From assembly GCA_026392935.1 (NCBI GenBank), contig JAPLBE010000017.1, positions 1-64,000 of the forward strand: a DNA stretch of 64,000 nt, read 5' to 3'. The DNA is from Actinomycetota bacterium (GTDB lineage Bacteria > Actinomycetota > Actinomycetes > Nanopelagicales > Nanopelagicaceae). The notes under the pieces were generated by a model, which worked only from the letters and a program-made list of their open reading frames with translations, did no database searches and was not told the origin of the DNA. The position numbers were made by a program, and so were the translations under genes. This document shows positions 1 through 64,000 of the stretch, piece after piece (position 1 is the first letter of the stretch; each line of letters begins with the position of its first letter).

Positions 1-2207
<2,207 letters not shown>

Positions 2208-2217
2208 ATGGAGAAGT

Positions 2218-3441
2218 TTAGTCTTTGGCTAGTGGCAGGTCGACCACAATCGCTAAGCCACCTAGGTCACTCTTTCGCAGCGAGAATCTTCCATTGAGTT
2301 TCTCGATGACCGCAGACATGATGCTCATTCCAAGACCTGAGCCACCGTTTTCACGGGAGCGTGATGTATCAAAGCGATTAAGGGATCTAATGTCATCACG
2401 GTAAGCACCATCTGGAAGTCCTGGCCCTGAATCCTCAATTGCAATTCGCACAAATTTGCCAGATTTTTTGCATGTTATCTGCACTGAATCTTCTGGCTTT
2501 GTATGTCTCATAATATTGGTGAGCGCATTTTGAATAAATCGGGATAGATAGTCACGAGAAGCCGCAATATCAATATCTGAATCAATTTCGAGAGTTACTC
2601 TTCTTTGAGGATTAAGAGTTGTGAAATCTGTTCCATGGGCAAGCAGAATTTCACTTACATCAATTTTTTCAATATCTCTGCTTCCGCTCTCTCCCAGTTC
2701 TGCAAGAAGTAAAAGATCTTGAATCAAATTCTCCATTCGAATGATTTCAGATCCCACTCGAGAAAAGGCTCGCTCTTGATCACTTTCAGCCACCAACTGC
2801 TTTTTACTCAGCATTTCCACATAGCCTTTAATCACAGTTAACGGAGTACGGAGTTCGTGGGAAGCATCACCGAGAAATTCTTGCATTCGCGAAAGGGATG
2901 CCACTTGATCTCGTCGATTTACTCTTCTGAAATAGATCAAAAGTAAAAGTGCTGCCAGGGAATCTGCAATCAGAGTAAAAAATGCAAGTGAGGCAATATT
3001 TGAATTAAAGTGTGAATCAATTTCTGACACCGATCTAGCTATGAGAATGAAATCTCCGCCTGGCGTTTTAACGCTTCTCAGCTGATATGGATTCTCTCCA
3101 GAAATTTTTATGGGTTTACTTGTCGCTCTTTGCACATTTTCAAGCGGGGGCGCACCCTGATAGTTAAGCGAAGATTCATTTACGAGAGTCTCTTGACCTT
3201 CGCTAGTAAGTAGCGTCAAGGTAATGTTGAGAGTCAGTTGTTCGATAGCAAAGAGCGCGGCTCCAACCGATTGCCGTGGATTTTCGATTGCAGCTTGGGC
3301 AACAAATTCAAGTGATGCATTAACTTCCCGGATTTCTGCACTTTGCGTGTGGACCGCGGAATAACCGCCAATGCCCATCGTCAAAATAGTGATAATCAGA
3401 ATTGTGAAGAAGCTGGTTCTAGTTGAGTTCGAAAACTTCAC
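2218..3441 (-). CDS. Two-component sensor histidine kinase
   Basis: Membrane sensor kinase of 407 aa. A first transmembrane helix (about 11-30) and a second (about 150-171) enclose a ~120-residue extracytoplasmic sensor region. There is no obvious HAMP domain. The HisKA domain carries the phospho-acceptor in GDASHELRTP (His 195). The ATPase domain has an N-box (NALTNIMRHT), DSGPGLP and GGSGLGMSI. It begins at GTG with GGAG 5 nt upstream and overlaps the stop of the response regulator by 4 bp (GTGA), so the pair is translationally coupled. The signal sensed is unknown. The short divergent secreted protein at 4237 is a candidate partner or target. Confidence 0.9.
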   Translation of the reverse strand: MKFSNSTRTSFFTILIITILTMGIGGYSAVHTQSAEIREVNASLEFVAQAAIENPRQSVGAALFAIEQLTLNITLTLLTSEGQETLVNESSLNYQGAPPLENVQRATSKPIKISGENPYQLRSVKTPGGDFILIARSVSEIDSHFNSNIASLAFFTLIADSLAALLLLIYFRRVNRRDQVASLSRMQEFLGDASHELRTPLTVIKGYVEMLSKKQLVAESDQERAFSRVGSEIIRMENLIQDLLLLAELGESGSRDIEKIDVSEILLAHGTDFTTLNPQRRVTLEIDSDIDIAASRDYLSRFIQNALTNIMRHTKPEDSVQITCKKSGKFVRIAIEDSGPGLPDGAYRDDIRSLNRFDTSRSRENGGSGLGMSIMSAVIEKLNGRFSLRKSDLGGLAIVVDLPLAKD

Positions 3442-4124
3442 TTTTTCTCCGCTTGAAGCTGGAAGCCAACTCCTCTGACTGTGCGGATTCCCTCAAAACC
3501 ATCACGGTGCAATTTCTTACGCAAGTATGAAATATATGTATCCACGACTGTGCTCTCAGACTCGAAAGTAATTCCCCAGACTTCATCGAGAAGATAAGTT
3601 TTGGAAAGCACTCTGCCCTTGCTCTCTAGTAGCACGTGAAGTAAACGAAATTCTGTAGGTGACAAATCAATTGGTTCGTCATTAAATGTCACCTGATGAG
3701 TATCAGCATCAAGAGTTATTGGACCGTGCGTGAGAGTCGTGCTTGCTGTCGAGTTGAACTGGGAACGTCTCAGAATTGCTTTAATGCGTAACACGAGTTC
3801 TTCCAGGCCAAATGGTTTAGTGACATAGTCATCAGCGCCAAGTGTCAGACCTCTTGTGATATCAGCGCGATCACCACGCGCACTGAGCATCAGTGCCGGG
3901 GTGTTATCGCCGTTACCTCTGATGCGTTCGATGAATTCAAATCCATCCATCTTGGGCATATTGATATCTACAATCAGTAAATCGGGCTTAACTGTTCGTA
4001 AAAGAGTTAGTGCGTTCATCGCATCGTTGGCGGTGACAGTTTCGAAACCAGCAAGTTTGAGTGCATCACCAAGCAGATCCCGAACTCCGGCTTCGTCATC
4101 AATAATCATAATGAGCTGGCTCAT
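3438..4124 (-). CDS. OmpR/PhoB-family response regulator
   Basis: A 228-aa DNA-binding response regulator. The receiver domain has the acidic pair in IIDDE, the phospho-acceptor Asp in LLIVDINMPK (near residue 52), and the conserved Lys in YVTKPFGLEEL. A C-terminal winged helix follows, with SPTEFRLLHVLL and VVDTYISYLRKKL. The reading frame is open for 18 more codons upstream, but ATG 4124 puts the receiver at the usual distance from the N-terminus. It is the first gene of the operon with the kinase and is divergent from the secreted protein gene, with a 112-bp gap. Target genes cannot be read from the sequence. Confidence 0.9.
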   Translation of the reverse strand: MSQLIMIIDDEAGVRDLLGDALKLAGFETVTANDAMNALTLLRTVKPDLLIVDINMPKMDGFEFIERIRGNGDNTPALMLSARGDRADITRGLTLGADDYVTKPFGLEELVLRIKAILRRSQFNSTASTTLTHGPITLDADTHQVTFNDEPIDLSPTEFRLLHVLLESKGRVLSKTYLLDEVWGITFESESTVVDTYISYLRKKLHRDGFEGIRTVRGVGFQLQAEKK

Positions 4125-4224
4125 GTGCCTACCCTGCCATGCGTAGGCCGCTTTTACTACCAAATTCATGACACGCACACGGAACCTCTATAAGTTTCAC
4201 AGAATATTCACATTGCCACCGACC

Positions 4225-4230
4225 TACACT
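4225..4230 (+). promoter_or_regulatory. -10 box of leaderless secreted-protein gene
   Basis: TACACT, then 6 nt, then ATG 4237. No Shine-Dalgarno is present, as expected for a leaderless message. Confidence 0.55.
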
Positions 4231-4236
4231 AAGCAC

Positions 4237-4695
4237 ATGAGAAGTACGAGGGCCGCACAGGTAGCACTGTTAAGTGTTCTCTTTTCGTCATGCACTTTTG
4301 TAGCTCATGCGGACCCAACTCCATCGCCTTCACCTTTCCCAACAACATCTACAGATTCATTTAAAACTGCAATGGAACAATATAAGAAGGATCGAGAAGC
4401 GTTCAATGCAGCGGTTCGAGATCGAATGCAAAAGATTCGCTTTATCAATCAAACTTTTGACCAATCCGTAAAGAAAGCTCGTCAAGATTCTCGTATTGCT
4501 ATGCAAGCGGCCGTGAAACCAGACCAGAAGTCAGCAATTAACGGCAATTTAAAGACGATTATTGCGACTGCAATTACAGTGAGAGAAGAGGCGCTTCTCG
4601 CACTCGGTGAACCTCCGGAACCGCCAACTGAGCCGCTCCGTCCTGCAAAGAGTGGGCCGATGATGAAAGACAATGGCGGAAAGAAAAATCGTTAA
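4237..4695 (+). CDS. Small secreted protein of unknown function
   Basis: A 152-aa protein with an N-terminal signal peptide: basic MRSTRAAQ, hydrophobic VALLSVLFSSCTFV, and a likely cleavage after AHA near residue 25. A Pro/Ser/Thr-rich linker follows, then a charged, probably helical segment of about 90 residues rich in Lys, Arg, Glu and Gln. A proline-rich tail (EPPEPPTEPLRP) and a basic C-terminus end it. I do not recognise a family. Some periplasmic stress or metal sensors have a similar small helical layout, but that is only an analogy. It is divergent from a two-component operon, so regulation by that system is plausible. ATG 4237 is preferred over the more upstream in-frame ATG because of the signal peptide and the TACACT box. 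Confidence 0.7.
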   Translation: MRSTRAAQVALLSVLFSSCTFVAHADPTPSPSPFPTTSTDSFKTAMEQYKKDREAFNAAVRDRMQKIRFINQTFDQSVKKARQDSRIAMQAAVKPDQKSAINGNLKTIIATAITVREEALLALGEPPEPPTEPLRPAKSGPMMKDNGGKKNR

Positions 4696-4701
4696 AATAT
4701 T

Positions 4702-5043
4702 TTAGTCAGACGTTTTCATCGTGCGTAATGTGTGACGATCATGGCTTTTCTCTCGCTCATGTATTTTTCTAATCTGTAATTCAACATTCTTGATTGCTTC
4801 ATCAAAGGCAGCAAGGTCATTGAATGCGCTAGCTTCTGCGCGAAGCAATGGCCCAGAACCATGAGATGTAATCACCACTTTATGTGAGTTTTTTCCTTGG
4901 CGTGGGTTTGCCTCATGAAGTACTTCTACTTCGATGCGATCAATTGTTACGCTGAATCGTTCCATCGATTGCAATTTTTCTTCAGCGATTGATTTGAAAT
5001 CACTTGCTAATTCTGCGTGGCGAGTATGAATAATTATTTTCAC
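4702..5043 (-). CDS. hpf: Short-form ribosome hibernation factor (HPF/RaiA family)
   Basis: A 113-aa protein of the S30AE/HPF family, which binds the decoding centre of the 30S subunit and silences ribosomes in stationary phase. MKIIIHTRHAELASDFKSIA opens the conserved beta-alpha fold, and the usual IRKIHEREKSH-type basic helix closes it. The start is GTG. Most Actinobacteria carry a long form (~200+ aa) whose extra C-terminal domain dimerises ribosomes; here that domain is absent. The gene is also not between comF and secA, where relatives usually keep it. It therefore probably acts like RaiA or short HPF. Confidence 0.85.
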   Translation of the reverse strand: MKIIIHTRHAELASDFKSIAEEKLQSMERFSVTIDRIEVEVLHEANPRQGKNSHKVVITSHGSGPLLRAEASAFNDLAAFDEAIKNVELQIRKIHEREKSHDRHTLRTMKTSD

Positions 5044-5092
5044 TTCATAAGCATCTCACTTCGTACTGAGAAATGAAAGAGAGCTAGCAGAA

Positions 5093-5479
5093 CTATGAAA
5101 GTGGGAGCAAATACACAATTAGGGTTAACACTGAAGCCAAAGTAAGTGACTGAATCAAAATTGTGAGAGCAGTCTTGCGATCGGCGACAAGTGCCTCTTT
5201 ATCGCTTACCTTGGAAAGTTGACCTAGCTTGCCAAAGTTGAAGGTTCCCATGAATCCATAAGCTAAACAGAACTTTCTACGCGACTGAATCCACCCGATA
5301 GATGCAACAGAAAGTGGAAGGAAAATACTGAGCCTGAGCGAAGGTTCCGCATTTGTTGAGATAAAGCCGATAAGAGTGCTTATCGAGAGAATCAATCCGA
5401 TTAGTGCGACAAGTTGACGTCGCTTTATTTCACCTTTTCCAATGTTGCAACTTCCTGCAACATATTCATGAGTAGACAT
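5093..5479 (-). CDS. Hypothetical small membrane protein
   Basis: A 128-aa protein with three to four hydrophobic segments: about 23-41 (LVALIGLILSISTLIGFIS), about 50-65 (LSIFLPLSVASIGWI) and a C-terminal pair around 100-127. A polar loop between them carries CLAYGFMGTFNFGK. No enzymatic motif is visible and I cannot assign a family. Its start codon directly abuts the stop codon of the 48-aa gene upstream, so the two are probably co-translated. Confidence 0.6.
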   Translation of the reverse strand: MSTHEYVAGSCNIGKGEIKRRQLVALIGLILSISTLIGFISTNAEPSLRLSIFLPLSVASIGWIQSRRKFCLAYGFMGTFNFGKLGQLSKVSDKEALVADRKTALTILIQSLTLASVLTLIVYLLPLS

Positions 5480-5626
5480 TTAGGCTTCTTCGAATTCTTC
5501 TTCATCAATCCAAGCATCTGTTTCAATCTCATCTTGCTTCTCAACCCAAGAGAGGAATGACCCAATTGCACGAAACGCTAGAAGCGCGACAGTGATTGCC
5601 GCCAGGATTCTCCGAAGTGCTTTCAT
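5480..5626 (-). CDS. 48-aa hypothetical protein with membrane anchor and acidic tail
   Basis: A short frame from ATG 5626 to TAA 5480. It encodes MKALRRILAAITVALLAF, then a hydrophobic stretch, a tryptophan, and a very acidic tail (EIETDAWIDEEEFEEA). The basic start, one membrane helix and acidic end look like a designed small membrane protein rather than a chance frame. A TATTTT box lies 7 nt before the ATG, and the stop codon directly abuts the next gene's start codon. No family recognised. Confidence 0.55.
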   Translation of the reverse strand: MKALRRILAAITVALLAFRAIGSFLSWVEKQDEIETDAWIDEEEFEEA

Positions 5627-5633
5627 ATGTCTA

Positions 5634-5639
5634 AAAATA
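5634..5639 (-). promoter_or_regulatory. Possible -10 box of the 48-aa gene
   Basis: TATTTT on the minus strand, 7 nt before ATG 5626. It fits the TANNNT rule seen at other genes here, but it lies in an A/T-rich stretch, so chance is more likely than at other sites. Confidence 0.35.
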
Positions 5640-5665
5640 CTCCACTTTGAATGAATGTGCGCTCT

Positions 5666-6733
5666 TTACCTCTCGGCGAGTGCTGATTGGATATCCCGCC
5701 AAAGATCTTCGACATGCTCGCACCCGACTGAAAGACGGATGAGATTTTCGGGAACGCTGTGGCTCTCTAGCTCCCAGCGACGGCGACGCTCCCAGGTTGT
5801 TTCAACTCCCCCAAGGCTCGTTGCATTCGTAATCAAGGTTGCAGCATCGCAAATAACTTCGGCTCGCTTCGCATCGCCATCAATCTGGAATGAAATGATT
5901 GCGCCAAAGCCTGGGTAGCGAACGTCAGATACAGATTGATGTGTTGCTAGTCTCGTTGCCAAAATTGCAGCGTTCTCTTGTGCTCGCTCAAATCTAAGTG
6001 GGAAGGTGCGGATTCCACGTAAGGCAAGCCAGGATTCGAATGGTCCCGCGATTGACCCAAAGGACATTCGTGCATTCTGCAATCGCGCATGCAACGCAGG
6101 GTCTTTCATCGAGAGTGAACCAAGAAGCACATCACTATGGCCAGCTAAATACTTAGTGACCGAATGCATCACAATATCCGCGCCAAAGGTGAGTGGCTTC
6201 TGATTAAGTGGGGTCGCAAAGGTGTTGTCGAAGCCAACGCCTAGATTCCTTTTCTTTGCCTCACCAATAATGACGCTGACTTCAGCAACACCTAATCCAG
6301 GATTTGTTGGTGATTCAACCCAAAGAAATGCTGCCCCTTGCAGTTGAGCGATCACTTCTTTGGTATCAGTGATATCTACGAAGCGAACTTCTAAGCGTCC
6401 TTCAGAGTGGTAACGCTTAAGTAGCGACATTGTTCCGCTATAGCCTTCGTCTGAAGCAACAACAGGTGCACCATGAGGCAGAATTGAAAATGCTGCAGTT
6501 ATCGCAGCCATCCCTGAAGAGAAGATGAGAGTTGATGAAGCTTCTTCGAGTGCACTAATTGCCTCTTCAAGCGGCTCCCATGTTTGGTTTCCTGTACGGC
6601 CATAGTTGATTGCACCGTTTGCAACATATGTTGAATTCAAAGTAATCGGAACGTTGAGGCCTTCACCCGCATTGCGCTCAGGTCTACCCATTGAGATTGC
6701 AATTGTTTCTGGATTGAGGTTCTCGTGGCTCAT
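5666..6733 (-). CDS. Cys/Met metabolism PLP enzyme (cystathionine gamma-lyase/synthase type)
   Basis: Fold-type I PLP enzyme of about 355 aa in the trans-sulfuration family. Visible features are the PLP phosphate-binding SSGMAAIT near residue 75, VESPTNPG, DNTFATP, and the PLP lysine in HSVTKYLAGHSD. The C-terminus has the family's RLSVGCEHVEDL, typical of gamma-synthases and gamma-lyases. I cannot separate cystathionine gamma-lyase from gamma-synthase or methionine gamma-lyase by eye. ATG 6733 gives the usual N-terminus (LNPETIAI). A TTG at 6754 would give a 4-bp overlap with the malY-like gene upstream and remains possible. The two form one operon, consistent with sulfur amino-acid interconversion. 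Confidence 0.85.
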   Translation of the reverse strand: MSHENLNPETIAISMGRPERNAGEGLNVPITLNSTYVANGAINYGRTGNQTWEPLEEAISALEEASSTLIFSSGMAAITAAFSILPHGAPVVASDEGYSGTMSLLKRYHSEGRLEVRFVDITDTKEVIAQLQGAAFLWVESPTNPGLGVAEVSVIIGEAKKRNLGVGFDNTFATPLNQKPLTFGADIVMHSVTKYLAGHSDVLLGSLSMKDPALHARLQNARMSFGSIAGPFESWLALRGIRTFPLRFERAQENAAILATRLATHQSVSDVRYPGFGAIISFQIDGDAKRAEVICDAATLITNATSLGGVETTWERRRRWELESHSVPENLIRLSVGCEHVEDLWRDIQSALAER

Positions 6734-6750
6734 TGGCCTAGCGTAATCGG

Positions 6751-7929
6751 TCAACGCAAAACTGGCGAAAGCCTCTTAAATACTTCTTCGAGAATCTCTG
6801 GGCTCGTCGCAAAATTTAAGCGCACAAATTGCGAAGCTTGCTTTCCAAATCGGTGTCCCGGCACAAATGCCACTTTCGCTTTCTCAACAAGCGCTGCTGC
6901 TGGGTCTTCACCCAACGCAAACGGGGTGAGATCAAGCCATGCAAGATATGAGCACCGTGGGATGTGATAACCCACTTTTGGAGTGTAGGTATCAATTAAT
7001 TCTTTGATGAGGTAGCGGTTAACTTCTAATTGACTCATCAATGAATCTAGCCACGGTTCGCCTTCTTCAAAAGCGGATACTGAAGCAAACGCTCCAAGGA
7101 GTGAAGCTCGATAGTGAGTGGCTGGAGCAATTGCATCAAGCACGGTATGCATCTGCTCGTTCTCTGTCACGATAATTGCACATTTAAGTCCAGCGATATT
7201 CCAACCTTTACTTGCAGCAGTAATGGTTATGCCAACTTTTCGAGCGTTCTCTGAAATTGAAAGGAATGGGTGGAAAGTGCTCTCAGCATAGGTAAGTGGT
7301 GCGTGGATTTCATCGCTCAGGAGAATCACATTGTGCTTTGCAGCAAGGTCAGCGAAGCGAGAGAGTTCCTGAACTGAATACATTCTTCCAAGCGGGTTAT
7401 GAGGGTTACTAATTAGGTGAGCTTTAATTCCAGAGGCATACATCTTTTCAATTTCATCCCAATTAAGAATCCAGTGGCTTCCGTCAACTTCAGTTTCGCT
7501 ATGGATAAATGGGGAATCAACTTCAACTACATGAGTTTCCGCACACCATGTCCAGAAATTTGGGTATACCGGAGAGTTGATTAAGACCCTATCTCCAGGT
7601 TTAGTAATTACTCTGAGGACTTCGACAACGCCAACGCCAACATCTGCTGCAATGCGCACTTGAAGCGGATCTGCTCTCCATCCCCAACGTTTCTCAGCAA
7701 ACTTCGAGAAAGCAATTCCCATTTCAGGAATAGGTCCCAGGTAACCAAGATCTGATTTATCAACCATCGCTCGTAGCGTCTTAAGGATTGGTTCTGCCAC
7801 TGGGAAATCCATCTCTGCTACAGGCAACGGAAGCACATCTGATGGAAACGCCCGCCACTTCTCACTTCTGTGGGTACGTAATTCTGAAAGGCCTTGTGCC
7901 GTAAGAGTTATCTGCTCTCTAGTGGTCAT
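6751..7929 (-). CDS. MalY/PatB-type PLP aminotransferase or cystathionine beta-lyase
   Basis: A 392-aa class I/II aminotransferase-fold enzyme. LPLPVAEMDFPVAEPI near residues 33-48 is the N-terminal mark of the MalY/PatB group. SNPHNPLGR, LLSDEIHAPL (the DEIH signature) and ITAASKGWNIAGLK with the PLP lysine follow. Members cleave cystathionine or cysteine conjugates (C-S lyase) to give homocysteine or thiols, pyruvate and ammonia. It starts at ATG 7929, 34 bp from the divergent glycosylase gene. Together with the downstream trans-sulfuration enzyme it suggests a two-enzyme route between cysteine and homocysteine. Confidence 0.88.
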   Translation of the reverse strand: MTTREQITLTAQGLSELRTHRSEKWRAFPSDVLPLPVAEMDFPVAEPILKTLRAMVDKSDLGYLGPIPEMGIAFSKFAEKRWGWRADPLQVRIAADVGVGVVEVLRVITKPGDRVLINSPVYPNFWTWCAETHVVEVDSPFIHSETEVDGSHWILNWDEIEKMYASGIKAHLISNPHNPLGRMYSVQELSRFADLAAKHNVILLSDEIHAPLTYAESTFHPFLSISENARKVGITITAASKGWNIAGLKCAIIVTENEQMHTVLDAIAPATHYRASLLGAFASVSAFEEGEPWLDSLMSQLEVNRYLIKELIDTYTPKVGYHIPRCSYLAWLDLTPFALGEDPAAALVEKAKVAFVPGHRFGKQASQFVRLNFATSPEILEEVFKRLSPVLR

Positions 7930-7951
7930 GGACGCAGTATTGCATTGTGTT

Positions 7952-7957
7952 TACTCT
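7952..7957 (+). promoter_or_regulatory. -10 box of leaderless glycosylase gene
   Basis: TACTCT, 6 nt, then ATG 7964. It lies in the 34-bp gap between the divergent malY-like and glycosylase genes. Confidence 0.55.
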
Positions 7958-7963
7958 TTATCT

Positions 7964-8590
7964 ATGACTGAAGTAATCAGCGCCGCGAGGATGAAGAGGA
8001 TTACAGGCGAGATTTCCGCGCGAGATCGAAAAATGGCGAAGATTATTGAGAGCCATCCTTTATGCACGGTCGGAAGAATTGCTAAGCCAATCACTCACTT
8101 TGAAGCGCTGGTCGAATCCGTCATTTCCCAACAATTGGCTGTCAAAGCTGCAGAAACTATTTTTATACGTGTGAAGAAACTTGCTGGAGGAAGAGTTATT
8201 CCAGCACGTATTGCCGGTATAACTGAAACAGATATGCGCGAAGCAGGGGTATCGGGTGCGAAGTTCAAATCTATTCAAGGGCTAGCAGATGCTGCGCTCA
8301 CAAAGAAAATACAAGTAAATAAACTTCATGAGATTGAAGACGACGCCGAGATATTCGAACAACTCACAAGCTTATGGGGCATTGGTCCCTGGACTGTAGA
8401 CATGTTTATGATGTTTCAGTTGGGGCGGTTAGATATTTGGCCAACAGGTGACTTAGGTGTTCGTCGTGGTTGGGAGAAGATTTACTCGCTGACCGAAGAG
8501 ATAACGCCAAAAGAATTAGAGAAGAAGGGCGCAAAATTTGCGCCATATCGGAGCGTTGTCGCTTGGTACTGCTGGCGAGCGCTTAATTAA
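7964..8590 (+). CDS. DNA-3-methyladenine glycosylase II-like protein (HhH-GPD)
   Basis: A 208-aa helix-hairpin-helix base-excision glycosylase that removes alkylated purines. ALVESVISQQLAVKAAETIF near residue 46 begins the GPD fold. The hairpin LWGIGPWTVDMF and the downstream PTGDLGVRRGW supply the DNA-binding turn and the catalytic Asp. There is no N-terminal TBP-like domain and no Ada fusion, so it is a compact AlkA-type enzyme. ATG 7964 is preferred over upstream in-frame starts because of the TACTCT box. Its last 8 bp overlap the convergent msrA. Confidence 0.88.
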   Translation: MTEVISAARMKRITGEISARDRKMAKIIESHPLCTVGRIAKPITHFEALVESVISQQLAVKAAETIFIRVKKLAGGRVIPARIAGITETDMREAGVSGAKFKSIQGLADAALTKKIQVNKLHEIEDDAEIFEQLTSLWGIGPWTVDMFMMFQLGRLDIWPTGDLGVRRGWEKIYSLTEEITPKELEKKGAKFAPYRSVVAWYCWRALN

Positions 8591-9122
8591 CAATTACTGG
8601 AAACGCGACGCCCGTTGAAGAGTGACAGTCATATCCATTGGGATTCTTCTTCAAGTATTTCTGGTGATATTCCTCGGCTAAGAAATATGGATAAGAATCA
8701 GCGCTAGAAATCTCTGTGACGATCTGTTCTAAACCTTCGCGATCGAGTACTGCTTGATACACATCACGTGTTAACTCAGCCTGAAATTGCTGCGACTCCG
8801 ATGTTGTAAAAATTGCACTTCGATATTGGGTACCGATATCTCCACCTTGGCGATTTAACGATGTTGGATCGTGCATCACCCAAAATTCTTCCAATAAGCG
8901 CCGGTAAGAAATCTGTGCGGGATCAAAGGTGACTTCAACGCTCTCTGCATGTCCAGTAACACCAGTGCACACTTGCTCATATGAGGGATGCGGACGCGTG
9001 CCTCCCATGTAACCAACACATGTCTCGGTAACTCCAGTTAAATTCCAGAATCGACGTTCTGCACCCCAGAAACAACCGGTTGCAAAATACGCTTTCTCAA
9101 AAGCTTTTTCACTTGAACTCAT
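8583..9122 (-). CDS. msrA: Peptide-methionine (S)-S-oxide reductase
   Basis: A 179-aa thiol enzyme that repairs methionine-S-sulfoxide in oxidised proteins. The catalytic Cys is in FATGCFWGAERRF near residue 16. YMGG, GHAESVEVTFDP and FWVMHDPTSLNRQGGDIGTQYRS blocks are intact. The reading frame is open far upstream across the tRNA gene, so the start must be ATG 9122 or ATG 9128. I prefer 9122 because TAGGTT lies 8 nt before it. A second resolving Cys (DCHSS) is visible near the C-terminus. Confidence 0.93.
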   Translation of the reverse strand: MSSSEKAFEKAYFATGCFWGAERRFWNLTGVTETCVGYMGGTRPHPSYEQVCTGVTGHAESVEVTFDPAQISYRRLLEEFWVMHDPTSLNRQGGDIGTQYRSAIFTTSESQQFQAELTRDVYQAVLDREGLEQIVTEISSADSYPYFLAEEYHQKYLKKNPNGYDCHSSTGVAFPVIVN

Positions 9123-9140
9123 AGTCATATAACCTACCCT
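9113..9140 (+). promoter_or_regulatory. Probable promoter of tRNA-Arg
   Basis: TTGAAC (9113-9118), a 16-bp spacer and TACCCT (9135-9140) end 9 nt before the first base of the tRNA. The -35 half lies inside the 5' end of msrA on the other strand. Confidence 0.45.
9130..9136. promoter_or_regulatory. Symmetric -10-like 7-mer between msrA and tRNA-Arg
   Basis: TAACCTA reads as TAACCT on plus and TAGGTT on minus. The minus-strand box is 8 nt from the msrA ATG at 9122. The plus-strand box may add to or compete with the tRNA promoter. Confidence 0.35.
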
Positions 9141-9149
9141 TGTACCTGC

Positions 9150-9224
9150 GCCCCCGTAGCTCAGGGGATAGAGCACTGCCCTCCGGAGGCAGGTGCACAG
9201 GTTCGATTCCTGTCGGGGGCACCA
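9150..9224 (+). tRNA. tRNA-Arg (anticodon CCG)
   Basis: A full cloverleaf can be folded. The acceptor stem is GCCCCCG/CGGGGGC, and the D-stem is GCTC/GAGC. The anticodon stem CTGCC/GGCAG carries the loop CTCCGGA, so the anticodon is CCG, reading CGG. The T-stem is ACAGG/CCTGT with loop TTCGATT, the discriminator is A, and CCA appears to be encoded at 9222-9224. Confidence 0.96.
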
Positions 9225-9414
9225 CTAATTGTTCTGAGGTTCGTGCAGAGGCAAAGGTATCTAAGAGGGATGTATATCACCTCAATAATTGAAATCTTTT
9301 TGAGTACCTTCTTGTTTATCTTTCTAGTAACAGGGAGAATTACCATCTTGCGCGCACCTGTCGTGCACAATTGAATGAATCTGCAGATGTATGAATCTGA
9401 TTGGGGGGTGAGCC

Positions 9415-9681
9415 ATGGACTGGAGACATCAATCCGCATGTCGCGACGAAGATCCTGAGCTCTTCTTCCCTGTTGGAAATACAGGACCTGCCATCTCTCA
9501 AATCGAAGAGGCGAAGAAAGTCTGCAATCGTTGCATTGTTAAAGAACCGTGTCTTGCATGGGCGCTTGAATCTGGACAAGATGCCGGAGTCTGGGGCGGA
9601 CTATCTGAAGACGAGCGCCGTGCGCTTAAGCGCCGTGCAGCACGTAATCGTGCGCGCCTAATGGATAACTCAAACTCTTAA
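9415..9681 (+). CDS. whiB1: WhiB-family iron-sulfur transcription factor, WhiB1-like
   Basis: An 88-aa WhiB protein. The four cluster-binding cysteines are at about 9, 37, 40 and 46. The beta-turn motif GVWGGLSEDERR is intact, and the basic tail ALKRRAARNRAR binds DNA. From memory, the opening MDWRHQSACRDEDPELFFPV is nearly identical to M. tuberculosis WhiB1, an essential NO-responsive [4Fe-4S] regulator that binds sigma-A. A strong Shine-Dalgarno-like GGGGGG lies just before ATG 9415. The 190-bp gap upstream, after the tRNA, holds no gene and probably the promoter. Its position tail-to-tail with pdtaS matches mycobacteria. Confidence 0.95.
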   Translation: MDWRHQSACRDEDPELFFPVGNTGPAISQIEEAKKVCNRCIVKEPCLAWALESGQDAGVWGGLSEDERRALKRRAARNRARLMDNSNS

Positions 9682-9693
9682 TTTTCACGCAAT

Positions 9694-11169
9694 TTATTTT
9701 GAGTTTGGAAAAGAAAGAACCGCTTGAGTCCGCGCAGAATCCGAACTTAAGGTGAGAGTCCCTCGAAGTTCATTTTCGGTAAGAGTTCTTACGATTTGAA
9801 GTCCTAAATTCGGAGATGTAGCTATATCAAATCCATCAGGCAAACCTACGCCATCATCAGAAATCGTTACTTGTAATTGTTGACCTTCGGATGCGACATG
9901 AATACCCAGCGCGGATCCTGTCTCGGCAAGTCCGTGTTCAAGTGCGTTGTGAATGAGCTCAGTAATCACTAGCGCTAATGGTGTTGCTATTCGAGGTTCG
10001 AGCGAACCCAGTACACCAGTGCGTTCAATTGTTAACTCATTCATGCGCGGACTAAGTTCAAGTGCGTGAGAAACCAAACTATCTAATACCTGGTCAAAAG
10101 CCACTGAGGCATCTGGGCTATTGGAAAGTGTTTCATGTACAAGTGCAATCGATGCAATTCTGCGAACCGCTTCATTGAGTGCAGCACTGGCACCAGGATC
10201 ATCAATTCTTCTCGCCTGCAATCGCAAAAGTGCAGAGACTGTCTGCAAGTTATTCTTTACTCGATGGTGAATCTCCCGAATGGTTACATCTTTGGTGACG
10301 AGCTCACGTTCACGCCTACGTAATTCGGTTACGTTATTGAGTAGGACTATCGCACCGATTCTGTCTTCCCCTTGAATCAATGGCAGTACAGTAAATGAAA
10401 TCGTGCCACCTTGATTCTCTATTTCAACTCGTTTAAGTGCTTTTCCAGATAATCCAGTTGAAATACTCTCCTCTTTTGCATCAGCACTTTCACGAGCGAG
10501 TGACTGGGCAACGTCTCCGAGTTTATGTCCTTCAACTTCGCCGATCCAACCTAGTCGGCTAAACGCCGAACGCGCATTAGGGCTTGCATATGAGAGAACA
10601 CCATTTACATCAAGTCGAATCAATCCGTCACCAACGCGAGGTGCTGGATCGAAGAGTGTTCCAGCGTTAGGAAACGGGAAAGTTCCTTCAGAGACCATCC
10701 GATATAAATTGTGCGCGATTTCGCGGTAGTTAAGTTCTAGGCGGCTAGGTTGGCGCATCAACTCTGAATCTCGGTGACGAGAAATAACTCCGATCACATG
10801 ATTATCTACCACCACAGGAATTGTTTCCTCTTTCACCATGTGATCGCCCAGTTGTTCTGGCTGCGTGTCCCTGACTATCTCAGCTGAAGAAAGTGCCTGA
10901 TCGATGTGCGGGCGCTGCCCATATGAAATCTCGTCACCGATAACATCGTGAGCGAAAAGTGTTGCAGCTGTGGTGGGGCGGATGTGGGCAACGGCAACAT
11001 AGCCCGTAGGCCAACTCTTAAAGTCTTTACGAAGCGGAACCCACAAAATCAAATCTGCAAATGAAAGATCTGAAAGCAACTGCCAATCTGCAATGAGTTC
11101 CCGCAAGCGATGAACCTGCTCGCTACTAAGAGAGCTTCTATCTCTGACAAATTCTTCAATTGATGCCAT
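9694..11169 (-). CDS. pdtaS: PdtaS-type cytosolic sensor histidine kinase
   Basis: A 491-aa soluble kinase. An N-terminal GAF-like region (about 30-160) and a PAS-like region (about 180-285) precede the HisKA_2 motif HHRVKNNLQ at 301-309 and an HWE/HisKA_2-type ATPase (ELIHNALEHG, DDGVGLPDG, NLGLQIVRTL). In Mycobacterium PdtaS signals through the RNA-binding antiterminator PdtaR; no PdtaR gene lies in this window. ATG 11169 has AAGG about 8 nt upstream; a TTG two codons earlier is less likely. It neighbours whiB1, as in mycobacteria. Confidence 0.9.
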   Translation of the reverse strand: MASIEEFVRDRSSLSSEQVHRLRELIADWQLLSDLSFADLILWVPLRKDFKSWPTGYVAVAHIRPTTAATLFAHDVIGDEISYGQRPHIDQALSSAEIVRDTQPEQLGDHMVKEETIPVVVDNHVIGVISRHRDSELMRQPSRLELNYREIAHNLYRMVSEGTFPFPNAGTLFDPAPRVGDGLIRLDVNGVLSYASPNARSAFSRLGWIGEVEGHKLGDVAQSLARESADAKEESISTGLSGKALKRVEIENQGGTISFTVLPLIQGEDRIGAIVLLNNVTELRRRERELVTKDVTIREIHHRVKNNLQTVSALLRLQARRIDDPGASAALNEAVRRIASIALVHETLSNSPDASVAFDQVLDSLVSHALELSPRMNELTIERTGVLGSLEPRIATPLALVITELIHNALEHGLAETGSALGIHVASEGQQLQVTISDDGVGLPDGFDIATSPNLGLQIVRTLTENELRGTLTLSSDSARTQAVLSFPNSK

Positions 11170-11178
11170 GTGCAAACC

Positions 11179-11568
11179 TTAAGCGAGCCATTCTGCGATT
11201 TTGTCTGCAATTTCTTGCGTTGCAAACCACGTGAGTTCTTCGCCATCTTCTGAAATTTCAAAGCAGCACTCAAGGCTCTTCCACGAAAGAGCAGTTGTAA
11301 GAGATACAGACATCTCGTGTTCAGCCTCAATGACTTCTGCGGCAACTTCAAAGGCGAGCACCAGCGGCGCTCCGGTTTCTGCACCGACTAATTCTTGTGC
11401 GTCTTCTGCAGCGACTAAGGAGAGCGCATATTCAACTTCTTCTTCATCTAAATCTGGATTAGCCTTGATAAAGAATTGTGTTGCAGCATAGACATCGCTT
11501 ACATCGAGGGTGCCAGAGCTAAGGAACTCGCTCAATTCTTGAGCAGTGACTCCAACATAAGCACGCAT
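11179..11568 (-). CDS. Conserved actinobacterial protein (DUF6912-like)
   Basis: A 129-aa acidic, cytosolic protein. MRAYVGVTAQELSEFLSSG followed by an alternation of helices and EEVEYALSLVAAEDAQ resembles the DUF6912 family found near the same genes in other Actinobacteria; I am only moderately sure of this family name. The last part (LTWFATQEIADKIAEWL) is amphipathic. No catalytic motif is visible. It has its own -10 box (TAGGCT, 6 nt before ATG 11568) and ends 9 bp before pdtaS, so it can feed transcription into the kinase gene. Confidence 0.65.
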   Translation of the reverse strand: MRAYVGVTAQELSEFLSSGTLDVSDVYAATQFFIKANPDLDEEEVEYALSLVAAEDAQELVGAETGAPLVLAFEVAAEVIEAEHEMSVSLTTALSWKSLECCFEISEDGEELTWFATQEIADKIAEWLA

Positions 11569-11574
11569 GTGAGT

Positions 11575-11580
11575 AGCCTA
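11575..11580 (-). promoter_or_regulatory. -10 box of leaderless DUF6912-like gene
   Basis: TAGGCT on minus, 6 nt before ATG 11568, in the short gap after the CpaE-like gene upstream. Confidence 0.5.
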
Positions 11581-11587
11581 TAAGAAG

Positions 11588-12676
11588 TTAGAGCTCGAGT
11601 TCACCTGATAATTCCAGTACGCTTTTTCGGAGCAAGCTCCGCTCGTTAGAGTCGAAAAGCGAGCACTGCTCTCTTTCGGCCATCGCAATAGACCGGGAAT
11701 CAAATACGTAGCGCAGAATTCTCTTCGGGCGGATTGACGTCGCGACCGCCAAGAATGCGTGATCATTTTCTTTAGAGCGTTTGCCTTCGCTTGTAAATGA
11801 CTGCACACATGAAATGGATGACTTCATAAGATTTTTCGAAAGCTCCTGAACAAGTCGGCGCAATCTCTCTGTACCTAACCGATCGGATTTGGACATAACC
11901 CATAAATCATCTCCATGAACGCTGACCCATACAAGAACTTCTCCACTCCAGCGACGCCCGCTAAGTGTTTGCGCAACATCTGTGAGCGTTCCGATATCAA
12001 TAACAATAAGATCAAAATCGTTAAGAGCGCGATTAAGGTGCTCGATTGAACGAGAAATGTTCTTCTGCGTTACTTCCATTGCCCAAAGATGTGAAGATAC
12101 TTCTTGTAGTTCTTGAGCGTTATGTAATCCTTGAAGACCTAGCAAAATCGCGATTGATTGTGAATTCATATGCGCATCAACGAGAAGTACTTTCTTTTCT
12201 TTCAGCGCTAACTCTGAGGCCAGATTAATGCTTAAGGTAGTACAGCCGGCTCCCCCGTGTGCTGAGCCAATCGTCAAAACGTGCGCTCTTGAAGTTGTCT
12301 GCGAAATAGATTGATTTCTCAATAAAGGAGATCGGAGCGACCCTCGTATCAAGCCAATGAGTTCCAGAGAATTTTCAGGTCTCTGAATCGATTGTGGGAA
12401 AGCGAGTAGATCGTTGGAAGATTCTTGAAAGAGAAACACTCGCATACCTTTGCGCTGCAGGGTTTGAATCTGCCCCACCTCAATCCCTGGCAGATTAGTT
12501 GACAGTAAGAGAACATCGGGAGCCTTTTCCAACTTTGCAAGAAAATTGATTAAGGAAGCCCAATCCAAAGCCCTATGTAAAACGCTCCAGCCTTCCGTGA
12601 AGAGAGTGCCGGCGGCAAAGCTCTCGAATTCGGAATCATGAATTGCAGTGATAGCAGTTGAATTAGGTTCACTCAT
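11588..12676 (-). CDS. CpaE/TadZ-like ParA-family ATPase with degenerate Walker A
   Basis: A 362-aa protein. Residues 1-110 look like the pseudo-receiver domain of CpaE/TadZ proteins, which position Flp/Tad pilus machinery. A MinD/ParA-type domain follows with LTIGSAHGGAGCTTLSINLA, where the usual KGGxGKTT is HGGAGCTT: both the signature and the P-loop lysines are gone. LLVDAHMNSQS and FDLIVIDIG replace the switch I and Walker B regions. ATP binding may therefore be lost or altered. The start ATG 12676 overlaps the SAF gene by 8 bp; the frame is open 31 codons further up, but that part only re-reads the SAF gene. No tadA, tadB or pilin gene is nearby. Confidence 0.75.
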   Translation of the reverse strand: MSEPNSTAITAIHDSEFESFAAGTLFTEGWSVLHRALDWASLINFLAKLEKAPDVLLLSTNLPGIEVGQIQTLQRKGMRVFLFQESSNDLLAFPQSIQRPENSLELIGLIRGSLRSPLLRNQSISQTTSRAHVLTIGSAHGGAGCTTLSINLASELALKEKKVLLVDAHMNSQSIAILLGLQGLHNAQELQEVSSHLWAMEVTQKNISRSIEHLNRALNDFDLIVIDIGTLTDVAQTLSGRRWSGEVLVWVSVHGDDLWVMSKSDRLGTERLRRLVQELSKNLMKSSISCVQSFTSEGKRSKENDHAFLAVATSIRPKRILRYVFDSRSIAMAEREQCSLFDSNERSLLRKSVLELSGELEL

Positions 12677-13265
12677 GTGTTCGTACCGCAACCAATCGTC
12701 CCTGCGTTGTAGCGGCAAGTAGATCCGATACCAATTCGTGCCTGATTGAGATAGTGAGCGCCGCTTCACCGCCGAAGTTGCTTCCTTTTCTATCTATTGA
12801 CACTACGAATGCGTCTCTTAATACGAGTGAGGGCTCAGCGCTTTGCTCACCATTTTTCTGATCATGAATTTGAAAGATGCTTACAAATTCACCGGTAGCC
12901 ACTTGCGCAGGGATATCAACTGCACGAATACTTACGGACACTTGCTCGTTAAGTGATCTCACTGGCTTTGCTGAGATTGATTGAGAGAAAACTATCTCAC
13001 CCACCGCAATTGATCTGTGTGAGTACGCGCCAATAGGACTGAACTTGCTCGAGAGGTATCGAGATGATGAAGATCCTAATGAAACACTTACATAACCAAG
13101 ATCTGACTGCTGGATCTGTGCTCCTGCTGCAATTGGCAACACCGCAACCCAATACTTTTCATCCTTATTGGAAACATAGGACATTAGGAAAGATGCAATA
13201 AGGGCGCCTACAAAGAGAGCGATTGAAATGGTTAATCGTGTATTACTTTTTTTCCTGGGGGCCAT
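12669..13265 (-). CDS. SAF-domain membrane protein (CpaB/RcpC-like)
   Basis: A 198-aa protein: basic N-terminus MAPRKKSNTR, one transmembrane helix at about 12-30, then an extracytoplasmic SAF domain. AAGAQIQQSDLGYVSV and YSHRSIAVGEIVF are the SAF hallmarks, and the region to about 130 (VSVSIRAVDIPA) follows the CpaB/RcpC layout. In Tad systems this protein lines the secretin channel. Here it pairs only with the CpaE-like ATPase (8-bp overlap). The start is supported by TATCAT 6 nt upstream. Confidence 0.75.
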   Translation of the reverse strand: MAPRKKSNTRLTISIALFVGALIASFLMSYVSNKDEKYWVAVLPIAAGAQIQQSDLGYVSVSLGSSSSRYLSSKFSPIGAYSHRSIAVGEIVFSQSISAKPVRSLNEQVSVSIRAVDIPAQVATGEFVSIFQIHDQKNGEQSAEPSLVLRDAFVVSIDRKGSNFGGEAALTISIRHELVSDLLAATTQGRLVAVRTHE

Positions 13266-13271
13266 AGCCGG

Positions 13272-13277
13272 ATGATA
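13272..13277 (-). promoter_or_regulatory. -10 box of leaderless SAF gene
   Basis: TATCAT on minus, 6 nt (CCGGCT) before ATG 13265. Confidence 0.55.
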
Positions 13278-13358
13278 TGAGCGTGGTTAAGAGTGAACGC
13301 AGTTGGCTTCCACAGTCATGAAAAAGTATGAGTCAAATTCATCCAACTACCTGATGTG

Positions 13359-13916
13359 ATGAAAATTCTGTCGGCACATCATCGGCTCATGACTACTGAA
13401 ACTTATGACTTCTCAAAAGTACTATCGCGTCCTTACTTGCATCTCATTTCAAGCACCGAGGATCCCGCGTTGTGGACTCATCCCGTTTTGGATATCTTCG
13501 CTCCGCCAATTTCTATACCCGCTCCACAAAGTGCAAAGTTGTATCTGGTCCCATCAACATTTGGCGAGGATATAGATCCTGATGAAATGCCTATTCCAAC
13601 GGCATCTGCAGAACTCCCAGACTTACACACCTGGACAATGAAGTTTCTGGTGAGTGTTTTAGAAATTTGGGCAGGACGCAGACAGCCAGCTCAATTAATT
13701 CATACATGTCACAGAGTTATCTATATGGAGTTACTTCGGAAAACAGGTAGTCAGAAAGATATTGGACGAATCCGTAACATTTATCAGAGCGAACCACTTG
13801 ATGGAATTTGCGAAAGCACAATTACTGTTCGATACGGGGATCGCTTACGCGCCGTGATGCTCAGGCTAGAAGGAGTTGATGGCAGATGGTTATGCACCGC
13901 TCTAGAAATGATTTAG
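13359..13916 (+). CDS. Rv3235-like conserved protein of the secA neighbourhood
   Basis: A 185-aa protein with a variable first ~90 residues rich in Pro and Ser. The more conserved C-terminal half contains AGRRQPAQLIHTCH, ESTITVRYGDRLRAVMLRLEG and DGRWLCTALEMI. This ending is typical of the Rv3235-like family, found next to secA across Actinobacteria and of unknown function. GTG 13356, ATG 13359 and ATG 13389 are all possible starts. It is convergent with secA, with a 10-bp gap, and has no signal peptide. Confidence 0.7.
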   Translation: MKILSAHHRLMTTETYDFSKVLSRPYLHLISSTEDPALWTHPVLDIFAPPISIPAPQSAKLYLVPSTFGEDIDPDEMPIPTASAELPDLHTWTMKFLVSVLEIWAGRRQPAQLIHTCHRVIYMELLRKTGSQKDIGRIRNIYQSEPLDGICESTITVRYGDRLRAVMLRLEGVDGRWLCTALEMI

Positions 13917-13926
13917 CTGAGATAAT

Positions 13927-16599
13927 TTAGGCGGCGCCGTGGCAACGCTTAAATTTCTTACCTGAACCACATGGGCAAGGACTATTTCTAGAAACTTCAC
14001 CTGTTGTGACAACGCCATTCTCATCTGCTGCACTGTATTGAAGCGGCATCTTTTGTGCTGGTTTTTCATCCACTCCACGAGCCGAAACTTGTGAACCATC
14101 GCCTTCAATAGTTACTTCAACATTAAAGACCAAGCTTGCTAGCTCTTCTTTGATTGCATCCATCATTGCAGAGAAAAGTTCATAACCTTCACGCTGATAT
14201 TCAACAAGTGGGTCACGTTGAGCCATTGCTCGAAGTCCGATTCCTTCTTGCAAATAATCCATTTCATACAAGTGCTCACGCCATTTACGATCAAGAACTG
14301 AGAGAAGAACTTTTCTCTCTAACTCACGAAGTATTCCCTCGCCCAGATCTGCTTCACGTTTCTTATAGGCGCTGGCTACGTCTTCAAGAATTCTTACCTC
14401 AAGAATTTCCGCATCAAGTGCTGAAATTGATCCAAACTCAGTAATGAGATCTTCGGGAGTAAAAGTGATTGGATAAATCAACTTAATTGCTGACCAGAGT
14501 TGGGCCAGATCCCAATCTTCTGCATAACCCTCAGTGGTAGCGGAACGAACGTAGGCAGAGATTGTCTCAGCCATAAAGTCTCCAACTTGAGTACCAATAT
14601 CTTCGCCTTCGAGTACAAGGCGGCGCTCTGCATAAATAACTTCTCGTTGACGATTCATTACATCGTCATATTTCAAAACATTCTTGCGAATCTCAAAGTT
14701 CTGAGCTTCAACTTGAGTTTGGGCAGAACGAATTGCATTGGAAACCATCTTGGATTCAATTGGCTCGTCTTCAGGTAGACCCGCTGCTGCAAGTACACGC
14801 TCTACGATTCCAGAATTGAAGCGACGCATCAGATCATCTTGCAGAGAGAGATAGAAGCGAGATTCACCAGGGTCACCCTGGCGTCCTGAACGTCCACGTA
14901 GCTGATTATCAATACGGCGGGATTCGTGACGTTCTGTTCCTAAAACGTATAGACCACCAAGTGCGACAACTTCTTCATGCTCCATTGCAATAGCTGCTTT
15001 CTGCTTTGCAATTTCTGCTGGCCATGCAGCTTCATACTCTACTGGATTATCTACTGGAGAAATACCTTTTCGCTGTAACTCAAAATCTGCCATGAACTCA
15101 GGGTTTCCACCAAGCATGATGTCTGTACCGCGACCAGCCATATTTGTCGCAACTGTTACTGCGCCTTTGATACCTGCGCGCGCAATGATTGCTGCTTCAC
15201 GTTCATGATGCTTTGCATTGAGAACTTCGTGTGGGACTCCAGCTTTCTTTAGAAATGCAGAAAGTTCTTCTGACTTTTCGACGCTGACAGTACCTACTAG
15301 AACTGGCTGTCCTTTGCGGTGTCGCTCGGTGATATCGCGAGTAACAGCAGAAAACTTGCCGACTTCGGATTTGTATACCAAGTCTGGTTGATCAATTCTT
15401 TGCATAGAGCGATTTGTTGGAATTGGAACAACACCAAGTTTGTAGATTTGGTGGAATTCAGATGCTTCGGTCATCGCGGTACCGGTCATACCTGAAATAG
15501 TTTCGTAGAGACGGAAATAATTTTGGAGTGTAATTGTCGCTAAAGTTTGATTTTCATCCTTAATTTCAATGCGTTCTTTAGCTTCTAGCGCTTGGTGTAG
15601 TCCTTCGCTATATCGACGGCCCGCCAGCATGCGTCCCGTATGTTCATCGACAATAAGCAGTTCGCCATTCATGACTACATAATCTTTATCGCGTTTGAAA
15701 AGTTCTTTTGCTCGCACAGAATTGTTAAGATAGCCAATAAGTGTCGTATTGGCTGCTTCGTAGAGGTTTTCGATTCCAAGTAATTCTTCTACTTTGGTTA
15801 CACCGTCTTCAAGAATTCCTACTGTCTTCTTTTTTTCATCAACCTCGTAGTGTGTATCGCGCTGCAGTTTGGTCGCAATATTGGCAAATTCAACGTACCA
15901 CTTCGTTGCCTTATCGGCGGGTCCACTAATGATTAGTGGAGTACGAGCTTCGTCAATCAAAATTGAGTCCACTTCGTCAACTACAGCGAAGAAGTGATCA
16001 CGCTGAACGCAATCTTCAAGAGTCCAGGCCATATTGTCGCGGAGATAGTCAAAACCGAATTCATTGTTGGTTCCGTATGTAATATCGGAAAGATATGCAG
16101 CACGTCGCTCAGTTGGTGTCATGCTATTTAGAATTACTCCGACAGAAAGTCCTAGGAATCTGTGAATGCGGCCCATCCACTCGCTGTCACGTTCTGCTAA
16201 GTAATCGTTAACAGTTACAACGTGCACACCGCGACCAGCAAGTGCATTTAGGTAAGAAGGAAGAGTTGCAACAAGAGTCTTTCCTTCACCTGTACGCATT
16301 TCTGCGATATTTCCTTGGTGAAGAGCTGCTCCACCCATAATTTGAACGTCATAATGGCGTTGACCCAGTGTGCGCATTGCGGCTTCACGTACAACGGCAA
16401 AAGCTTCTGGAAGTAAATCATCGAGTGTCTCGCCGTTTGCAAAGCGTGACTTAAATTCATCTGTCTTGGCGCGCAACTGATCATCTGAGAGAGTGGTGAT
16501 AGAACTTTCGAAAGAGTTCACCTTTTCGACGATCTTGCTTAAGTCGCGAAGAATTTTTCCTTCGCCGGCTCGCATGATGCGGTCGAGAATTGCAGCCAT
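13927..16599 (-). CDS. secA: Preprotein translocase ATPase SecA
   Basis: The 890-aa motor that drives unfolded preproteins through SecYEG. Walker A MRTGEGKT is at 101-108, the DEAD-type box [14 protein letters not shown] follows, and the second nucleotide fold carries [14 protein letters not shown] and [13 protein letters not shown]. The C-terminal zinc-binding SEC-C motif [14 protein letters not shown] is intact, so SecB-like or ribosome contacts are kept. ATG 16599 has GGAAGG 7-8 nt upstream; the frame is open 24 codons further but without homology. It is the housekeeping SecA1 type by context (comF, mtrAB). Confidence 0.98.
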
Positions 16600-16648
16600 G
16601 TATCTACCTTCCAATTGCCAAGAGTGCCTAGGCTCTTTTCGAGCCCCC

Positions 16649-17311
16649 TTATCGTAGAGGTTCGGCAACACAGGCAGTTACAGCAGCGGCCACGGCAATG
16701 CCGCTTGCCCGCAATGCTCGCGCGGCTTCATGCAGCGTCGCCCCAGTTGTGACGAGGTCGTCAATGAGGACCGCATTTCCACTGATATATCTTCGGGAAA
16801 TCAGAGCTCCATCTAAATTGATAGAGCGGGCTTTGGCATCAAGAGTCGATTGATCTCTCACCTTTCTTACATGACTCAAAAGTTCATGAATTGGGGTACT
16901 TGTGAACTCTCCAGCTTGCATAGCTATTGCTGAGATAAATTGTCGGCCACGCAAGCGCGCAACTTCTTTACGGGATGGAATAGGAACAATAAAAGTAGCT
17001 GGGGTTTCATCTAAGCAAAATGTGAGTGCGAAGATGAGTGCATCAGTGAGCAATTTATCAGCAGAAGAAATCCCACTTTCTTTTGCTGCAAGTAAGACTT
17101 TCCCCGCAACAGGCGAATAAGGAATTGAGGAGTAAATTGGAAAATGTGGGCTCAATTTAGAAGCTGTACGAATGATTCTAGGATGCCAATCTTTTCTACA
17201 CCGTGAGCAGATTTCGATTCCAAGTGCGCTACATCCCAAACATCGAACCGGAAATATGAGCTCTTCAAGAGATTGCAGTATTTTCACAGAAGCATTGTTG
17301 CGCTTACACAA
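16649..17311 (-). CDS. ComF-family phosphoribosyltransferase-like protein
   Basis: A 220-aa protein with an N-terminal four-cysteine zinc site (CLGC about 24-27, CSRC about 35-38) and a type I phosphoribosyltransferase domain. Its PRPP loop is [16 protein letters not shown] near 178-193, and IPIPSR-like [16 protein letters not shown] lies before it. ComF proteins take part in DNA uptake in competent bacteria and are widely kept in Actinobacteria with unclear function. The first start is TTG 17311; GTG 17287 is an alternative. It follows mtrB by 7 bp; relatives have lpqB in between. Confidence 0.85.
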
Positions 17312-17318
17312 AAACTAA

Positions 17319-18887
17319 TTATTGATAAAAGCTCTCTTGGTGGAAATCTAGTGGGGCTGCTTTTATCGGGCGAGCATTAATCAAATCACCAGCCTTGCGT
17401 GGCAAAGTCAGGACAAAGTGAGCTCCAAGTCCCGGGCGACCCCACGCATCTAGTTCGCCATTGTGAAGGCGAGCATCCTCAAGTGAGATAGAAAGACCAA
17501 GACCTGTTCCCCCTCTCACGCGGGCGCGTGATGGATCTGCTCTCCAGAATCTATCGAAGACTCGAATAAGAGCGGATTCATCAAGACCGGAGCCAAAATC
17601 TCTCACACCAATTCCAACCTCTGAATCGGTGGCCACAACTGTGACAATAATTTTCTTACCTTCAGAATGGTCAAGGGCGTTAGAGAGCAGATTTCTCATA
17701 ATTCTTTCAACGCGTCGAATATCAGCTTTGATGGTCACGGTCTCTTGATCAGATTTCACTTGTATTTCTGGGGATGACACATCACTAGCTGTATCGAAAT
17801 CTTTAGCGCAACGTGTAATCAGGCTTATGACATCAAAATCAACGGGTTCAAGTACAGCTACCTCAGCATCAAATCTGCTCACTTCAAGTAAGTCTTCGAG
17901 AAGTCTTTCAAATCGATCTAGCTGGGCAGCCAATAGTTCGGAGCTTCTTGCCACAAGTGGGTCAAATGATTGCCTTTGATTGTGAATCACCTCAGATGCC
18001 ATGCGTAATGTTGTAAGTGGAGTACGAAGTTCGTGTGTCACATCTGAGACAAAGCGTTGTTGCACGCGCGATAAATGTTCAAGTCGACTGATTTGCTGCT
18101 CGATGGATTGAGCCATTTCGTTATATGAATTTGCAAGTGATGCCATCTCGTCGGTAGAAGTAACTGTCATTCGCTGGCTGTAATCACCATTCGTAAATTG
18201 AGAGGCAATACGCGCAGCTTCGCGAACAGGCCTGACCACTTGGCGAACCACCAGCCATGTAATAAGAGCAATTAAAAGTAATAGTGCAATTCCTGTAATA
18301 GTTAAGGAATTCTTAATGAGATCCAATGTAGCGCTCTGATTCTTGAGCGAAAACACGATATACATTTCATATCGGCCAGCATCAGGAATCTTTATTTTTT
18401 GACCCACAAAAAGCGAGTCCACTAATGCGCCGTTGTTGTACTTGGCGGGCGAATATGCGTACTCAATTTTTGGATTTTTCTGGACACGCTTTCTTAAATC
18501 TTCTGGGATTGAAGAGTTCTTGATGATATTTGAAGACATTTCGTAAGAGACCGTCACAGTTTTTGCACTTGGCGTCTTAACGAAAATCACTTCTCGGCGC
18601 TCTTCGTTAATCCCTTGTGTGGATGTTCTGACCACAAACTCTGCAAGTGCTCTCTTCCGCTCTTCAACTTTCATCTCTTGCGAAGCTAGCATTTGATATT
18701 CAGCATTAAAAAATGTATATCGTGATTCTGCAAGAGATGAGTCAAGGCTTGTTGATTGAATTCCATCCGCAAGTCTTGAATACAAAGCTGACCCAGTTAG
18801 CAAAATAACACCGAGAGAAAGTACGACTGTAGAGAGAATAACTTTTGTTACGAGTGAATGCTGGAGTGCATGACGTATGCCTTTCAT
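17319..18887 (-). CDS. mtrB: MtrB-type sensor histidine kinase
   Basis: A 522-aa membrane kinase. Transmembrane helices are at about 14-35 and 195-216 around a ~155-aa extracytoplasmic domain. A HAMP domain (RQVVRPVREAARIASQFTNG) follows, then HisKA with DVTHELRTPL and a HATPase domain with NLLSNALDH, DFGSGLDESA and RGGTGLGLSI. With MtrA it controls cell wall growth and division in Actinobacteria. ATG 18887 lies one base after the mtrA stop codon. LpqB, the lipoprotein that modulates MtrB in mycobacteria, is not encoded downstream as it usually is. Confidence 0.93.
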   Translation of the reverse strand: MKGIRHALQHSLVTKVILSTVVLSLGVILLTGSALYSRLADGIQSTSLDSSLAESRYTFFNAEYQMLASQEMKVEERKRALAEFVVRTSTQGINEERREVIFVKTPSAKTVTVSYEMSSNIIKNSSIPEDLRKRVQKNPKIEYAYSPAKYNNGALVDSLFVGQKIKIPDAGRYEMYIVFSLKNQSATLDLIKNSLTITGIALLLLIALITWLVVRQVVRPVREAARIASQFTNGDYSQRMTVTSTDEMASLANSYNEMAQSIEQQISRLEHLSRVQQRFVSDVTHELRTPLTTLRMASEVIHNQRQSFDPLVARSSELLAAQLDRFERLLEDLLEVSRFDAEVAVLEPVDFDVISLITRCAKDFDTASDVSSPEIQVKSDQETVTIKADIRRVERIMRNLLSNALDHSEGKKIIVTVVATDSEVGIGVRDFGSGLDESALIRVFDRFWRADPSRARVRGGTGLGLSISLEDARLHNGELDAWGRPGLGAHFVLTLPRKAGDLINARPIKAAPLDFHQESFYQ

Positions 18888-18888
18888 G

Positions 18889-19569
18889 TTAGGCAGTTCC
18901 GCCCGCCTTATAGCCAACCCCACGAACAGTCATAACAATCTCCGGATGCTCTGCATCGTGCTCGATCTTCGAGCGAAGACGCTGCACATGAACATTTACA
19001 AGTCGCGTATCAGTAGTTTGGCGATAGCCCCACACGTCGCTGAGGAGAGCATCTCGCGTAAATACTCGGCCTGGATCTTTTGCTAGTGCAACAAGCAGAT
19101 CAAATTCCAAGCGAGTTAATTGAATAAGAGTTGCTCCGCGGCGAACTTCGTGTGCCGTTACATCGATGATGAGATCGCCAATAGTAAGAAGACCCGTTAC
19201 ATCTGCATTTGTTCGACGTAAACGAGTACGGATACGTGCAATAAGTTCTGCTTTATCTCTAAATGGCTTCTGCATGTAATCATCGGCGCCAGCTTCGAGG
19301 CCACGCACAATATCTTGCGTCTCCCCTTTAGCACTCAGCATCACAATCGGAACCATTGATTCTTTTCTAATTAAACGACAGACCTCAATGCCATCAATTC
19401 CTGGCAACATGACATCGAGTAAGACTAGGTCTGGAGGATTATTTCTAAAAACCTCCAGAGCCTCGTCCCCTCGACTCACAAGATCTACATCAAAACCTGA
19501 ACTCGTTAAAACGATTCCAAGCATTTCTGCCAAGTCTTGATCGTCATCGACGACCATGACTAGAGTCAT
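18889..19569 (-). CDS. mtrA: MtrA-type response regulator
   Basis: A 226-aa OmpR-family regulator. The receiver has VVDDDQDLAEML at the start, the phospho-Asp in LVLLDVMLPGIDG (near residue 53), and Lys in YMQKPF. The winged helix has RLEFDLLVALAKDPG and TRLVNVHVQRLRSKIE. It is close in sequence to mycobacterial and streptomycete MtrA, which bind direct repeats near cell wall and replication genes. The order ahcY-mtrA-mtrB-comF-secA matches relatives. A 9-bp direct repeat spans its start codon (see 19565-19590). No Shine-Dalgarno or near -10 box is evident, so it may depend on ahcY read-through. Confidence 0.95.
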   Translation of the reverse strand: MTLVMVVDDDQDLAEMLGIVLTSSGFDVDLVSRGDEALEVFRNNPPDLVLLDVMLPGIDGIEVCRLIRKESMVPIVMLSAKGETQDIVRGLEAGADDYMQKPFRDKAELIARIRTRLRRTNADVTGLLTIGDLIIDVTAHEVRRGATLIQLTRLEFDLLVALAKDPGRVFTRDALLSDVWGYRQTTDTRLVNVHVQRLRSKIEHDAEHPEIVMTVRGVGYKAGGTA

Positions 19570-19590
19570 TTAATGACAACGGTCATTTAA
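19565..19590. repeat. Direct repeat GTCATTTAA at mtrA start / ahcY end
   Basis: Two exact copies of GTCATTTAA (19565-19573 and 19582-19590), 17 bp from start to start. One covers the mtrA ATG and the other the ahcY stop codon. MtrA is known to bind pairs of 9-bp direct repeats, so autoregulation is possible. The gap between the genes is only 17 bp, and chance is not excluded. Confidence 0.45.
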
Positions 19591-20867
19591 GAACCGTGCT
19601 CCCAAGAGTTGAGGTACATATCTTGAGCTGGAGTAAGAACGTCGATACGTCCACCCATAGATATCAACTTGAGTGAAGCAACTTCCTTATCAATATATGT
19701 AGGAACCTCGTGAACACCTGCTGGAAGATTCTTTGCTTCCTTTACAAGATATTCAGCGGTCAGTGCTTGGTCAGAGAATGACATATCCATAACTGATGCT
19801 GGGTGGCCTTCTGCCGCACCAAGATTAACAAGGCGTCCTTCTGCGAGAAGAAGCAGGCGACGTCCATCCTTCATGACATATTCGTCAGTCTGGTGGCGCA
19901 TTTTTGCATTCTTCTTAACTGAATTCTGTTCAAGCCATGCAACATCGATTTCGATATCAAAGTGACCTGAGTTAGCCATGATTGCGCCATCCTTCATTAC
20001 CGCAAAGTGCTCGTCGCGCAGAACATCGCGATTTCCTGTGACAGTAATAAACACATCGCCAACTTTTGCTGCATCAACCATAGGCATTACGCGGAAGCCT
20101 TGCATCATTGCATCTAGGGCCTTTGTTGGATCAATTTCAGTAACCACTACATCAGCGCCCATGCCTTTTGCGCGTTCTGCAACACCTTTACCGCAGTAGC
20201 CGAACCCAGCTACTACAACAATTCTTCCTGCAAGCAAGAAGTTGGTTGCACGAAATACTGCATCAAGTGTTGACTGACCTGTGCCATAACGGTTGTCGAA
20301 CATGTGTTTTGTGTCTGTGTCGTTGACGGCGATCATTGGGAATGTAAGTGCGCCATCTTTAGCCATCTGGTTGAGGCGAATAACACCTGTTGTTGTCTCC
20401 TCGCATCCACCTGCGATGTTAGGAAGCAATTCTTTACGAGTGGTGTGGAGAGTGTTTACAAGATCGCAACCATCATCGAAAACTTGGTGTGGTTCGATAT
20501 CAAGTGCTGCGTTGATGTGTGAGTAATAACCATCACGGTCTACTGCGTTACGAGCGAATACTGAAATTCCATACTCATGAACGAGTGCTGCAGCTGTGTC
20601 ATCTTGTGTTGAAAGAGGATTTGAAGCACACAATGCGATTTCTGCACCGCCGGCTTTTAGAACGCGCATAAGGTTGGCAGTTTCAGTCGTGACGTGCATA
20701 CACGCAGCAATGCGTACTCCTGTAAATGGTTTTGACTTTTCAAATCGTTCACGAATCTGAGCCAAGACAGGCATGTTTCGTTCTGCCCATTCGATTCGCT
20801 TGCGACCTTCTGCTGCAAGTGATGCATCTGCAATATCGTGCTTTGGAATAGTTGTAACAGTTGTCAT
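19587..20867 (-). CDS. ahcY: Adenosylhomocysteinase
   Basis: A 426-aa NAD-dependent enzyme that splits S-adenosylhomocysteine to homocysteine and adenosine, removing the inhibitor made by all SAM methyltransferases. ACMHVTTETANL binds substrate. VVAGFGYCGKGVAERAKGMG is the NAD Rossmann loop, and HFDIEIDVAWLE follows. The C-terminal EVPTYIDKEVASLKL and SWEHGS match the family, although this form is short and lacks the usual mycobacterial insertion and YRY ending. A Shine-Dalgarno GGGAGA lies about 10 nt before ATG 20867. Both products feed the sulfur and purine salvage genes elsewhere in the window. Confidence 0.96.
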   Translation of the reverse strand: MTTVTTIPKHDIADASLAAEGRKRIEWAERNMPVLAQIRERFEKSKPFTGVRIAACMHVTTETANLMRVLKAGGAEIALCASNPLSTQDDTAAALVHEYGISVFARNAVDRDGYYSHINAALDIEPHQVFDDGCDLVNTLHTTRKELLPNIAGGCEETTTGVIRLNQMAKDGALTFPMIAVNDTDTKHMFDNRYGTGQSTLDAVFRATNFLLAGRIVVVAGFGYCGKGVAERAKGMGADVVVTEIDPTKALDAMMQGFRVMPMVDAAKVGDVFITVTGNRDVLRDEHFAVMKDGAIMANSGHFDIEIDVAWLEQNSVKKNAKMRHQTDEYVMKDGRRLLLLAEGRLVNLGAAEGHPASVMDMSFSDQALTAEYLVKEAKNLPAGVHEVPTYIDKEVASLKLISMGGRIDVLTPAQDMYLNSWEHGS

Positions 20868-20934
20868 TTAAATATATCTCCCTAGTTAAAACGGCTGTTT
20901 TTTCGCGTGACCTTCGGCGTAGGGCTCTACTGTG

Positions 20935-20962
20935 CTAGTCGGCTATGGGCATAGCGTACTAG
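20935..20962. terminator. 28-bp interrupted inverted repeat after manB
   Basis: Arms CTAGT...ACTAG and inner arms GCTATG/CATAGC, with a 2-nt centre and a 2-by-2 mismatch between the arms. It directly follows the manB stop codon and lies about 70 bp before ahcY. There is no long T-run on the minus strand after it, so it may be a factor-assisted terminator or an operator rather than a classic intrinsic terminator. Confidence 0.4.
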
Positions 20963-22342
20963 TTAAGGGATTAATACGACGATGTCGAGGTCCCCTCGGA
21001 TCATGTTAAGTACATCATCTCGAATCTTTTTCATACGGGCCTCGGTCGAAGCCTCAACGTTGAGTCGAAGGAGCGGCTCCGTATTTGATGCGCGCAGGTT
21101 AAACCACCAAGTATCGCCTGAAATGGTTAGGCCATCCAAGTGGTCAACTTCGACGCCATCCATCTTTGCGTATTTGGACTGAACTGCATCGATTGCAGCT
21201 TTTACATCTGAAACCTCTGAGTTAATTTCGCCACTTGATGCATAGCGATTAAAACTCTTAAGGATTGAAGATAAAGATTTCGTACTTTCACCTAGTGCAG
21301 CAATCGCATGAAGTGCTGCAAGCATTCCAGAATCTGCTTTCCAAAAATCTCTAAAGTAGAAATGACCTGAATGTTCGCCACCAAAAACAGCATTTGTCTC
21401 GGCCATAAGTTTCTTAATATATGAATGGCCAACACGAGAACGAATTGCAGTGCCACCTGATTCTTCGACGATTTCTTTCACTGCTCTAGATGAAATCAAG
21501 TTATAGATGATATTTGCGCCTGGGTACTTCAAAAGTTCGCGTGTAGCAATCAATGAAGTTAATGAAGATGGATTTACCAAATCACCTTTTTCATCAACCA
21601 GGAAGCACCGATCAGCATCACCATCGAATGCCAGGCCAATATCAGCGCCATGTTTCTTCACAGCTTTCTGAAGATCAACTAGGTTTTTCGGGTCAATTGG
21701 ATTCGCCTCATGATTTGGGAAAGTGCCATTGAGTTCGTAATACATCTCAACAACCTCAGCATTTAATCTCTTAAAAACGGCAGGGGCTGTATGTCCGGCC
21801 ATTCCATTGCCAGCATCAATAACTATCTTCAGCGGTCGAATATTAGAGAGATCTACCAACGAAAGTAAGTGATCCACGTAATCCTCAAGTAAGTCCTGCT
21901 TCTTTTCAACACCAAGGTTGCGCATTGCCATTGGAGTGCCTTCAATTACAAAATTCTCAATCGTAACTAACCCAGATTCTTTTCCTATTGGGCGTGCACC
22001 ACTCAGGCATAACTTAATCCCGTTATATGCAGCCGGATTGTGGCTTGCAGTAAACATCGCACCAGGCAGATTCAATTTTCCTGCAGCGAAATACAACATA
22101 TCGGTAGATGCAAGACCGATTCTGATGACATCTAAACCTTGAGACGTGATTCCTGCAGAAAAGGCTGCTGCTAGAGACGGAGAAGATGGACGCATATCTT
22201 CACCAATAACAACCGTACCTGGCTCTCGCGCTAATTCTAAGAATCGAGCAACAGCTACTCCGGTCGCAAATGCAAAATCTGGAGTCAGCTCTTCATCTAC
22301 AAGGCCACGAATATCGTATGCCTTAAACATCGATGTGCTCAT
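20963..22342 (-). CDS. manB: Phosphomannomutase/phosphoglucomutase
   Basis: A 459-aa alpha-D-phosphohexomutase that converts mannose-6-P to mannose-1-P (and often the glucose pair). MFKAYDIRGLVD opens the family. The phosphoserine loop is MFTASHNP, the metal loop is AFDGDADRCF, the sugar loop is GGEHSGH and the phosphate-binding loop RASNTEPLLR is at the C-terminus. The neighbours DUF3499, DUF5719, the large glycosyltransferase, whiB2 and a nucleotidylyltransferase are the conserved actinobacterial manB block. TACGAT lies 6 nt before ATG 22342, so the message is probably leaderless. Confidence 0.95.
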   Translation of the reverse strand: MSTSMFKAYDIRGLVDEELTPDFAFATGVAVARFLELAREPGTVVIGEDMRPSSPSLAAAFSAGITSQGLDVIRIGLASTDMLYFAAGKLNLPGAMFTASHNPAAYNGIKLCLSGARPIGKESGLVTIENFVIEGTPMAMRNLGVEKKQDLLEDYVDHLLSLVDLSNIRPLKIVIDAGNGMAGHTAPAVFKRLNAEVVEMYYELNGTFPNHEANPIDPKNLVDLQKAVKKHGADIGLAFDGDADRCFLVDEKGDLVNPSSLTSLIATRELLKYPGANIIYNLISSRAVKEIVEESGGTAIRSRVGHSYIKKLMAETNAVFGGEHSGHFYFRDFWKADSGMLAALHAIAALGESTKSLSSILKSFNRYASSGEINSEVSDVKAAIDAVQSKYAKMDGVEVDHLDGLTISGDTWWFNLRASNTEPLLRLNVEASTEARMKKIRDDVLNMIRGDLDIVVLIP

Positions 22343-22348
22343 GTCTAT

Positions 22349-22354
22349 ATCGTA
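22349..22354 (-). promoter_or_regulatory. -10 box of leaderless manB
   Basis: TACGAT on minus, 6 nt before ATG 22342. Confidence 0.55.
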
Positions 22355-22379
22355 AAGAGGTTACGGGCAGTATGAGAAA

Positions 22380-22751
22380 TTAGGATGGGACAGCGCGTAA
22401 ATGTCCACGACGCCCCACGCTCGACTGTGATGGCGATGGCGCAGTGTTTGAAGAATCTGTGTTTGCTCCTTGTGCAACTTCGCGAACCGCATCTGCAATA
22501 GCCATCAGATCATCTTCGCTTGGTCCACCTTGGTTTACATCAACATCGTGCCTAATTACATTCCAACCATTTGGAACAGTAAGTCTTGTTGAATGCTTGG
22601 CACAAAGATCGTATGCATGAGGTTCGGAAAAAGTCGCAAGTGGACCTAGGACTGCAGTTGATTCTGCATAAATGTAGGTAAGGGTCATGGTTGCAATGGA
22701 GGTGCAACTGACGCGTGAGCAGCTGCGACCGCCACGAAAATGTGAACTCAT
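22380..22751 (-). CDS. DUF3499-family protein
   Basis: A 123-aa protein of an actinobacteria-specific family with unknown function. Four cysteines suggest a metal site: CSRVSC near 11-16, and a later Cys in DLCAKHS. The hallmark AESTAVLGPLATFSEPHAYDLC is present, followed by a tail rich in Gly, Ser and Pro. It lies directly upstream of manB, its normal place in relatives (Rv3258c-Rv3257c order). TAGCCT lies 7 nt before ATG 22751. Confidence 0.85.
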   Translation of the reverse strand: MSSHFRGGRSCSRVSCTSIATMTLTYIYAESTAVLGPLATFSEPHAYDLCAKHSTRLTVPNGWNVIRHDVDVNQGGPSEDDLMAIADAVREVAQGANTDSSNTAPSPSQSSVGRRGHLRAVPS

Positions 22752-22758
22752 GAGAATA

Positions 22759-22764
22759 AGGCTA
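22759..22764 (-). promoter_or_regulatory. -10 box of leaderless DUF3499 gene
   Basis: TAGCCT on minus, 7 nt before ATG 22751. Confidence 0.5.
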
Positions 22765-22782
22765 TAGGTGTAACTGAAAATA

Positions 22783-24084
22783 TTATGGATTTAACACACT
22801 GATGTTCGAGGTAGGTATTGAAGATTTTGTTAAAACGCTTCCTGGCGCCAATGGTAGGTATCCATATCCACTCTTTGAAGAGATAAGGGCTGCGCCAGAT
22901 ACGCCCCTTGCAATCTTTGTAAATCTGACAGAACGGGTCGTATCTGAGACTTTATAGGTAGCAATATCCTCTCCGCGGATGTTAACCAGTCTTGTATTTC
23001 CTTTTCCAGAGAGTATTTCAAGGGTTACGCGAACTGATTTTCCTGTAAAGACAAGAGTGGGTGACAAACCTGACGTTGCCAAAGTGAAATCCCTTAGTGC
23101 GGGTGCAGATGTACTCCAGACGAAATCACTCTTTCCTTGGACAAAAGTCTTAGAAAATACAGATCCAAGAATAGGTTGATCAGATTTAATAATCAGGGCA
23201 AACTTTCCTGATTTCATTTTGAAATCCATGGGAATCTCAATAACTTTTTGATGGGGAATAACTCTGGCGTTAATTCCGAGCGGAGAGAATGTTCCATCCG
23301 TAGATCGGATCTCGGCGCTAATGCGGGCACTGATATCCCCCGGAACAAAGAGGCGGAGAGTGTGAGGTTTTGCAGTTTTTTTCTTAACTTGCTGAGGGAT
23401 AGCAGGAATTTCAAGAATCTTTGCCGGGTCGGATGAAGGGTTTACTAAGTCACCACCGAGAGCTTTTAGTCCTTTGCCTCGCTCATCTATAACAAATGCG
23501 TTCACTCGACCAGATTTAGGCTCAACATGAATTGCGATTTTCTTTGATCCAGGGGCCAACGAAACCAAGGGAATACTTTTGTATGAATTCGCCTTAACTA
23601 TGAACTCTTGTGGAGAGAGCGAACCTTTTTCTGTAAAGATCGAGACGCTGACAAGTGCTTTACCTAATCCACTATTGACGAGATTTAGGGAACCTTTTGA
23701 AGTGATATCTGCAGTTGCACCGATAAACCACTGTGACGTTGATGGCGCACTGCAAGCTATAGCCCCGGCCCACACGCCTTTTCGAGTCTGCCACACAACT
23801 GGAGTGACTTGCTCACTTTCAAAAATCGCAGATTGAGAGGCAACGGCATAGCGACTGACTTTAATGGTTTTAGTCTTCATTGATTTCGTTCCAGTTTTGC
23901 GAAACTGTATCTGGGCAGGGGTGAGTGAAATCGCAGTTGATAAACCAGAAATATTTGGTGCGCAAACTGTTGACGGGTAACTTTCGCTGAATTTATTTGT
24001 AGAAACAGTAAAGTTCAGTAAATTACTTGCGAGAAGCACGAAAGACATGGTGACTATGAGAAGTATTGACCGCTCGCTTTTCAT
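22783..24084 (-). CDS. DUF5719-like exported envelope protein
   Basis: A 433-aa protein with an N-terminal signal anchor (hydrophobic ILLIVTMSFVLLASNLLNF at about 7-25) and an extracytoplasmic body of repeated beta-rich segments. CAPNISGL near residue 41 and several FVIDERGKGL / VPGDISARISAEIRS-like strands suggest immunoglobulin-like or beta-sandwich modules. Position and layout match the DUF5719 proteins coded next to the large GT2 membrane protein in Actinobacteria, but I cannot confirm the family. ATG 24084 overlaps the GT gene's stop by 4 bp. It probably works with that enzyme in envelope polysaccharide assembly; this is inferred from context only. Confidence 0.65.
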   Translation of the reverse strand: MKSERSILLIVTMSFVLLASNLLNFTVSTNKFSESYPSTVCAPNISGLSTAISLTPAQIQFRKTGTKSMKTKTIKVSRYAVASQSAIFESEQVTPVVWQTRKGVWAGAIACSAPSTSQWFIGATADITSKGSLNLVNSGLGKALVSVSIFTEKGSLSPQEFIVKANSYKSIPLVSLAPGSKKIAIHVEPKSGRVNAFVIDERGKGLKALGGDLVNPSSDPAKILEIPAIPQQVKKKTAKPHTLRLFVPGDISARISAEIRSTDGTFSPLGINARVIPHQKVIEIPMDFKMKSGKFALIIKSDQPILGSVFSKTFVQGKSDFVWSTSAPALRDFTLATSGLSPTLVFTGKSVRVTLEILSGKGNTRLVNIRGEDIATYKVSDTTRSVRFTKIARGVSGAALISSKSGYGYLPLAPGSVLTKSSIPTSNISVLNP

Positions 24085-27000
24085 GCCAGCTCCCTCTCTG
24101 AAATTTCTCGCTTACGTCGCCCACCAGGAAGAGCTAACACGATGGTTGCTATGAGGGTAATGATGAAGAATGAAATCCACGCACGGCGAAGAGTTCCGTC
24201 ATGGAAAACAGTGATCTCGCCAGCATTAGTTACCTCGAATGTTGGCAACTGATTTTGATCTTTAATTCGCGCACTTCTAAACCCATCTTGATAGACGCGC
24301 CATCCATTACTGAAATTTTCCGTAAGCGTGAGCGTTCCTGGCGATGGAATAAAAGTCTTTACACCCTTACTTTCAAGAATTGTTACGGTGCCCGCATAAT
24401 CAGTATGGATTAGCCGACCCGTTGGATTGTTAACTTTCCACACAATTCCTGCCTTTGTCGAAGAAGATCTAGAGAACCCACCAAGACCATCAATTGTCTG
24501 AACAATCTCGTCAATAAGTGGCTTCTTCAAAAATATGTACTTGATTCCGTACGTAGAAAAAACCTTGCTTGATGTCACACCAGTGTTATCGATGAGACCT
24601 TCTACTGCTCGTGAAATAACTTCGGTGTCTTCAGGTACAACATCTGCTTGGCCAAGAGTTATATCACCACCACGTGAAATGTAATATCCCAGAGTGCGTT
24701 CTGAATCTTGTTCATATGATCTAATAACCAGAGTCTTAGCGCTCTTTTCCACACTTAAGTAGGCTGGAAGAATCCCGTTCTGTGAACTTTGAACCGGAGA
24801 GTTAGATCCAGCGGTAACAAGCCAAAACACTGCTGTAGCGCTATAACCCAAAGTTAAAATCAAAACTGCGGCGACTGAAATGTGTCGGAAGTTAACATTG
24901 GATTGCTGAAGGCGCTGCTTAATTTTGTCGAACATGACTACACCAGAGGCTATGGAGAAGAGTGTTGCTAGTCCGATGAATGTACCTGCAAAAACTTGAA
25001 CATTAAGCGTTGTACCGTTTCCTGGGACAGAAATTACACTCGCAATAGTTCCAAGTAACAGGAAGACTATTCCTGGAGTAGCGAATCTGCGCGCAGCCGT
25101 TGTAGAGAAATAAGAAAGTATCAGGACAGCTGTGATTGGGCTGATGCACCACCACGGCAAAGAACCAGGGCCACCAGGATTGGCCATGATCGCAAGATTT
25201 GGCCCACCACCCGGAATGCTGATACCAATCTCTAAAAACATTCGGGTCGGATGACGAAGTAATCCGAAAGAACCTGGCGCACCCAGTAAGAAAGGTACGA
25301 GTAATAAAGTCAGACGACGATAGATCCTCTTTTGAAAGAACGGATCTCTATATCCAAGTGGCGATTTTCTAAGGTCTCTCAGAATACTCAGGAGAACTGC
25401 GCCGATTAAGATAGCAAAAATCGATGGATTAAATGCGGCGAGAAGTCCAAGGAAGAGTGAGTGACCGAATATTCCTCGCCAAGACCACTTATCAACTTCA
25501 ATCCATTGGTAGATCTGGCGAATGAAATACGGCAACAGAGCCAGGAGCACGAGTACGCCAAGTCGTCCAGAATTTATGGCGGCGATAGTTATTGGTGAAA
25601 GTGCATAGAGCAGTGATGCACCGGCTGCTAACCAGCCATTTTCCGTGAATTTCTTAAAATACCGGTGCGCAGAAACCAAAATAACGAATGGTGCAAAGAG
25701 AAATAGCAATGTAATGAATACATGAGTGTTCCCGAAAGTAAGAATGGATGCCAACCCGGTAATCAAAACCCATACTGGCGCAGATTCACCACTTCCCATT
25801 CCAACTTCATGCCAGCTTGATACATAAAGATTAATCAAGTCTCGGAATGATTCTGGTGATTTAGTGAGCGCTCCTCCTGAGAGTGAACCCAATCTGTGAC
25901 GCGCCCACGCTACCGAAATGACTGCAACGATAGTTGCAGCGACCACCATGGGACGGTAAAAAATAGTTTTCCACGATGCATGTGAGATAGGCGTGAGTAA
26001 ATCTTCGTCTTCGTTAATTTCTAAATCACTTAACACGTGAGATTCTTGTGGAGTCGTATCCGGAAGTATGCGTGTGCGAAGTTCCGAGGCAACTCGTGAA
26101 ATAGATGCACGCAACTGCGAGGTTCGCGAAGGTATGAAATTCTTGATTACACGAGGACTGATAAGTCGATGCTTCTTCCGAGATTTTCTAGCTTCAAGTA
26201 ACTCGGCAGGGTGCAAAAAGAGTGAGCCAATAGCGAGTAATTCATCTGATGCATATCCCGGAAGTTTTGCAAAAAGATAACCAGTAGCTCGAACGAGTGC
26301 ACCCGAAAGCAATTGCAAAGTCAGCCATGGGAGTGCAAAGAGTGAAGAGTTTGCAAGAAGAACATATGCTGCATTTCGTCTATCGAGCAAAAGGGGGCGA
26401 TGAAGAAATGCACCCTTTACATCAACACTCCTTCGCTCGTTAGCAGATGCCTGAGCGTGATATCCAATCGCATCAGACACGGCAATAACTGCATGACCGG
26501 CAACTCGTACTCGCCAGCCGAAATCAACATCATCTCTAAAGAGCTCGAGATTCTGATCGAATCCACCAAGTTCCTCGAATACATCTCGACGTATTAAGGC
26601 GCCCGCAGTGCTAACAGAGAGCACTTCATGAATTCCATCGTGTTGCCCTTGGTCATATTCGGAAGGTTCGAGTCCAGTCCAACGTGCACCATTAGAGGCA
26701 ATGCTGACACCTAACTCAATCAGGTGCGTGCGATTGTGCCAACCAAGAAGTTTGGGACCAGCCATGACAACATTTGGTCTATCTACTGTTGCTTGAAGAA
26801 GTGATTGGAGTGCGTTTGGATGCAAAACACAATCATCGTGAAGAATCCATAACCACTCTTGATTGTCCACTGCTTGGCTATTTTCAATCGCCGCTGGAAG
26901 TTGTGAAACTGCATATGCAACCGCTGCTCCAAAACCTACTTCGCGGTCAATGGTTGCAACAGGAATGCGAGCGCCTTTAAGTAACTTTGCAGATGAATCA

Positions 27001-27131
27001 ATTGATCCAGTATCTATTGCAAATATTTGATCTGCTTTTCTCACCTGAGATGCAATTGATGCAACAACTTCTGCAAGCCACGTTGAACCGTCATGAACAA
27101 CGAGGATTGCAGTAACGCGCTGCGAACTCAT
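24081..27131 (-). CDS. Large membrane glycosyltransferase (GT2 plus multi-TM domain)
   Basis: A 1016-aa fusion. Residues 1-~300 form a GT-A family 2 domain: VTAILVVHDGSTWLAEVV, the nucleotide site around LHDDCVL (an HDD variant of the DxD), and FRDDVDFGWRV acting as the acceptor-side ED-type motif. After a charged linker (~320-400) come ten or more transmembrane helices (about 405-800) and a ~190-aa extracytoplasmic segment with a final helix (near 985-1005). The layout resembles lipid-linked arabinan or galactan type enzymes, but the sugar is unknown. TAAGTT lies 6 nt before ATG 27131. Confidence 0.85.
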   Translation of the reverse strand: MSSQRVTAILVVHDGSTWLAEVVASIASQVRKADQIFAIDTGSIDSSAKLLKGARIPVATIDREVGFGAAVAYAVSQLPAAIENSQAVDNQEWLWILHDDCVLHPNALQSLLQATVDRPNVVMAGPKLLGWHNRTHLIELGVSIASNGARWTGLEPSEYDQGQHDGIHEVLSVSTAGALIRRDVFEELGGFDQNLELFRDDVDFGWRVRVAGHAVIAVSDAIGYHAQASANERRSVDVKGAFLHRPLLLDRRNAAYVLLANSSLFALPWLTLQLLSGALVRATGYLFAKLPGYASDELLAIGSLFLHPAELLEARKSRKKHRLISPRVIKNFIPSRTSQLRASISRVASELRTRILPDTTPQESHVLSDLEINEDEDLLTPISHASWKTIFYRPMVVAATIVAVISVAWARHRLGSLSGGALTKSPESFRDLINLYVSSWHEVGMGSGESAPVWVLITGLASILTFGNTHVFITLLFLFAPFVILVSAHRYFKKFTENGWLAAGASLLYALSPITIAAINSGRLGVLVLLALLPYFIRQIYQWIEVDKWSWRGIFGHSLFLGLLAAFNPSIFAILIGAVLLSILRDLRKSPLGYRDPFFQKRIYRRLTLLLVPFLLGAPGSFGLLRHPTRMFLEIGISIPGGGPNLAIMANPGGPGSLPWWCISPITAVLILSYFSTTAARRFATPGIVFLLLGTIASVISVPGNGTTLNVQVFAGTFIGLATLFSIASGVVMFDKIKQRLQQSNVNFRHISVAAVLILTLGYSATAVFWLVTAGSNSPVQSSQNGILPAYLSVEKSAKTLVIRSYEQDSERTLGYYISRGGDITLGQADVVPEDTEVISRAVEGLIDNTGVTSSKVFSTYGIKYIFLKKPLIDEIVQTIDGLGGFSRSSSTKAGIVWKVNNPTGRLIHTDYAGTVTILESKGVKTFIPSPGTLTLTENFSNGWRVYQDGFRSARIKDQNQLPTFEVTNAGEITVFHDGTLRRAWISFFIITLIATIVLALPGGRRKREISERELA

Positions 27132-27137
27132 AGGTAG

Positions 27138-27143
27138 AACTTA
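27138..27143 (-). promoter_or_regulatory. -10 box of leaderless GT gene
   Basis: TAAGTT on minus, 6 nt before ATG 27131, just downstream of the whiB2 stop codon. Confidence 0.5.
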
Positions 27144-27176
27144 CCGAAATACAGAATGTGAACGCATTGCCTGCGA

Positions 27177-27485
27177 TTACGCAGGACGACGCTTCAAACG
27201 GCGACGTTCACGCTCAGAAAGGCCGCCCCAAATACCAAAACGCTCATCGTGAGCGAGGGCATATTCCAAACATTCTTGACGCACATCGCATGAGAGGCAG
27301 ACACGCTTTGCTTCGCGAGTAGATCCACCCTTTTCAGGGAAGAACGCTTCCGGGTCAGTTTGAGCGCAAAGTGAGCGCTCTTGCCAGGAGAGTTCAATAT
27401 TCTCTCCGTTAGCTAGTTGAATCGTTGGTCCAGCAGTGGGGGCTGATGGCTTGCCAGTTGATGTTCCTTCTGGGCGGATTGGCAT
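27177..27485 (-). CDS. whiB2: WhiB-family transcription factor, WhiB2-like
   Basis: A 102-aa WhiB protein. Cluster cysteines are in RSLCAQTD and KRVCLSCDVRQEC. The turn FGIWGGLSERERR and the basic end RLKRRPA are intact. The longer N-terminus and location beside the manB block match WhiB2/WhmD, which controls septation in mycobacteria and streptomycetes. ATG 27485 is chosen because GAGGAG lies 8 nt upstream; the in-frame TTG at 27491 is too close to that site. Unlike many genes here it has a 5' leader of about 55-60 nt and a clear -35/-10 promoter. Confidence 0.93.
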   Translation of the reverse strand: MPIRPEGTSTGKPSAPTAGPTIQLANGENIELSWQERSLCAQTDPEAFFPEKGGSTREAKRVCLSCDVRQECLEYALAHDERFGIWGGLSERERRRLKRRPA

Positions 27486-27529
27486 TCGCAAATCTCCTCA
27501 AGTCATTAGGGGCGGGATTCTCTGTGAAC

Positions 27530-27589
27530 CACCTGCGCTCTTAGAGAGAATTACACCGTTGTAATCCCTCTGAGTCAACCCCGCAGGTG
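27530..27589. repeat. 8-bp inverted repeat enclosing the whiB2 promoter
   Basis: CACCTGCG (27530-27537) and CGCAGGTG (27582-27589) are perfect inverted arms, 44 bp apart, flanking the whiB2 -35 and -10 boxes. Two smaller hairpins lie inside (CTCT/AGAG, and the imperfect ATTACA/TTGTAAT). It could be a pair of operator half-sites that loop across the promoter. Confidence 0.45.
27550..27578 (-). promoter_or_regulatory. SigA-type promoter of whiB2
   Basis: On minus, TTGACT (27573-27578), a 17-bp spacer and TGTAAT (27550-27555). Box identity and spacing are close to the housekeeping consensus. The predicted leader runs about 55-60 nt to ATG 27485. Confidence 0.65.
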
Positions 27590-27627
27590 AGACTTTTCCT
27601 AGTTTTGAGGTCAGAAGTCTCGAATTC

Positions 27628-28584
27628 TTAGAGAGATATTGGCAATTCTGCGGTGGCAGAGAGATAAATCGACTCTTTTACCGCGGCCGCAGGGACATTT
27701 GTGCCATGAGCAACGAAGCAATGTGAGAGCTGTGCGCCCTCTCCCACTCTGACATTGTTGCCAATGATGCAATCGTGAATCACCGCGCCAGCTTCAACGA
27801 CAGTGTCAGCGCCGATTGCAGATCCCCCAGTAATTCGAGCATTGGGTGCAACAACAGCTCCTGGCATTACAACGAAATCCCCTGCTACCAAATCGCGAGA
27901 ACCTTTAAAGAGCGCAGCAGGTGTTCCAACATCGAGCCAATAAGCCTGTTCTTTATACCCAAATACAGCGCGACCAGATTGAACTAGTGCTGGAAATGTT
28001 TCGCGTTCAATGCTTACAACTGCGCCCAATGGAATTTCATCAATGACAGATGGTGAAAATACATAACATCCGGCATTAATTGAGCGCGTGACAGGGTTTT
28101 CCATTTTTTCCAAGAAGGCGGTAACTCGCCCAGAGTCATCAGTAGGCACACATCCGAAGGCGCGAGCATCTTCGACTTCAATAAGATGCAAAGTCGCATC
28201 TGCTTTCTTGGCTATGTGGAAATCTATTTGTGCCAAAATCGAGTGGCGACTCAATACATCCCCGTTAAAAATCACTACTGGCTCATCTTTCCCTAGTAAC
28301 TCTGCTGCATTTCGAATCGCACCACCTGTGCCAAGGGGTTCTTTCTCAACGGCGTAGAGAATTTTTATTCCCCATTTACTACCATCCCCGAAGTAGGGCG
28401 TGAATACGTCAGCTAGGTAAGAGGTGGCTAGAACCAGGGTGTGTATGCCAGCTTTCTTGGCCGCAAGAATTTGATGTTCAGTTACAGGAAGCCCGGCAAC
28501 AGGCAACATTGGTTTTGGTGATTCATTTGTCAATGGCTTCAGACGTGTACCAAAACCGCCGACAAGTAATATCCCTACAGCCAT
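27628..28584 (-). CDS. Sugar-1-phosphate nucleotidylyltransferase (GDP-mannose pyrophosphorylase type)
   Basis: A 318-aa enzyme joining a sugar-1-phosphate to a nucleotide. The signature ILLVGGFGTRLKPLT with KPMLPV is at residues 5-30, VVIFNGDVL carries the metal Asp, and VERETFP-like IERETFPAL follows. The C-terminal part (about 240-318) is a short left-handed beta-helix built of hexapeptides such as AVVAPNARITGGSAIG. Its place near manB and whiB2 suggests mannose-1-P guanylyltransferase (Rv3264c-like), but glucose-1-P thymidylyl or uridylyl activity is not excluded. It overlaps the dapC stop by one base. Confidence 0.87.
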   Translation of the reverse strand: MAVGILLVGGFGTRLKPLTNESPKPMLPVAGLPVTEHQILAAKKAGIHTLVLATSYLADVFTPYFGDGSKWGIKILYAVEKEPLGTGGAIRNAAELLGKDEPVVIFNGDVLSRHSILAQIDFHIAKKADATLHLIEVEDARAFGCVPTDDSGRVTAFLEKMENPVTRSINAGCYVFSPSVIDEIPLGAVVSIERETFPALVQSGRAVFGYKEQAYWLDVGTPAALFKGSRDLVAGDFVVMPGAVVAPNARITGGSAIGADTVVEAGAVIHDCIIGNNVRVGEGAQLSHCFVAHGTNVPAAAVKESIYLSATAELPISL

Positions 28585-29681
28585 TAGTGTGGACTCACTT
28601 TGGAGCGAATACGCGCAGCCGCATCTGCAATGTTTTGATCAGTTGCAGTCATTGCTATTCGAATGTGTTCTCCACCTTTTTCACCATAAAAAATTCCCGG
28701 AGTTGCAATAATTCCGAGCTCTGAAAGCCACGCCACAGAGTCCCATGAGCTTTCCTTGCGCGTTGCCCATATGTACAAGCCAGCCTCTGAATTTTCGATA
28801 GTAAATCCGGCTTCAACGAGTGCAGGTGCAAGAGTTGCGCGTCGCGCGTTGTAACGCGCACGTTGGATTTCTACATGTTTCTCATCTGCAAGTGCGGCAA
28901 TCATCGCCTTCTGCACTGGAAGAGGAACCATCATTCCTGCATGCTTTCGAACTTCTAAAATTCTTGAGATAAGTGCGGGGTCACCAACAATGAAGGCGGC
29001 TCTGTATCCAGCCATTGAAGATCGCTTGGAAAGTGAGAGCACCGCCAAAACATTCTTGTTATCGCCATTGGTGTATTTCATGATTGACGTTGGAGTCTTT
29101 GAGTCACCAAACTCCAGATAACACTCGTCAGAAACAACAACTGAACCATTTTTTCGTGACCAATCAATGGCAGCCTTAAATTCAGATTCAGAATGAACTC
29201 GACCAGTTGGATTTGATGGAGAGTTCACCCATGCTAAATCAGCGTGTGGCCAAGAACTTGCATCAATTGCTACTGGTGTAGCTTGGCTTTGCCCAAGAAG
29301 TGCACCAACTAAATATGTTGGATATGCAATTTCAGGAATAAGAACTTTCTGCGATTCTAGAAATGTAGGTAACCACGCAACAAATTCTTTTGAGCCAATC
29401 AATGGCAGAACTGAAAAATCTCCAGTTGCACCCAAAGTTTTCTCTGCCCACTTGTGTATCGCATCTTTAAGTTCTGGAGTTCCAGCTGTAAGTGGGTAAC
29501 TTGGTGAATTAGCTGATTCGCTTAACGCACTTTGAATGAAATCAGGAGTTGGATCGACGGGCGTTCCAACAGATAAATCAATTGCACCATTTGGATGCGT
29601 TCGAGCTTTATCTGCATAGGGAGCGAGTGCATCCCATGGGAAATCAGGTAGTTTTTGGCGCAAGAGCAGTGACATCTGCAT
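28584..29681 (-). CDS. dapC: Succinyldiaminopimelate transaminase
   Basis: A 365-aa class I aminotransferase of the DapC type, which makes N-succinyl-LL-2-amino-6-ketopimelate in lysine and peptidoglycan synthesis. LPDFPWDALAPYADKA opens the actinobacterial DapC, VNSPSNPTGRV and VVSDECYLEFGD bind PLP, and LSLSKRSSMAGYR holds the PLP lysine. Gene order ferredoxin-dapC is conserved in Actinobacteria. ATG 29681 (or 29675) makes it overlap the ferredoxin gene by 38 bp in another frame; later starts would cut the conserved LPDFPW. Works with DapD, also coded in this window. Confidence 0.92.
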   Translation of the reverse strand: MQMSLLLRQKLPDFPWDALAPYADKARTHPNGAIDLSVGTPVDPTPDFIQSALSESANSPSYPLTAGTPELKDAIHKWAEKTLGATGDFSVLPLIGSKEFVAWLPTFLESQKVLIPEIAYPTYLVGALLGQSQATPVAIDASSWPHADLAWVNSPSNPTGRVHSESEFKAAIDWSRKNGSVVVSDECYLEFGDSKTPTSIMKYTNGDNKNVLAVLSLSKRSSMAGYRAAFIVGDPALISRILEVRKHAGMMVPLPVQKAMIAALADEKHVEIQRARYNARRATLAPALVEAGFTIENSEAGLYIWATRKESSWDSVAWLSELGIIATPGIFYGEKGGEHIRIAMTATDQNIADAAARIRSKVSPH

Positions 29682-29964
29682 GGTCGGAATTTGTCTCTCC
29701 GACCTTTGATGCTCCTCCGGGTGAACCGAGCTCTATGAAAAATTCTGTGTTGATCTTCTTGTAGTTATCCCACTGTCCAGGAACGTCATCTTCGTAATAA
29801 ATAGCTTCAACTGGACAAACAGGTTCGCATGCACCGCAATCAACACATTCATCAGGCTGGATATAAAGCATGCGAGTACCGTCATATATGCAATCAACTG
29901 GGCACTCTTCGCGACAGGACTTGTCCTTTACGTCAACGCAAGGTTCGGCGATTACATATGTCAC
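29644..29964 (-). CDS. fdxA: Ferredoxin with 3Fe-4S and 4Fe-4S clusters
   Basis: A 106-aa seven-iron ferredoxin. CVDVKDKSCREECPVDC gives the first cysteine set, and CVDCGACEPVCPVEA the full 4Fe-4S motif. The tail FFIELGSPGGASKVG is the usual FdxA/FdxC ending. It is a soluble electron carrier, for example for cytochrome P450 or other oxidoreductases. Start GTG 29964 has GGAGG 7 nt upstream. It is divergent from the cysS-like gene and heads the dapC operon. Confidence 0.95.
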   Translation of the reverse strand: MTYVIAEPCVDVKDKSCREECPVDCIYDGTRMLYIQPDECVDCGACEPVCPVEAIYYEDDVPGQWDNYKKINTEFFIELGSPGGASKVGETNSDHADVTALAPKTT

Positions 29965-30033
29965 TTAACGTCCTCCAGAAGGCTTGAAGCGGTAGGACGT
30001 AATTCTAACCATGCAAGAGTCTCCTTGCACGAT

Positions 30034-30039
30034 TACTGT
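30034..30039 (+). promoter_or_regulatory. -10 box of leaderless SH3-CysRS gene
   Basis: TACTGT, 7 nt, then ATG 30047. It supports a start at the SH3-like domain and not at the more upstream ATG 30011. Confidence 0.5.
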
Positions 30040-30046
30040 TGGCCAC

Positions 30047-31621
30047 ATGTCAGCCGAGGAGTTGCGAGCCGCAATAGGCAAGCGAGCGAGCATTCGACTT
30101 CGAGATAACGAGGGCGGATTCAGGGATATTGTCGGTGTATTACAGAGTGAGACTAGCTTGATCAACCGCCGTGGAGATTTAGTTGAATTCCGCCTCGACG
30201 ATATCGCTGTATATCGAATCATTCCAGTTTTTAATCGACGAGATGCTCAGCCTTCGACACTGTCGATGTATGACACCCGCACTCGCGATCTCAAGGAAAT
30301 CGTTGATCGCGAAGGACTTGTCACTATCTACTGCTGTGGTCCCACCGTGTATCGGGATGCACATGTAGGAAATCTGCGAACTTTCCTGCTCGCTGATTTG
30401 ATTTCTCGCACATTGCAACTGCAAGGCCTTGATGTAGATCTGATTCAGAACATTACAGATGTTGGACATATGGCGGATGATTTCCAAGGAGAAGATAAGT
30501 TACTTGCTGAAGCTAAGCGGACCAAAATAGACCCCTTTGCAATTGCACGTGAGTTTGAAGCGCGTTTTCATGAGGATTTAGCGTTGCTAAATGTGCAACC
30601 AGCAAGAGCATATCCACGTGCATCAGAGAATATGCCCTCAATGCTCGAATCAATTCAGAAATTGATTGATACAAAATCTGCCTACGTTGGAAGTGACGGT
30701 TCTGTCTATTTCGATGCCACATCATTTGAAAGTTACGGCGCAATTAGTGGAAACAAACTAGAAGCGCTTAAACCTGGACACCGATATGAATACACCGATG
30801 AAGATGGGAAAAAGTTTCATGCTGATTGGGCTTTATGGAAACTCGCCGGCGCTCGTACACAAATGATTTGGGACTCACCATGGGGATCAGGATTTCCTGG
30901 GTGGCATATCGAATGCAGCGCGATGTCTATCGATTTGCTGGACGCTTACGTAGATGTTCACGTCGGTGGTATTGATTTGCGATTCCCGCATCACGAGAAC
31001 GAGCGCGCACAATCAAATTCGCTCACCCACACAGAAGTTGTACAAACCTGGGTACATGGCGAACACCTCTTATTTGAGGGCAAGAAAATGTCAAAAAGTG
31101 CTGGAAATGTTCTGCTGCTTAAGGATCTCTCTGCACGTGGGATCGATCCGCTTGCACTTCGCTTAGTTTTTCTTGAAAATCGATATCGATCCCAAATGGA
31201 TCTCACATGGGCAGCTCTCGAGGCAGCACATGCGACTTTACGCCGCTGGAAAAATGCAATGGCCCAATGGGGAGAATCTATGGATATCAAAATAGATTCA
31301 GAAGTATCACAAGCTTTCGCGCAAGACCTTGATACGCCACGGGCAATACTGCGTTTACGTGCACTTGAGAAAGATCAAACTATTGGGAACCAAGATAAGC
31401 GTGCGATTTTTCTCTTTGCAGACCAAGTACTGGGTTTAGATCTTTCAGAAATTCCAATCAGTAAACCTGTAACAGATGAAATACAGCAGCTTTTAGATCA
31501 AAGAGTTGAAGCCAGAAGTTCCAAGAATTGGGCGCAGAGTGATGCGCTTCGAGATCAACTGGCTGACTTAGGGATTGAAATTAGCGATGGCGCTACTGGG
31601 CAAACTTGGCGTTGGAAATAA
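30047..31621 (+). CDS. cysS: Cysteinyl-tRNA synthetase-like protein with N-terminal SH3-like domain
   Basis: A 524-aa protein. Residues 1-~61 (MSAEELRAAIGKRASIRL ... LDDIAVYRIIP) look like the small SH3-type barrel found at the N-terminus of Rv0428c-like GNAT proteins. A complete class I synthetase follows from about 74. Visible parts are CCGPTVYRDAHVG (first zinc Cys and the HIGH-like site), NITDVGH, GWHIECSAMS (zinc Cys), PHHENERAQS (zinc His/Glu) and GKKMSKS. The C-terminus ends GQTWRWK as CysRS do. It charges tRNA-Cys if active. Without the extra domain it would have normal CysRS length (~450). ATG 30047 is chosen over ATG 30011 because of TACTGT 7 nt upstream. Confidence 0.85.
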   Translation: MSAEELRAAIGKRASIRLRDNEGGFRDIVGVLQSETSLINRRGDLVEFRLDDIAVYRIIPVFNRRDAQPSTLSMYDTRTRDLKEIVDREGLVTIYCCGPTVYRDAHVGNLRTFLLADLISRTLQLQGLDVDLIQNITDVGHMADDFQGEDKLLAEAKRTKIDPFAIAREFEARFHEDLALLNVQPARAYPRASENMPSMLESIQKLIDTKSAYVGSDGSVYFDATSFESYGAISGNKLEALKPGHRYEYTDEDGKKFHADWALWKLAGARTQMIWDSPWGSGFPGWHIECSAMSIDLLDAYVDVHVGGIDLRFPHHENERAQSNSLTHTEVVQTWVHGEHLLFEGKKMSKSAGNVLLLKDLSARGIDPLALRLVFLENRYRSQMDLTWAALEAAHATLRRWKNAMAQWGESMDIKIDSEVSQAFAQDLDTPRAILRLRALEKDQTIGNQDKRAIFLFADQVLGLDLSEIPISKPVTDEIQQLLDQRVEARSSKNWAQSDALRDQLADLGIEISDGATGQTWRWK

Positions 31622-31622
31622 T

Positions 31623-31934
31623 CTAGATTTTTCGTAGTACTGCAAGAATGCCAAGTGAGAATCCTACGAGAAGCAGCGCACTGCCTGCGTTATCTCCCTG
31701 AATAAGCAACTCTTGGCCAACTCCGTAAGACCCAGCTCTCACAATAACAATAAGCCATCCAAGTAGGGCCCACAGCTTGTAACGCTTCTTGCCGTAGTAG
31801 CGACCTACCCACCAAATTCCTGTGAAGGTTGTGATTAGTGAAACCATTAATCCAAACGGTGGCAGAGTTTGATGAATCAATGTCACACCAGTTGCAGTGA
31901 GTGCTCCAAAGATCAGTGATAGTAGCGACTTCAT
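31623..31934 (-). CDS. Small membrane protein beside mshB (DUF6113-like)
   Basis: A 103-aa protein of about four transmembrane helices (roughly 1-20, 27-47, 52-70, 80-100) with a basic loop [10 protein letters not shown]. Actinobacteria often carry a small membrane protein of the DUF6113 family directly after mshB, and this fits by size and position; I am not certain of the family. It overlaps mshB by 4 bp (ATGA) and is convergent with the synthetase gene, with one base between the stops. Function unknown. Confidence 0.65.
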
Positions 31935-32803
31935 GACTGTGTAGAAATTCCAGCGAAGAGATCGCTTTCAAATCCTTGCTCGGTAAATGGTTCAGCCTTC
32001 TCGCCTTTAACTAAGGTGTAGTACTCATTACCCCAAATTTCGAGTCCCAAATTATTGGAGAGCGCGAAGAATGGGCCATCAACTGCTATCTGAGTGCCAT
32101 GGGCTCTCATTGCATCCATTTTCTGATCAACATAATCTGCACCGTCAATGAGTGCGTGCACAAATGAATCATCTTTTGCAAAAGGTAAATCTTCAGCACT
32201 TTCTGCCCCCATAAAATCAGAGCCCAGCGCTTTCATCTTGTCGATGCCATCTTGTATCACTGACTTAGGCATGACATTCCAATAAATCTTGGGAATATCC
32301 CACTCTGATTGCTCAGCAGCAGCCATGGCTACTCGATGAGCTTGAATGTGATCCGGATGTCCGTATCCCCCGAATTCGTCGTAAGTAATCAACACATGCG
32401 GTTTTATTTCATCGATTACATCCGCGAGAGAGTGCACAACTTCTGAAAAATCTGCTTTCCAAAAACAATCGCTACGATCATTTTGGGGAGTTCCCATCAT
32501 TCCGCTGTCGCGATATTTCTTTTTTCCTTCACCTAAGAAACGATGGTCGCTCACGCCAAGTGCCTTCATGGCGGCTGCAAGCTCGACTACACGATGTTCA
32601 CCAAGTGAATCATTTTCAGTTGCGGCGAGATGAACTAACTCTGGAATAAGTACTTCACCTTCTTCGCCGCGAGTACATGTCACAAGCGTCACGTGCGCAC
32701 CGAGTGCGGCATAGAGAGCCATTGTGCTTCCATTATTTATGGTCTCATCATCAGGATGAGCATGCACAAGCAAGAGGCGAAAGCTCTGATAGCTAGCGCG
32801 CAT
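31931..32803 (-). CDS. mshB: Mycothiol biosynthesis deacetylase MshB (PIG-L family)
   Basis: A 290-aa zinc enzyme that removes the acetyl group from GlcNAc-inositol in mycothiol synthesis. The metal site is in [13 protein letters not shown] (His, Asp-Asp, near residues 13-18) and in [22 protein letters not shown] and the [13 protein letters not shown] block are typical of MshB and not of the related mycothiol conjugate amidase, though Mca cannot be fully excluded. It overlaps the moeZ stop by one base (TAATG). The presence of mshB argues for mycothiol as the thiol buffer in this organism. Confidence 0.9.
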
Positions 32804-33984
32804 TAATAAACCGGAAGAGATGTATCAATTTGCTTTGCCCACGCAACAACTCCACCGGCAACGTGTGATGCATCTGCGAATCCTGCGTTCTTAAGAATTG
32901 CAAGGCATTCAGCAGAGCGGACACCACTCTTGCAATGCAGAATGATTGGTTTGTTCTGAGGCAGGCTTGCTAGTACTGAGCCATCAATAAAACCTTGTTT
33001 AGGGATGAGATGCGACTGTGGAATTCTCACAATTTCGAATTCACTTGGTTCGCGAACATCAATCAAATAGAAATCGTCGTTGCCGTCGATTTTATTTTTT
33101 AGCTCTTGAACCGTAATTGTTGAACCGGCACTTGCTTCTTGGGCGGCATCTGAAAGAGTTCCGCAGAATGCTTCATAATCCGGAAGCAGCGCTGTTTGTT
33201 TTGGATTCTCACTGCAGAGAGGACAGTTTGGATCTTTGCGTACTTTGATCTTTCTAAAGTTCATATCGAGTGCGTCATAGACCATCAGCGAACCGATGAG
33301 CGGTTCACCAATTCCTGTCAGAACTTTTATTGCCTCGGTTGTTTGAATAGAACCAATGGTTGCGCACAAAACACCGAGGACTCCGCCTTCAGCACAACTT
33401 GGGACCATTCCGGGTGGTGGTGGTTCTGGATACAGGCATCGATAGCAAGGTCCGTATTCGGCCCAGAAAACACTGGCTTGTCCATCGAAGCGATAAATAG
33501 ATCCCCATACATAAGGTTTCTTCAGAAGTACGCATGCATCATTTACTAAATAGCGAGTAGCGAAATTATCTGTTCCATCGACAATGATGTCGTATTGTGA
33601 GAAAAGTTCCATAACGTTTGAATTATCGAGACGGGTCTCGTGTGTAATTACATTCACGTAAGGGTTGATCTCAGAAATCTTCTCTTTCGCACTTTGTGCT
33701 TTGCTCTTACCGATATCTGATTGCCCGTGAATAATCTGTCTCTGCAAATTAGATTCATCAACCGTGTCGTATTCAACGATTCCAAGCGTTCCGATTCCAG
33801 CTGCAGCTAAATACATCAACGCTGGAGAACCCAATCCTCCTGCACCCACGCAGAGAACTTTGGCGTTCATCATTCTCTGTTGGCCCGCCATCGCTACATC
33901 AGGAATGATCAGATGGCGGCTATATCGACGAACTTCATCGACAGTGAGCGCTGGACCTGGCGTAACAAGCGGAGGAGTCTTCAT
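32803..33984 (-). CDS. moeZ: MoeZ: adenylyltransferase with rhodanese domain
   Basis: A 393-aa E1-like enzyme that adenylates and then thiolates the C-terminus of sulfur carrier proteins (MoaD, ThiS, CysO). The ATP site [13 protein letters not shown] is at 48-60 with R/D-rich NLQRQIIHG. Zinc cysteines are in [11 protein letters not shown] and CPLCSEN. The catalytic region is SCAEGGVLG, and the rhodanese active Cys is in LHCKSGVRS. The ending SLPVY is typical of actinobacterial MoeZ. ATG 33984 is chosen; the frame continues 12 codons upstream without homology. A CAGAAT box lies 6 nt upstream. Confidence 0.95.
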
Positions 33985-34025
33985 GCGCCAATTCTGCCGT
34001 ACTGTGAACTTACCTGCCAATTCTG

Positions 34026-34031
34026 TACGAT
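34026..34031 (+). promoter_or_regulatory. -10 box of leaderless TetR gene
   Basis: TACGAT, 7 nt, then ATG 34039. It favours this start over ATG 34030, which lies inside the box. Confidence 0.5.
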
Positions 34032-34038
34032 GCGCTCA

Positions 34039-34674
34039 ATGACTATAGATACTGCTCCTGCAAGCAATTCGCGTTCAGACAAATCTCGCCTTCCTCGTGA
34101 CGAGCGAAGAGCCATTTTGCTCTCTGCAGCGCTCGAAGTTTTCACCGCTGCCGGATACCACTCAGCAGCAATGGATGAGATTGCAGACCGCGCCAATGTA
34201 AGTAAGCCAGTTCTCTATCAGCATTTTCCATCAAAATTAGATTTATACCTTGCGGTTCTTGATCTACACATTGATTCTTTAGTCTTTGAGCTTCAAAAAG
34301 CAATTTCATCAACGCCAGAAAATAAACAGCGTGTGCACGTGACTATTGATGCATATTTTAATTTTATTGAAAATGAAGGCGAAGCATTTAGATTGCTCTT
34401 TGAAAGTGATATGAATGTCGAGCCACAAGTTCGCGAACGATTGAACCGCATGACCTATGACTGCGCAGCTGCTGTTAGCGGTGTGATCTCTAATGACACT
34501 GGGCTACCTCGCGAAGAGGCGATGATGTTAGGTGTGGGGCTAATCGGTTATGTGCAAGTAACTGCACGTCATTGGCTAGAAAGAGATGGCAAACTCACTC
34601 GCCAGCAGGCTATTGAACTCGTTGAAACCCTCATGTGGCGCGGTATTTCTGGATTTCCCCGTACTGAAGTCTGA
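34039..34674 (+). CDS. TetR-family transcriptional regulator
   Basis: A 211-aa repressor. The helix-turn-helix AAMDEIADRANVSKPVLYQHFPSK is intact at about residues 38-61, after RRAILLSAALEVFTAAGYH. The C-terminal ligand domain is helical (FRLLFESDMNVEPQVRERLNRM) and resembles the Rv3208-type regulator kept beside DUF3107 and moeZ in Actinobacteria. The ligand and regulon are unknown. The gene is divergent from moeZ, 54 bp apart, so it may control that operon or itself. The reading frame is open far upstream over moeZ; that part is not coding. Confidence 0.9.
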   Translation: MTIDTAPASNSRSDKSRLPRDERRAILLSAALEVFTAAGYHSAAMDEIADRANVSKPVLYQHFPSKLDLYLAVLDLHIDSLVFELQKAISSTPENKQRVHVTIDAYFNFIENEGEAFRLLFESDMNVEPQVRERLNRMTYDCAAAVSGVISNDTGLPREEAMMLGVGLIGYVQVTARHWLERDGKLTRQQAIELVETLMWRGISGFPRTEV

Positions 34675-34677
34675 CTC

Positions 34678-34683
34678 TAAGAT
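34678..34683 (+). promoter_or_regulatory. -10 box of leaderless DUF3107 gene
   Basis: TAAGAT, 6 nt, then ATG 34690. Confidence 0.55.
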
Positions 34684-34689
34684 AGAGCC

Positions 34690-34941
34690 ATGAGCTCAAA
34701 GAAATCAGAGAAGGCATCACAAGTTCGAATTTCAATTACACACGTGAATAGCGAACTTTCATTTGAATGCCCACTTACACCTGATGAGATTCGAGCCGCA
34801 GTAACTGCAGCTCTCTCTGCATCAACTCCACTCATTCTTACAGATGTGCGCGGACATGAAGTTATTGTCCCTGCAGATAAAATCGGGTACGTAGAAATCG
34901 GGCAACCAACCGAACGCCGCGTCGGTTTTGGTGCCAACTAA
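34690..34941 (+). CDS. DUF3107 (TB9.4-like) protein
   Basis: An 83-aa protein of an actinobacterial family of unknown role. After a charged leader come VRISITHVNSELSFECP, LTPDEIRAAVTAAL and the signature IGYVEIGQPTERRVGFG at the end, as in Rv3208A (TB9.4). Two beta-strands and one helix are expected. Its order between a TetR regulator and an RNA helicase is that of mycobacteria. Its stop codon directly abuts the GTG of the helicase. Confidence 0.9.
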   Translation: MSSKKSEKASQVRISITHVNSELSFECPLTPDEIRAAVTAALSASTPLILTDVRGHEVIVPADKIGYVEIGQPTERRVGFGAN

Positions 34942-36270
34942 GTGTCCCTAACTTTCGCAGACCTTCCTCTTCGCAAAGAGACTATCGATGCGTTAAATCA
35001 ACATGGTTTTACTTCTCCATTCCCAATTCAGGAGATGGTGATGCCTATTGCACTTGCCGATGGCGATGTCATCGGTCAAGCCAAGACAGGCACAGGAAAG
35101 ACTCTCGCTTTTGGAATTCCTGTAATCGAGCGAGTAATTGCTCCAAATGATTCAGACTGGGCAGCACTTGTTAATCAAGGAGATCCACAAGTTCTCATTG
35201 TTGTTCCTACCCGCGAACTTTGCGTTCAGGTCACAAAAGATATCGAAGAGCTTTCATTTAATCGCGGTATCCGCACTCTTGCCGTTTATGGTGGCCGTGC
35301 CTTTGAGCCGCAGATCGAAGCGCTTCAAAATGGAGTAGAGATTGTTGTTGGCACCCCAGGTCGACTTCTCGATCTCTATCGCCAAGGACAACTTAAATTA
35401 AAGAATGTTTCACGAGTAGTGCTTGATGAAGCAGATGAAATGCTTGATTTAGGCTTTTTGCCCGATGTCGAGAAGATTTTCACAAGCACTCCAGCGCGTC
35501 AGCAGACGATGCTTTTCTCAGCAACTATGCCTGGTGACATCATCGCTCTAGCTCGTAGATTCATGAATCAACCAGTTCATATTCGAACTCAAGACAATGA
35601 AGATGAAGGCGCTGTAGTTTCTAGAATTGTGCAATTTGTCATTCGCGCCCACGCAATGGACAAAATCGAAATGCTGGCAAGAATTTTGCAAGCCAACGGA
35701 CGTGGCCCAACAATTGTCTTCTGCCGAACTAAGAGAACGGCACAGAAAACTTCTGATGATCTCGTCGAACGAGGTTTCCGTGCAGCAACTATTCATGGCG
35801 ATCTTGGACAATCGGCTCGCGAAAAAGCTCTCAATGATTTCAAAGCAGGTAAGTCTGACGTTTTGATTGCCACAGATGTTGCCGCTCGTGGAATTGATAT
35901 CGATGGAATCACCCACGTTATTAACTACCAATGCCCGGAAGATGAAAAAACATACGTACACCGCATCGGCCGAACTGCCCGAGCAGGTGCTCATGGCATA
36001 TCTGTCACCTTTGTCGATTGGGACGATCTTGCACGTTGGAAGATGATTGATACTGCGTTGGTTTTGGGATTACCGGAACCTGTAGAAACCTACTCATCTT
36101 CTGAACATCTCTATGAAATGCTCAATATCCCAGCCGGATCAACTGGTCGAATTTCTAAAGTAAAAAGCACCACTCCAAAAGTTGCCAAAGATGCAAAAGT
36201 AGAAAAGATAGAGAAGTCAGAACCTCGCGCTAAGCGTGAGCGCACGAGAACAAAGCGAATTACTAGCTAG
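34942..36270 (+). CDS. DEAD-box RNA helicase (RhlE-like)
   Basis: A 442-aa ATP-dependent RNA helicase. The Q motif FTSPFPIQ, motif I QAKTGTGKT, Ia PTRELCVQ, Ib TPGRLLD, motif II VLDEADEML, III SATMP, IV IVFCRTKR, V ATDVAARGIDID and VI HRIGRTARAG are all present. A basic, Lys-rich tail after residue 395 probably binds RNA. The start is GTG directly after the DUF3107 stop codon, so the two genes are coupled. It likely helps ribosome assembly or RNA turnover in the cold. The last 8 bp overlap the convergent marC-like gene. Confidence 0.95.
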   Translation: MSLTFADLPLRKETIDALNQHGFTSPFPIQEMVMPIALADGDVIGQAKTGTGKTLAFGIPVIERVIAPNDSDWAALVNQGDPQVLIVVPTRELCVQVTKDIEELSFNRGIRTLAVYGGRAFEPQIEALQNGVEIVVGTPGRLLDLYRQGQLKLKNVSRVVLDEADEMLDLGFLPDVEKIFTSTPARQQTMLFSATMPGDIIALARRFMNQPVHIRTQDNEDEGAVVSRIVQFVIRAHAMDKIEMLARILQANGRGPTIVFCRTKRTAQKTSDDLVERGFRAATIHGDLGQSAREKALNDFKAGKSDVLIATDVAARGIDIDGITHVINYQCPEDEKTYVHRIGRTARAGAHGISVTFVDWDDLARWKMIDTALVLGLPEPVETYSSSEHLYEMLNIPAGSTGRISKVKSTTPKVAKDAKVEKIEKSEPRAKRERTRTKRITS

Positions 36271-36874
36271 CAGTAAATGCTTTAATCGCGTTTGTAAGCA
36301 TCTGTACCGCAATCGCAGCAAGAAGAAGCCCCGCGATACTCGCTAACAAAGTAACTCCCGCATCTTTGATTATTCCCACAATCTTGGTTGATGCCATCAA
36401 GACTGTTCCAATAATCAAGTGCACCGCAAGAATTGCGAGTGCAAGACCTAGAAATTGTGCATTTGTATCGGCCTTCTGCACATAAATCATAGTTGCGACA
36501 ATTGCGCCGGGACCGGCAAGCAGTGGAGTACCGAGTGGAACCATTCCGATATTCGAACTCGTCTGATCAGCTCCACCTTTAGATGTTCCAGTGAGTAATT
36601 GCAATGACACATAGAGCAGTAGCAACCCACCTGCAGCTTGGAGTGCTTCGATAGAAACATTCATATACTCGAGGATGAATTGACCAAAGAATGCAAAGCT
36701 TGCAATCACAAAGAGAGATACGCCAGCGGCTTGCCACGCCAGTTTCACTCGCTCACGTGGGGATTTATCTCCAACTAATCCAAGAAAAATTGGTGTTGCA
36801 CCTGGTGGATCCATAATTACAAAGAGTGTGACAAACGCTTGTGTTGCAAATGTAATTGCACTTAGTGAATTCAT
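36263..36874 (-). CDS. MarC-family integral membrane protein
   Basis: A 203-aa protein of about six transmembrane helices. FVIMDPPGATPIFLGL near residues 17-32 and GTPLLAGPGAIVATMIY near 110-126 are the family repeats, with SPRERVKLAWQAA in a cytosolic loop. MarC proteins have no agreed function; early links to antibiotic resistance were not confirmed. ATG 36874 overlaps the PHP gene stop by 4 bp, so this gene ends the DMT-PHP-MarC operon. Confidence 0.88.
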   Translation of the reverse strand: MNSLSAITFATQAFVTLFVIMDPPGATPIFLGLVGDKSPRERVKLAWQAAGVSLFVIASFAFFGQFILEYMNVSIEALQAAGGLLLLYVSLQLLTGTSKGGADQTSSNIGMVPLGTPLLAGPGAIVATMIYVQKADTNAQFLGLALAILAVHLIIGTVLMASTKIVGIIKDAGVTLLASIAGLLLAAIAVQMLTNAIKAFTAS

Positions 36875-37716
36875 GCTGTGACAACCCTTCGAGCGTTTGT
36901 GGCAGACTCTAACATCTCCCATTGTGCCGGATGAGTAGTGTTTTCTGCCATGGAATTAAGTTTTCCTGTTCCGTGATAATCACTTGATCCTGTTATAGCA
37001 AGGTTTAGTTCTTTTGCAATTTCGGTGAGAACTTTCTGCTCATCAGCGCTTTGATCTCTGTGATGAACTTCTATTCCATTGAGGCCAGCGACCAGTAGGT
37101 CACCAAAAGACTCTGCTCTGAGTATTTCACCTCGGCGTGATGCAAAAGGATGAGCAATGACTGCTACGCCTCCGGCTTTACGGATAACCGAAATAGCATC
37201 TGTGGGCGTCGGAGCCGCATGCGAGACGTAATACTTTGAATCATTGTGCAAGAGTTCTAGAAATGCCTCGTCGCGGGTTGCAACAATGCCTTTTGCTACA
37301 AGTGCATCAGCTAAATGAGGTCTGCCCAGAGTTGCACCGATCGGTGCTGCGCGATTGACATCCTCAATAGAGATTTCATATCCATCTGCGCGAAGTAATT
37401 CAATCATTTTTCGCATTCTTGGAATGCGGGTGTCTCTTGACTCTTCCAGCATTTGCTGCATCTCTTGATGCTCGCCATCAAATAACAAGCCAAGCATATG
37501 GACGCTTATGCCATCAGTTGTCAGGCAAGAAATTTCTGCACCTAGTACAAGTTGAATCTGAGGTTGAATGGCAGTGATTGCTTCGTTCCACCCTGAGGTG
37601 GAATCGTGGTCTGTAATTCCAAGAGTCGTTACGCCGGCAGCAAGCGCCTTCTTTACAAGTGCAAATGGAGAATCAGTTCCATCGCTACATGTGCTGTGTG
37701 TATGTAGATCAATCAT
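36871..37716 (-). CDS. PHP-domain phosphatase/phosphoesterase
   Basis: A 281-aa metal-dependent phosphoesterase of the PHP family. DLHTHSTCSDGTD at residues 3-15, LGITDHDS near 33-40, GAEISC, VIAHPFAS and the final GSSDYHGTGK supply the metal ligands. It resembles the 3',5'-nucleotide phosphatase/RNase AM group (YciV/TrpH). The exact substrate is not clear. It overlaps both neighbours by 4 bp, so the three genes are translated together. Confidence 0.88.
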   Translation of the reverse strand: MIDLHTHSTCSDGTDSPFALVKKALAAGVTTLGITDHDSTSGWNEAITAIQPQIQLVLGAEISCLTTDGISVHMLGLLFDGEHQEMQQMLEESRDTRIPRMRKMIELLRADGYEISIEDVNRAAPIGATLGRPHLADALVAKGIVATRDEAFLELLHNDSKYYVSHAAPTPTDAISVIRKAGGVAVIAHPFASRRGEILRAESFGDLLVAGLNGIEVHHRDQSADEQKVLTEIAKELNLAITGSSDYHGTGKLNSMAENTTHPAQWEMLESATNARRVVTA

Positions 37717-38609
37717 GACCCAATTGTGCTTTCTGGTTTTGTGCGCAACACAACTAAGACACAGCCAAAAAGAATCAAAATGACTCCCGGAATAATCATC
37801 ATAGTTGGCTCTTTACCTATTTTGAAAATCATGGAGAGAATTGCTGCCACTGGAACTTCAAAAAAGACAATCATTGAAACCACTGCAGGCGAAACCCGTT
37901 TTAAGGTGAGGTTAAACATTGTGTGCCCCAATATTTGAGCGCCAAGAATTAGTCCAAGTAAAATCCACCACTGTTTTGCTTCAAAGTGAATGATTTCATA
38001 ACCCATGAAAAGAGCCATAGGGAGTGCGGTCATTGCGCAGACAAAGTAGCAAATTGATGTATATGACGTAGTCTCTAAATATTGTTGCGCCCGAGAGCCA
38101 ATGAGCATGTAGGCGGCGGCGAGTGCACCAGATATCAGTGCAGCGATATCACCCAGAAATGATCTGCGATCAAGCTGCAAATCAATACCTGTAACAAGGA
38201 GCACTCCCGTAAAACTAATGAGCATTCCTAGCCAAGCTTTAGTCGGTATATGTCCGCCAGTAAGTTTTACAAAGAAGGCGGCAAAGATAGGTTGTGTTGC
38301 AACTATCGCTGTGCCTGCAGTAACGCTTGTTAATCGCATCGAGAGAAAGAAACCTACAAAGTGGATTGCGAGAACGACGCCTGCAAGAACAGCAAGCCGT
38401 ACTCCTTTCCGATTCAAAGAGTGCTTGATTGCAAAAGGTAGAGTCAATAAAGCTCCACCTAAATTGCGCCAAAAAATAAGTGTAGGAACCGGCATTGCAC
38501 TAAGGGCAATCAACGGACCGGATGAGCCAATGCCAAAAATCCCGATTATCAGTCGTATCAGGTCGGGTCTCGCAGGGAGCTCCGTATGATTGTGAATGCC
38601 TGATTTCAT
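37713..38609 (-). CDS. EamA/DMT-family transporter
   Basis: A 298-aa inner-membrane protein of about ten helices, with two EamA repeats. FWRNLGGALLTLPFAI begins repeat one, and LGAQILGHTMFNLTLKRVSPA with VSMIVFFEVPVAAILSMIF is the usual second-repeat end. Family members export metabolites or amino acids; no substrate can be read. The start ATG 38609 has TAGGTT 6 nt upstream, divergent from the MgtE-N/CBS gene. Confidence 0.9.
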   Translation of the reverse strand: MKSGIHNHTELPARPDLIRLIIGIFGIGSSGPLIALSAMPVPTLIFWRNLGGALLTLPFAIKHSLNRKGVRLAVLAGVVLAIHFVGFFLSMRLTSVTAGTAIVATQPIFAAFFVKLTGGHIPTKAWLGMLISFTGVLLVTGIDLQLDRRSFLGDIAALISGALAAAYMLIGSRAQQYLETTSYTSICYFVCAMTALPMALFMGYEIIHFEAKQWWILLGLILGAQILGHTMFNLTLKRVSPAVVSMIVFFEVPVAAILSMIFKIGKEPTMMIIPGVILILFGCVLVVLRTKPESTIGS

Positions 38610-38615
38610 ATGGCA

Positions 38616-38621
38616 AACCTA
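38616..38621 (-). promoter_or_regulatory. -10 box of leaderless DMT transporter gene
   Basis: TAGGTT on minus, 6 nt before ATG 38609. Confidence 0.55.
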
Positions 38622-38638
38622 GCCGATAGCCCACCCGT

Positions 38639-38644
38639 TACTCT
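38639..38644 (+). promoter_or_regulatory. -10 box of leaderless MgtE-N/CBS gene
   Basis: TACTCT, 6 nt, then ATG 38651. It shares the 41-bp divergent gap with the DMT promoter. Confidence 0.55.
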
Positions 38645-38650
38645 TATCCC

Positions 38651-39970
38651 ATGAGCGGAAATAACATCAATCGAATATTTCTCGCCCGCCTTGCAGGTAC
38701 AGCAGTCTTTGACCCAAACGGAGATCCAGTTGGCAAGGTGCGCGATGCTGTCGCGACCCTGCGTTCTAACAATCAATCTCCCCGTGTACTGGGTTTAGTT
38801 GTAGAAGTTCCTTTACGTCGAAGAGTCTTTGTCCCAATAACTCGAGTCACATCTATCGAATCTGGTGCCGTCGTTATTACTGGACTTCTCAATATGCGCC
38901 GCTTTGAAACACGAACAGGTGAAATGTTAGTGCTGGGAGATCTTCTAGATCGAACAATTTCTTTAGTTGAAGGAAGCGAATCAGTTCTTGTTGAAGATAT
39001 GGCGATGGAACAAAATCGCACTGGTGATTGGCTGATTACCCGTGTTCACATTATGCGCAAAGGCCGTGGGTTGCGTAGAAAAGGTGCAACATCAACAGTT
39101 GCATGGGAAGAAGTCACAGGCTTTACTCACCATGAGACTAATCAAGGAGTTGCAAACTTACTTTCAACCTTAGGCAATCTTCGTGCAGCTGACTTAGCCG
39201 CAGTTTTGCAAGATCTTGCACCGAAGCGTCGCGTTGAAGTTGCACGTGCGCTTAACGATGAACGACTAGCAGATGTTCTAGAAGAGATGGATGAGTCAGA
39301 GCGAGTAGCGCTTCTAGCTGAACTCGAGGGTGAACGTGCTGCGGATGTTCTAGAAGAAATGGATCCAGATGACGCGGCTGACTTGCTCCGAGAAATTGGT
39401 GAAGAGCGAGCACAGGAACTTATCAACCTCATGGATCCCGAAGATGCAGAAGATGTTTTACGTTTGATGACGTACGAGGATTATTCTGCAGGTGGAATGA
39501 TGACTACAGAACCAATCGTGATGTCAGCTGATTACACAGTTGCCGACGCACTTGCTGCGGTTCGCCAAAGTGAGATTTCTCCAGCGCTTGCTTCACAAAT
39601 TTTTGTTGCCCGCCAACCTCTTGAGACCCCTACTGGACGATTCATCGGAATGGTTCATTACCAGCGCTTGCTACGCGAGCCACCTGCAACACTTCTTGGT
39701 TCTATTGTTGATACCAACACTCAGGGCGTTAATCCCGACGCATCATTGCATGCAGTTTCGTCATACTTAGCTAGTTATAACTTGCTCTCATTGCCCGTCA
39801 TTGATGCAAATGACCGACTTCTTGGAGCAGTAACAGTTGATGACGTGCTCGATCACTTGTTGCCAGATAACTGGCGTCATGATCATCGCGATTCGGCAGC
39901 AACAACTGCGGCACTTGAGAGCATCGATACAAGTTTTGTAGATTCACAAGAATTAGAAAGGGAGGTGTAA
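38651..39970 (+). CDS. PRC-barrel, MgtE N-terminal and CBS domain protein
   Basis: A 439-aa soluble protein. An N-terminal PRC-barrel-like region (FDPNGDPVGKVRDAVATL, about 1-150) is followed by the MgtE intracellular superhelix (about 165-285), whose repeats read ADVLEEMDESERVALLAELEGE and similar. Two CBS domains (about 285-405) contain MMTTEPIVMSAD and LLGAVTVDDVLDHLLPD. There is no MgtE membrane channel, so it is a regulator or Mg2+ sensor and not itself a transporter. Neighbour DUF1003, 3 bp behind with a strong Shine-Dalgarno, may be its membrane partner, as in the Rv1232c-Rv1233c order. Confidence 0.88.
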   Translation: MSGNNINRIFLARLAGTAVFDPNGDPVGKVRDAVATLRSNNQSPRVLGLVVEVPLRRRVFVPITRVTSIESGAVVITGLLNMRRFETRTGEMLVLGDLLDRTISLVEGSESVLVEDMAMEQNRTGDWLITRVHIMRKGRGLRRKGATSTVAWEEVTGFTHHETNQGVANLLSTLGNLRAADLAAVLQDLAPKRRVEVARALNDERLADVLEEMDESERVALLAELEGERAADVLEEMDPDDAADLLREIGEERAQELINLMDPEDAEDVLRLMTYEDYSAGGMMTTEPIVMSADYTVADALAAVRQSEISPALASQIFVARQPLETPTGRFIGMVHYQRLLREPPATLLGSIVDTNTQGVNPDASLHAVSSYLASYNLLSLPVIDANDRLLGAVTVDDVLDHLLPDNWRHDHRDSAATTAALESIDTSFVDSQELEREV

Positions 39971-39973
39971 GAA

Positions 39974-40468
39974 ATGGCTCGCAACCACGGCCTTGATACT
40001 CCTCGCGAGACACGTCGCTCACTTCGCGCAAATTACGACCCTGAAGCTTTTGGTCGCCTCTCTGAAAAATTTGCTCGTTTCTTAGGTACTGCTCGTTTCC
40101 TTGTGTATATGACAGTCTTTGTTCTTAGTTGGGTTATTTGGAATGCATTGGCGCCACAAAGTGCGCGTTTTGATGAATACCCATTTATTTTCCTAACGCT
40201 GATTCTCTCCTTGCAGGCGTCCTATGCTGCTCCATTGATTTTGCTTGCACAAAATCGTCAAGCAGATAGAGACCGAATCACACTCAACGAGGATCGTGCG
40301 CAGAATTCAAGAAGTATTGCCGATACCGAATATCTGACTCGTGAGTTAGCTAGCTTAAGAATTGCACTTGGTGATGTTGCAACACGTGATTATCTGCGTA
40401 ACGAACTCGGAGATATGGCTAAAGAGATTGTTGAAGAGTTACGCAAGTCCGAGTCGAACCCCGAGTAG
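39974..40468 (+). CDS. DUF1003 membrane protein
   Basis: A 164-aa protein with two transmembrane helices (about 40-60 and 72-95). FARFLGTARFLVYMTVFVLSWVIWN and EYPFIFLTLILSLQASYAAPLILLAQNRQ are the DUF1003 signature, followed by a charged coiled-coil-like C-terminus. Function unknown. Shine-Dalgarno GGGAGG lies 8 nt before ATG 39974, inside the end of the preceding gene. Its last 30 bp overlap the convergent mrp. Confidence 0.9.
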   Translation: MARNHGLDTPRETRRSLRANYDPEAFGRLSEKFARFLGTARFLVYMTVFVLSWVIWNALAPQSARFDEYPFIFLTLILSLQASYAAPLILLAQNRQADRDRITLNEDRAQNSRSIADTEYLTRELASLRIALGDVATRDYLRNELGDMAKEIVEELRKSESNPE

Positions 40469-41557
40469 GGATTTCTCTCGAACAATTAGCTTGGAAACTA
40501 TTTCGACAATCGCCTGCGCACTTGGGCTTTCTGGTGCCGAGATAACCACAGGCTTACCAGCATCGCCTCCTTCGCGAAGTTCGGGTGCGAAAGGAATCTT
40601 GCCAAGTAAAGGAACAGGCGCTCCAACAAGCTGAGAAAGACGCTTAGAAGTTTCTTCTCCGCCACCTTCTCCAAATAATGAAGTCATGTGACCGCACTGT
40701 GCACATGGATAAGCCGACATGTTCTCAATAACACCAATGACTCGTTGGTGAATTTGGTGGGCAATTCTTCCTGCACGTTCTGCAACTTCGGCAGCAGCAA
40801 CTTGTGGAGTTGTAACTACAAGAATTTCTGAGGTAGGTACGAGCTGCCCTAATGAAATTGCTAAGTCTCCAGTTCCTGGCGGTAAATCTATGTAGAGAAG
40901 ATCAAGATCTCCCCAGTACGCATCAGATAGAAGCTGTTCAAGTACTCGGTGAAGTAACGGACCGCGATAAGCGATGGCATCTGTGCGTTCTGGCTTAAAC
41001 ATTTCCATCGATACGGTCTTCACTCCGTAGGATTCGAGTGGAATGAACATCTGATCAATAGCCGTTGGCCGTTGGCCAATCAGTCCCATCAGACGCGGAA
41101 TTGAGTGACCGTATACATCAGCGTCAAGGATTCCGACTCGCAATCCCCTTTGCGCACTAGCCACAGCGAGGTTTGCAGTCAGTGATGACTTACCTACTCC
41201 ACCCTTGCCTGATGCAACTCCAATAACTCTGGTTAATGAATCTGCTTGAGCGAAAGAGATAAAACTTTCACGTCCATTACGCAGAAGCTTTTTGATATTC
41301 GCTCGCTGCTCTTCATCCATGACCCCAAAAGTGATCTCAACCGAAGAAATCCCATCTACAGCTAGAACTGCCTTTTCAATATCAGTTGTTAGACGGTCCT
41401 TCATTGGGCATCCAGTGATAGTGAGCAGGATTTCTAGCGTTGCTACACTATTTGAAATCGATGCACTCTTAACCATTCCTAATTCAGGCAGTGCTCGATG
41501 CAGCTCTGGATCTTGCACGGTTGCAAGAGCTTCATGAAGTAATTCAAGAGTTGTCAT
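40439..41557 (-). CDS. mrp: Mrp/NBP35-family iron-sulfur carrier ATPase
   Basis: A 372-aa P-loop ATPase that scaffolds and hands over Fe-S clusters. The N-terminal MIP18 (DUF59) domain, about 1-90, has QDPELHRALPELGMV. The deviant Walker A is GVASGKGGVGKSSL near 113-126, and LLYIDLPPGTGDL is the switch region. CAQCG supplies the CxxC cluster site near residue 285. A clear mrp of the actinobacterial type, next to tatB and htrA as in mycobacteria. Start ATG 41557 overlaps the tatB stop by 4 bp. Confidence 0.95.
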   Translation of the reverse strand: MTTLELLHEALATVQDPELHRALPELGMVKSASISNSVATLEILLTITGCPMKDRLTTDIEKAVLAVDGISSVEITFGVMDEEQRANIKKLLRNGRESFISFAQADSLTRVIGVASGKGGVGKSSLTANLAVASAQRGLRVGILDADVYGHSIPRLMGLIGQRPTAIDQMFIPLESYGVKTVSMEMFKPERTDAIAYRGPLLHRVLEQLLSDAYWGDLDLLYIDLPPGTGDLAISLGQLVPTSEILVVTTPQVAAAEVAERAGRIAHQIHQRVIGVIENMSAYPCAQCGHMTSLFGEGGGEETSKRLSQLVGAPVPLLGKIPFAPELREGGDAGKPVVISAPESPSAQAIVEIVSKLIVREKSLLGVRLGLA

Positions 41558-41856
41558 AGAAGATCTGGATCTATTTTTGCTGAGGCTTTTTGGGAACGTT
41601 CATCTTCATCGTCTAGCACGCTTGATATGTGCTTCTGAATAAAAGCCTTGGGGCGCAAATCAGATGGTTGTAAATCTTCAAAACCTGGACCTAAATTCTC
41701 TTTAAGTTCATTGGTGGCAGTGGTCGCAAAAGCGCGCATCTTCTTCACAAACTTTGCAGCATCTACTGCGAATTGTGGCAACTTATCTGGACCAAGAAGA
41801 ATCATGGCCAGTAGTGCAAGGCCAACGATTTCTCCAGCACCAAAATCAAAGAACAT
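41554..41856 (-). CDS. tatB: Twin-arginine translocase subunit TatB
   Basis: A 100-aa membrane-anchored Tat component. FDFGAGEIVGLALLAMILLGPDKLPQ gives the short N-terminal helix and the GPDKLP hinge, then an amphipathic helix (FAVDAAKFVKKMRAFATTATNEL) and a charged tail. The location next to htrA and mrp fits TatB more than TatA. It binds twin-arginine signal peptides with TatC. TAGTCT lies 6 nt before ATG 41856, so tatB-mrp can be transcribed apart from htrA. Confidence 0.88.
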   Translation of the reverse strand: MFFDFGAGEIVGLALLAMILLGPDKLPQFAVDAAKFVKKMRAFATTATNELKENLGPGFEDLQPSDLRPKAFIQKHISSVLDDEDERSQKASAKIDPDLL

Positions 41857-41862
41857 AGGACA

Positions 41863-41868
41863 AGACTA
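41863..41868 (-). promoter_or_regulatory. -10 box of leaderless tatB
   Basis: TAGTCT on minus, 6 nt before ATG 41856, in the 17-bp gap after htrA. Confidence 0.5.
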
Positions 41869-41873
41869 CCCTT

Positions 41874-42992
41874 TTACGGTGAAGCCGTAAGTGTGATTGA
41901 GGTGCTCTTCAGTACACCATCGCGCTTATAGGAGATTTTCACTAAGTCCCCAACATTGAGTGAGCGAATTACCACAATGAGTTCTTCAGCTGACGTGATT
42001 TCTCTTCCATCAAATTCCGTGATGACATCTCCGCTCTTTAGGCCCGCCTTCTCTGCGGGGCTACCCTTAGAGATTGCATTGCCTTCCTTAGCTATCAGAG
42101 CACCTTTGCCTGTGTACGTCATATCCACTGACACTCCAATTACTGGATATGTAGCCTTACCATTCTTGATTAACTGCTCTGCTGTCTTGCGCGCTTGATT
42201 AATTGGAATTGCAAAACCTAATCCAATAGAGCCAGTGCGAGAATTTACTGTTGTTCCCAAGGTTGCAATAGCTGAGTTGACCCCAATAACTGCACCAGTT
42301 GAATCAACTAGCGGGCCTCCAGAATTTCCTGGGTTAATTGCTGCATCGGTTTGAAGTGCATTGATATATGAATTATCTGATTGTGGTTCTCCTGCGGTAA
42401 CTGCGCGATTCTTGGCGCTAATTATTCCAAGAGTAACCGTGCCCGTTAGTCCAAGCGGTGAACCAATTGCAATAACAGAATCACCGACTGCAATTTTATC
42501 GCTGTCTCCAAATTGCAAAGCTTTGACATTCGCACCAGTAATCTTTAATACCGCTAAATCATAGGAATTATCTCGGCCAACAACTTTTGCCGAATAATCT
42601 GATCCATCATTGAGTCGCACCGTGATGGCTCCACCACTAGAGACTGACGCTGAAATCACGTGATTATTTGTAAGAATATAACCAGCGCTATCAATGACAA
42701 ATCCAGATCCTGTAGCTCCGCCGTCATTGGCAACCGCTTCGATAGAGACGACTGAAGGTAAAACTCTTTGAGCAATCTCTGCAACAGAACCGACGGGACG
42801 CTCGATAGTAGATGTTGATTTAACAAGGTTAACTGAGCGACCGAAAAGTGACCCAGTAGATGAAGCTCCAACTGTTCCCGCGATAACACCAACAACGATT
42901 GCGAGAACGATTGCGGTTTTTAGGGAAATGGAGCGATTAATACCTCTTGTACTTGGGGCTGTCCACCAAGGGCCTTCGTTAAATTCACTCAC
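41874..42992 (-). CDS. htrA: HtrA/DegP-family membrane serine protease
   Basis: A 372-aa protease with a cytosolic start, a transmembrane helix at about 26-46, a trypsin-like domain and one PDZ domain. The triad is His in ILTNNHVIS, Asp in NSYDLAVLKI and Ser in NPGNSGGPLV. The PDZ region is AEKAGLKSGDVITEFDGREI near the C-terminus. It degrades or refolds damaged envelope proteins. GTG 42992 has GGAG 8 nt upstream. In mycobacteria this locus carries sigE and rseA before htrA; here neither is present. Confidence 0.95.
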   Translation of the reverse strand: MSEFNEGPWWTAPSTRGINRSISLKTAIVLAIVVGVIAGTVGASSTGSLFGRSVNLVKSTSTIERPVGSVAEIAQRVLPSVVSIEAVANDGGATGSGFVIDSAGYILTNNHVISASVSSGGAITVRLNDGSDYSAKVVGRDNSYDLAVLKITGANVKALQFGDSDKIAVGDSVIAIGSPLGLTGTVTLGIISAKNRAVTAGEPQSDNSYINALQTDAAINPGNSGGPLVDSTGAVIGVNSAIATLGTTVNSRTGSIGLGFAIPINQARKTAEQLIKNGKATYPVIGVSVDMTYTGKGALIAKEGNAISKGSPAEKAGLKSGDVITEFDGREITSAEELIVVIRSLNVGDLVKISYKRDGVLKSTSITLTASP

Positions 42993-43033
42993 TACATTTT
43001 CTCCGTAATCAAAAACTTCACATACATATCTTG

Positions 43034-43660
43034 CTACAACTTGGTGGCGAGTAACAAACCATCGCCAACGGGAACAAGAGAAGTCACCCAGGATTCTGTA
43101 TCAGCTTTAACAATTTTCCCCGCTTCGCGAAGAGCCACAGTTTTAGGGTCTCTCTGGGCAGGATCCGGAACTTTGCCGCCGCCAAAGAAGTTATCAATTA
43201 CGAAAACTCCTCCGCTACGCAGAATTCTATGTGCTTCGGAAATTGCAAAACTTAGGTCTTCAGGATTATGTCGGAATACCACTAGGTCGTATGCGCGATC
43301 TGTAAGTTTCGTCATTACATCCATTACTGAATTAGTAATCAATCTAAATCGTGGTTGTGCAATATCTGCATCGGCCAGAGCAAGTTTTGCAATGGAAGTA
43401 TGCTCCATTTCATCATCAATAGAAGTCAGAGTTCCACTTGCGAGCATTCCTTCGAGCAGCCATAGAGAGCCAACTCCAGATCCTGTACCGATTTCTACGA
43501 CTGATTGCGCTTTGATTTGATGAGCGAGCTGTCGTAAATAGGCCCCTGCGCCTTGCGAAACATCTACTACGCCATTTTCGGCACCTCGTGCACGCGCTGC
43601 TTGCTTGACAGAATTTTCAAGAATAAAGGTCTCGGCATACAGATGTGGATCAATATTCAT
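43034..43660 (-). CDS. O-methyltransferase (class I SAM, family 3)
   Basis: A 208-aa methyltransferase of the caffeoyl-CoA/catechol O-methyltransferase type. VVEIGTGSGVGSLWLLEG is the SAM motif, SIDDE binds the ribose, YDLVVFRHNPED lies where the metal-binding Asp loop usually is, and GGVFVIDNFFGGGKV is the late motif. Its substrate is unknown; homologues sit beside sigE in mycobacteria (Rv1220c). ATG 43660 overlaps the pepA stop by 4 bp, so I prefer it over the ATG at 43678. Confidence 0.85.
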   Translation of the reverse strand: MNIDPHLYAETFILENSVKQAARARGAENGVVDVSQGAGAYLRQLAHQIKAQSVVEIGTGSGVGSLWLLEGMLASGTLTSIDDEMEHTSIAKLALADADIAQPRFRLITNSVMDVMTKLTDRAYDLVVFRHNPEDLSFAISEAHRILRSGGVFVIDNFFGGGKVPDPAQRDPKTVALREAGKIVKADTESWVTSLVPVGDGLLLATKL

Positions 43661-45138
43661 GAGATGGACAATATCCAATCAATGAACAATCGCACGCCGA
43701 AACCGGTTCCGCCTTTAACATTTTCTCCAGCATCAGTTTCACTTCGACCTGGCCCTGCAATATCTAGGTGCACCCACCGCGAATCTGCAACAAAATGCTC
43801 AAGGTAGAGAGCAGCTGTGACAGAACCAGCTGAATAGTCCCCTTTATCTGCCGCGTGATTAAGGTCAGCGACATCACTCTCTAATGAATCTATGTAATCA
43901 TCGACCAAAGGCATGTGCCATACACGTTCACCACTGGACTCACCTAGCGCTACAAACTGCTGCGCAAGTTTCTTATCTCTTGAATACAGCGCACCATATT
44001 GGCGACCTAGACCAAGGGTTGCTGACCCAGTCAGAGTTGCAATATCAATCAAATAATCAGGTTCGAGGTTTTCGACAGCGTATGCAAGACCATCTGCAAG
44101 AACTAAGCGACCCTCTGCATCTGTGTTAATGATTTCAACAGTCGTGCCGCCGTACTGGGTAATGACATCTGATGGACGTTGAGATGTTCCAGAGAGAGCA
44201 TTTTCTGCACACATCATCAATACCGTGACACGTACAAGTGGTTGCAATTCTGGAAGAGCACTTATTGTGGCAAGTGCTGCCGCAGCTCCTGCCATATCAC
44301 TCTTCATGGCAGTCATAAATTCATATGGTCGCTTGAGTGAGACTCCACCGATATCAAAAGTAATTCCTTTACCAACGATCACTATGTGCGGGAGTGTCGC
44401 TGCAGCGCTTGCTTTCAGACGTGGAATATATGAAAGTTCAATAAATCGCGGACCTGGATTTGGTGATGAGTTACCTACTGCACGTAATCCACCAAATTTG
44501 TTTAACTCTTTCCCTGAAAGTACTTTAATCGCTAGTCCTTTTTCATCGGCAATCTTCTTTGCTTCCTGCGCCATCCAGAGCGGATTCTTAATATTCGATG
44601 GGGTATGAATCAAATCTCGTGCCGTATAGAGAGCCTCTGCAATCACTGATGCGCGAGAAACTGCATCATTTTCAAGTGTTGCGATTGCAATTGTTGGAAT
44701 CTCTGCAGTTTTTTCAGTTTTGAGATTCCATGAGTATGCACCTAAAAGTGCAGAGACTCCATGAGCCTTAATCTGATCTTTACTCTCGGCGCACAATGAA
44801 ATTGCTTCTATGGCTTTCCCGCGAATCTTTCTGCCAATAGCTGCACCTGCTGCTCGAAATGAAGTAAGGCTCTCGTCTCCCAGCCCAACTAGGTAGAGAC
44901 GATCTACCTGCGAGTCCGAGTGCAGAACGGGAATTTCATACAACTCCCCTGCTTTGGCAGAAGGTGAAAAGAATGAGACTTCGTCAACGAGATTAACTTC
45001 AAAAAACTTTTCAAGAGATTTTAGTATTTTTTTACTGCCTAAAAATGAAATAACTCCATCTTCTGACTTTGTGAAACCAAGTGCAAGTACATCTGCCCCA
45101 ACGACGGATTCAAGCTCGGGAGCAACTGCGCGAAGAAT
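43657..45138 (-). CDS. pepA: Leucyl aminopeptidase (M17) lacking a canonical start codon
   Basis: Two-zinc aminopeptidase that trims N-terminal residues from peptides. Metal and active-site motifs are VGKGITFDIGGVSLK, MKSDMAGAAA, NTDAEGRLVLADGLAYA and the late ATLTGSATLGLG. The N-terminal domain (GADVLALGFTKSEDG, KAGELYEIP) is in frame upstream of the first TTG (44943). Between the in-frame TGA at 45163-45165 and that TTG there is no ATG, GTG or TTG. Counting from ATT 45138 gives 493 aa, the normal family length; GGA lies 7 nt before it. Start at TTG 44943 would remove about 65 conserved residues. It may also be a frameshift or a disabled start. Confidence 0.85.
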   Translation of the reverse strand: MLRAVAPELESVVGADVLALGFTKSEDGVISFLGSKKILKSLEKFFEVNLVDEVSFFSPSAKAGELYEIPVLHSDSQVDRLYLVGLGDESLTSFRAAGAAIGRKIRGKAIEAISLCAESKDQIKAHGVSALLGAYSWNLKTEKTAEIPTIAIATLENDAVSRASVIAEALYTARDLIHTPSNIKNPLWMAQEAKKIADEKGLAIKVLSGKELNKFGGLRAVGNSSPNPGPRFIELSYIPRLKASAAATLPHIVIVGKGITFDIGGVSLKRPYEFMTAMKSDMAGAAAALATISALPELQPLVRVTVLMMCAENALSGTSQRPSDVITQYGGTTVEIINTDAEGRLVLADGLAYAVENLEPDYLIDIATLTGSATLGLGRQYGALYSRDKKLAQQFVALGESSGERVWHMPLVDDYIDSLESDVADLNHAADKGDYSAGSVTAALYLEHFVADSRWVHLDIAGPGRSETDAGENVKGGTGFGVRLFIDWILSIS

Positions 45139-45151
45139 TTCTAAATCCGCT

Positions 45152-45331
45152 CTACTTCTTGATCAGAGCAACAGCAGCTTCAAGAGCGGCGCTGAGGTTA
45201 TTTGCTTCCTGAGGATTGAGTTCGACTACAAGTCGCCCTCCGCCTTCCAGGGGAATTCGCATGACGAGCGAGCGCGCTTCCTTTGTGACTTCCATAGGAC
45301 CATCACCAGTACGAGGTTTCATTGCTGCCAT
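45152..45331 (-). CDS. DUF3117 protein
   Basis: A 59-aa protein: MAAMKPRTGDGPMEVTKEAR, then VMRIPLEGGGRLVVELNP and a helix ending ALEAAVALIKK. This is a very conserved small actinobacterial family (Rv1211-like) of unknown function, predicted as a beta-hairpin and helix. Shine-Dalgarno AAGGAG lies about 9 nt before ATG 45331. Its TAG stop is 13 nt before the ATT proposed as the pepA start, so the two genes are translated in tandem. Ribosomes ending here may restart on pepA. Confidence 0.93.
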   Translation of the reverse strand: MAAMKPRTGDGPMEVTKEARSLVMRIPLEGGGRLVVELNPQEANNLSAALEAAVALIKK

Positions 45332-45419
45332 GGTGGGGACTCCTTGTGAGGTAGCGGGCGGATGCGTGAAGCGAGGGATAAGTATCTCGCAGAATCAGCC
45401 CGAGGTGAAATCGAGGGAT

Positions 45420-45611
45420 TTACATGCCCAAAAACGCGGTGAGGCGCTTCTTTCCACTATCGATGACTGCAATCACTGATTTCTCCGGAACGACGAGTAT
45501 GTCCGCAATCTCTTGACTGCTCTTTGACCGCAGGTAATGCAACGTCAAAATGATTCTTTCTTCTTCTGGCAGTGAGGCGAGCAACTGTGCCAAGGTCTGG
45601 GGATTGCTCAT
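45420..45611 (-). CDS. Stand-alone sigma-70 region 4 (helix-turn-helix) protein
   Basis: A 63-aa protein made up almost only of a sigma region 4: LASLPEEERIILTLHYL then SSQEIADILVVPEKSVIAVI and SGKKRLTAF. Region 2, which binds the -10 box and core polymerase, is missing. It could compete for -35 binding, act as a co-activator, or be the last piece of an ECF sigma gene. ATG 45611 has TAATCT 7 nt upstream, within a tandem repeat. It sits 2.4 kb from htrA in a locus that carries sigE in relatives. Confidence 0.7.
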   Translation of the reverse strand: MSNPQTLAQLLASLPEEERIILTLHYLRSKSSQEIADILVVPEKSVIAVIDSGKKRLTAFLGM

Positions 45612-45646
45612 ATTTCAAAGATTACTCGGATTTCAATGATTACTCG
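45612..45646. repeat. Tandem 18-bp repeat duplicating a -10 box
   Basis: ATTTCAAAGATTACTCG (45612-45628) and ATTTCAATGATTACTCG (45630-45646) differ at one base and are 18 bp apart. On minus the first copy yields TAATCT 7 nt before ATG 45611; the second gives TAATCA. The pair fills the gap between the SRPBCC stop and the sigma-like start. Confidence 0.75.
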
Positions 45647-45650
45647 ATGC

Positions 45651-46100
45651 TTATCGGAAAGAACGAGCAAATTTCAGGAGTGATAAGCGAACCCCAGCAT
45701 AAAGAAATGGAGCCACGAGCAGAAAAAGTGCTCGTGGGGCAATGATTGTTTCCGACCAGTCAAACCGAGTTCGATTGGAATTCTCTTGCGTCAAAATGAA
45801 AGAACCTGAACCTCTAAGAATTTTTCCATGATGCTCGACATCACATCGTGATGGTTCATCCCATCGAGTCACTGTCATGAGATCAAGAAGACCAGGAGAT
45901 TTGATTCTTGGATAAAACTTATAAAGAGGTCCAGTAAAGGCTGCAATTGAAGTTCCAACTCCAGAAACTTTTTCGGAAGTAACCCAGACTTTAGTCTGGA
46001 GCATCCACTCGCCTTGAGAATTCCAATCCGCGATACGGCGCCATACTTCGATTTGTGGAGCAGGAATTGAAAGTGAAATCGAAAGTTTATGCTCGCCCAT
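45651..46100 (-). CDS. SRPBCC (START-like) family protein
   Basis: A 149-aa cytosolic protein with the polyketide cyclase/START-like cup. The start KLSISLSIPAPQIEVWRRIADW is typical, a beta-sheet core follows (VWVTSEKVSGVGTSIAAF, SRCDVEHHGKILRGSG) and a final helix (APFLYAGVRLSLLKFARSF) closes the pocket. It should bind a hydrophobic ligand; no enzyme can be named. ATG 46100 is chosen, one base beyond the LOG stop; the frame runs on inside LOG. Confidence 0.75.
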   Translation of the reverse strand: MGEHKLSISLSIPAPQIEVWRRIADWNSQGEWMLQTKVWVTSEKVSGVGTSIAAFTGPLYKFYPRIKSPGLLDLMTVTRWDEPSRCDVEHHGKILRGSGSFILTQENSNRTRFDWSETIIAPRALFLLVAPFLYAGVRLSLLKFARSFR

Positions 46101-46101
46101 A

Positions 46102-46641
46102 TTATTTCCGACTATGCGCTTTTGAAATTGCTTCATCAACAGTTGTTGTCCAATGAAGCAAATCGCGCATTCCAGGTTTTACAAACTTCTCTTCCTCAAG
46201 ATGCTCAACTAGATGATGAAGTGGTTGATAAATTCCGAATGGATCAAGAATAATCACAGGCTTGTCATGGAACTTTAAATAGCGTCCTACCCAAATTTCA
46301 AAGAGTTCTTCTAGGGTTCCAAGGCCTCCAGGTAGCGTGATAAACGCGTCCGAAAGCTCTTCGATTTTTGCCTTACGAACTCGCATCGAATCAACAACAA
46401 TTAATTCATCGCTCTCATGATCTGCGAATTCGATATCCACTAACTTCTGCGGAATTACGCCAATCGTACGTCCACCATTACTGCGCGCTCCCCTGGAAAT
46501 CGCACCCATCGCAGAAATGTGGCCTCCGCCAGAAACCAACTCAGCTCCACTTTCGGCGATTCCCGCTCCGAGTTCGAAGGCTAGATCAATGTACTTCGAA
46601 TCAATCGAAGGAGACGAGGAGCAAAATACTGCGATACGCAT
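46102..46641 (-). CDS. LOG-family nucleotide phosphoribohydrolase
   Basis: A 179-aa enzyme of the LONELY GUY/lysine decarboxylase-like family. SGGGHISAMGAISRGA near residues 38-53 and LPGGLGTLEELFEIW near 102-116 (PGGxGTxxE) form the nucleotide-binding catalytic site. Homologues release adenine or cytokinin bases from nucleoside 5'-monophosphates; the bacterial role here is not known. Rv1205 holds the same position near dapD in mycobacteria. TATTCT lies 7 nt before ATG 46641. Confidence 0.9.
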   Translation of the reverse strand: MRIAVFCSSSPSIDSKYIDLAFELGAGIAESGAELVSGGGHISAMGAISRGARSNGGRTIGVIPQKLVDIEFADHESDELIVVDSMRVRKAKIEELSDAFITLPGGLGTLEELFEIWVGRYLKFHDKPVIILDPFGIYQPLHHLVEHLEEEKFVKPGMRDLLHWTTTVDEAISKAHSRK

Positions 46642-46648
46642 GATGTAC

Positions 46649-46654
46649 AGAATA
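46649..46654 (-). promoter_or_regulatory. -10 box of leaderless LOG gene
   Basis: TATTCT on minus, 7 nt before ATG 46641. Confidence 0.55.
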
Positions 46655-46659
46655 GGGGT

Positions 46660-46665
46660 TAGGCT
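46660..46665 (+). promoter_or_regulatory. -10 box of leaderless dapD
   Basis: TAGGCT, 6 nt, then ATG 46672. The divergent gap of 30 bp holds both boxes. Confidence 0.55.
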
Positions 46666-46671
46666 TAGAAC

Positions 46672-47589
46672 ATGTCTTCTTTAGCTCACGGCCATGGTGT
46701 TGTAACGCTCTCAGGTTCAACGGTACTTGATGTTTGGTTTCCCAATCCATCATTAGGCTCACTTACCGGAAATCCAGAGGCATCATTATCAGCTCTTGTC
46801 GGAACAGATTCTGTTCGCAATGTACGTAAAGAACTAGTCTCCGTTGAAATTGATTTATCTGTTGCTCCAAAAGATGCGATAGATGCCTACCTCCGACTTC
46901 ACTTACTTTCACATCGCCTTGTAAAACCGCATGGCCAATCGCTAGATGGAATTTTTGGTCTGCTTTCAAACGTTGTCTGGACATCTGCTGGACCATGCGC
47001 TGTTGAGAATTTTGAGTTAACTCGCGCTCGACTTAAAGCGCAATATGGACACATAACTGTCTATGGTGTGGATAAATTCCCACGCATGGTTGATTACGTC
47101 ATTCCTAGCGGTGTCCGTATCGCAGATGCTGATCGTGTTCGTTTAGGTGCCTATCTTTCATCTGGAACAACTGTGATGCATGAAGGATTTATTAATTTCA
47201 ATGCAGGCACTCTCGGAACTTCAATGGTCGAAGGTCGAATCTCTGCTGGTGTCGTCGTGGGAGATGGAACCGATGTTGGTGGTGGCGCCTCAATCATGGG
47301 CACGCTCAGTGGTGGTGGAAAGCAAGTTATATCTATCGGCGAAAAATGCCTGCTGGGTGCTAACTCAGGATTAGGCATTTCACTCGGTGATAACTGCGTC
47401 ATTGAAGCTGGTACATACATCACTGCAGCTTCGAAAATTACATTGCCGGATGGCGAAGTTGTAAAAGCCGGAACTCTTTCAGGAGCACATGATGTGTTAT
47501 TCCGACGCAACTCACTTACAGGTGGATTAGAAGTAGTCGCACGCACTGGCACATGGGGTGGTCTGAACTCAGTTCTGCACGCTAACTAA
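46672..47589 (+). CDS. dapD: Tetrahydrodipicolinate N-succinyltransferase, actinobacterial type
   Basis: A 305-aa left-handed beta-helix acyltransferase that succinylates tetrahydrodipicolinate in lysine/diaminopimelate synthesis. DKFPRMVDYVIPSGVRIAD, GTTVMHEGFINFNAGT and MVEGRISAGVVVGDGTDVGG are the family core, and hexapeptide turns run from about 150 to 270. It belongs to the Rv1201c-type DapD of Actinobacteria. Its product is used by DapC, also in this window. The last 8 bp overlap the convergent SpoIID gene. Confidence 0.95.
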   Translation: MSSLAHGHGVVTLSGSTVLDVWFPNPSLGSLTGNPEASLSALVGTDSVRNVRKELVSVEIDLSVAPKDAIDAYLRLHLLSHRLVKPHGQSLDGIFGLLSNVVWTSAGPCAVENFELTRARLKAQYGHITVYGVDKFPRMVDYVIPSGVRIADADRVRLGAYLSSGTTVMHEGFINFNAGTLGTSMVEGRISAGVVVGDGTDVGGGASIMGTLSGGGKQVISIGEKCLLGANSGLGISLGDNCVIEAGTYITAASKITLPDGEVVKAGTLSGAHDVLFRRNSLTGGLEVVARTGTWGGLNSVLHAN

Positions 47590-48781
47590 AAGACTGCGCA
47601 AGATTGAAATATGGAGAAGGAATTTTCGCTCTACTTCTAAATGTATCTCCGCGTAACAGTTTGGTAGAACCATTACTAGATGTACCTTTTATATAGGTGA
47701 CTGCACCGGCAGAATTTCTCGAAATAATTTCAAGTGTGACAATATCTGCAAGAAGAAATGCTTTTGCTACGATTTCTTGAGTTGCTGATGCTCTCCATTG
47801 TGCAAAACGTGGATTCAACTTCGGGTCTAACCCTGCAGGATCTGCCACTGATTGTGTGTAAGGGGTTGCCTGACCCCAAGCATCAAATGTCGTTTGAGTA
47901 GCACCGCCAGACGACGAAGAGTAATAAGCCTGAATTGGTTTTCCTTGATTTAAAATCACGAGGCTGGTTGATGTATCAATGTTTGTTCGCCGAACTGCTG
48001 CCTTCCACAACTTTCCAATTTTCGGTTCTGCCTCTTTCGAAAAACCAACAAAATTTTGATCTCCGATATGTGAGTAAACATTGCAATCGCACGCACTTCT
48101 CGGAGTTCCAATTTTCGCTAGTGCGTATGAGCGAGCTGCAATCGCTTGCGCCTCGAGTACGGCAGCAGGCCAAGCAGAAGAGACTTCGCTAATTCCCCAC
48201 AAATATTCGTCGTGAATTGAGAGTGAATTAGTCACTTCTAGGGCTCCACCTACAACTTTCACTTGTATCTGGCCATATTTATATCGAACCGGGTTTCCAG
48301 GTCCGAAGAAAGTCAAGATTGTATTTGGGGCTCCCCAACGCACAGTGAGGATTTTTCCATTTACTGCGCCGATTGCAACGCTCTTTCCCTGGATCACAAA
48401 GGACGCCATTGTCTGCTGAGGAATAGTCAGCGCTGGCACTGGAGTCGCAGTTGGTGGAATATCTCCAATGAATACATCAATTTTTGAATTCAATTGCGTT
48501 GTTGATACTGAGAAACTTTTTAGAGCTGTTCCAATGTTAACTCGAATTGTGTGAGTATCGACAACAGGTGCCACAACTACATCTTTGTAGTAGTAGGTAA
48601 GTATGGCTGTTGCACTCTCGCCGGCGACAGCTCTGGCTTTAGCACCTATTTGGCTCATGCCTACACCGTGCCCGTAACCGGAACCCGTGAATGCAAAACT
48701 CACAGGGGCTTGAGCTTGCGCAATTGGGAACTGCGAAAAGAAAAGAACGCCAGAGAAGAGAGCTGCCGCTATTTTCTTCAT
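47582..48781 (-). CDS. Exported SpoIID/LytB-domain protein
   Basis: A 399-aa secreted protein. A signal peptide (KKIAAALFSGVLFFSQFPIAQA, about 2-23) precedes a SpoIID domain: GYGHGVGMSQIGAKARA is the catalytic stretch with the conserved Glu region around ISEVSSAWPAAVLEAQAIAARSYA, and SSSSGGATQTTFDAWG later. SpoIID proteins are lytic transglycosylases that cut peptidoglycan glycan strands lacking stem peptides. Here in a non-sporulating organism it is likely a cell wall remodelling enzyme. ATG 48781 is at the signal start; the frame is open 22 codons above. Confidence 0.85.
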   Translation of the reverse strand: MKKIAAALFSGVLFFSQFPIAQAQAPVSFAFTGSGYGHGVGMSQIGAKARAVAGESATAILTYYYKDVVVAPVVDTHTIRVNIGTALKSFSVSTTQLNSKIDVFIGDIPPTATPVPALTIPQQTMASFVIQGKSVAIGAVNGKILTVRWGAPNTILTFFGPGNPVRYKYGQIQVKVVGGALEVTNSLSIHDEYLWGISEVSSAWPAAVLEAQAIAARSYALAKIGTPRSACDCNVYSHIGDQNFVGFSKEAEPKIGKLWKAAVRRTNIDTSTSLVILNQGKPIQAYYSSSSGGATQTTFDAWGQATPYTQSVADPAGLDPKLNPRFAQWRASATQEIVAKAFLLADIVTLEIISRNSAGAVTYIKGTSSNGSTKLLRGDTFRSRAKIPSPYFNLAQSFS

Positions 48782-48791
48782 GATGAGTAAC

Positions 48792-49790
48792 TCATTCGGC
48801 TGGAACAAGAGATTTCGGCGAAGTGATGAAACCAGCGCCCCATGCAAAGTGCATAGTAGGAAGTACGGTCAATAAAATAATGAATTCAAGTATTGATGAT
48901 GCAATTTTGAGAGATGCAATGAGAACAAAAAAAGCATAAATGGCAGCTGGAATCAGAAATATGCTGGAAAGAAATGCGCCTAAAAGTAGCGATGAGATAA
49001 AACCAGCAAGTGCTACTGGTGGCGCCAAGTACCTATAGTTGATTGTTCCTGGATGTCTCCTGGAGACAACTCGACGCCAACGCCCGTACTCAAAATATTG
49101 TTTTGCGAGAGCTTTGACAGTGGGACGAGGTCGGTAGATTACTTGTAAGCGTGGGTCAAAATAAACAATGCCGCCCTTTTCTCGCAATCTAAAATTTAAC
49201 TCCCAATCTTGTGCTCTCGTAAACCGCTCATCAAATCCGCCAATTGCCATGAGTGCTTCACGACGAAATGCCCCCAAATAGACGGTATCAACTGGGCCAG
49301 CATGCCCACCAGTATGAAAACGAGAAGCGCCAACACCAAATGGACTTCGCATTGCTCCTGCAACTGCATTCTCAAACTGAGTCGTTCCGTCGGCTGCCAT
49401 CATGCCGCCGACATTTACAGCACCTGTGGAGATGAGAATTTCTACAACGAGTGAAATGTAATTAGAAGGAATTTGTGCATGTCCATCTACGCGCACAACT
49501 ACAGGATTCTGAGATTTACCGAGTGCAAGATTTAGTCCAGCTGCAGTTCTACCAGTGGGACTTTCAACAATGACCACTCGTGCATCTGCTTGCGAGAGTC
49601 TCTGAGCGATTGAAGCAGTGCGATCACGTGAGGGACCAATTGCCAAGATAACCTCAAGTGGGCCTTGATAATCCTGAGAAAGAATTGAGTGCACTGCATT
49701 TTCTAAATGTGACTCTTCATTGAGGACGGGAAGAATCACACTGACAGCAGGGTGCGGTGAGCCAATTAACCCTTGTATTGGTGTCGCCAT
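48792..49790 (-). CDS. Family 2 glycosyltransferase with membrane anchor
   Basis: A 332-aa enzyme. The GT-A fold starts VSVILPVLNEESHLENAVHSI, has VRVDGHAQIPSNYI as the DxD-like metal site, and GGFDERFTRAQDWELNFRL carries the ED motif. Two to three hydrophobic segments near 255-320 anchor it. It resembles ExoA-type succinoglycan or envelope glycosyltransferases; sugar donor unknown. GGAGG lies just before ATG 49790. The next gene over is LCP, and ugd follows, so a cell-surface polymer role is likely. Confidence 0.85.
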   Translation of the reverse strand: MATPIQGLIGSPHPAVSVILPVLNEESHLENAVHSILSQDYQGPLEVILAIGPSRDRTASIAQRLSQADARVVIVESPTGRTAAGLNLALGKSQNPVVVRVDGHAQIPSNYISLVVEILISTGAVNVGGMMAADGTTQFENAVAGAMRSPFGVGASRFHTGGHAGPVDTVYLGAFRREALMAIGGFDERFTRAQDWELNFRLREKGGIVYFDPRLQVIYRPRPTVKALAKQYFEYGRWRRVVSRRHPGTINYRYLAPPVALAGFISSLLLGAFLSSIFLIPAAIYAFFVLIASLKIASSILEFIILLTVLPTMHFAWGAGFITSPKSLVPAE

Positions 49791-49814
49791 AACCCCTCCA
49801 CGCTATCGTCCAAG

Positions 49815-49820
49815 TACCCT
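49815..49820 (+). promoter_or_regulatory. -10 box of leaderless LCP gene
   Basis: TACCCT, 6 nt, then GTG 49827. Confidence 0.55.
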
Positions 49821-49826
49821 ACGGAT

Positions 49827-50939
49827 GTGAAAACACGTCGTGCGATACGGATAATAACAACACTCTCTGTGAGTATCGTTGTTCTCGCATCGGTCTCTTG
49901 GCTTGGATTAGGTCAAGTAAGTGGTCAAATTTCTCGCATTAGTGTTTTCGGAAACCTTAAGGACCGCCCCGAAAAAACCTCACGGGCAATTAACTACCTC
50001 GTCGTGGGCTCTGATTCTCGCGAAGGTTTAAGCATGGCGCAGATTAAGAAATTGAGAGTTGGTACCACGGCTGTTGCGGCTGGCGGTCGATCAGACACAA
50101 TGTTCTTAATTCATATAAGTAAAGCTCGAGATGCAGCATTTATCGTCTCGCTTCCAAGAGATACCTTGGTAAATGTTCCAGCGCATATCAGTCAAGATGG
50201 GAAAAGGGATATTCCTGAAAAGCCGGGCAAACTCAATGCAGCTTTCGCTTTCGGCGGAGCCCCACTTCTTATTCAAACTATTGAAGCAAAGACCAATCTT
50301 CAAATTGATCACTACATTGAAGTAAATTTTGCAGGATTCACCGGTGTAGTCGATGCCCTTGGCGGAATTGAAGTGTGTTCGAAGGTTGCAATTAATGATC
50401 CGAAGAGTTACTTGGTCATGAGTGCGGGAACGCACGTACTGGATGGGCTTGAAGCTCTCAAGTATGTAAGAACCAGAGATTTTGATGGCCGTGGAGATAT
50501 CGGACGCATGGAACGTCAACAACAATTTGTTAGTGCAGTAGTGCGTAAAGCCACAAGTAGTGGAACTCTCTTAAATCCGATTAAGCTTGCCAAGTTCTAT
50601 AACGCAAGTATCTCGACGGTGAAGATGGATGAGAGCCTAGATAAGAATGACCTCCTGACTTTGGCTAAACAATTAAGGAATCTTTCATCTGGAAACATTC
50701 GCACACTTACAGTTCCGCTCTCTGACCCTAATGGCAGAGTTCCCGGTGTTGGATCCGTAGTAATTTGGGATGATGAGCTCTCTGCAGATCTCTGGACACG
50801 AATTAGAAATGATCAAGCCCTTGTCGACACAATAAAGCCATCACCTAAAGCAACGAATGGCGCAACGACTGAACCTGAGATAGTTGATAAATTCAAGACC
50901 AAAACAGCCGCTGAAAACCCATGTGCGCCGAAGAAATAA
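49827..50939 (+). CDS. LytR-CpsA-Psr (LCP) family glycopolymer transferase
   Basis: A 370-aa membrane enzyme that attaches lipid-linked polymers such as teichoic acid, arabinogalactan or capsule to peptidoglycan. An N-terminal helix (RIITTLSVSIVVLASVSWLG, about 8-27) precedes the LCP domain. VVGSDSREG, RSDTMFLIH, SLPRDTLVN, GGIEV and VRTRDFDGRGDIGRMERQQ hold the conserved Asp and Arg residues of the phosphate site. GTG 49827 is preferred to more upstream starts since TACCCT lies 6 nt before it. Neighbouring GT2 and ugd support the envelope role. Confidence 0.92.
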   Translation: MKTRRAIRIITTLSVSIVVLASVSWLGLGQVSGQISRISVFGNLKDRPEKTSRAINYLVVGSDSREGLSMAQIKKLRVGTTAVAAGGRSDTMFLIHISKARDAAFIVSLPRDTLVNVPAHISQDGKRDIPEKPGKLNAAFAFGGAPLLIQTIEAKTNLQIDHYIEVNFAGFTGVVDALGGIEVCSKVAINDPKSYLVMSAGTHVLDGLEALKYVRTRDFDGRGDIGRMERQQQFVSAVVRKATSSGTLLNPIKLAKFYNASISTVKMDESLDKNDLLTLAKQLRNLSSGNIRTLTVPLSDPNGRVPGVGSVVIWDDELSADLWTRIRNDQALVDTIKPSPKATNGATTEPEIVDKFKTKTAAENPCAPKK

Positions 50940-50973
50940 CTCGCCGAATGCTCGTTATTAAATAAGGCTGCAA

Positions 50974-50979
50974 TAGACT
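50974..50979 (+). promoter_or_regulatory. -10 box of leaderless ugd
   Basis: TAGACT, 7 nt, then ATG 50987. Confidence 0.55.
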
Positions 50980-50986
50980 CCACGCT

Positions 50987-52297
50987 ATGGCTCTTAAACT
51001 TTCTGTCATCGGATGTGGCTATCTCGGTGCAACACATGCTGCATGTATGTCATCACTTGGATTTGAAGTAGTCGGCGTGGATACAGATCAGAGCAAAGTA
51101 GAAATGCTTTCAAAGGGAGAGCTTCCCTTTTACGAACCAGGGTTAGACACACTTCTTGCAGCTGAAATCAGTAATGGCAGGCTTACATTTTCAACAGATT
51201 TTGCAACTGTTGCTGATGCTGATGTTCATTTCATCTGCGTGGGTACTCCGCAAAGTAAAGATGGATTAGCTGCAGACCTCACTTACGTAAAAGCTTCGGT
51301 AAGCGCTATTGCTCCGCATGTGAAAGAAGGTTCACTAATAGTAGGTAAATCCACAGTGCCAGTTGGTACCGCGCAACTCTTAAGAGATCAACTTGCGATT
51401 TCTGCTCCCCAAGCAGATCTTGCGTGGAATCCAGAATTCTTACGTGAAGGATTTGCTGTAGAAGATACGTTGACACCCAACCGTCTTGTAGTTGGTGTAA
51501 CAAACGATCGTGCCGAGGTAATTCTAAAGGAGGTTTATAAACCAATTATCGACCTTGGAACTCCATGGATTCGCGCCGACCTACCTACCGCTGAACTTGT
51601 CAAAGTAGCGGCTAATTCATTTCTTGCAACAAAAATTTCCTTTATCAATGCAATGGCTGAAGTCTGCGAAGCAGCCGGTGGCGATGTAACAGTACTTGCA
51701 AAGGCAATTGGTTACGATCCTCGAATCGGAAACCGATTCTTACAAGCAGGCATCGGATTCGGCGGGGGCTGCTTGCCAAAGGATATTCGCGCATTTATGG
51801 CACGTGCAGAAGAACTTGGTGCAAACCAAGCACTCGAATTCTTGCGCGAGATTGATGCAATCAATATACGCGCACGTAAGCGAATGATTGATGTTGTGCG
51901 TGCTGATCTATCTGATGACCTTACTCAGTATAAAATTGTAGTGTTGGGTGCAACCTTTAAACCCGATAGCGATGATGTTCGAGATTCACCCGCTTTGGAT
52001 ATTGCTGCGCAGCTTCAAGCCGCTGGTGCCACTGTTGTCGTGCATGATCCAAAAGGAATTGAACCTGCACGCAAGAGATTCCCAAACCTTGATTACCAAG
52101 AGAAAGTTGTCGACGCAGTTAAAGGTGCCGATGCCATTCTGCACTTAACTGAATGGAAAGAGTATCGAGAGCTAGATCCATCAGTGATTGGTCAACTCGT
52201 GAAATCGAAATTCATTATTGATGGTCGAAATATGTTAGATCGCAATAAGTGGCGTGCTGCCGGATGGCGCTTTCATGCGCTTGGCAGAACTGACTAA
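50987..52297 (+). CDS. ugd: UDP-glucose 6-dehydrogenase
   Basis: A 436-aa NAD enzyme oxidising UDP-glucose to UDP-glucuronate for surface polysaccharides. [13 protein letters not shown] is the NAD loop, [13 protein letters not shown] and STVPVGTA follow, and the catalytic Cys is in [24 protein letters not shown] and [13 protein letters not shown] are standard. GDP-mannose dehydrogenase activity cannot be excluded by eye, but the motifs fit Ugd better. Convergent with purE (4-bp overlap). Confidence 0.94.
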
Positions 52298-52809
52298 AAA
52301 CCAGTTTTTTGATTGCGACGGGCGTTCAATTGAGCGCCTTTTGCTTTTGCTTCCTCATTAATTTCTTTGAGACCTTCTTCAACTTTGCCAGCAATTGTTG
52401 GATTAGAAATTCCTAAAATGCGCGCAGCAAGCAATCCAGCGTTCTTCGCATTTCCCACACCAACAGTTGCCACAGGAATTCCTGCCGGCATTTGAACGAT
52501 TGAGAGTAGCGAATCCATTCCATCAAGATTTTTGAGCGCAACCGGAACTCCAATAACTGGGAGTGGAGTAAGGGATGCGACCATTCCAGGTAAGTGAGCA
52601 GCGCCACCCGCACCAGCGATGATTACTTTAAATCCACGCTCTTTCGCACGTTGAGAAAACTCAACCATCTCTAGTGGCATGCGATGAGCAGAAACAACAT
52701 CTGCTTCATAAGAAATTCCGAGTGCATCCAGCACCTTGGCCGCTTCTTCCATAACTGGCCAATCAGAATCAGATCCCATGATGATTGCTACATCTTTAGT
52801 CTCACTCAT
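52294..52809 (-). CDS. purE: N5-carboxyaminoimidazole ribonucleotide mutase
   Basis: A 171-aa enzyme moving the carboxylate of N5-CAIR to C4 in purine synthesis. [16 protein letters not shown] near the N-terminus, [11 protein letters not shown] with the catalytic His, and [25 protein letters not shown] form the active site. It is class I PurE, which needs PurK, coded just upstream with an 8-bp overlap. ATG 52809 is chosen over a TTG one codon earlier. Confidence 0.96.
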
Positions 52810-53938
52810 CAATAGCTCCGCTCATGTAGTCACGTGCATGCTGCACATCATTGGTTAATTGTAGAAGGTCAGAACCCGTTGCAGTGACATGCCCAATCTT
52901 GCGCCCCACGCGAACTTCTTTCATGTATTGGTGAAACTTAAGCTCAGGATTTCGGGCCATCAGATGTAAATATGGTCGATACATATCACTCTTTTCTCCA
53001 CCCAAAATGTTTCCCATGACTGCATACGTTTGCGTCATCGAAGGATCACCCAGTGGCAAATCAAGAATCGCGCGTAGATGTTGTTCAAACTGGTTTGTCT
53101 TTGATCCATCGATTGTCCAGTGACCCGAATTATGTGGGCGCATTGCTAATTCGTTAATGTAAATGTTCTTTCCTTTTACAAACATTTCAACCGCCATGAC
53201 ACCCACAACTCCTACTTCTTGAGCAATATCAAGTGCTAGTTGTTGTGCTTTCTCTGCAATATCTGAATCAATGCTTGTCGCGGGAGTAATCGTCATCGTG
53301 CAGATTCCATCTTCCTGAATAGTTTCGGTTGGCGACCAGGAAGTTGCTTGCCCGTGTGGAGACCGAGCAACCATTACTGCAATTTCACAATCGAAGGCAA
53401 CCAATTCTTCAATAAGCAGCTGTGGAGTGGATTTTAGAATTTCTGCAAGCTCGTCTTGAGATTTCACTTTCCACACTCCGCGACCGTCGTATCCCCCAGA
53501 AATACTCTTAGCAATCATCGGATACTGATCGACTTCTGACGTCGATGAGATAACTTTCCAATGTGGAGCCGGATACTTACTTAGCTTCTCTCGCATTGCA
53601 GCTTTATCTTGTGAAAATATGAACGCAGTCGAAGGTGGGTAAACCCGAACCCCTGAACTTTCCAAACTTTTGATTACCGAGAGCGGGATGAGCTCGTGTT
53701 CGAAAGTGATTACGTCACATCCTTTTGCAAAATTCTTGAGTGCTTCTAAATCTTTGTAATCACCAACTACATGCTCGCAAATCTGCGCCGCAGAATCTGA
53801 TGCACTGTGTGCAAAGAGTCGAAGTTTTACTCCAAGTGCCGCCGCTGGCCCAACCATCATTCGCGCTAACTGGCCTGCGCCAATAACGCCAACTGTCGGG
53901 AATCTCTGAGTCACTGCCTTATCGTAGATGAACGACAT
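52802..53938 (-). CDS. purK: N5-carboxyaminoimidazole ribonucleotide synthase
   Basis: A 378-aa ATP-grasp enzyme carboxylating AIR with bicarbonate. [18 protein letters not shown] opens the N-terminal domain, [17 protein letters not shown] is the ATP loop, and [17 protein letters not shown] binds Mg-ATP. Works with PurE behind it. The frame continues 53 codons upstream over birA. ATG 53938 and GTG 53914 are both possible; ATG 53938 overlaps birA by 20 bp. Confidence 0.94.
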
Positions 53939-54686
53939 CACCGACGGTAACTCGTGTGCCGTCTTTGAGAATGAGTTCACCATTTGGAGCAATATCGATT
54001 GCAAGCCCATTGATATGAGCACCCTGTTGACTATCGACGCGAACCTCTTTGCCCACAGTGGAAGAGCGTTCGCGGTAGAGATGACGTAAATCCTCACCAG
54101 CTTGCCAACGTAAGAAAATCTCTTCGTACTGGGTAAGAATACGAGACAAAATCACATTTCTATCGAGTTCACGATAATTGTTAAGTGCAAGTGAGGTTGC
54201 ATGCGTAACAGGAAGTTCTGACTCAGTCATGGCAACATTGATTCCGATTCCTACGACAATTCCTTTTTCTGTTGCATGAGCAATGATGCCACCAACTTTT
54301 CTTTCACCAATGAGTAAATCGTTTGGCCACTTAAGTGAAACTTCTAAACCTGGATCTAGTTCTGCAAGCGCTAATGAAACTATCAACCCGCTGAGCAATG
54401 GCAAGAAAGACCAATCACTTTTATCGCGCGAAGGTTGTAAGTAAAGTGAGAACATCAGGGCACTCGATTGTGGTGCATCAAATTTTCTATCTAATCTTCC
54501 TCTTCCAGCGCTTTGAAATTCTGTAACAAGTACATCTCCATTACGCGCATCATTTCTTTCAACCGAAGCCAATAAATCATCTTGCGTCGAGCCGGTGACT
54601 TCGACCACGCTTACCCGCCAGTACCGCGAGATTTTTTCGGAGATCAGCGAAACATCCAGAGGCGGTCTTGGCGTAACTATGCTCAC
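53919..54686 (-). CDS. birA: Biotin-[acetyl-CoA carboxylase] ligase
   Basis: A 255-aa enzyme that makes biotinyl-AMP and attaches biotin to carrier domains. STQDDLL, the ATP/biotin loop EFQSAGRGRLDR, LSLKWPNDLL-type SLKWPNDLLIGERKVGGIIA and GIGINVAM are conserved. No N-terminal helix-turn-helix is present, so it is not a repressor. GTG 54686 is chosen: TAAGGT lies 7 nt upstream. It is divergent from pccB, the carboxylase whose partner AccA3 it modifies. Confidence 0.92.
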   Translation of the reverse strand: MSIVTPRPPLDVSLISEKISRYWRVSVVEVTGSTQDDLLASVERNDARNGDVLVTEFQSAGRGRLDRKFDAPQSSALMFSLYLQPSRDKSDWSFLPLLSGLIVSLALAELDPGLEVSLKWPNDLLIGERKVGGIIAHATEKGIVVGIGINVAMTESELPVTHATSLALNNYRELDRNVILSRILTQYEEIFLRWQAGEDLRHLYRERSSTVGKEVRVDSQQGAHINGLAIDIAPNGELILKDGTRVTVGDVVHLR

Positions 54687-54692
54687 GACTAG

Positions 54693-54699
54693 TACCTTA
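54693..54699. promoter_or_regulatory. Bidirectional -10 7-mer shared by birA and pccB
   Basis: TACCTTA: TACCTT on plus is 6 nt before ATG 54705, and TAAGGT on minus is 7 nt before GTG 54686. The whole gap between the two start codons is 18 bp. Confidence 0.6.
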
Positions 54700-54704
54700 T
54701 GCTC

Positions 54705-56276
54705 ATGAGCCCAGATCTGCACACTACTTCCGGAAAAATCGAAGACCTCCGCGAAAGAATTGATGAAGCTGTCCATGCTGGATCGGATCGAGCCCGTGAG
54801 AAGCAACATCCCAAAGGTAAGGGAACTGCTCGCGAACGTATTGAAATGCTTGTTGATGCAGATTCATTTACAGAAATTGATGAGTTTGCCCGTCATCGCG
54901 CTCAGAACTTTGGAATGGAAAAAAATCGCCCCTACGGAGATGGCGTAGTAATCGGAACTGCGACTGTAGATGGTCGTCCGATTGCTCTTTACTCCCAAGA
55001 TTTCACAGTTTTCGGTGGATCACTTGGTGAAGTTCATGCTGAAAAAATTGTAAAGATTGCGGAGTTCGCACTTAAGTCTGGAATTCCGTTGATCGGAATT
55101 AATGATTCAGGCGGGGCGCGTATTCAAGAAGGAGTTGCTTCACTTAACGGGTACGGAAAAATTTTCCGTCTCAATACTCGTTCATCAGGTGTGATCCCTC
55201 AAATCTCACTCATTCTTGGGCCATGTGCTGGTGGATCTGCATACTCTCCTGCTCTCACTGACTTCACTGTGATGGTGAAGGAAACTTCAAATATGTTCAT
55301 CACCGGCCCTGATGTGATTAAGACCGTCACTGGTGAAGATGTAGGAATGGAAGAACTTGGTGGGGCATTTACCCATAACACTAAATCTGGAAATGCTCAC
55401 TACATGGCAGACTCCGAAGCAGATGCCATTGATTATGTAAAGGCACTGCTCTCGTATTTGCCGTCAAATAACATGGATGGATCTCCAGTGCTGCCACCAA
55501 CTCAGACACTTGATAAAAACACAGTGGATCTTGCTCTTAATACATTGATTCCAGATAGCCCAAATCAGCCTTATGACATGAAGAGTTTGATTCAGGCAAT
55601 TGTCGATGAAGGTGAATTCCTGGAGGTTCATGCACTCTATGCACCAAATATCGTTGTTGGATTCGCGCGTATTGAAGGTCAATCTATTGGCGTGATTGCA
55701 AATCAGCCTTCACAGCTCGCTGGAACACTTGATATCAACTCATCCGAGAAAGCTGCGCGATTCTTGCGATTCTGCGATGCTTTTAATATACCTATTCTTA
55801 CTTTGGTTGATGTTCCAGGATTTATGCCTGGAACAGAGCAAGAGTGGAATGGAATTATCCGTCGAGGTGCAAAACTACTGTATGCCTACGCTGAAGCATC
55901 AGTGCCACTGGTTACATTGATTACACGTAAAGCATATGGTGGAGCCTTTATTGTTATGGGTTCAAAGTATTTGGGTAGCGATATCAACTTCGCATGGCCA
56001 TCTGCTGAAATTGCCGTAATGGGAGCACAAGGTGCCGTAAATATTCTCTATCGTAAAGATTTAGCAGAAGCGAAGGATCAGAATGCTAAGAGAGCAGAAC
56101 TGATTACTGAATACACAGAGAAATTCTCAAATCCTTATCTCGCTGCTGAACGTGGAACAATCGATAGCGTTATTGAGCCAGAGGATTCACGTCAGTACAT
56201 CACGAAGGCATTCCGTACCTTGAAAACTAAACGTGACACCTTGCCTGCTCGTAAGCATGGAAATATTCCACTCTAA
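54705..56276 (+). CDS. pccB: Acyl-CoA carboxylase beta (carboxyltransferase) subunit
   Basis: A 523-aa carboxyltransferase that moves carboxyl from biotin to propionyl-CoA or acetyl-CoA, as in actinobacterial AccD5/PccB complexes. [48 protein letters not shown] and [14 protein letters not shown] line the two CoA/biotin sites, and [16 protein letters not shown] is present. The order with accE, maf and accA3 is the standard actinobacterial cluster. Acyl specificity cannot be told by eye. The start ATG 54705 fits the TACCTT box; ATG 54699 is also in frame. Confidence 0.95.
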
Positions 56277-56278
56277 CC

Positions 56279-56461
56279 ATGAAATTTACTGTCGTATCTG
56301 GGCATCCGACTCCAGAGGAACTTCTCGCGCTACAAGCGGTACTTGCTAATCACAAGTCTGTCGATCTAAAGCCAGTTATTAAGAGAAGTGTCTTTGCACT
56401 TCCGCAATTAAGGCAACCGCTGCCACACCAAACTACCTTCGGCGCTAGAAAGCACAAGTAA
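56279..56461 (+). CDS. accE: Acyl-CoA carboxylase epsilon subunit
   Basis: A 60-aa actinobacterial AccE/PccE-type subunit. FTVVSGHPTPEELLALQAVL is the typical opening helix; a basic tail follows (RQPLPHQTTFGARKHK). It stabilises or stimulates the alpha-beta carboxylase complex. It lies 2 bp after pccB, and its TAA overlaps the maf ATG (TAATG). Confidence 0.88.
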   Translation: MKFTVVSGHPTPEELLALQAVLANHKSVDLKPVIKRSVFALPQLRQPLPHQTTFGARKHK

Positions 56462-57063
56462 TGCCTAGAATCGTTCTTGCTTCACAATCAACTTCAAGGC
56501 GTAGGTTGCTTGAAGACGCCGGACTTAAGCCAACAGTAATCGTCAGTAATGTGGATGAAGAAACAGATTTCTTTAATGAAATGACTCCACAAGATATGGT
56601 CATTGCATTGGCGATCTCCAAAGCTCACACTGTTAGAGAGATGATTGATTACCCAGCAATCATTATCGGTTGTGATTCAACATTTGATGTAGATGGAGTT
56701 TCATTTGGAAAACCTGGTTCGCCAGAAATTGCTATTGACCGCGCAAAGAAGATTAGTGGGCGATCAGGCTTACTCCATACTGGCCACTGCATTATTGATA
56801 CCGAACGCGGGGTTGAAATTGCAGATCGAGTGACTACTAAAGTTACATTTACGGATATGACTGACGAAGAGATTCATGATTACGTTGCATCTGAAGAGCC
56901 ACTCCATGTTGCTGGTGGCTTCACCTTAGATGGCTTCGGCTCACCTTTTATTCCTGTGATTGAAGGCGATTACACCAATGTCGTTGGAATTTCGATGCCT
57001 TTTCTTCGTAGCGCCATGAAACAACTTGGATACTCTTGGCCCCAAGTGAAGGAGATGGCATGA
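56461..57063 (+). CDS. maf: Maf-family nucleotide pyrophosphatase
   Basis: A 200-aa house-cleaning nucleotide pyrophosphatase. [19 protein letters not shown] carries the S-x-R-R start, [11 protein letters not shown] holds the catalytic Asp (the usual GADTVV here reads GCDSTF), and GKPGSPEIA and GGFTLDGFG follow. Family members hydrolyse dTTP/UTP or modified nucleotides and affect septum formation when overproduced. It sits between the carboxylase subunits, its usual actinobacterial place. ATG 56461 overlaps accE. Confidence 0.9.
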
Positions 57064-58778
57064 AGCGCGTACTGATTGCTAACCGAGGTGAAATTGCACT
57101 TCGCGTTATTCGTGCCTGTAAAGATCATGGCCTGGAAAGTGTCGCCATGTATGCAGAAGAAGATCGCGATGCTCTACACACAAAGAGCGCAGACTTTGCT
57201 TTTTCACTCAATGGAACATTGGCCAAAGACACATATCTGAATATTCCTAAAATTATTGCACTCGCTAAGGAATCAAAAGCAGATGCAGTGCACCCAGGAT
57301 ATGGATTCCTCTCTGAGAATGCTGACTTCGCTCAAGCTGTTATCGATGCAGGATTGATTTGGATCGGACCGCCTCCTGCAGCAATCAGCGCTCTTGGAGA
57401 TAAAGTTTCGGCTCGTCGCATTGCATCGGCAGCCGGTGCACCATTGGTCGCGGGCACTAAAGATCCAGTTACTGGTCATGAAGAAGTGTTGGCCTTTGCA
57501 AAGGAACACGGATTACCAGTTGCAATCAAAGCTGCATTCGGTGGCGGTGGACGTGGATTGAAAGTTGCGCACACAATGGAAGAAATTCCAGAGCTATATG
57601 CCTCGGCTGTGCGTGAGGCAATCGCAGGTTTTGGCAGAGGGGAATGCTTCGTAGAGCGTTACCTCGATAAACCTCGTCACGTAGAAACACAAGTATTAGT
57701 TGATAAACACGGTCATGCAGTTGTGGTTTCCACTCGTGACTGTTCTTTACAACGCAGACATCAAAAGCTCGTAGAAGAAGCCCCTGCGCCATTCCTCACT
57801 GATGCGCAGAACGAAGAGTTGTATCGGTCAAGTAAGGCAATCATGAAGGAAGCTGGCTATATCGGTGCGGGCACGTGCGAGTTTCTTGTAGGCGTTGATG
57901 GAACTATTTCATTCCTTGAAGTTAATACGCGTCTGCAGGTAGAGCATCCTGTATCTGAAGAGGTAACTGGGATCGATCTCGTACGCGAACAATTTAGAAT
58001 CGCGATGGGTGAGAGCCTTGGTTTTGATGATCCAGTTGTCCGCGGACATTCCATTGAATTCAGAATCAACGGTGAAGATCCTGGTCGCTCATTCTTGCCA
58101 GCTCCAGGGCGAATAACTTCTTGGAGCATTCCAACTGGGCCTGGCGTCCGAATTGATGCAGGATTCCGCAATGGAGATGTGATCGGTGGAAATTTCGATT
58201 CTTTACTTGCAAAACTGATTGTTACAGGCGCAACACGAAAGCAAGCAATTGAACGTGCTCGTCGTGCACTATCTGAATTCGAAATTGGAGGATTGGCAAC
58301 AGCCCTTCCATTCCACCGTGCAATTCTTGAAGATCCTGCATACACCGAGAATTTCAAGGTTTACACAAGTTACATTGAAAATGAGTTTAGGAATGAGATT
58401 CCTGCATTTGAAACTGTTGCAGCAGATATTCAAACAAAGGTTGCAGCAGAGAAACTTGTAGCTGAAGTGAACGGTAAGAGATTTGAAATTGTTGTTCATG
58501 CGCCGGAACCCGTTGTTAAGCGCCACCGCGCAAAACAAGTATCTAGCGGTGGTGCTTCTGGAACAGGACTCTCATCCCCCATGCAAGGCACAGTCGTAAA
58601 GATTGCCGTTGAAGAAGGTCAAAGCGTTGAGGCTGGTGATTTAGTAATTGTGCTCGAGGCCATGAAGATGGAACAGCCACTGAATGCACATAAAAGCGGT
58701 GTGATTAAAAACTTAAAGGCTGTCATAGGTGAAACAGTTGCCAGTGGAACTGTTCTCTGTGACATTATTGAGGCATGA
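57060..58778 (+). CDS. accA3: Acyl-CoA carboxylase alpha subunit: biotin carboxylase and carrier
   Basis: A 572-aa fusion of biotin carboxylase (about 1-445) and biotin carboxyl carrier (about 500-572). [19 protein letters not shown], the Gly-rich ATP loop [26 protein letters not shown], and [18 protein letters not shown] are typical. The biotin lysine is in [11 protein letters not shown] near residue 539. It serves pccB and probably other carboxyltransferases. ATG 57060 overlaps the maf stop (ATGA) and directly follows GGAG; the frame above is maf. Confidence 0.97.
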
Positions 58779-59605
58779 CTTCAACAGAGCTTCTTTACTC
58801 AGATCCACTTGCTGCTGCAACACAAGCTGCTAAAGAAATTGCCGATCGCACCGGGGTCGCATCTCATGATGTTGCACTCGTTATGGGATCAGGCTGGGTC
58901 AGTGCTGCAGATGCCCTTGGAGCACCCGCCTATGAGTGCAATGCCGATGAATTAACCGGTTTTCTTCCGCCAGCAGTTGAAGGTCACTCCGGAAAAGTTC
59001 GCTCATATGAACTCGTCGAAAATGGCAAGAAAATTCGTGCATTGGTATTTCTTGGGCGCACACATCTTTATGAAGGTAAAGGCATGGAGCCGGTGGTGCA
59101 CGGTGTAAGAACTGCAGTAAAAGCTGGATGTAAAGTTGTGATTCTTACAAATGCTTGCGGTGGAATTAATACAAAATATAAAGTTGGACAACCAGTGCTT
59201 ATTCGCGACCATATTTCACTCACTGCAGCATCACCACTATCGGGTGCAACTTTTATCGATCTCACAGATTTATATAGCAAGCGGATTAGAGCCATCGTAA
59301 AGCAAGAAGATTCCAGTCTTGAAGAAGGCGTGTACGTACATTGGCGCGGGCCAACATATGAAACTCCTGCGGAAATTTTGATGATGCGCACAATGGGTGC
59401 AGATTTAGTGGGTATGTCCACCGTTCCTGAAGCCATTGCTGCACATGCACTCGGCGCTGAAGTTCTTGGAATCTCACTAGTAACAAATGCAGCTGCAGGA
59501 GTTACTGGAGAAAAATTGAATCACGAAGAAGTTATTGCTGCTGGAAAAGCTGCTGCAGATCGCATGGGAGCACTTCTTAGTTCAACTATTCCTAAACTCA
59601 TTTAA
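58775..59605 (+). CDS. punA: Purine nucleoside phosphorylase (trimeric type)
   Basis: A 276-aa enzyme that splits (deoxy)inosine or (deoxy)guanosine with phosphate to base and (deoxy)ribose-1-[15 protein letters not shown] is the phosphate loop, [17 protein letters not shown] and [18 protein letters not shown] bind the sugar and base, and [14 protein letters not shown] with TNAAAG completes the site. It is the PNP/MTAP family type, not E. coli DeoD. ATG 58775 overlaps accA3 by 4 bp. It leads the salvage genes downstream. Confidence 0.95.
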
Positions 59606-59611
59606 GAAAGA

Positions 59612-59617
59612 TAACCT
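59612..59617 (+). promoter_or_regulatory. -10 box of leaderless phosphomutase gene
   Basis: TAACCT, 6 nt, then ATG 59624, just after the PNP stop codon. Confidence 0.55.
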
Positions 59618-59623
59618 TCGTTA

Positions 59624-61240
59624 ATGGATAAGGCGCTGCAGGCTGAAGTTCTGTCATGGATTTCTGATGATCCAGATCCATCAACAGCAGCTACCCTGCA
59701 AGCGCTTTTAGATTCGGGCGATGAAGCCACGATTCAAAAATACTTCAGTGGCTTTCTACAATTTGGCACTGCAGGTTTGCGTGGACCAATTGGACCCGGG
59801 CCTTCATGTATGAACCGCGCCGTAGTCGGTCGCACCGCTGCTGGAATCGCTGCCTATATGAAAGCGCGCGGAATGAGCAAAGTTGTAGTGGGTCGTGATG
59901 CTCGTTATGGCTCTGAAGACTTTACACGTGAGACCGCAGAGATAATGAGCGGGGCCGGAATGCAAGTCTTCGTACTACCAAGGCCGCTTCCAACACCTGT
60001 ATTGGCATTTGCAACCGAATTTCTCAGATGTGATGTCGGAATCATGATTACTGCAAGCCATAATCCCCCGCAAGATAATGGTTACAAAGTTTATATAGGC
60101 CCAGTTGCCGATGGAATCAATTACGCCTCTTCGCAGATTGTTAATCCGACAGATGGCTATATCGCGAAAGAGATTGACGCCGTTACATCGCTTTCATCCC
60201 AAAAACGAGGCACCTCTTGGACTGTGCTTGGTGAAGATCTCATTACTGAATATGTGCGTCGAACAGCAACGTTGGCGCCACGTCCTGGTGATTTAAAAAT
60301 CGTGTATACCGCTATGCACGGCGTTGGAACTGAAACGATTCAGAGAGTTTTTAACCATGCAGGTTTTGCAACACTCATTCTCGTTGATGAGCAGTGCTCT
60401 CCAGATCCTGATTTCCCCACGGTTGCATTCCCCAATCCTGAAGAACCTGGCGCAATTGATTTAGCACTTAAGAAAGCTCGTGATTTTGGTGCAGATCTTG
60501 TAATTGCAAATGACCCAGATGCAGATAGATGTGCAGCGGCAATTAATGACCCAAATACTGGCTGGCGCATGCTGCGCGGAGATGAACTCGGAATCATTCT
60601 TGGTGAATGGATTGCACGCACCAAACCTGCTGGAACCTTTGGAAATTCAATAGTTTCTTCATCGGCACTTCGCAAAATTAGTGCGCATTACGATATCGAT
60701 TTTAGAGAAGTCCTCACTGGATTTAAATGGCTAGCCAAAATAGAGAACTTAGCATTCGGATATGAAGAGGCCATCGGGTACTCGGTAGATTCTGGGACAG
60801 TAAATGACAAAGATGGAATCTCCGCAGCGCTATTCCTTGTCCAAGTGGCAACTGATCTCAAACACCAAGGCCTCACTATCAGCGACTTGCTTAATGAAGT
60901 ATGGCAACGTCACGGATTTCATGGAACTGAACAAATTTCAATCCGTGTTTCAGATTTTTCTTCAATTACTCATCTGCTTGCCAAGCTGCGCATTAATCCC
61001 CCACGTGAAATTGCGGGACGAAAAGTGGATGCAATCGATGATCTAGCAGCGCCGAAAGATGGATTGCCATCAACTGATGGTTTACGACTCTGGCTTTCAG
61101 GTGGAATTCGCATAATTATCCGCCCATCAGGCACGGAGGCGAAGCTCAAGTGCTACATCGAAGTCGTTACGAGAACGTCAGAGGAATCACAGAAATTGCT
61201 CGACGAGATTCGTCAGCCTCTGAAAGAATTACTTTCATGA
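59624..61240 (+). CDS. Phosphohexomutase/phosphopentomutase family enzyme
   Basis: A 538-aa alpha-D-phosphohexomutase, longer than ManB at 20963. FGTAGLRGPIGPGPSCMN, the phosphoserine loop MITASHNPPQDNGYKVY, the metal loop IANDPDADRCA, the sugar loop FGYEEAIGYSV and the late RPSGTEAKLKCY are all intact. It resembles Rv3308 (PmmB) and yeast PGM2/PRM15-like enzymes, some of which isomerise (deoxy)ribose-1-P to 5-P. With PNP before and DeoC after it, phosphopentomutase activity is likely. It has its own -10 box. Confidence 0.9.
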   Translation: MDKALQAEVLSWISDDPDPSTAATLQALLDSGDEATIQKYFSGFLQFGTAGLRGPIGPGPSCMNRAVVGRTAAGIAAYMKARGMSKVVVGRDARYGSEDFTRETAEIMSGAGMQVFVLPRPLPTPVLAFATEFLRCDVGIMITASHNPPQDNGYKVYIGPVADGINYASSQIVNPTDGYIAKEIDAVTSLSSQKRGTSWTVLGEDLITEYVRRTATLAPRPGDLKIVYTAMHGVGTETIQRVFNHAGFATLILVDEQCSPDPDFPTVAFPNPEEPGAIDLALKKARDFGADLVIANDPDADRCAAAINDPNTGWRMLRGDELGIILGEWIARTKPAGTFGNSIVSSSALRKISAHYDIDFREVLTGFKWLAKIENLAFGYEEAIGYSVDSGTVNDKDGISAALFLVQVATDLKHQGLTISDLLNEVWQRHGFHGTEQISIRVSDFSSITHLLAKLRINPPREIAGRKVDAIDDLAAPKDGLPSTDGLRLWLSGGIRIIIRPSGTEAKLKCYIEVVTRTSEESQKLLDEIRQPLKELLS

Positions 61241-62184
61241 GTTTCTATGGCCTAGTCGATGGATCAGAGAAATCTCTTATTCATTTCCTTGATCAGCTCT
61301 CTGGAGTTGACCAAGTAGGGGCCGAAGCTCGCGCAGCAATGCTTGCAACGAGAAGTATAAAAACTTCGAGCAAGAAGTGGGCAATTGAGACCGCAATCTC
61401 CATGGTAGATCTCACAACGTTAGAGGGCGCCGATACACCTGGCAAAGTGCGTGCATTATGTTCAAAGGCAGTCAGGCCCGATCCAACGGATCCAACTGTT
61501 CCAAGTGTCGGTGCGATCTGTGTCTATAACGATATGGTCGAAATTGCTCGCACTCATCTTGATGCAATTGGTGGAAAACATGTCCCGGTAGCAGCGGTAT
61601 CTACAGCATTCCCATCGGGGCGTGCATCTATGGAAGTCAAGATTCAAGATACGCAAGATGCAATCAATGCAGGAGCTGCTGAAATTGATATGGTCATCGA
61701 TCGCGGTGCATTCCTTGCGGGAAAATATGGGTTAGTTTTTGATGAGATTGTAAAGATTCGAGAAGTCTGTGGGGATAAAGCTCATCTCAAAGTGATCTTT
61801 GAAACGGGAGAGCTTGTTACCTACGACAATGTTCGCAAAGCTTCTTATCTTGCAATGCTTGCTGGAGCTGATTTCATCAAAACCTCTACCGGTAAAGTTG
61901 CGCCGGCTGCTACTCCTCCAGTCGTTCTCGTAATGCTTGAAGCAGTACGTGATTTCTACTCGATGACGAAACGTAGAATTGGAGTCAAGCCTGCTGGTGG
62001 CATCAGAACAACAAAAGATGCAATCAAGCAACTTGTTCTGGTCAATGAAACTGCCGGGCCAGAATGGTTAACTCCCAATCTCTTCCGCATTGGCGCCAGC
62101 GCACTGCTCAATGATTTACTGATGCAACGCATGAAAATGTCCGATGGCTACTACGCTAGCCCCAACTACGTCACGATTGATTAG
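61237..62184 (+). CDS. deoC: Deoxyribose-phosphate aldolase
   Basis: A 315-aa class I aldolase splitting deoxyribose-5-P into acetaldehyde and glyceraldehyde-3-P. AVSTAFPSGRASMEVKIQ, INAGAAEIDMVIDRG, LKVIFETGEL, FIKTSTGKVAPAAT with the Schiff-base lysine and GVKPAGGIRT with the second lysine are present. It is of the longer Actinobacteria/animal type. ATG 61237 overlaps the phosphomutase stop (ATGA); the frame above is that gene. Confidence 0.94.
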   Translation: MSFYGLVDGSEKSLIHFLDQLSGVDQVGAEARAAMLATRSIKTSSKKWAIETAISMVDLTTLEGADTPGKVRALCSKAVRPDPTDPTVPSVGAICVYNDMVEIARTHLDAIGGKHVPVAAVSTAFPSGRASMEVKIQDTQDAINAGAAEIDMVIDRGAFLAGKYGLVFDEIVKIREVCGDKAHLKVIFETGELVTYDNVRKASYLAMLAGADFIKTSTGKVAPAATPPVVLVMLEAVRDFYSMTKRRIGVKPAGGIRTTKDAIKQLVLVNETAGPEWLTPNLFRIGASALLNDLLMQRMKMSDGYYASPNYVTID

Positions 62185-62196
62185 AAGAGGCCATCA

Positions 62197-63645
62197 ATGA
62201 CTTTTGAATACGCACCGGCGCCTGAATCTCGATCTATCGTCTCTATCAAGCCTAAGTATGGCCACTTCATCAATGGATCTTTTGTCGCTGGAAAGAAGCA
62301 CTTTCCCACAATCAATCCTGCTACTGAAGAGATCCTGAGCCACATATCTTTAGGTGGAGCTTCAGATGTTGATAAAGCCGTAATGGCTGCGCAGAAAGCG
62401 TATACAAAGACGTGGTCAAAATTAACTGGCAAAGAGCGAGGAAAGTATCTCTATCGCATTGCGCGCATTCTTCAAGAGCGCGCACGTGAATTCGCAGTTC
62501 TAGAGACCCTTGATAATGGAAAACCAATCCGCGAAACCCGGGATATCGATATTCCACTCGTTGCGGCACACTTTTTTTATCATGCAGGGTGGGCTGACAA
62601 ATTAGATTATGCAGGTCTTGGCCACTCTCCTGCGCCCTACGGAGTTGCCGGACAAATCATTCCTTGGAATTTCCCACTTCTAATGCTCGCATGGAAAGTT
62701 GCACCAGCGCTTGCAACAGGAAATACCGTAGTACTTAAGCCAGCCGAAACAACATCGCTCACGGCACTTCTCTTTGCTGAAGTATGTCAGCAAGCTGAAC
62801 TTCCTGATGGTGTAGTAAACATCGTTACAGGAGATGGTTCTACAGGGGCAGCAATTGTGAACCATCCAGGAATTCACAAAATTGCTTTTACTGGTTCGAC
62901 AGATGTGGGCAAGAAGATTGCTCGTGCTATTGCTTCAACTGATAAGAAGGCAACTCTTGAACTTGGTGGCAAAGGTGCAAATATTGTCTTTGACGATGCA
63001 CCTGTCGATGAAACTGTAGAAGGTATTGTTAACGGAATATTCTTCAATCAAGGCCATGTCTGCTGCGCCGGATCCCGTCTGATTGTGCAGGAGAGCATCG
63101 CCGAAGAGATTATTGAAAAACTCAAAGTAAGAATGGCAAAGATTCGAGTGGGCGATCCGCTCGATAAAAACACAGATCTTGGTGCGATAAATTCTAAAGA
63201 GCAGCTAAACAAAATTAATGAACTCTCTGCTGTTGGAGATGCTGAAGGAGCAGAACGCTGGAGTCCGCAGTGCACTCTTTCGAATAAGGGCTACTGGTTT
63301 GCTCCCACAATCTTTACTGGGGTAACTCAAGCCCATCGCATTGCACAGGAAGAGATTTTCGGTCCAGTCCTTTCAGTGTTGACCTTTAGAACTCCGCAAG
63401 AGGCTATAGATAAGGCGAATAACTCTCCCTTTGGTCTCTCTGCAGGAATCTGGAGCGAGAAAGGCTCCCGTATTTTCTGGGCAAGCCAACACCTTAAAGC
63501 TGGTGTTATCTGGGCAAATACATTTAATAAATTTGATCCGGCATCGCCATTTGGTGGTTATAAGGAATCTGGCTGGGGCCGCGAAGGTGGCAAACATGGC
63601 TTAGCTGCGTATTTGAAAAATGGTAAAGAAACCGGGGCGAAATAA
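62197..63645 (+). CDS. Aldehyde dehydrogenase, first of a tandem pair
   Basis: A 482-aa NAD(P)-dependent aldehyde dehydrogenase. GQIIPWNFPLLMLAWKVAPAL, LKPAETTS, FTGSTDVGKKIA, the general-base Glu in LELGGKGANI and the nucleophile Cys in NQGHVCCAGSRL are intact, with EIFGPVLSVLTF near the end. After DeoC, its aldehyde is likely acetaldehyde. AGAGG lies about 7 nt before ATG 62197, 12 bp behind deoC. Confidence 0.93.
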   Translation: MTFEYAPAPESRSIVSIKPKYGHFINGSFVAGKKHFPTINPATEEILSHISLGGASDVDKAVMAAQKAYTKTWSKLTGKERGKYLYRIARILQERAREFAVLETLDNGKPIRETRDIDIPLVAAHFFYHAGWADKLDYAGLGHSPAPYGVAGQIIPWNFPLLMLAWKVAPALATGNTVVLKPAETTSLTALLFAEVCQQAELPDGVVNIVTGDGSTGAAIVNHPGIHKIAFTGSTDVGKKIARAIASTDKKATLELGGKGANIVFDDAPVDETVEGIVNGIFFNQGHVCCAGSRLIVQESIAEEIIEKLKVRMAKIRVGDPLDKNTDLGAINSKEQLNKINELSAVGDAEGAERWSPQCTLSNKGYWFAPTIFTGVTQAHRIAQEEIFGPVLSVLTFRTPQEAIDKANNSPFGLSAGIWSEKGSRIFWASQHLKAGVIWANTFNKFDPASPFGGYKESGWGREGGKHGLAAYLKNGKETGAK

Positions 63646-64000
63646 ATGGCTACTAAGAAAGAGTCTCGCGTAGAAGTGAAAAAGACTTACAAACTCTTCA
63701 TCAATGGCGCGTTTCCACGAAGTGAATCTGGTCGCGTCTTTGAAGTGACTGCAAAGAATGGCGAGTTCATTGCTAACCCAGCACTTGCATCCCATAAAGA
63801 TTTGCGTGATGCCGTCACTGCAGCACGCGCAGCACAATCTGGATGGTCAAAGGCAACTGCGTATAACCGCGGTCAAATTCTTTACCGAATTGCTGAAATG
63901 CTTGAAGGTAGAGCGAATCAATTTGAATCCGAGATTGCCCTTAGTTCTCAGATCAATTCTGCAAAAGCGAAGTCGCTGGTTGCGCAAGCTATCGATCGAT
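63646..64000 (+). CDS. Aldehyde dehydrogenase, second of the pair (partial, cut at window end)
   Basis: ATG 63646 directly abuts the stop of the first aldehyde dehydrogenase. About 118 residues are visible. YKLFINGAFPRSESGRVFEV and AARAAQSGWSKATAYNRGQIL are the N-terminal part of the family, with a Lys-rich start (MATKKESRVEVKK). The catalytic part lies outside the window. It is probably a paralogue and may form a hetero-oligomer with the first enzyme; this is inference from the tandem order kept in other Actinobacteria. Confidence 0.88.
   Translation, partial: MATKKESRVEVKKTYKLFINGAFPRSESGRVFEVTAKNGEFIANPALASHKDLRDAVTAARAAQSGWSKATAYNRGQILYRIAEMLEGRANQFESEIALSSQINSAKAKSLVAQAIDR

Follow-up and report, generated by a model that had tools for sequence, protein, structure and literature searches.

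An SH3-like barrel joined to a second cysteinyl-tRNA synthetase in freshwater acI actinobacteria: a probable operon fusion following loss of an acetyltransferase domain

In the window, i.e., the whole stretch of 64,000 nucleotides that was analysed, an open reading frame on the forward strand runs from 30011 to 31621, with its second ATG at 30047. From this ATG, the gene (30047..31621) encodes a protein of 524 amino acids in which an SH3-like barrel precedes a second cysteinyl-tRNA synthetase (CysRS2). Upstream lie the divergently oriented ferredoxin gene fdxA (29644..29964, reverse strand; NF045480) and the succinyldiaminopimelate transaminase gene dapC (28584..29681, reverse strand; TIGR03539). 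Downstream, both on the reverse strand, are a gene for a small conserved hydrophobic protein (31623..31934) and mshB, encoding a deacetylase of mycothiol synthesis (31931..32803; TIGR03445). The host genome (G000) is actinobacterial, with a size of 1.35 Mb in 22 contigs, and its named relatives include strain IMCC25003 and MAGs of Candidatus Planktophila. Complete genomes, among them that of the cultured strain IMCC25003 (CP015603), carry the fused gene as well, which excludes an assembly artefact. The question of a second, ordinary cysS, raised in a preliminary description of this DNA, was answered within the same genome: the housekeeping cysS is a separate gene (C17:26767, 471 aa), the product of which is 37% identical to CysRS2.

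Residues 73-524 of the fused protein constitute a complete CysRS, scoring 387 bits against TIGR00435 (cysS; cut-off 340). The class I catalytic domain (30308..31228, forward strand; PF01406, 309 bits) contains HVGN, KMSKS, and all four zinc ligands (equivalents of C28, C209, H234, and E238), and the C-terminal anticodon-binding domain (31472..31612, forward strand; PF23493 CysS_C, 43.1 bits versus a cut-off of 23) has the equivalents of R427, W432, D436, and R439. The comparison sequence is E. coli CysRS, which agrees with the 1li5 alignment. The H and G of HVGN, the K, M, K, and S of KMSKS, and the zinc ligands were kept in 104 of 104 CysRS2 copies, and the equivalents of R427, D436, and R439 in 100 of the 101 untruncated copies. 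CysRS2 has the full catalytic, zinc, and anticodon-binding parts of known bacterial enzymes (TIGR00435; 1u0b, 3sp1, 6ujd), its best fold match being 1u0b, E. coli CysRS with tRNA-Cys, but differs from the usual CysRS in being a second copy with an N-terminal barrel. After NITD, CysRS2 carries an insertion that the Borrelia and Elizabethkingia enzymes also have; it may therefore have arisen as a xenolog and not by recent duplication. In one relative (L066 in G001, approximately 3841-5158), cysS2 is frameshifted or has a small deletion, reflecting either a pseudogene or a sequencing error.

Judging from these residues, charging of tRNA-Cys by CysRS2 would be the simplest reading. The complete genome G156 has one tRNA-Cys (GCA); no special second tRNA-Cys was found there, and no tRNA-Sec-like gene was reported. 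CysRS2 is carried by 118 of the 135 genus genomes and is dispensable, since seven genomes that are at least 92% complete do not have it. In a 39-genome survey, a housekeeping-type CysRS was present in all 17 genus members, and no CysRS at the housekeeping score was detected in G045 (outside the family, 94% complete) or G059 (80% complete). Ordinary tRNA charging may not hold everywhere, because one fused clade of genus g34 (G254, G260, and G261; loci L138, L147, and L154) retains the SH3 barrel but has lost the anticodon-binding domain entirely, the proteins stopping near position 396 of 451. In this loss, the clade resembles CysRS* of Desulfobacterales, a CysRS paralog without an anticodon-binding domain that works with SelC* (PMC9437257), although CysRS* has no SH3 barrel.

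This truncated clade could also be read as a sign that CysRS2 is no tRNA enzyme at all but a cysteine ligase of low-molecular-weight thiol synthesis similar to MshC, the mycothiol cysteine ligase. MshC is a CysRS paralog with a catalytic domain like that of CysRS2, mshB adjoins the locus in the family, and G000 also makes mycothiol enzymes. However, MshC-type genes exist separately, including an MshC-sized gene on another part of the assembly (C9, 416 aa), and MshC does not have the C-terminal domain that is present in the window protein with conserved anticodon residues. Moreover, CysRS2 scores 247 bits against the MshC model (TIGR03447), below its cut-off of 485, compared with 387 against 340 for cysS. 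We therefore regard a thiol-synthesis role as highly improbable.

Ahead of MYDTRTRDL (30266), the extension counted from 30047 comprises 73 residues, of which about 60 form the barrel and 12-13 the linker; the preliminary description gave approximately 61 extra residues. The barrel (30071..30217, forward strand; residues ~9-57) was assigned to the SH3_Rv0428c type from PF24551, AlphaFold2, and fold comparison. The linker (30227..30262, forward strand; residues ~61-72) has a PVFNRRD-type motif common to fused genes of the window genus. By itself, the window SH3 scores 15.1 bits against PF24551 (E 0.025), below the curated Pfam cut-off of 27 bits, whereas 59 of 68 homologous SH3 rows match at E <= 0.1, the best at 1.1e-8. 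Thus, the Rv0428c-type assignment proposed earlier holds through these matching intermediates, on which homology rests, and the window barrel, which falls short of the profile when taken alone, is best called a divergent relative. AlphaFold2 modelling of the whole fused protein (mean pLDDT 89.3, pTM 0.81) gave an SH3-like fold, a helix and a five-stranded barrel at a pLDDT of ~90, followed by a weak linker (residues 61-70, pLDDT 62) and a normal CysRS part; folded alone, the barrel reached a pLDDT of 87.7. A search of the SH3 profile against PDB sequences returned no significant solved relative. By structure comparison, the neighbours were GerQ (Z 8.6), Hfq of Synechocystis (3hfo; Z 8.1, rmsd 1.2 Å over 54 residues), an archaeal Sm protein (Z 8.1), RimP of M. 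smegmatis (Z 8.0, 1.6 Å over 60), and GatD (Z 7.7), but Z values near 8 are often seen with small barrels and are no evidence of function. The likeness to Hfq/Sm proteins and the RimP C-terminal domain (Z ~8) is that of a predicted small beta-barrel with an N-terminal helix, without a significant sequence match.

Translation appears to start at the barrel. A -10 box, TACTGT, lies at 30034..30039 on the forward strand, exactly 7 nt before ATG 30047 as previously described, and would form a leaderless promoter divergent from fdxA. In homologous loci, TANNNT precedes the in-frame SH3 start in 59 of 99 cases, always with a spacing of 6 or 7 nt, against a background of 2.2% per start codon inside cysS2. 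This recurrence across relatives makes a leaderless mRNA beginning at 30047 likely. Of seven genus fusions, only two still have an ATG at the CysRS boundary (ATC, ATT, or CTC in the other five), and in G022 and G025 the 20 codons before this boundary include no ATG, GTG, or TTG. Together, the spacing of the -10 box and the loss of the boundary ATG argue for a start at the SH3 domain, in agreement with the earlier proposal.

The same barrel is found at the N-terminus of Rv0428c/Cg3035-type GNAT proteins (PF24551 plus PF24553), from which the window protein differs in having no acetyltransferase part and in the joining of the barrel to CysRS. Across the genus, the locus (INTERMEDIATES) has the order dapC-fdxA (reverse), an SH3-bearing gene plus cysS2 (forward), and the small hydrophobic gene plus mshB (reverse). 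Five states were distinguished: (A) an SH3-GNAT gene of ~315-340 aa followed directly by cysS2; (B) an SH3 mini-gene (66-73 aa in the window genus) whose stop touches or overlaps the start of cysS2; (C) SH3 and cysS2 united in one reading frame; (D) an SH3 mini-gene without cysS2; and (E) cysS2 without SH3. The GNAT catalytic domain absent from the window protein is present in same-genus relatives, where it scores 67.8 bits against PF24553 (Rv0428c_C), above the cut-off. In 26 genus genomes, the fusion extends over nearly the whole query, and genera g27, g34, and g36 have fused genes too. The linkers differ by group, with PVFNRRD in g1, VPSxxxxTG in g34, LPR... in g36, and VPPKKEVMDNTTN in g27. 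Outside the family, SH3-GNAT genes or SH3 mini-genes likewise lie directly upstream of cysS2, and no fusion was seen in the 24 cysS2 loci inspected there. In three loci outside the family (L048, L039, and L049 in G046, G053, and G058), the SH3 mini-gene overlaps a different downstream gene instead of cysS2. The large-genome cysS2 loci of family f17 (L315, L316, and L319 in G405, G556, and G563) have no dapC or fdxA detected in the stretch examined, and their cysS2 possibly moved by transfer.

State A would be ancestral, for the following reasons: (i) SH3-GNAT homologs occupy the same fdxA locus in other families, and (ii) regain of a GNAT domain between SH3 and cysS2 seems unlikely. The statement in the preliminary description that such GNAT genes lie beside fdxA/dapC in other actinobacteria was sound. 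A second group of Cg3035-like genes with a ferredoxin-gene neighbourhood, as at the window locus, has also been described (PMC3827942). Direct replacement of the GNAT catalytic domain by an incoming CysRS, as the preliminary description proposed, would account for the final domain arrangement, but a separate cysS2 follows intact SH3-GNAT genes within the same genus as well as in other families, making such a replacement extremely unlikely. The direct precedence of SH3-GNAT over a separate cysS2 in same-genus relatives points instead to GNAT deletion and fusion to the next gene.

How often this happened was addressed with phylogenies. In a four-gene tree of the window genus, the fused genes formed one clade (98/99), and the mini-genes together with G024 formed another (100/100); the hypothesis that one loss of GNAT accounts for states B, C, and D in the genus was rejected (p-AU 5e-5), the group having been named after the tree was seen. 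The family tree (97 genomes) contained eight maximal GNAT-less clades within the family and five fused clades. A single origin was rejected for all fused genes (p-AU 1.5e-61), for the two g34 fused groups (7e-6), and for the g1 and g36 fused genes (4e-37). Thus, the family has seen about eight deletions of the GNAT domain, and fused genes occur in five clades. Support is weak for the g36 clade (32) and stands at 78 for one of the eight clades without GNAT, and some branches near the tree base are weak; how many GNAT losses are counted depends on weak branches of this kind. Whole-locus transfer between lineages could alter the counts of both losses and fusions.

The barrel is under purifying selection: its dN/dS is 0.02-0.25 between fused genes and, for those pairs of mini-genes in which dS was usable, 0.06-0.22. 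In nine sister g1 genomes (L282-L290), an SH3 mini-gene of 67-73 aa occupies the same place with neither GNAT nor CysRS2 beside it, and its dN/dS remains 0.06-0.24; genus g31, for its part, keeps cysS2 without any SH3. Therefore, neither part strictly needs the other, and the persistence of the barrel without GNAT, and in the nine genomes without CysRS2, means that SH3 has a function of its own. The earlier description of a new appendix for CysRS was thus too narrow. The selection data also bear on whether SH3 is a passive leftover, retained only because it contains the leaderless start and couples translation to cysS2. The conserved -10 box, whose position fits a leaderless start, and the overlap or abutment of the SH3 stop with the cysS2 start in mini-gene genomes would suit such a role, which we nevertheless judge very unlikely because of the low amino-acid-level dN/dS (0.02-0.25) and the retention of the mini-gene where cysS2 is gone.

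The barrel may bind protein or RNA. Appended domains help other synthetases by binding or presenting tRNA, and SH3 could be an appendix of this kind for CysRS2. The five fused clades, the clade that lost its anticodon-binding domain but kept SH3, and the fold likeness to RNA-binding Sm/Hfq proteins and to the N-terminal portion of GatD, from the tRNA-dependent amidotransferase GatDE, all speak for this reading. We nonetheless consider it rather unlikely, as SH3 alone is selected in the nine genomes without CysRS2, genus g31 has CysRS2 and no SH3, and SH3 is likewise found together with GNAT or next to other genes. Distinctly less likely still, the Rv0428c-type SH3 might be an autonomous Sm/RimP-like microprotein acting on RNA or the translation apparatus in actinobacteria, repeatedly captured by CysRS2, that would partly supply the RNA contacts of the synthetase; if so, the barrel could stand in for the anticodon-binding domain in the G254/G260/G261 clade.

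We consider it probable that the window gene encodes an operon-fusion protein, arising from GNAT deletion and the joining of SH3 to cysS2, with a tRNA-Cys-charging product and the barrel as a binding module. The ancestor would have had an SH3-GNAT gene of the Rv0428c/Cg3035 type divergent from fdxA, with cysS2 directly after it. Deletion of the GNAT catalytic part left behind the promoter, leaderless start, and SH3 barrel, and comparison shows that in the window lineage, the leftover reading frame then joined cysS2 in frame. As the catalytic, zinc, and anticodon residues are all intact, the fused protein is most likely an enzyme that activates cysteine and charges tRNA-Cys in addition to the housekeeping CysRS. 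The barrel would serve as a small module binding a conserved partner of its own, and the fusion would tie the SH3 function to CysRS2 one-to-one. This explanation is supported by the family synteny (dapC-fdxA / SH3...-cysS2 / mshB), which shows all intermediate states; it is weakened by the missing anticodon domain in the G254/G260/G261 clade, the dispensability of CysRS2, and the weak basal branches.

Literature searches, covering open-licence papers only, returned no paper on a CysRS-SH3 fusion. The five fused clades and their living intermediates provide an unusually clear record of a domain freed from one enzyme and captured by another, and they draw attention to a small, unstudied protein that is under selection in bacteria ranking among the most abundant in fresh water. 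This record suggests that in freshwater acI actinobacteria, the leftover domain and the fusion were both kept because they are useful. As acI-type cells have been reported to be without assimilatory sulfate reduction (PMC5301498), the role of a second, dispensable CysRS in such cells becomes a testable question. Four public MAG contigs titled Bifidobacterium breve (L256, L266, L278, and L279) have the acI-type locus, and their names look wrong.
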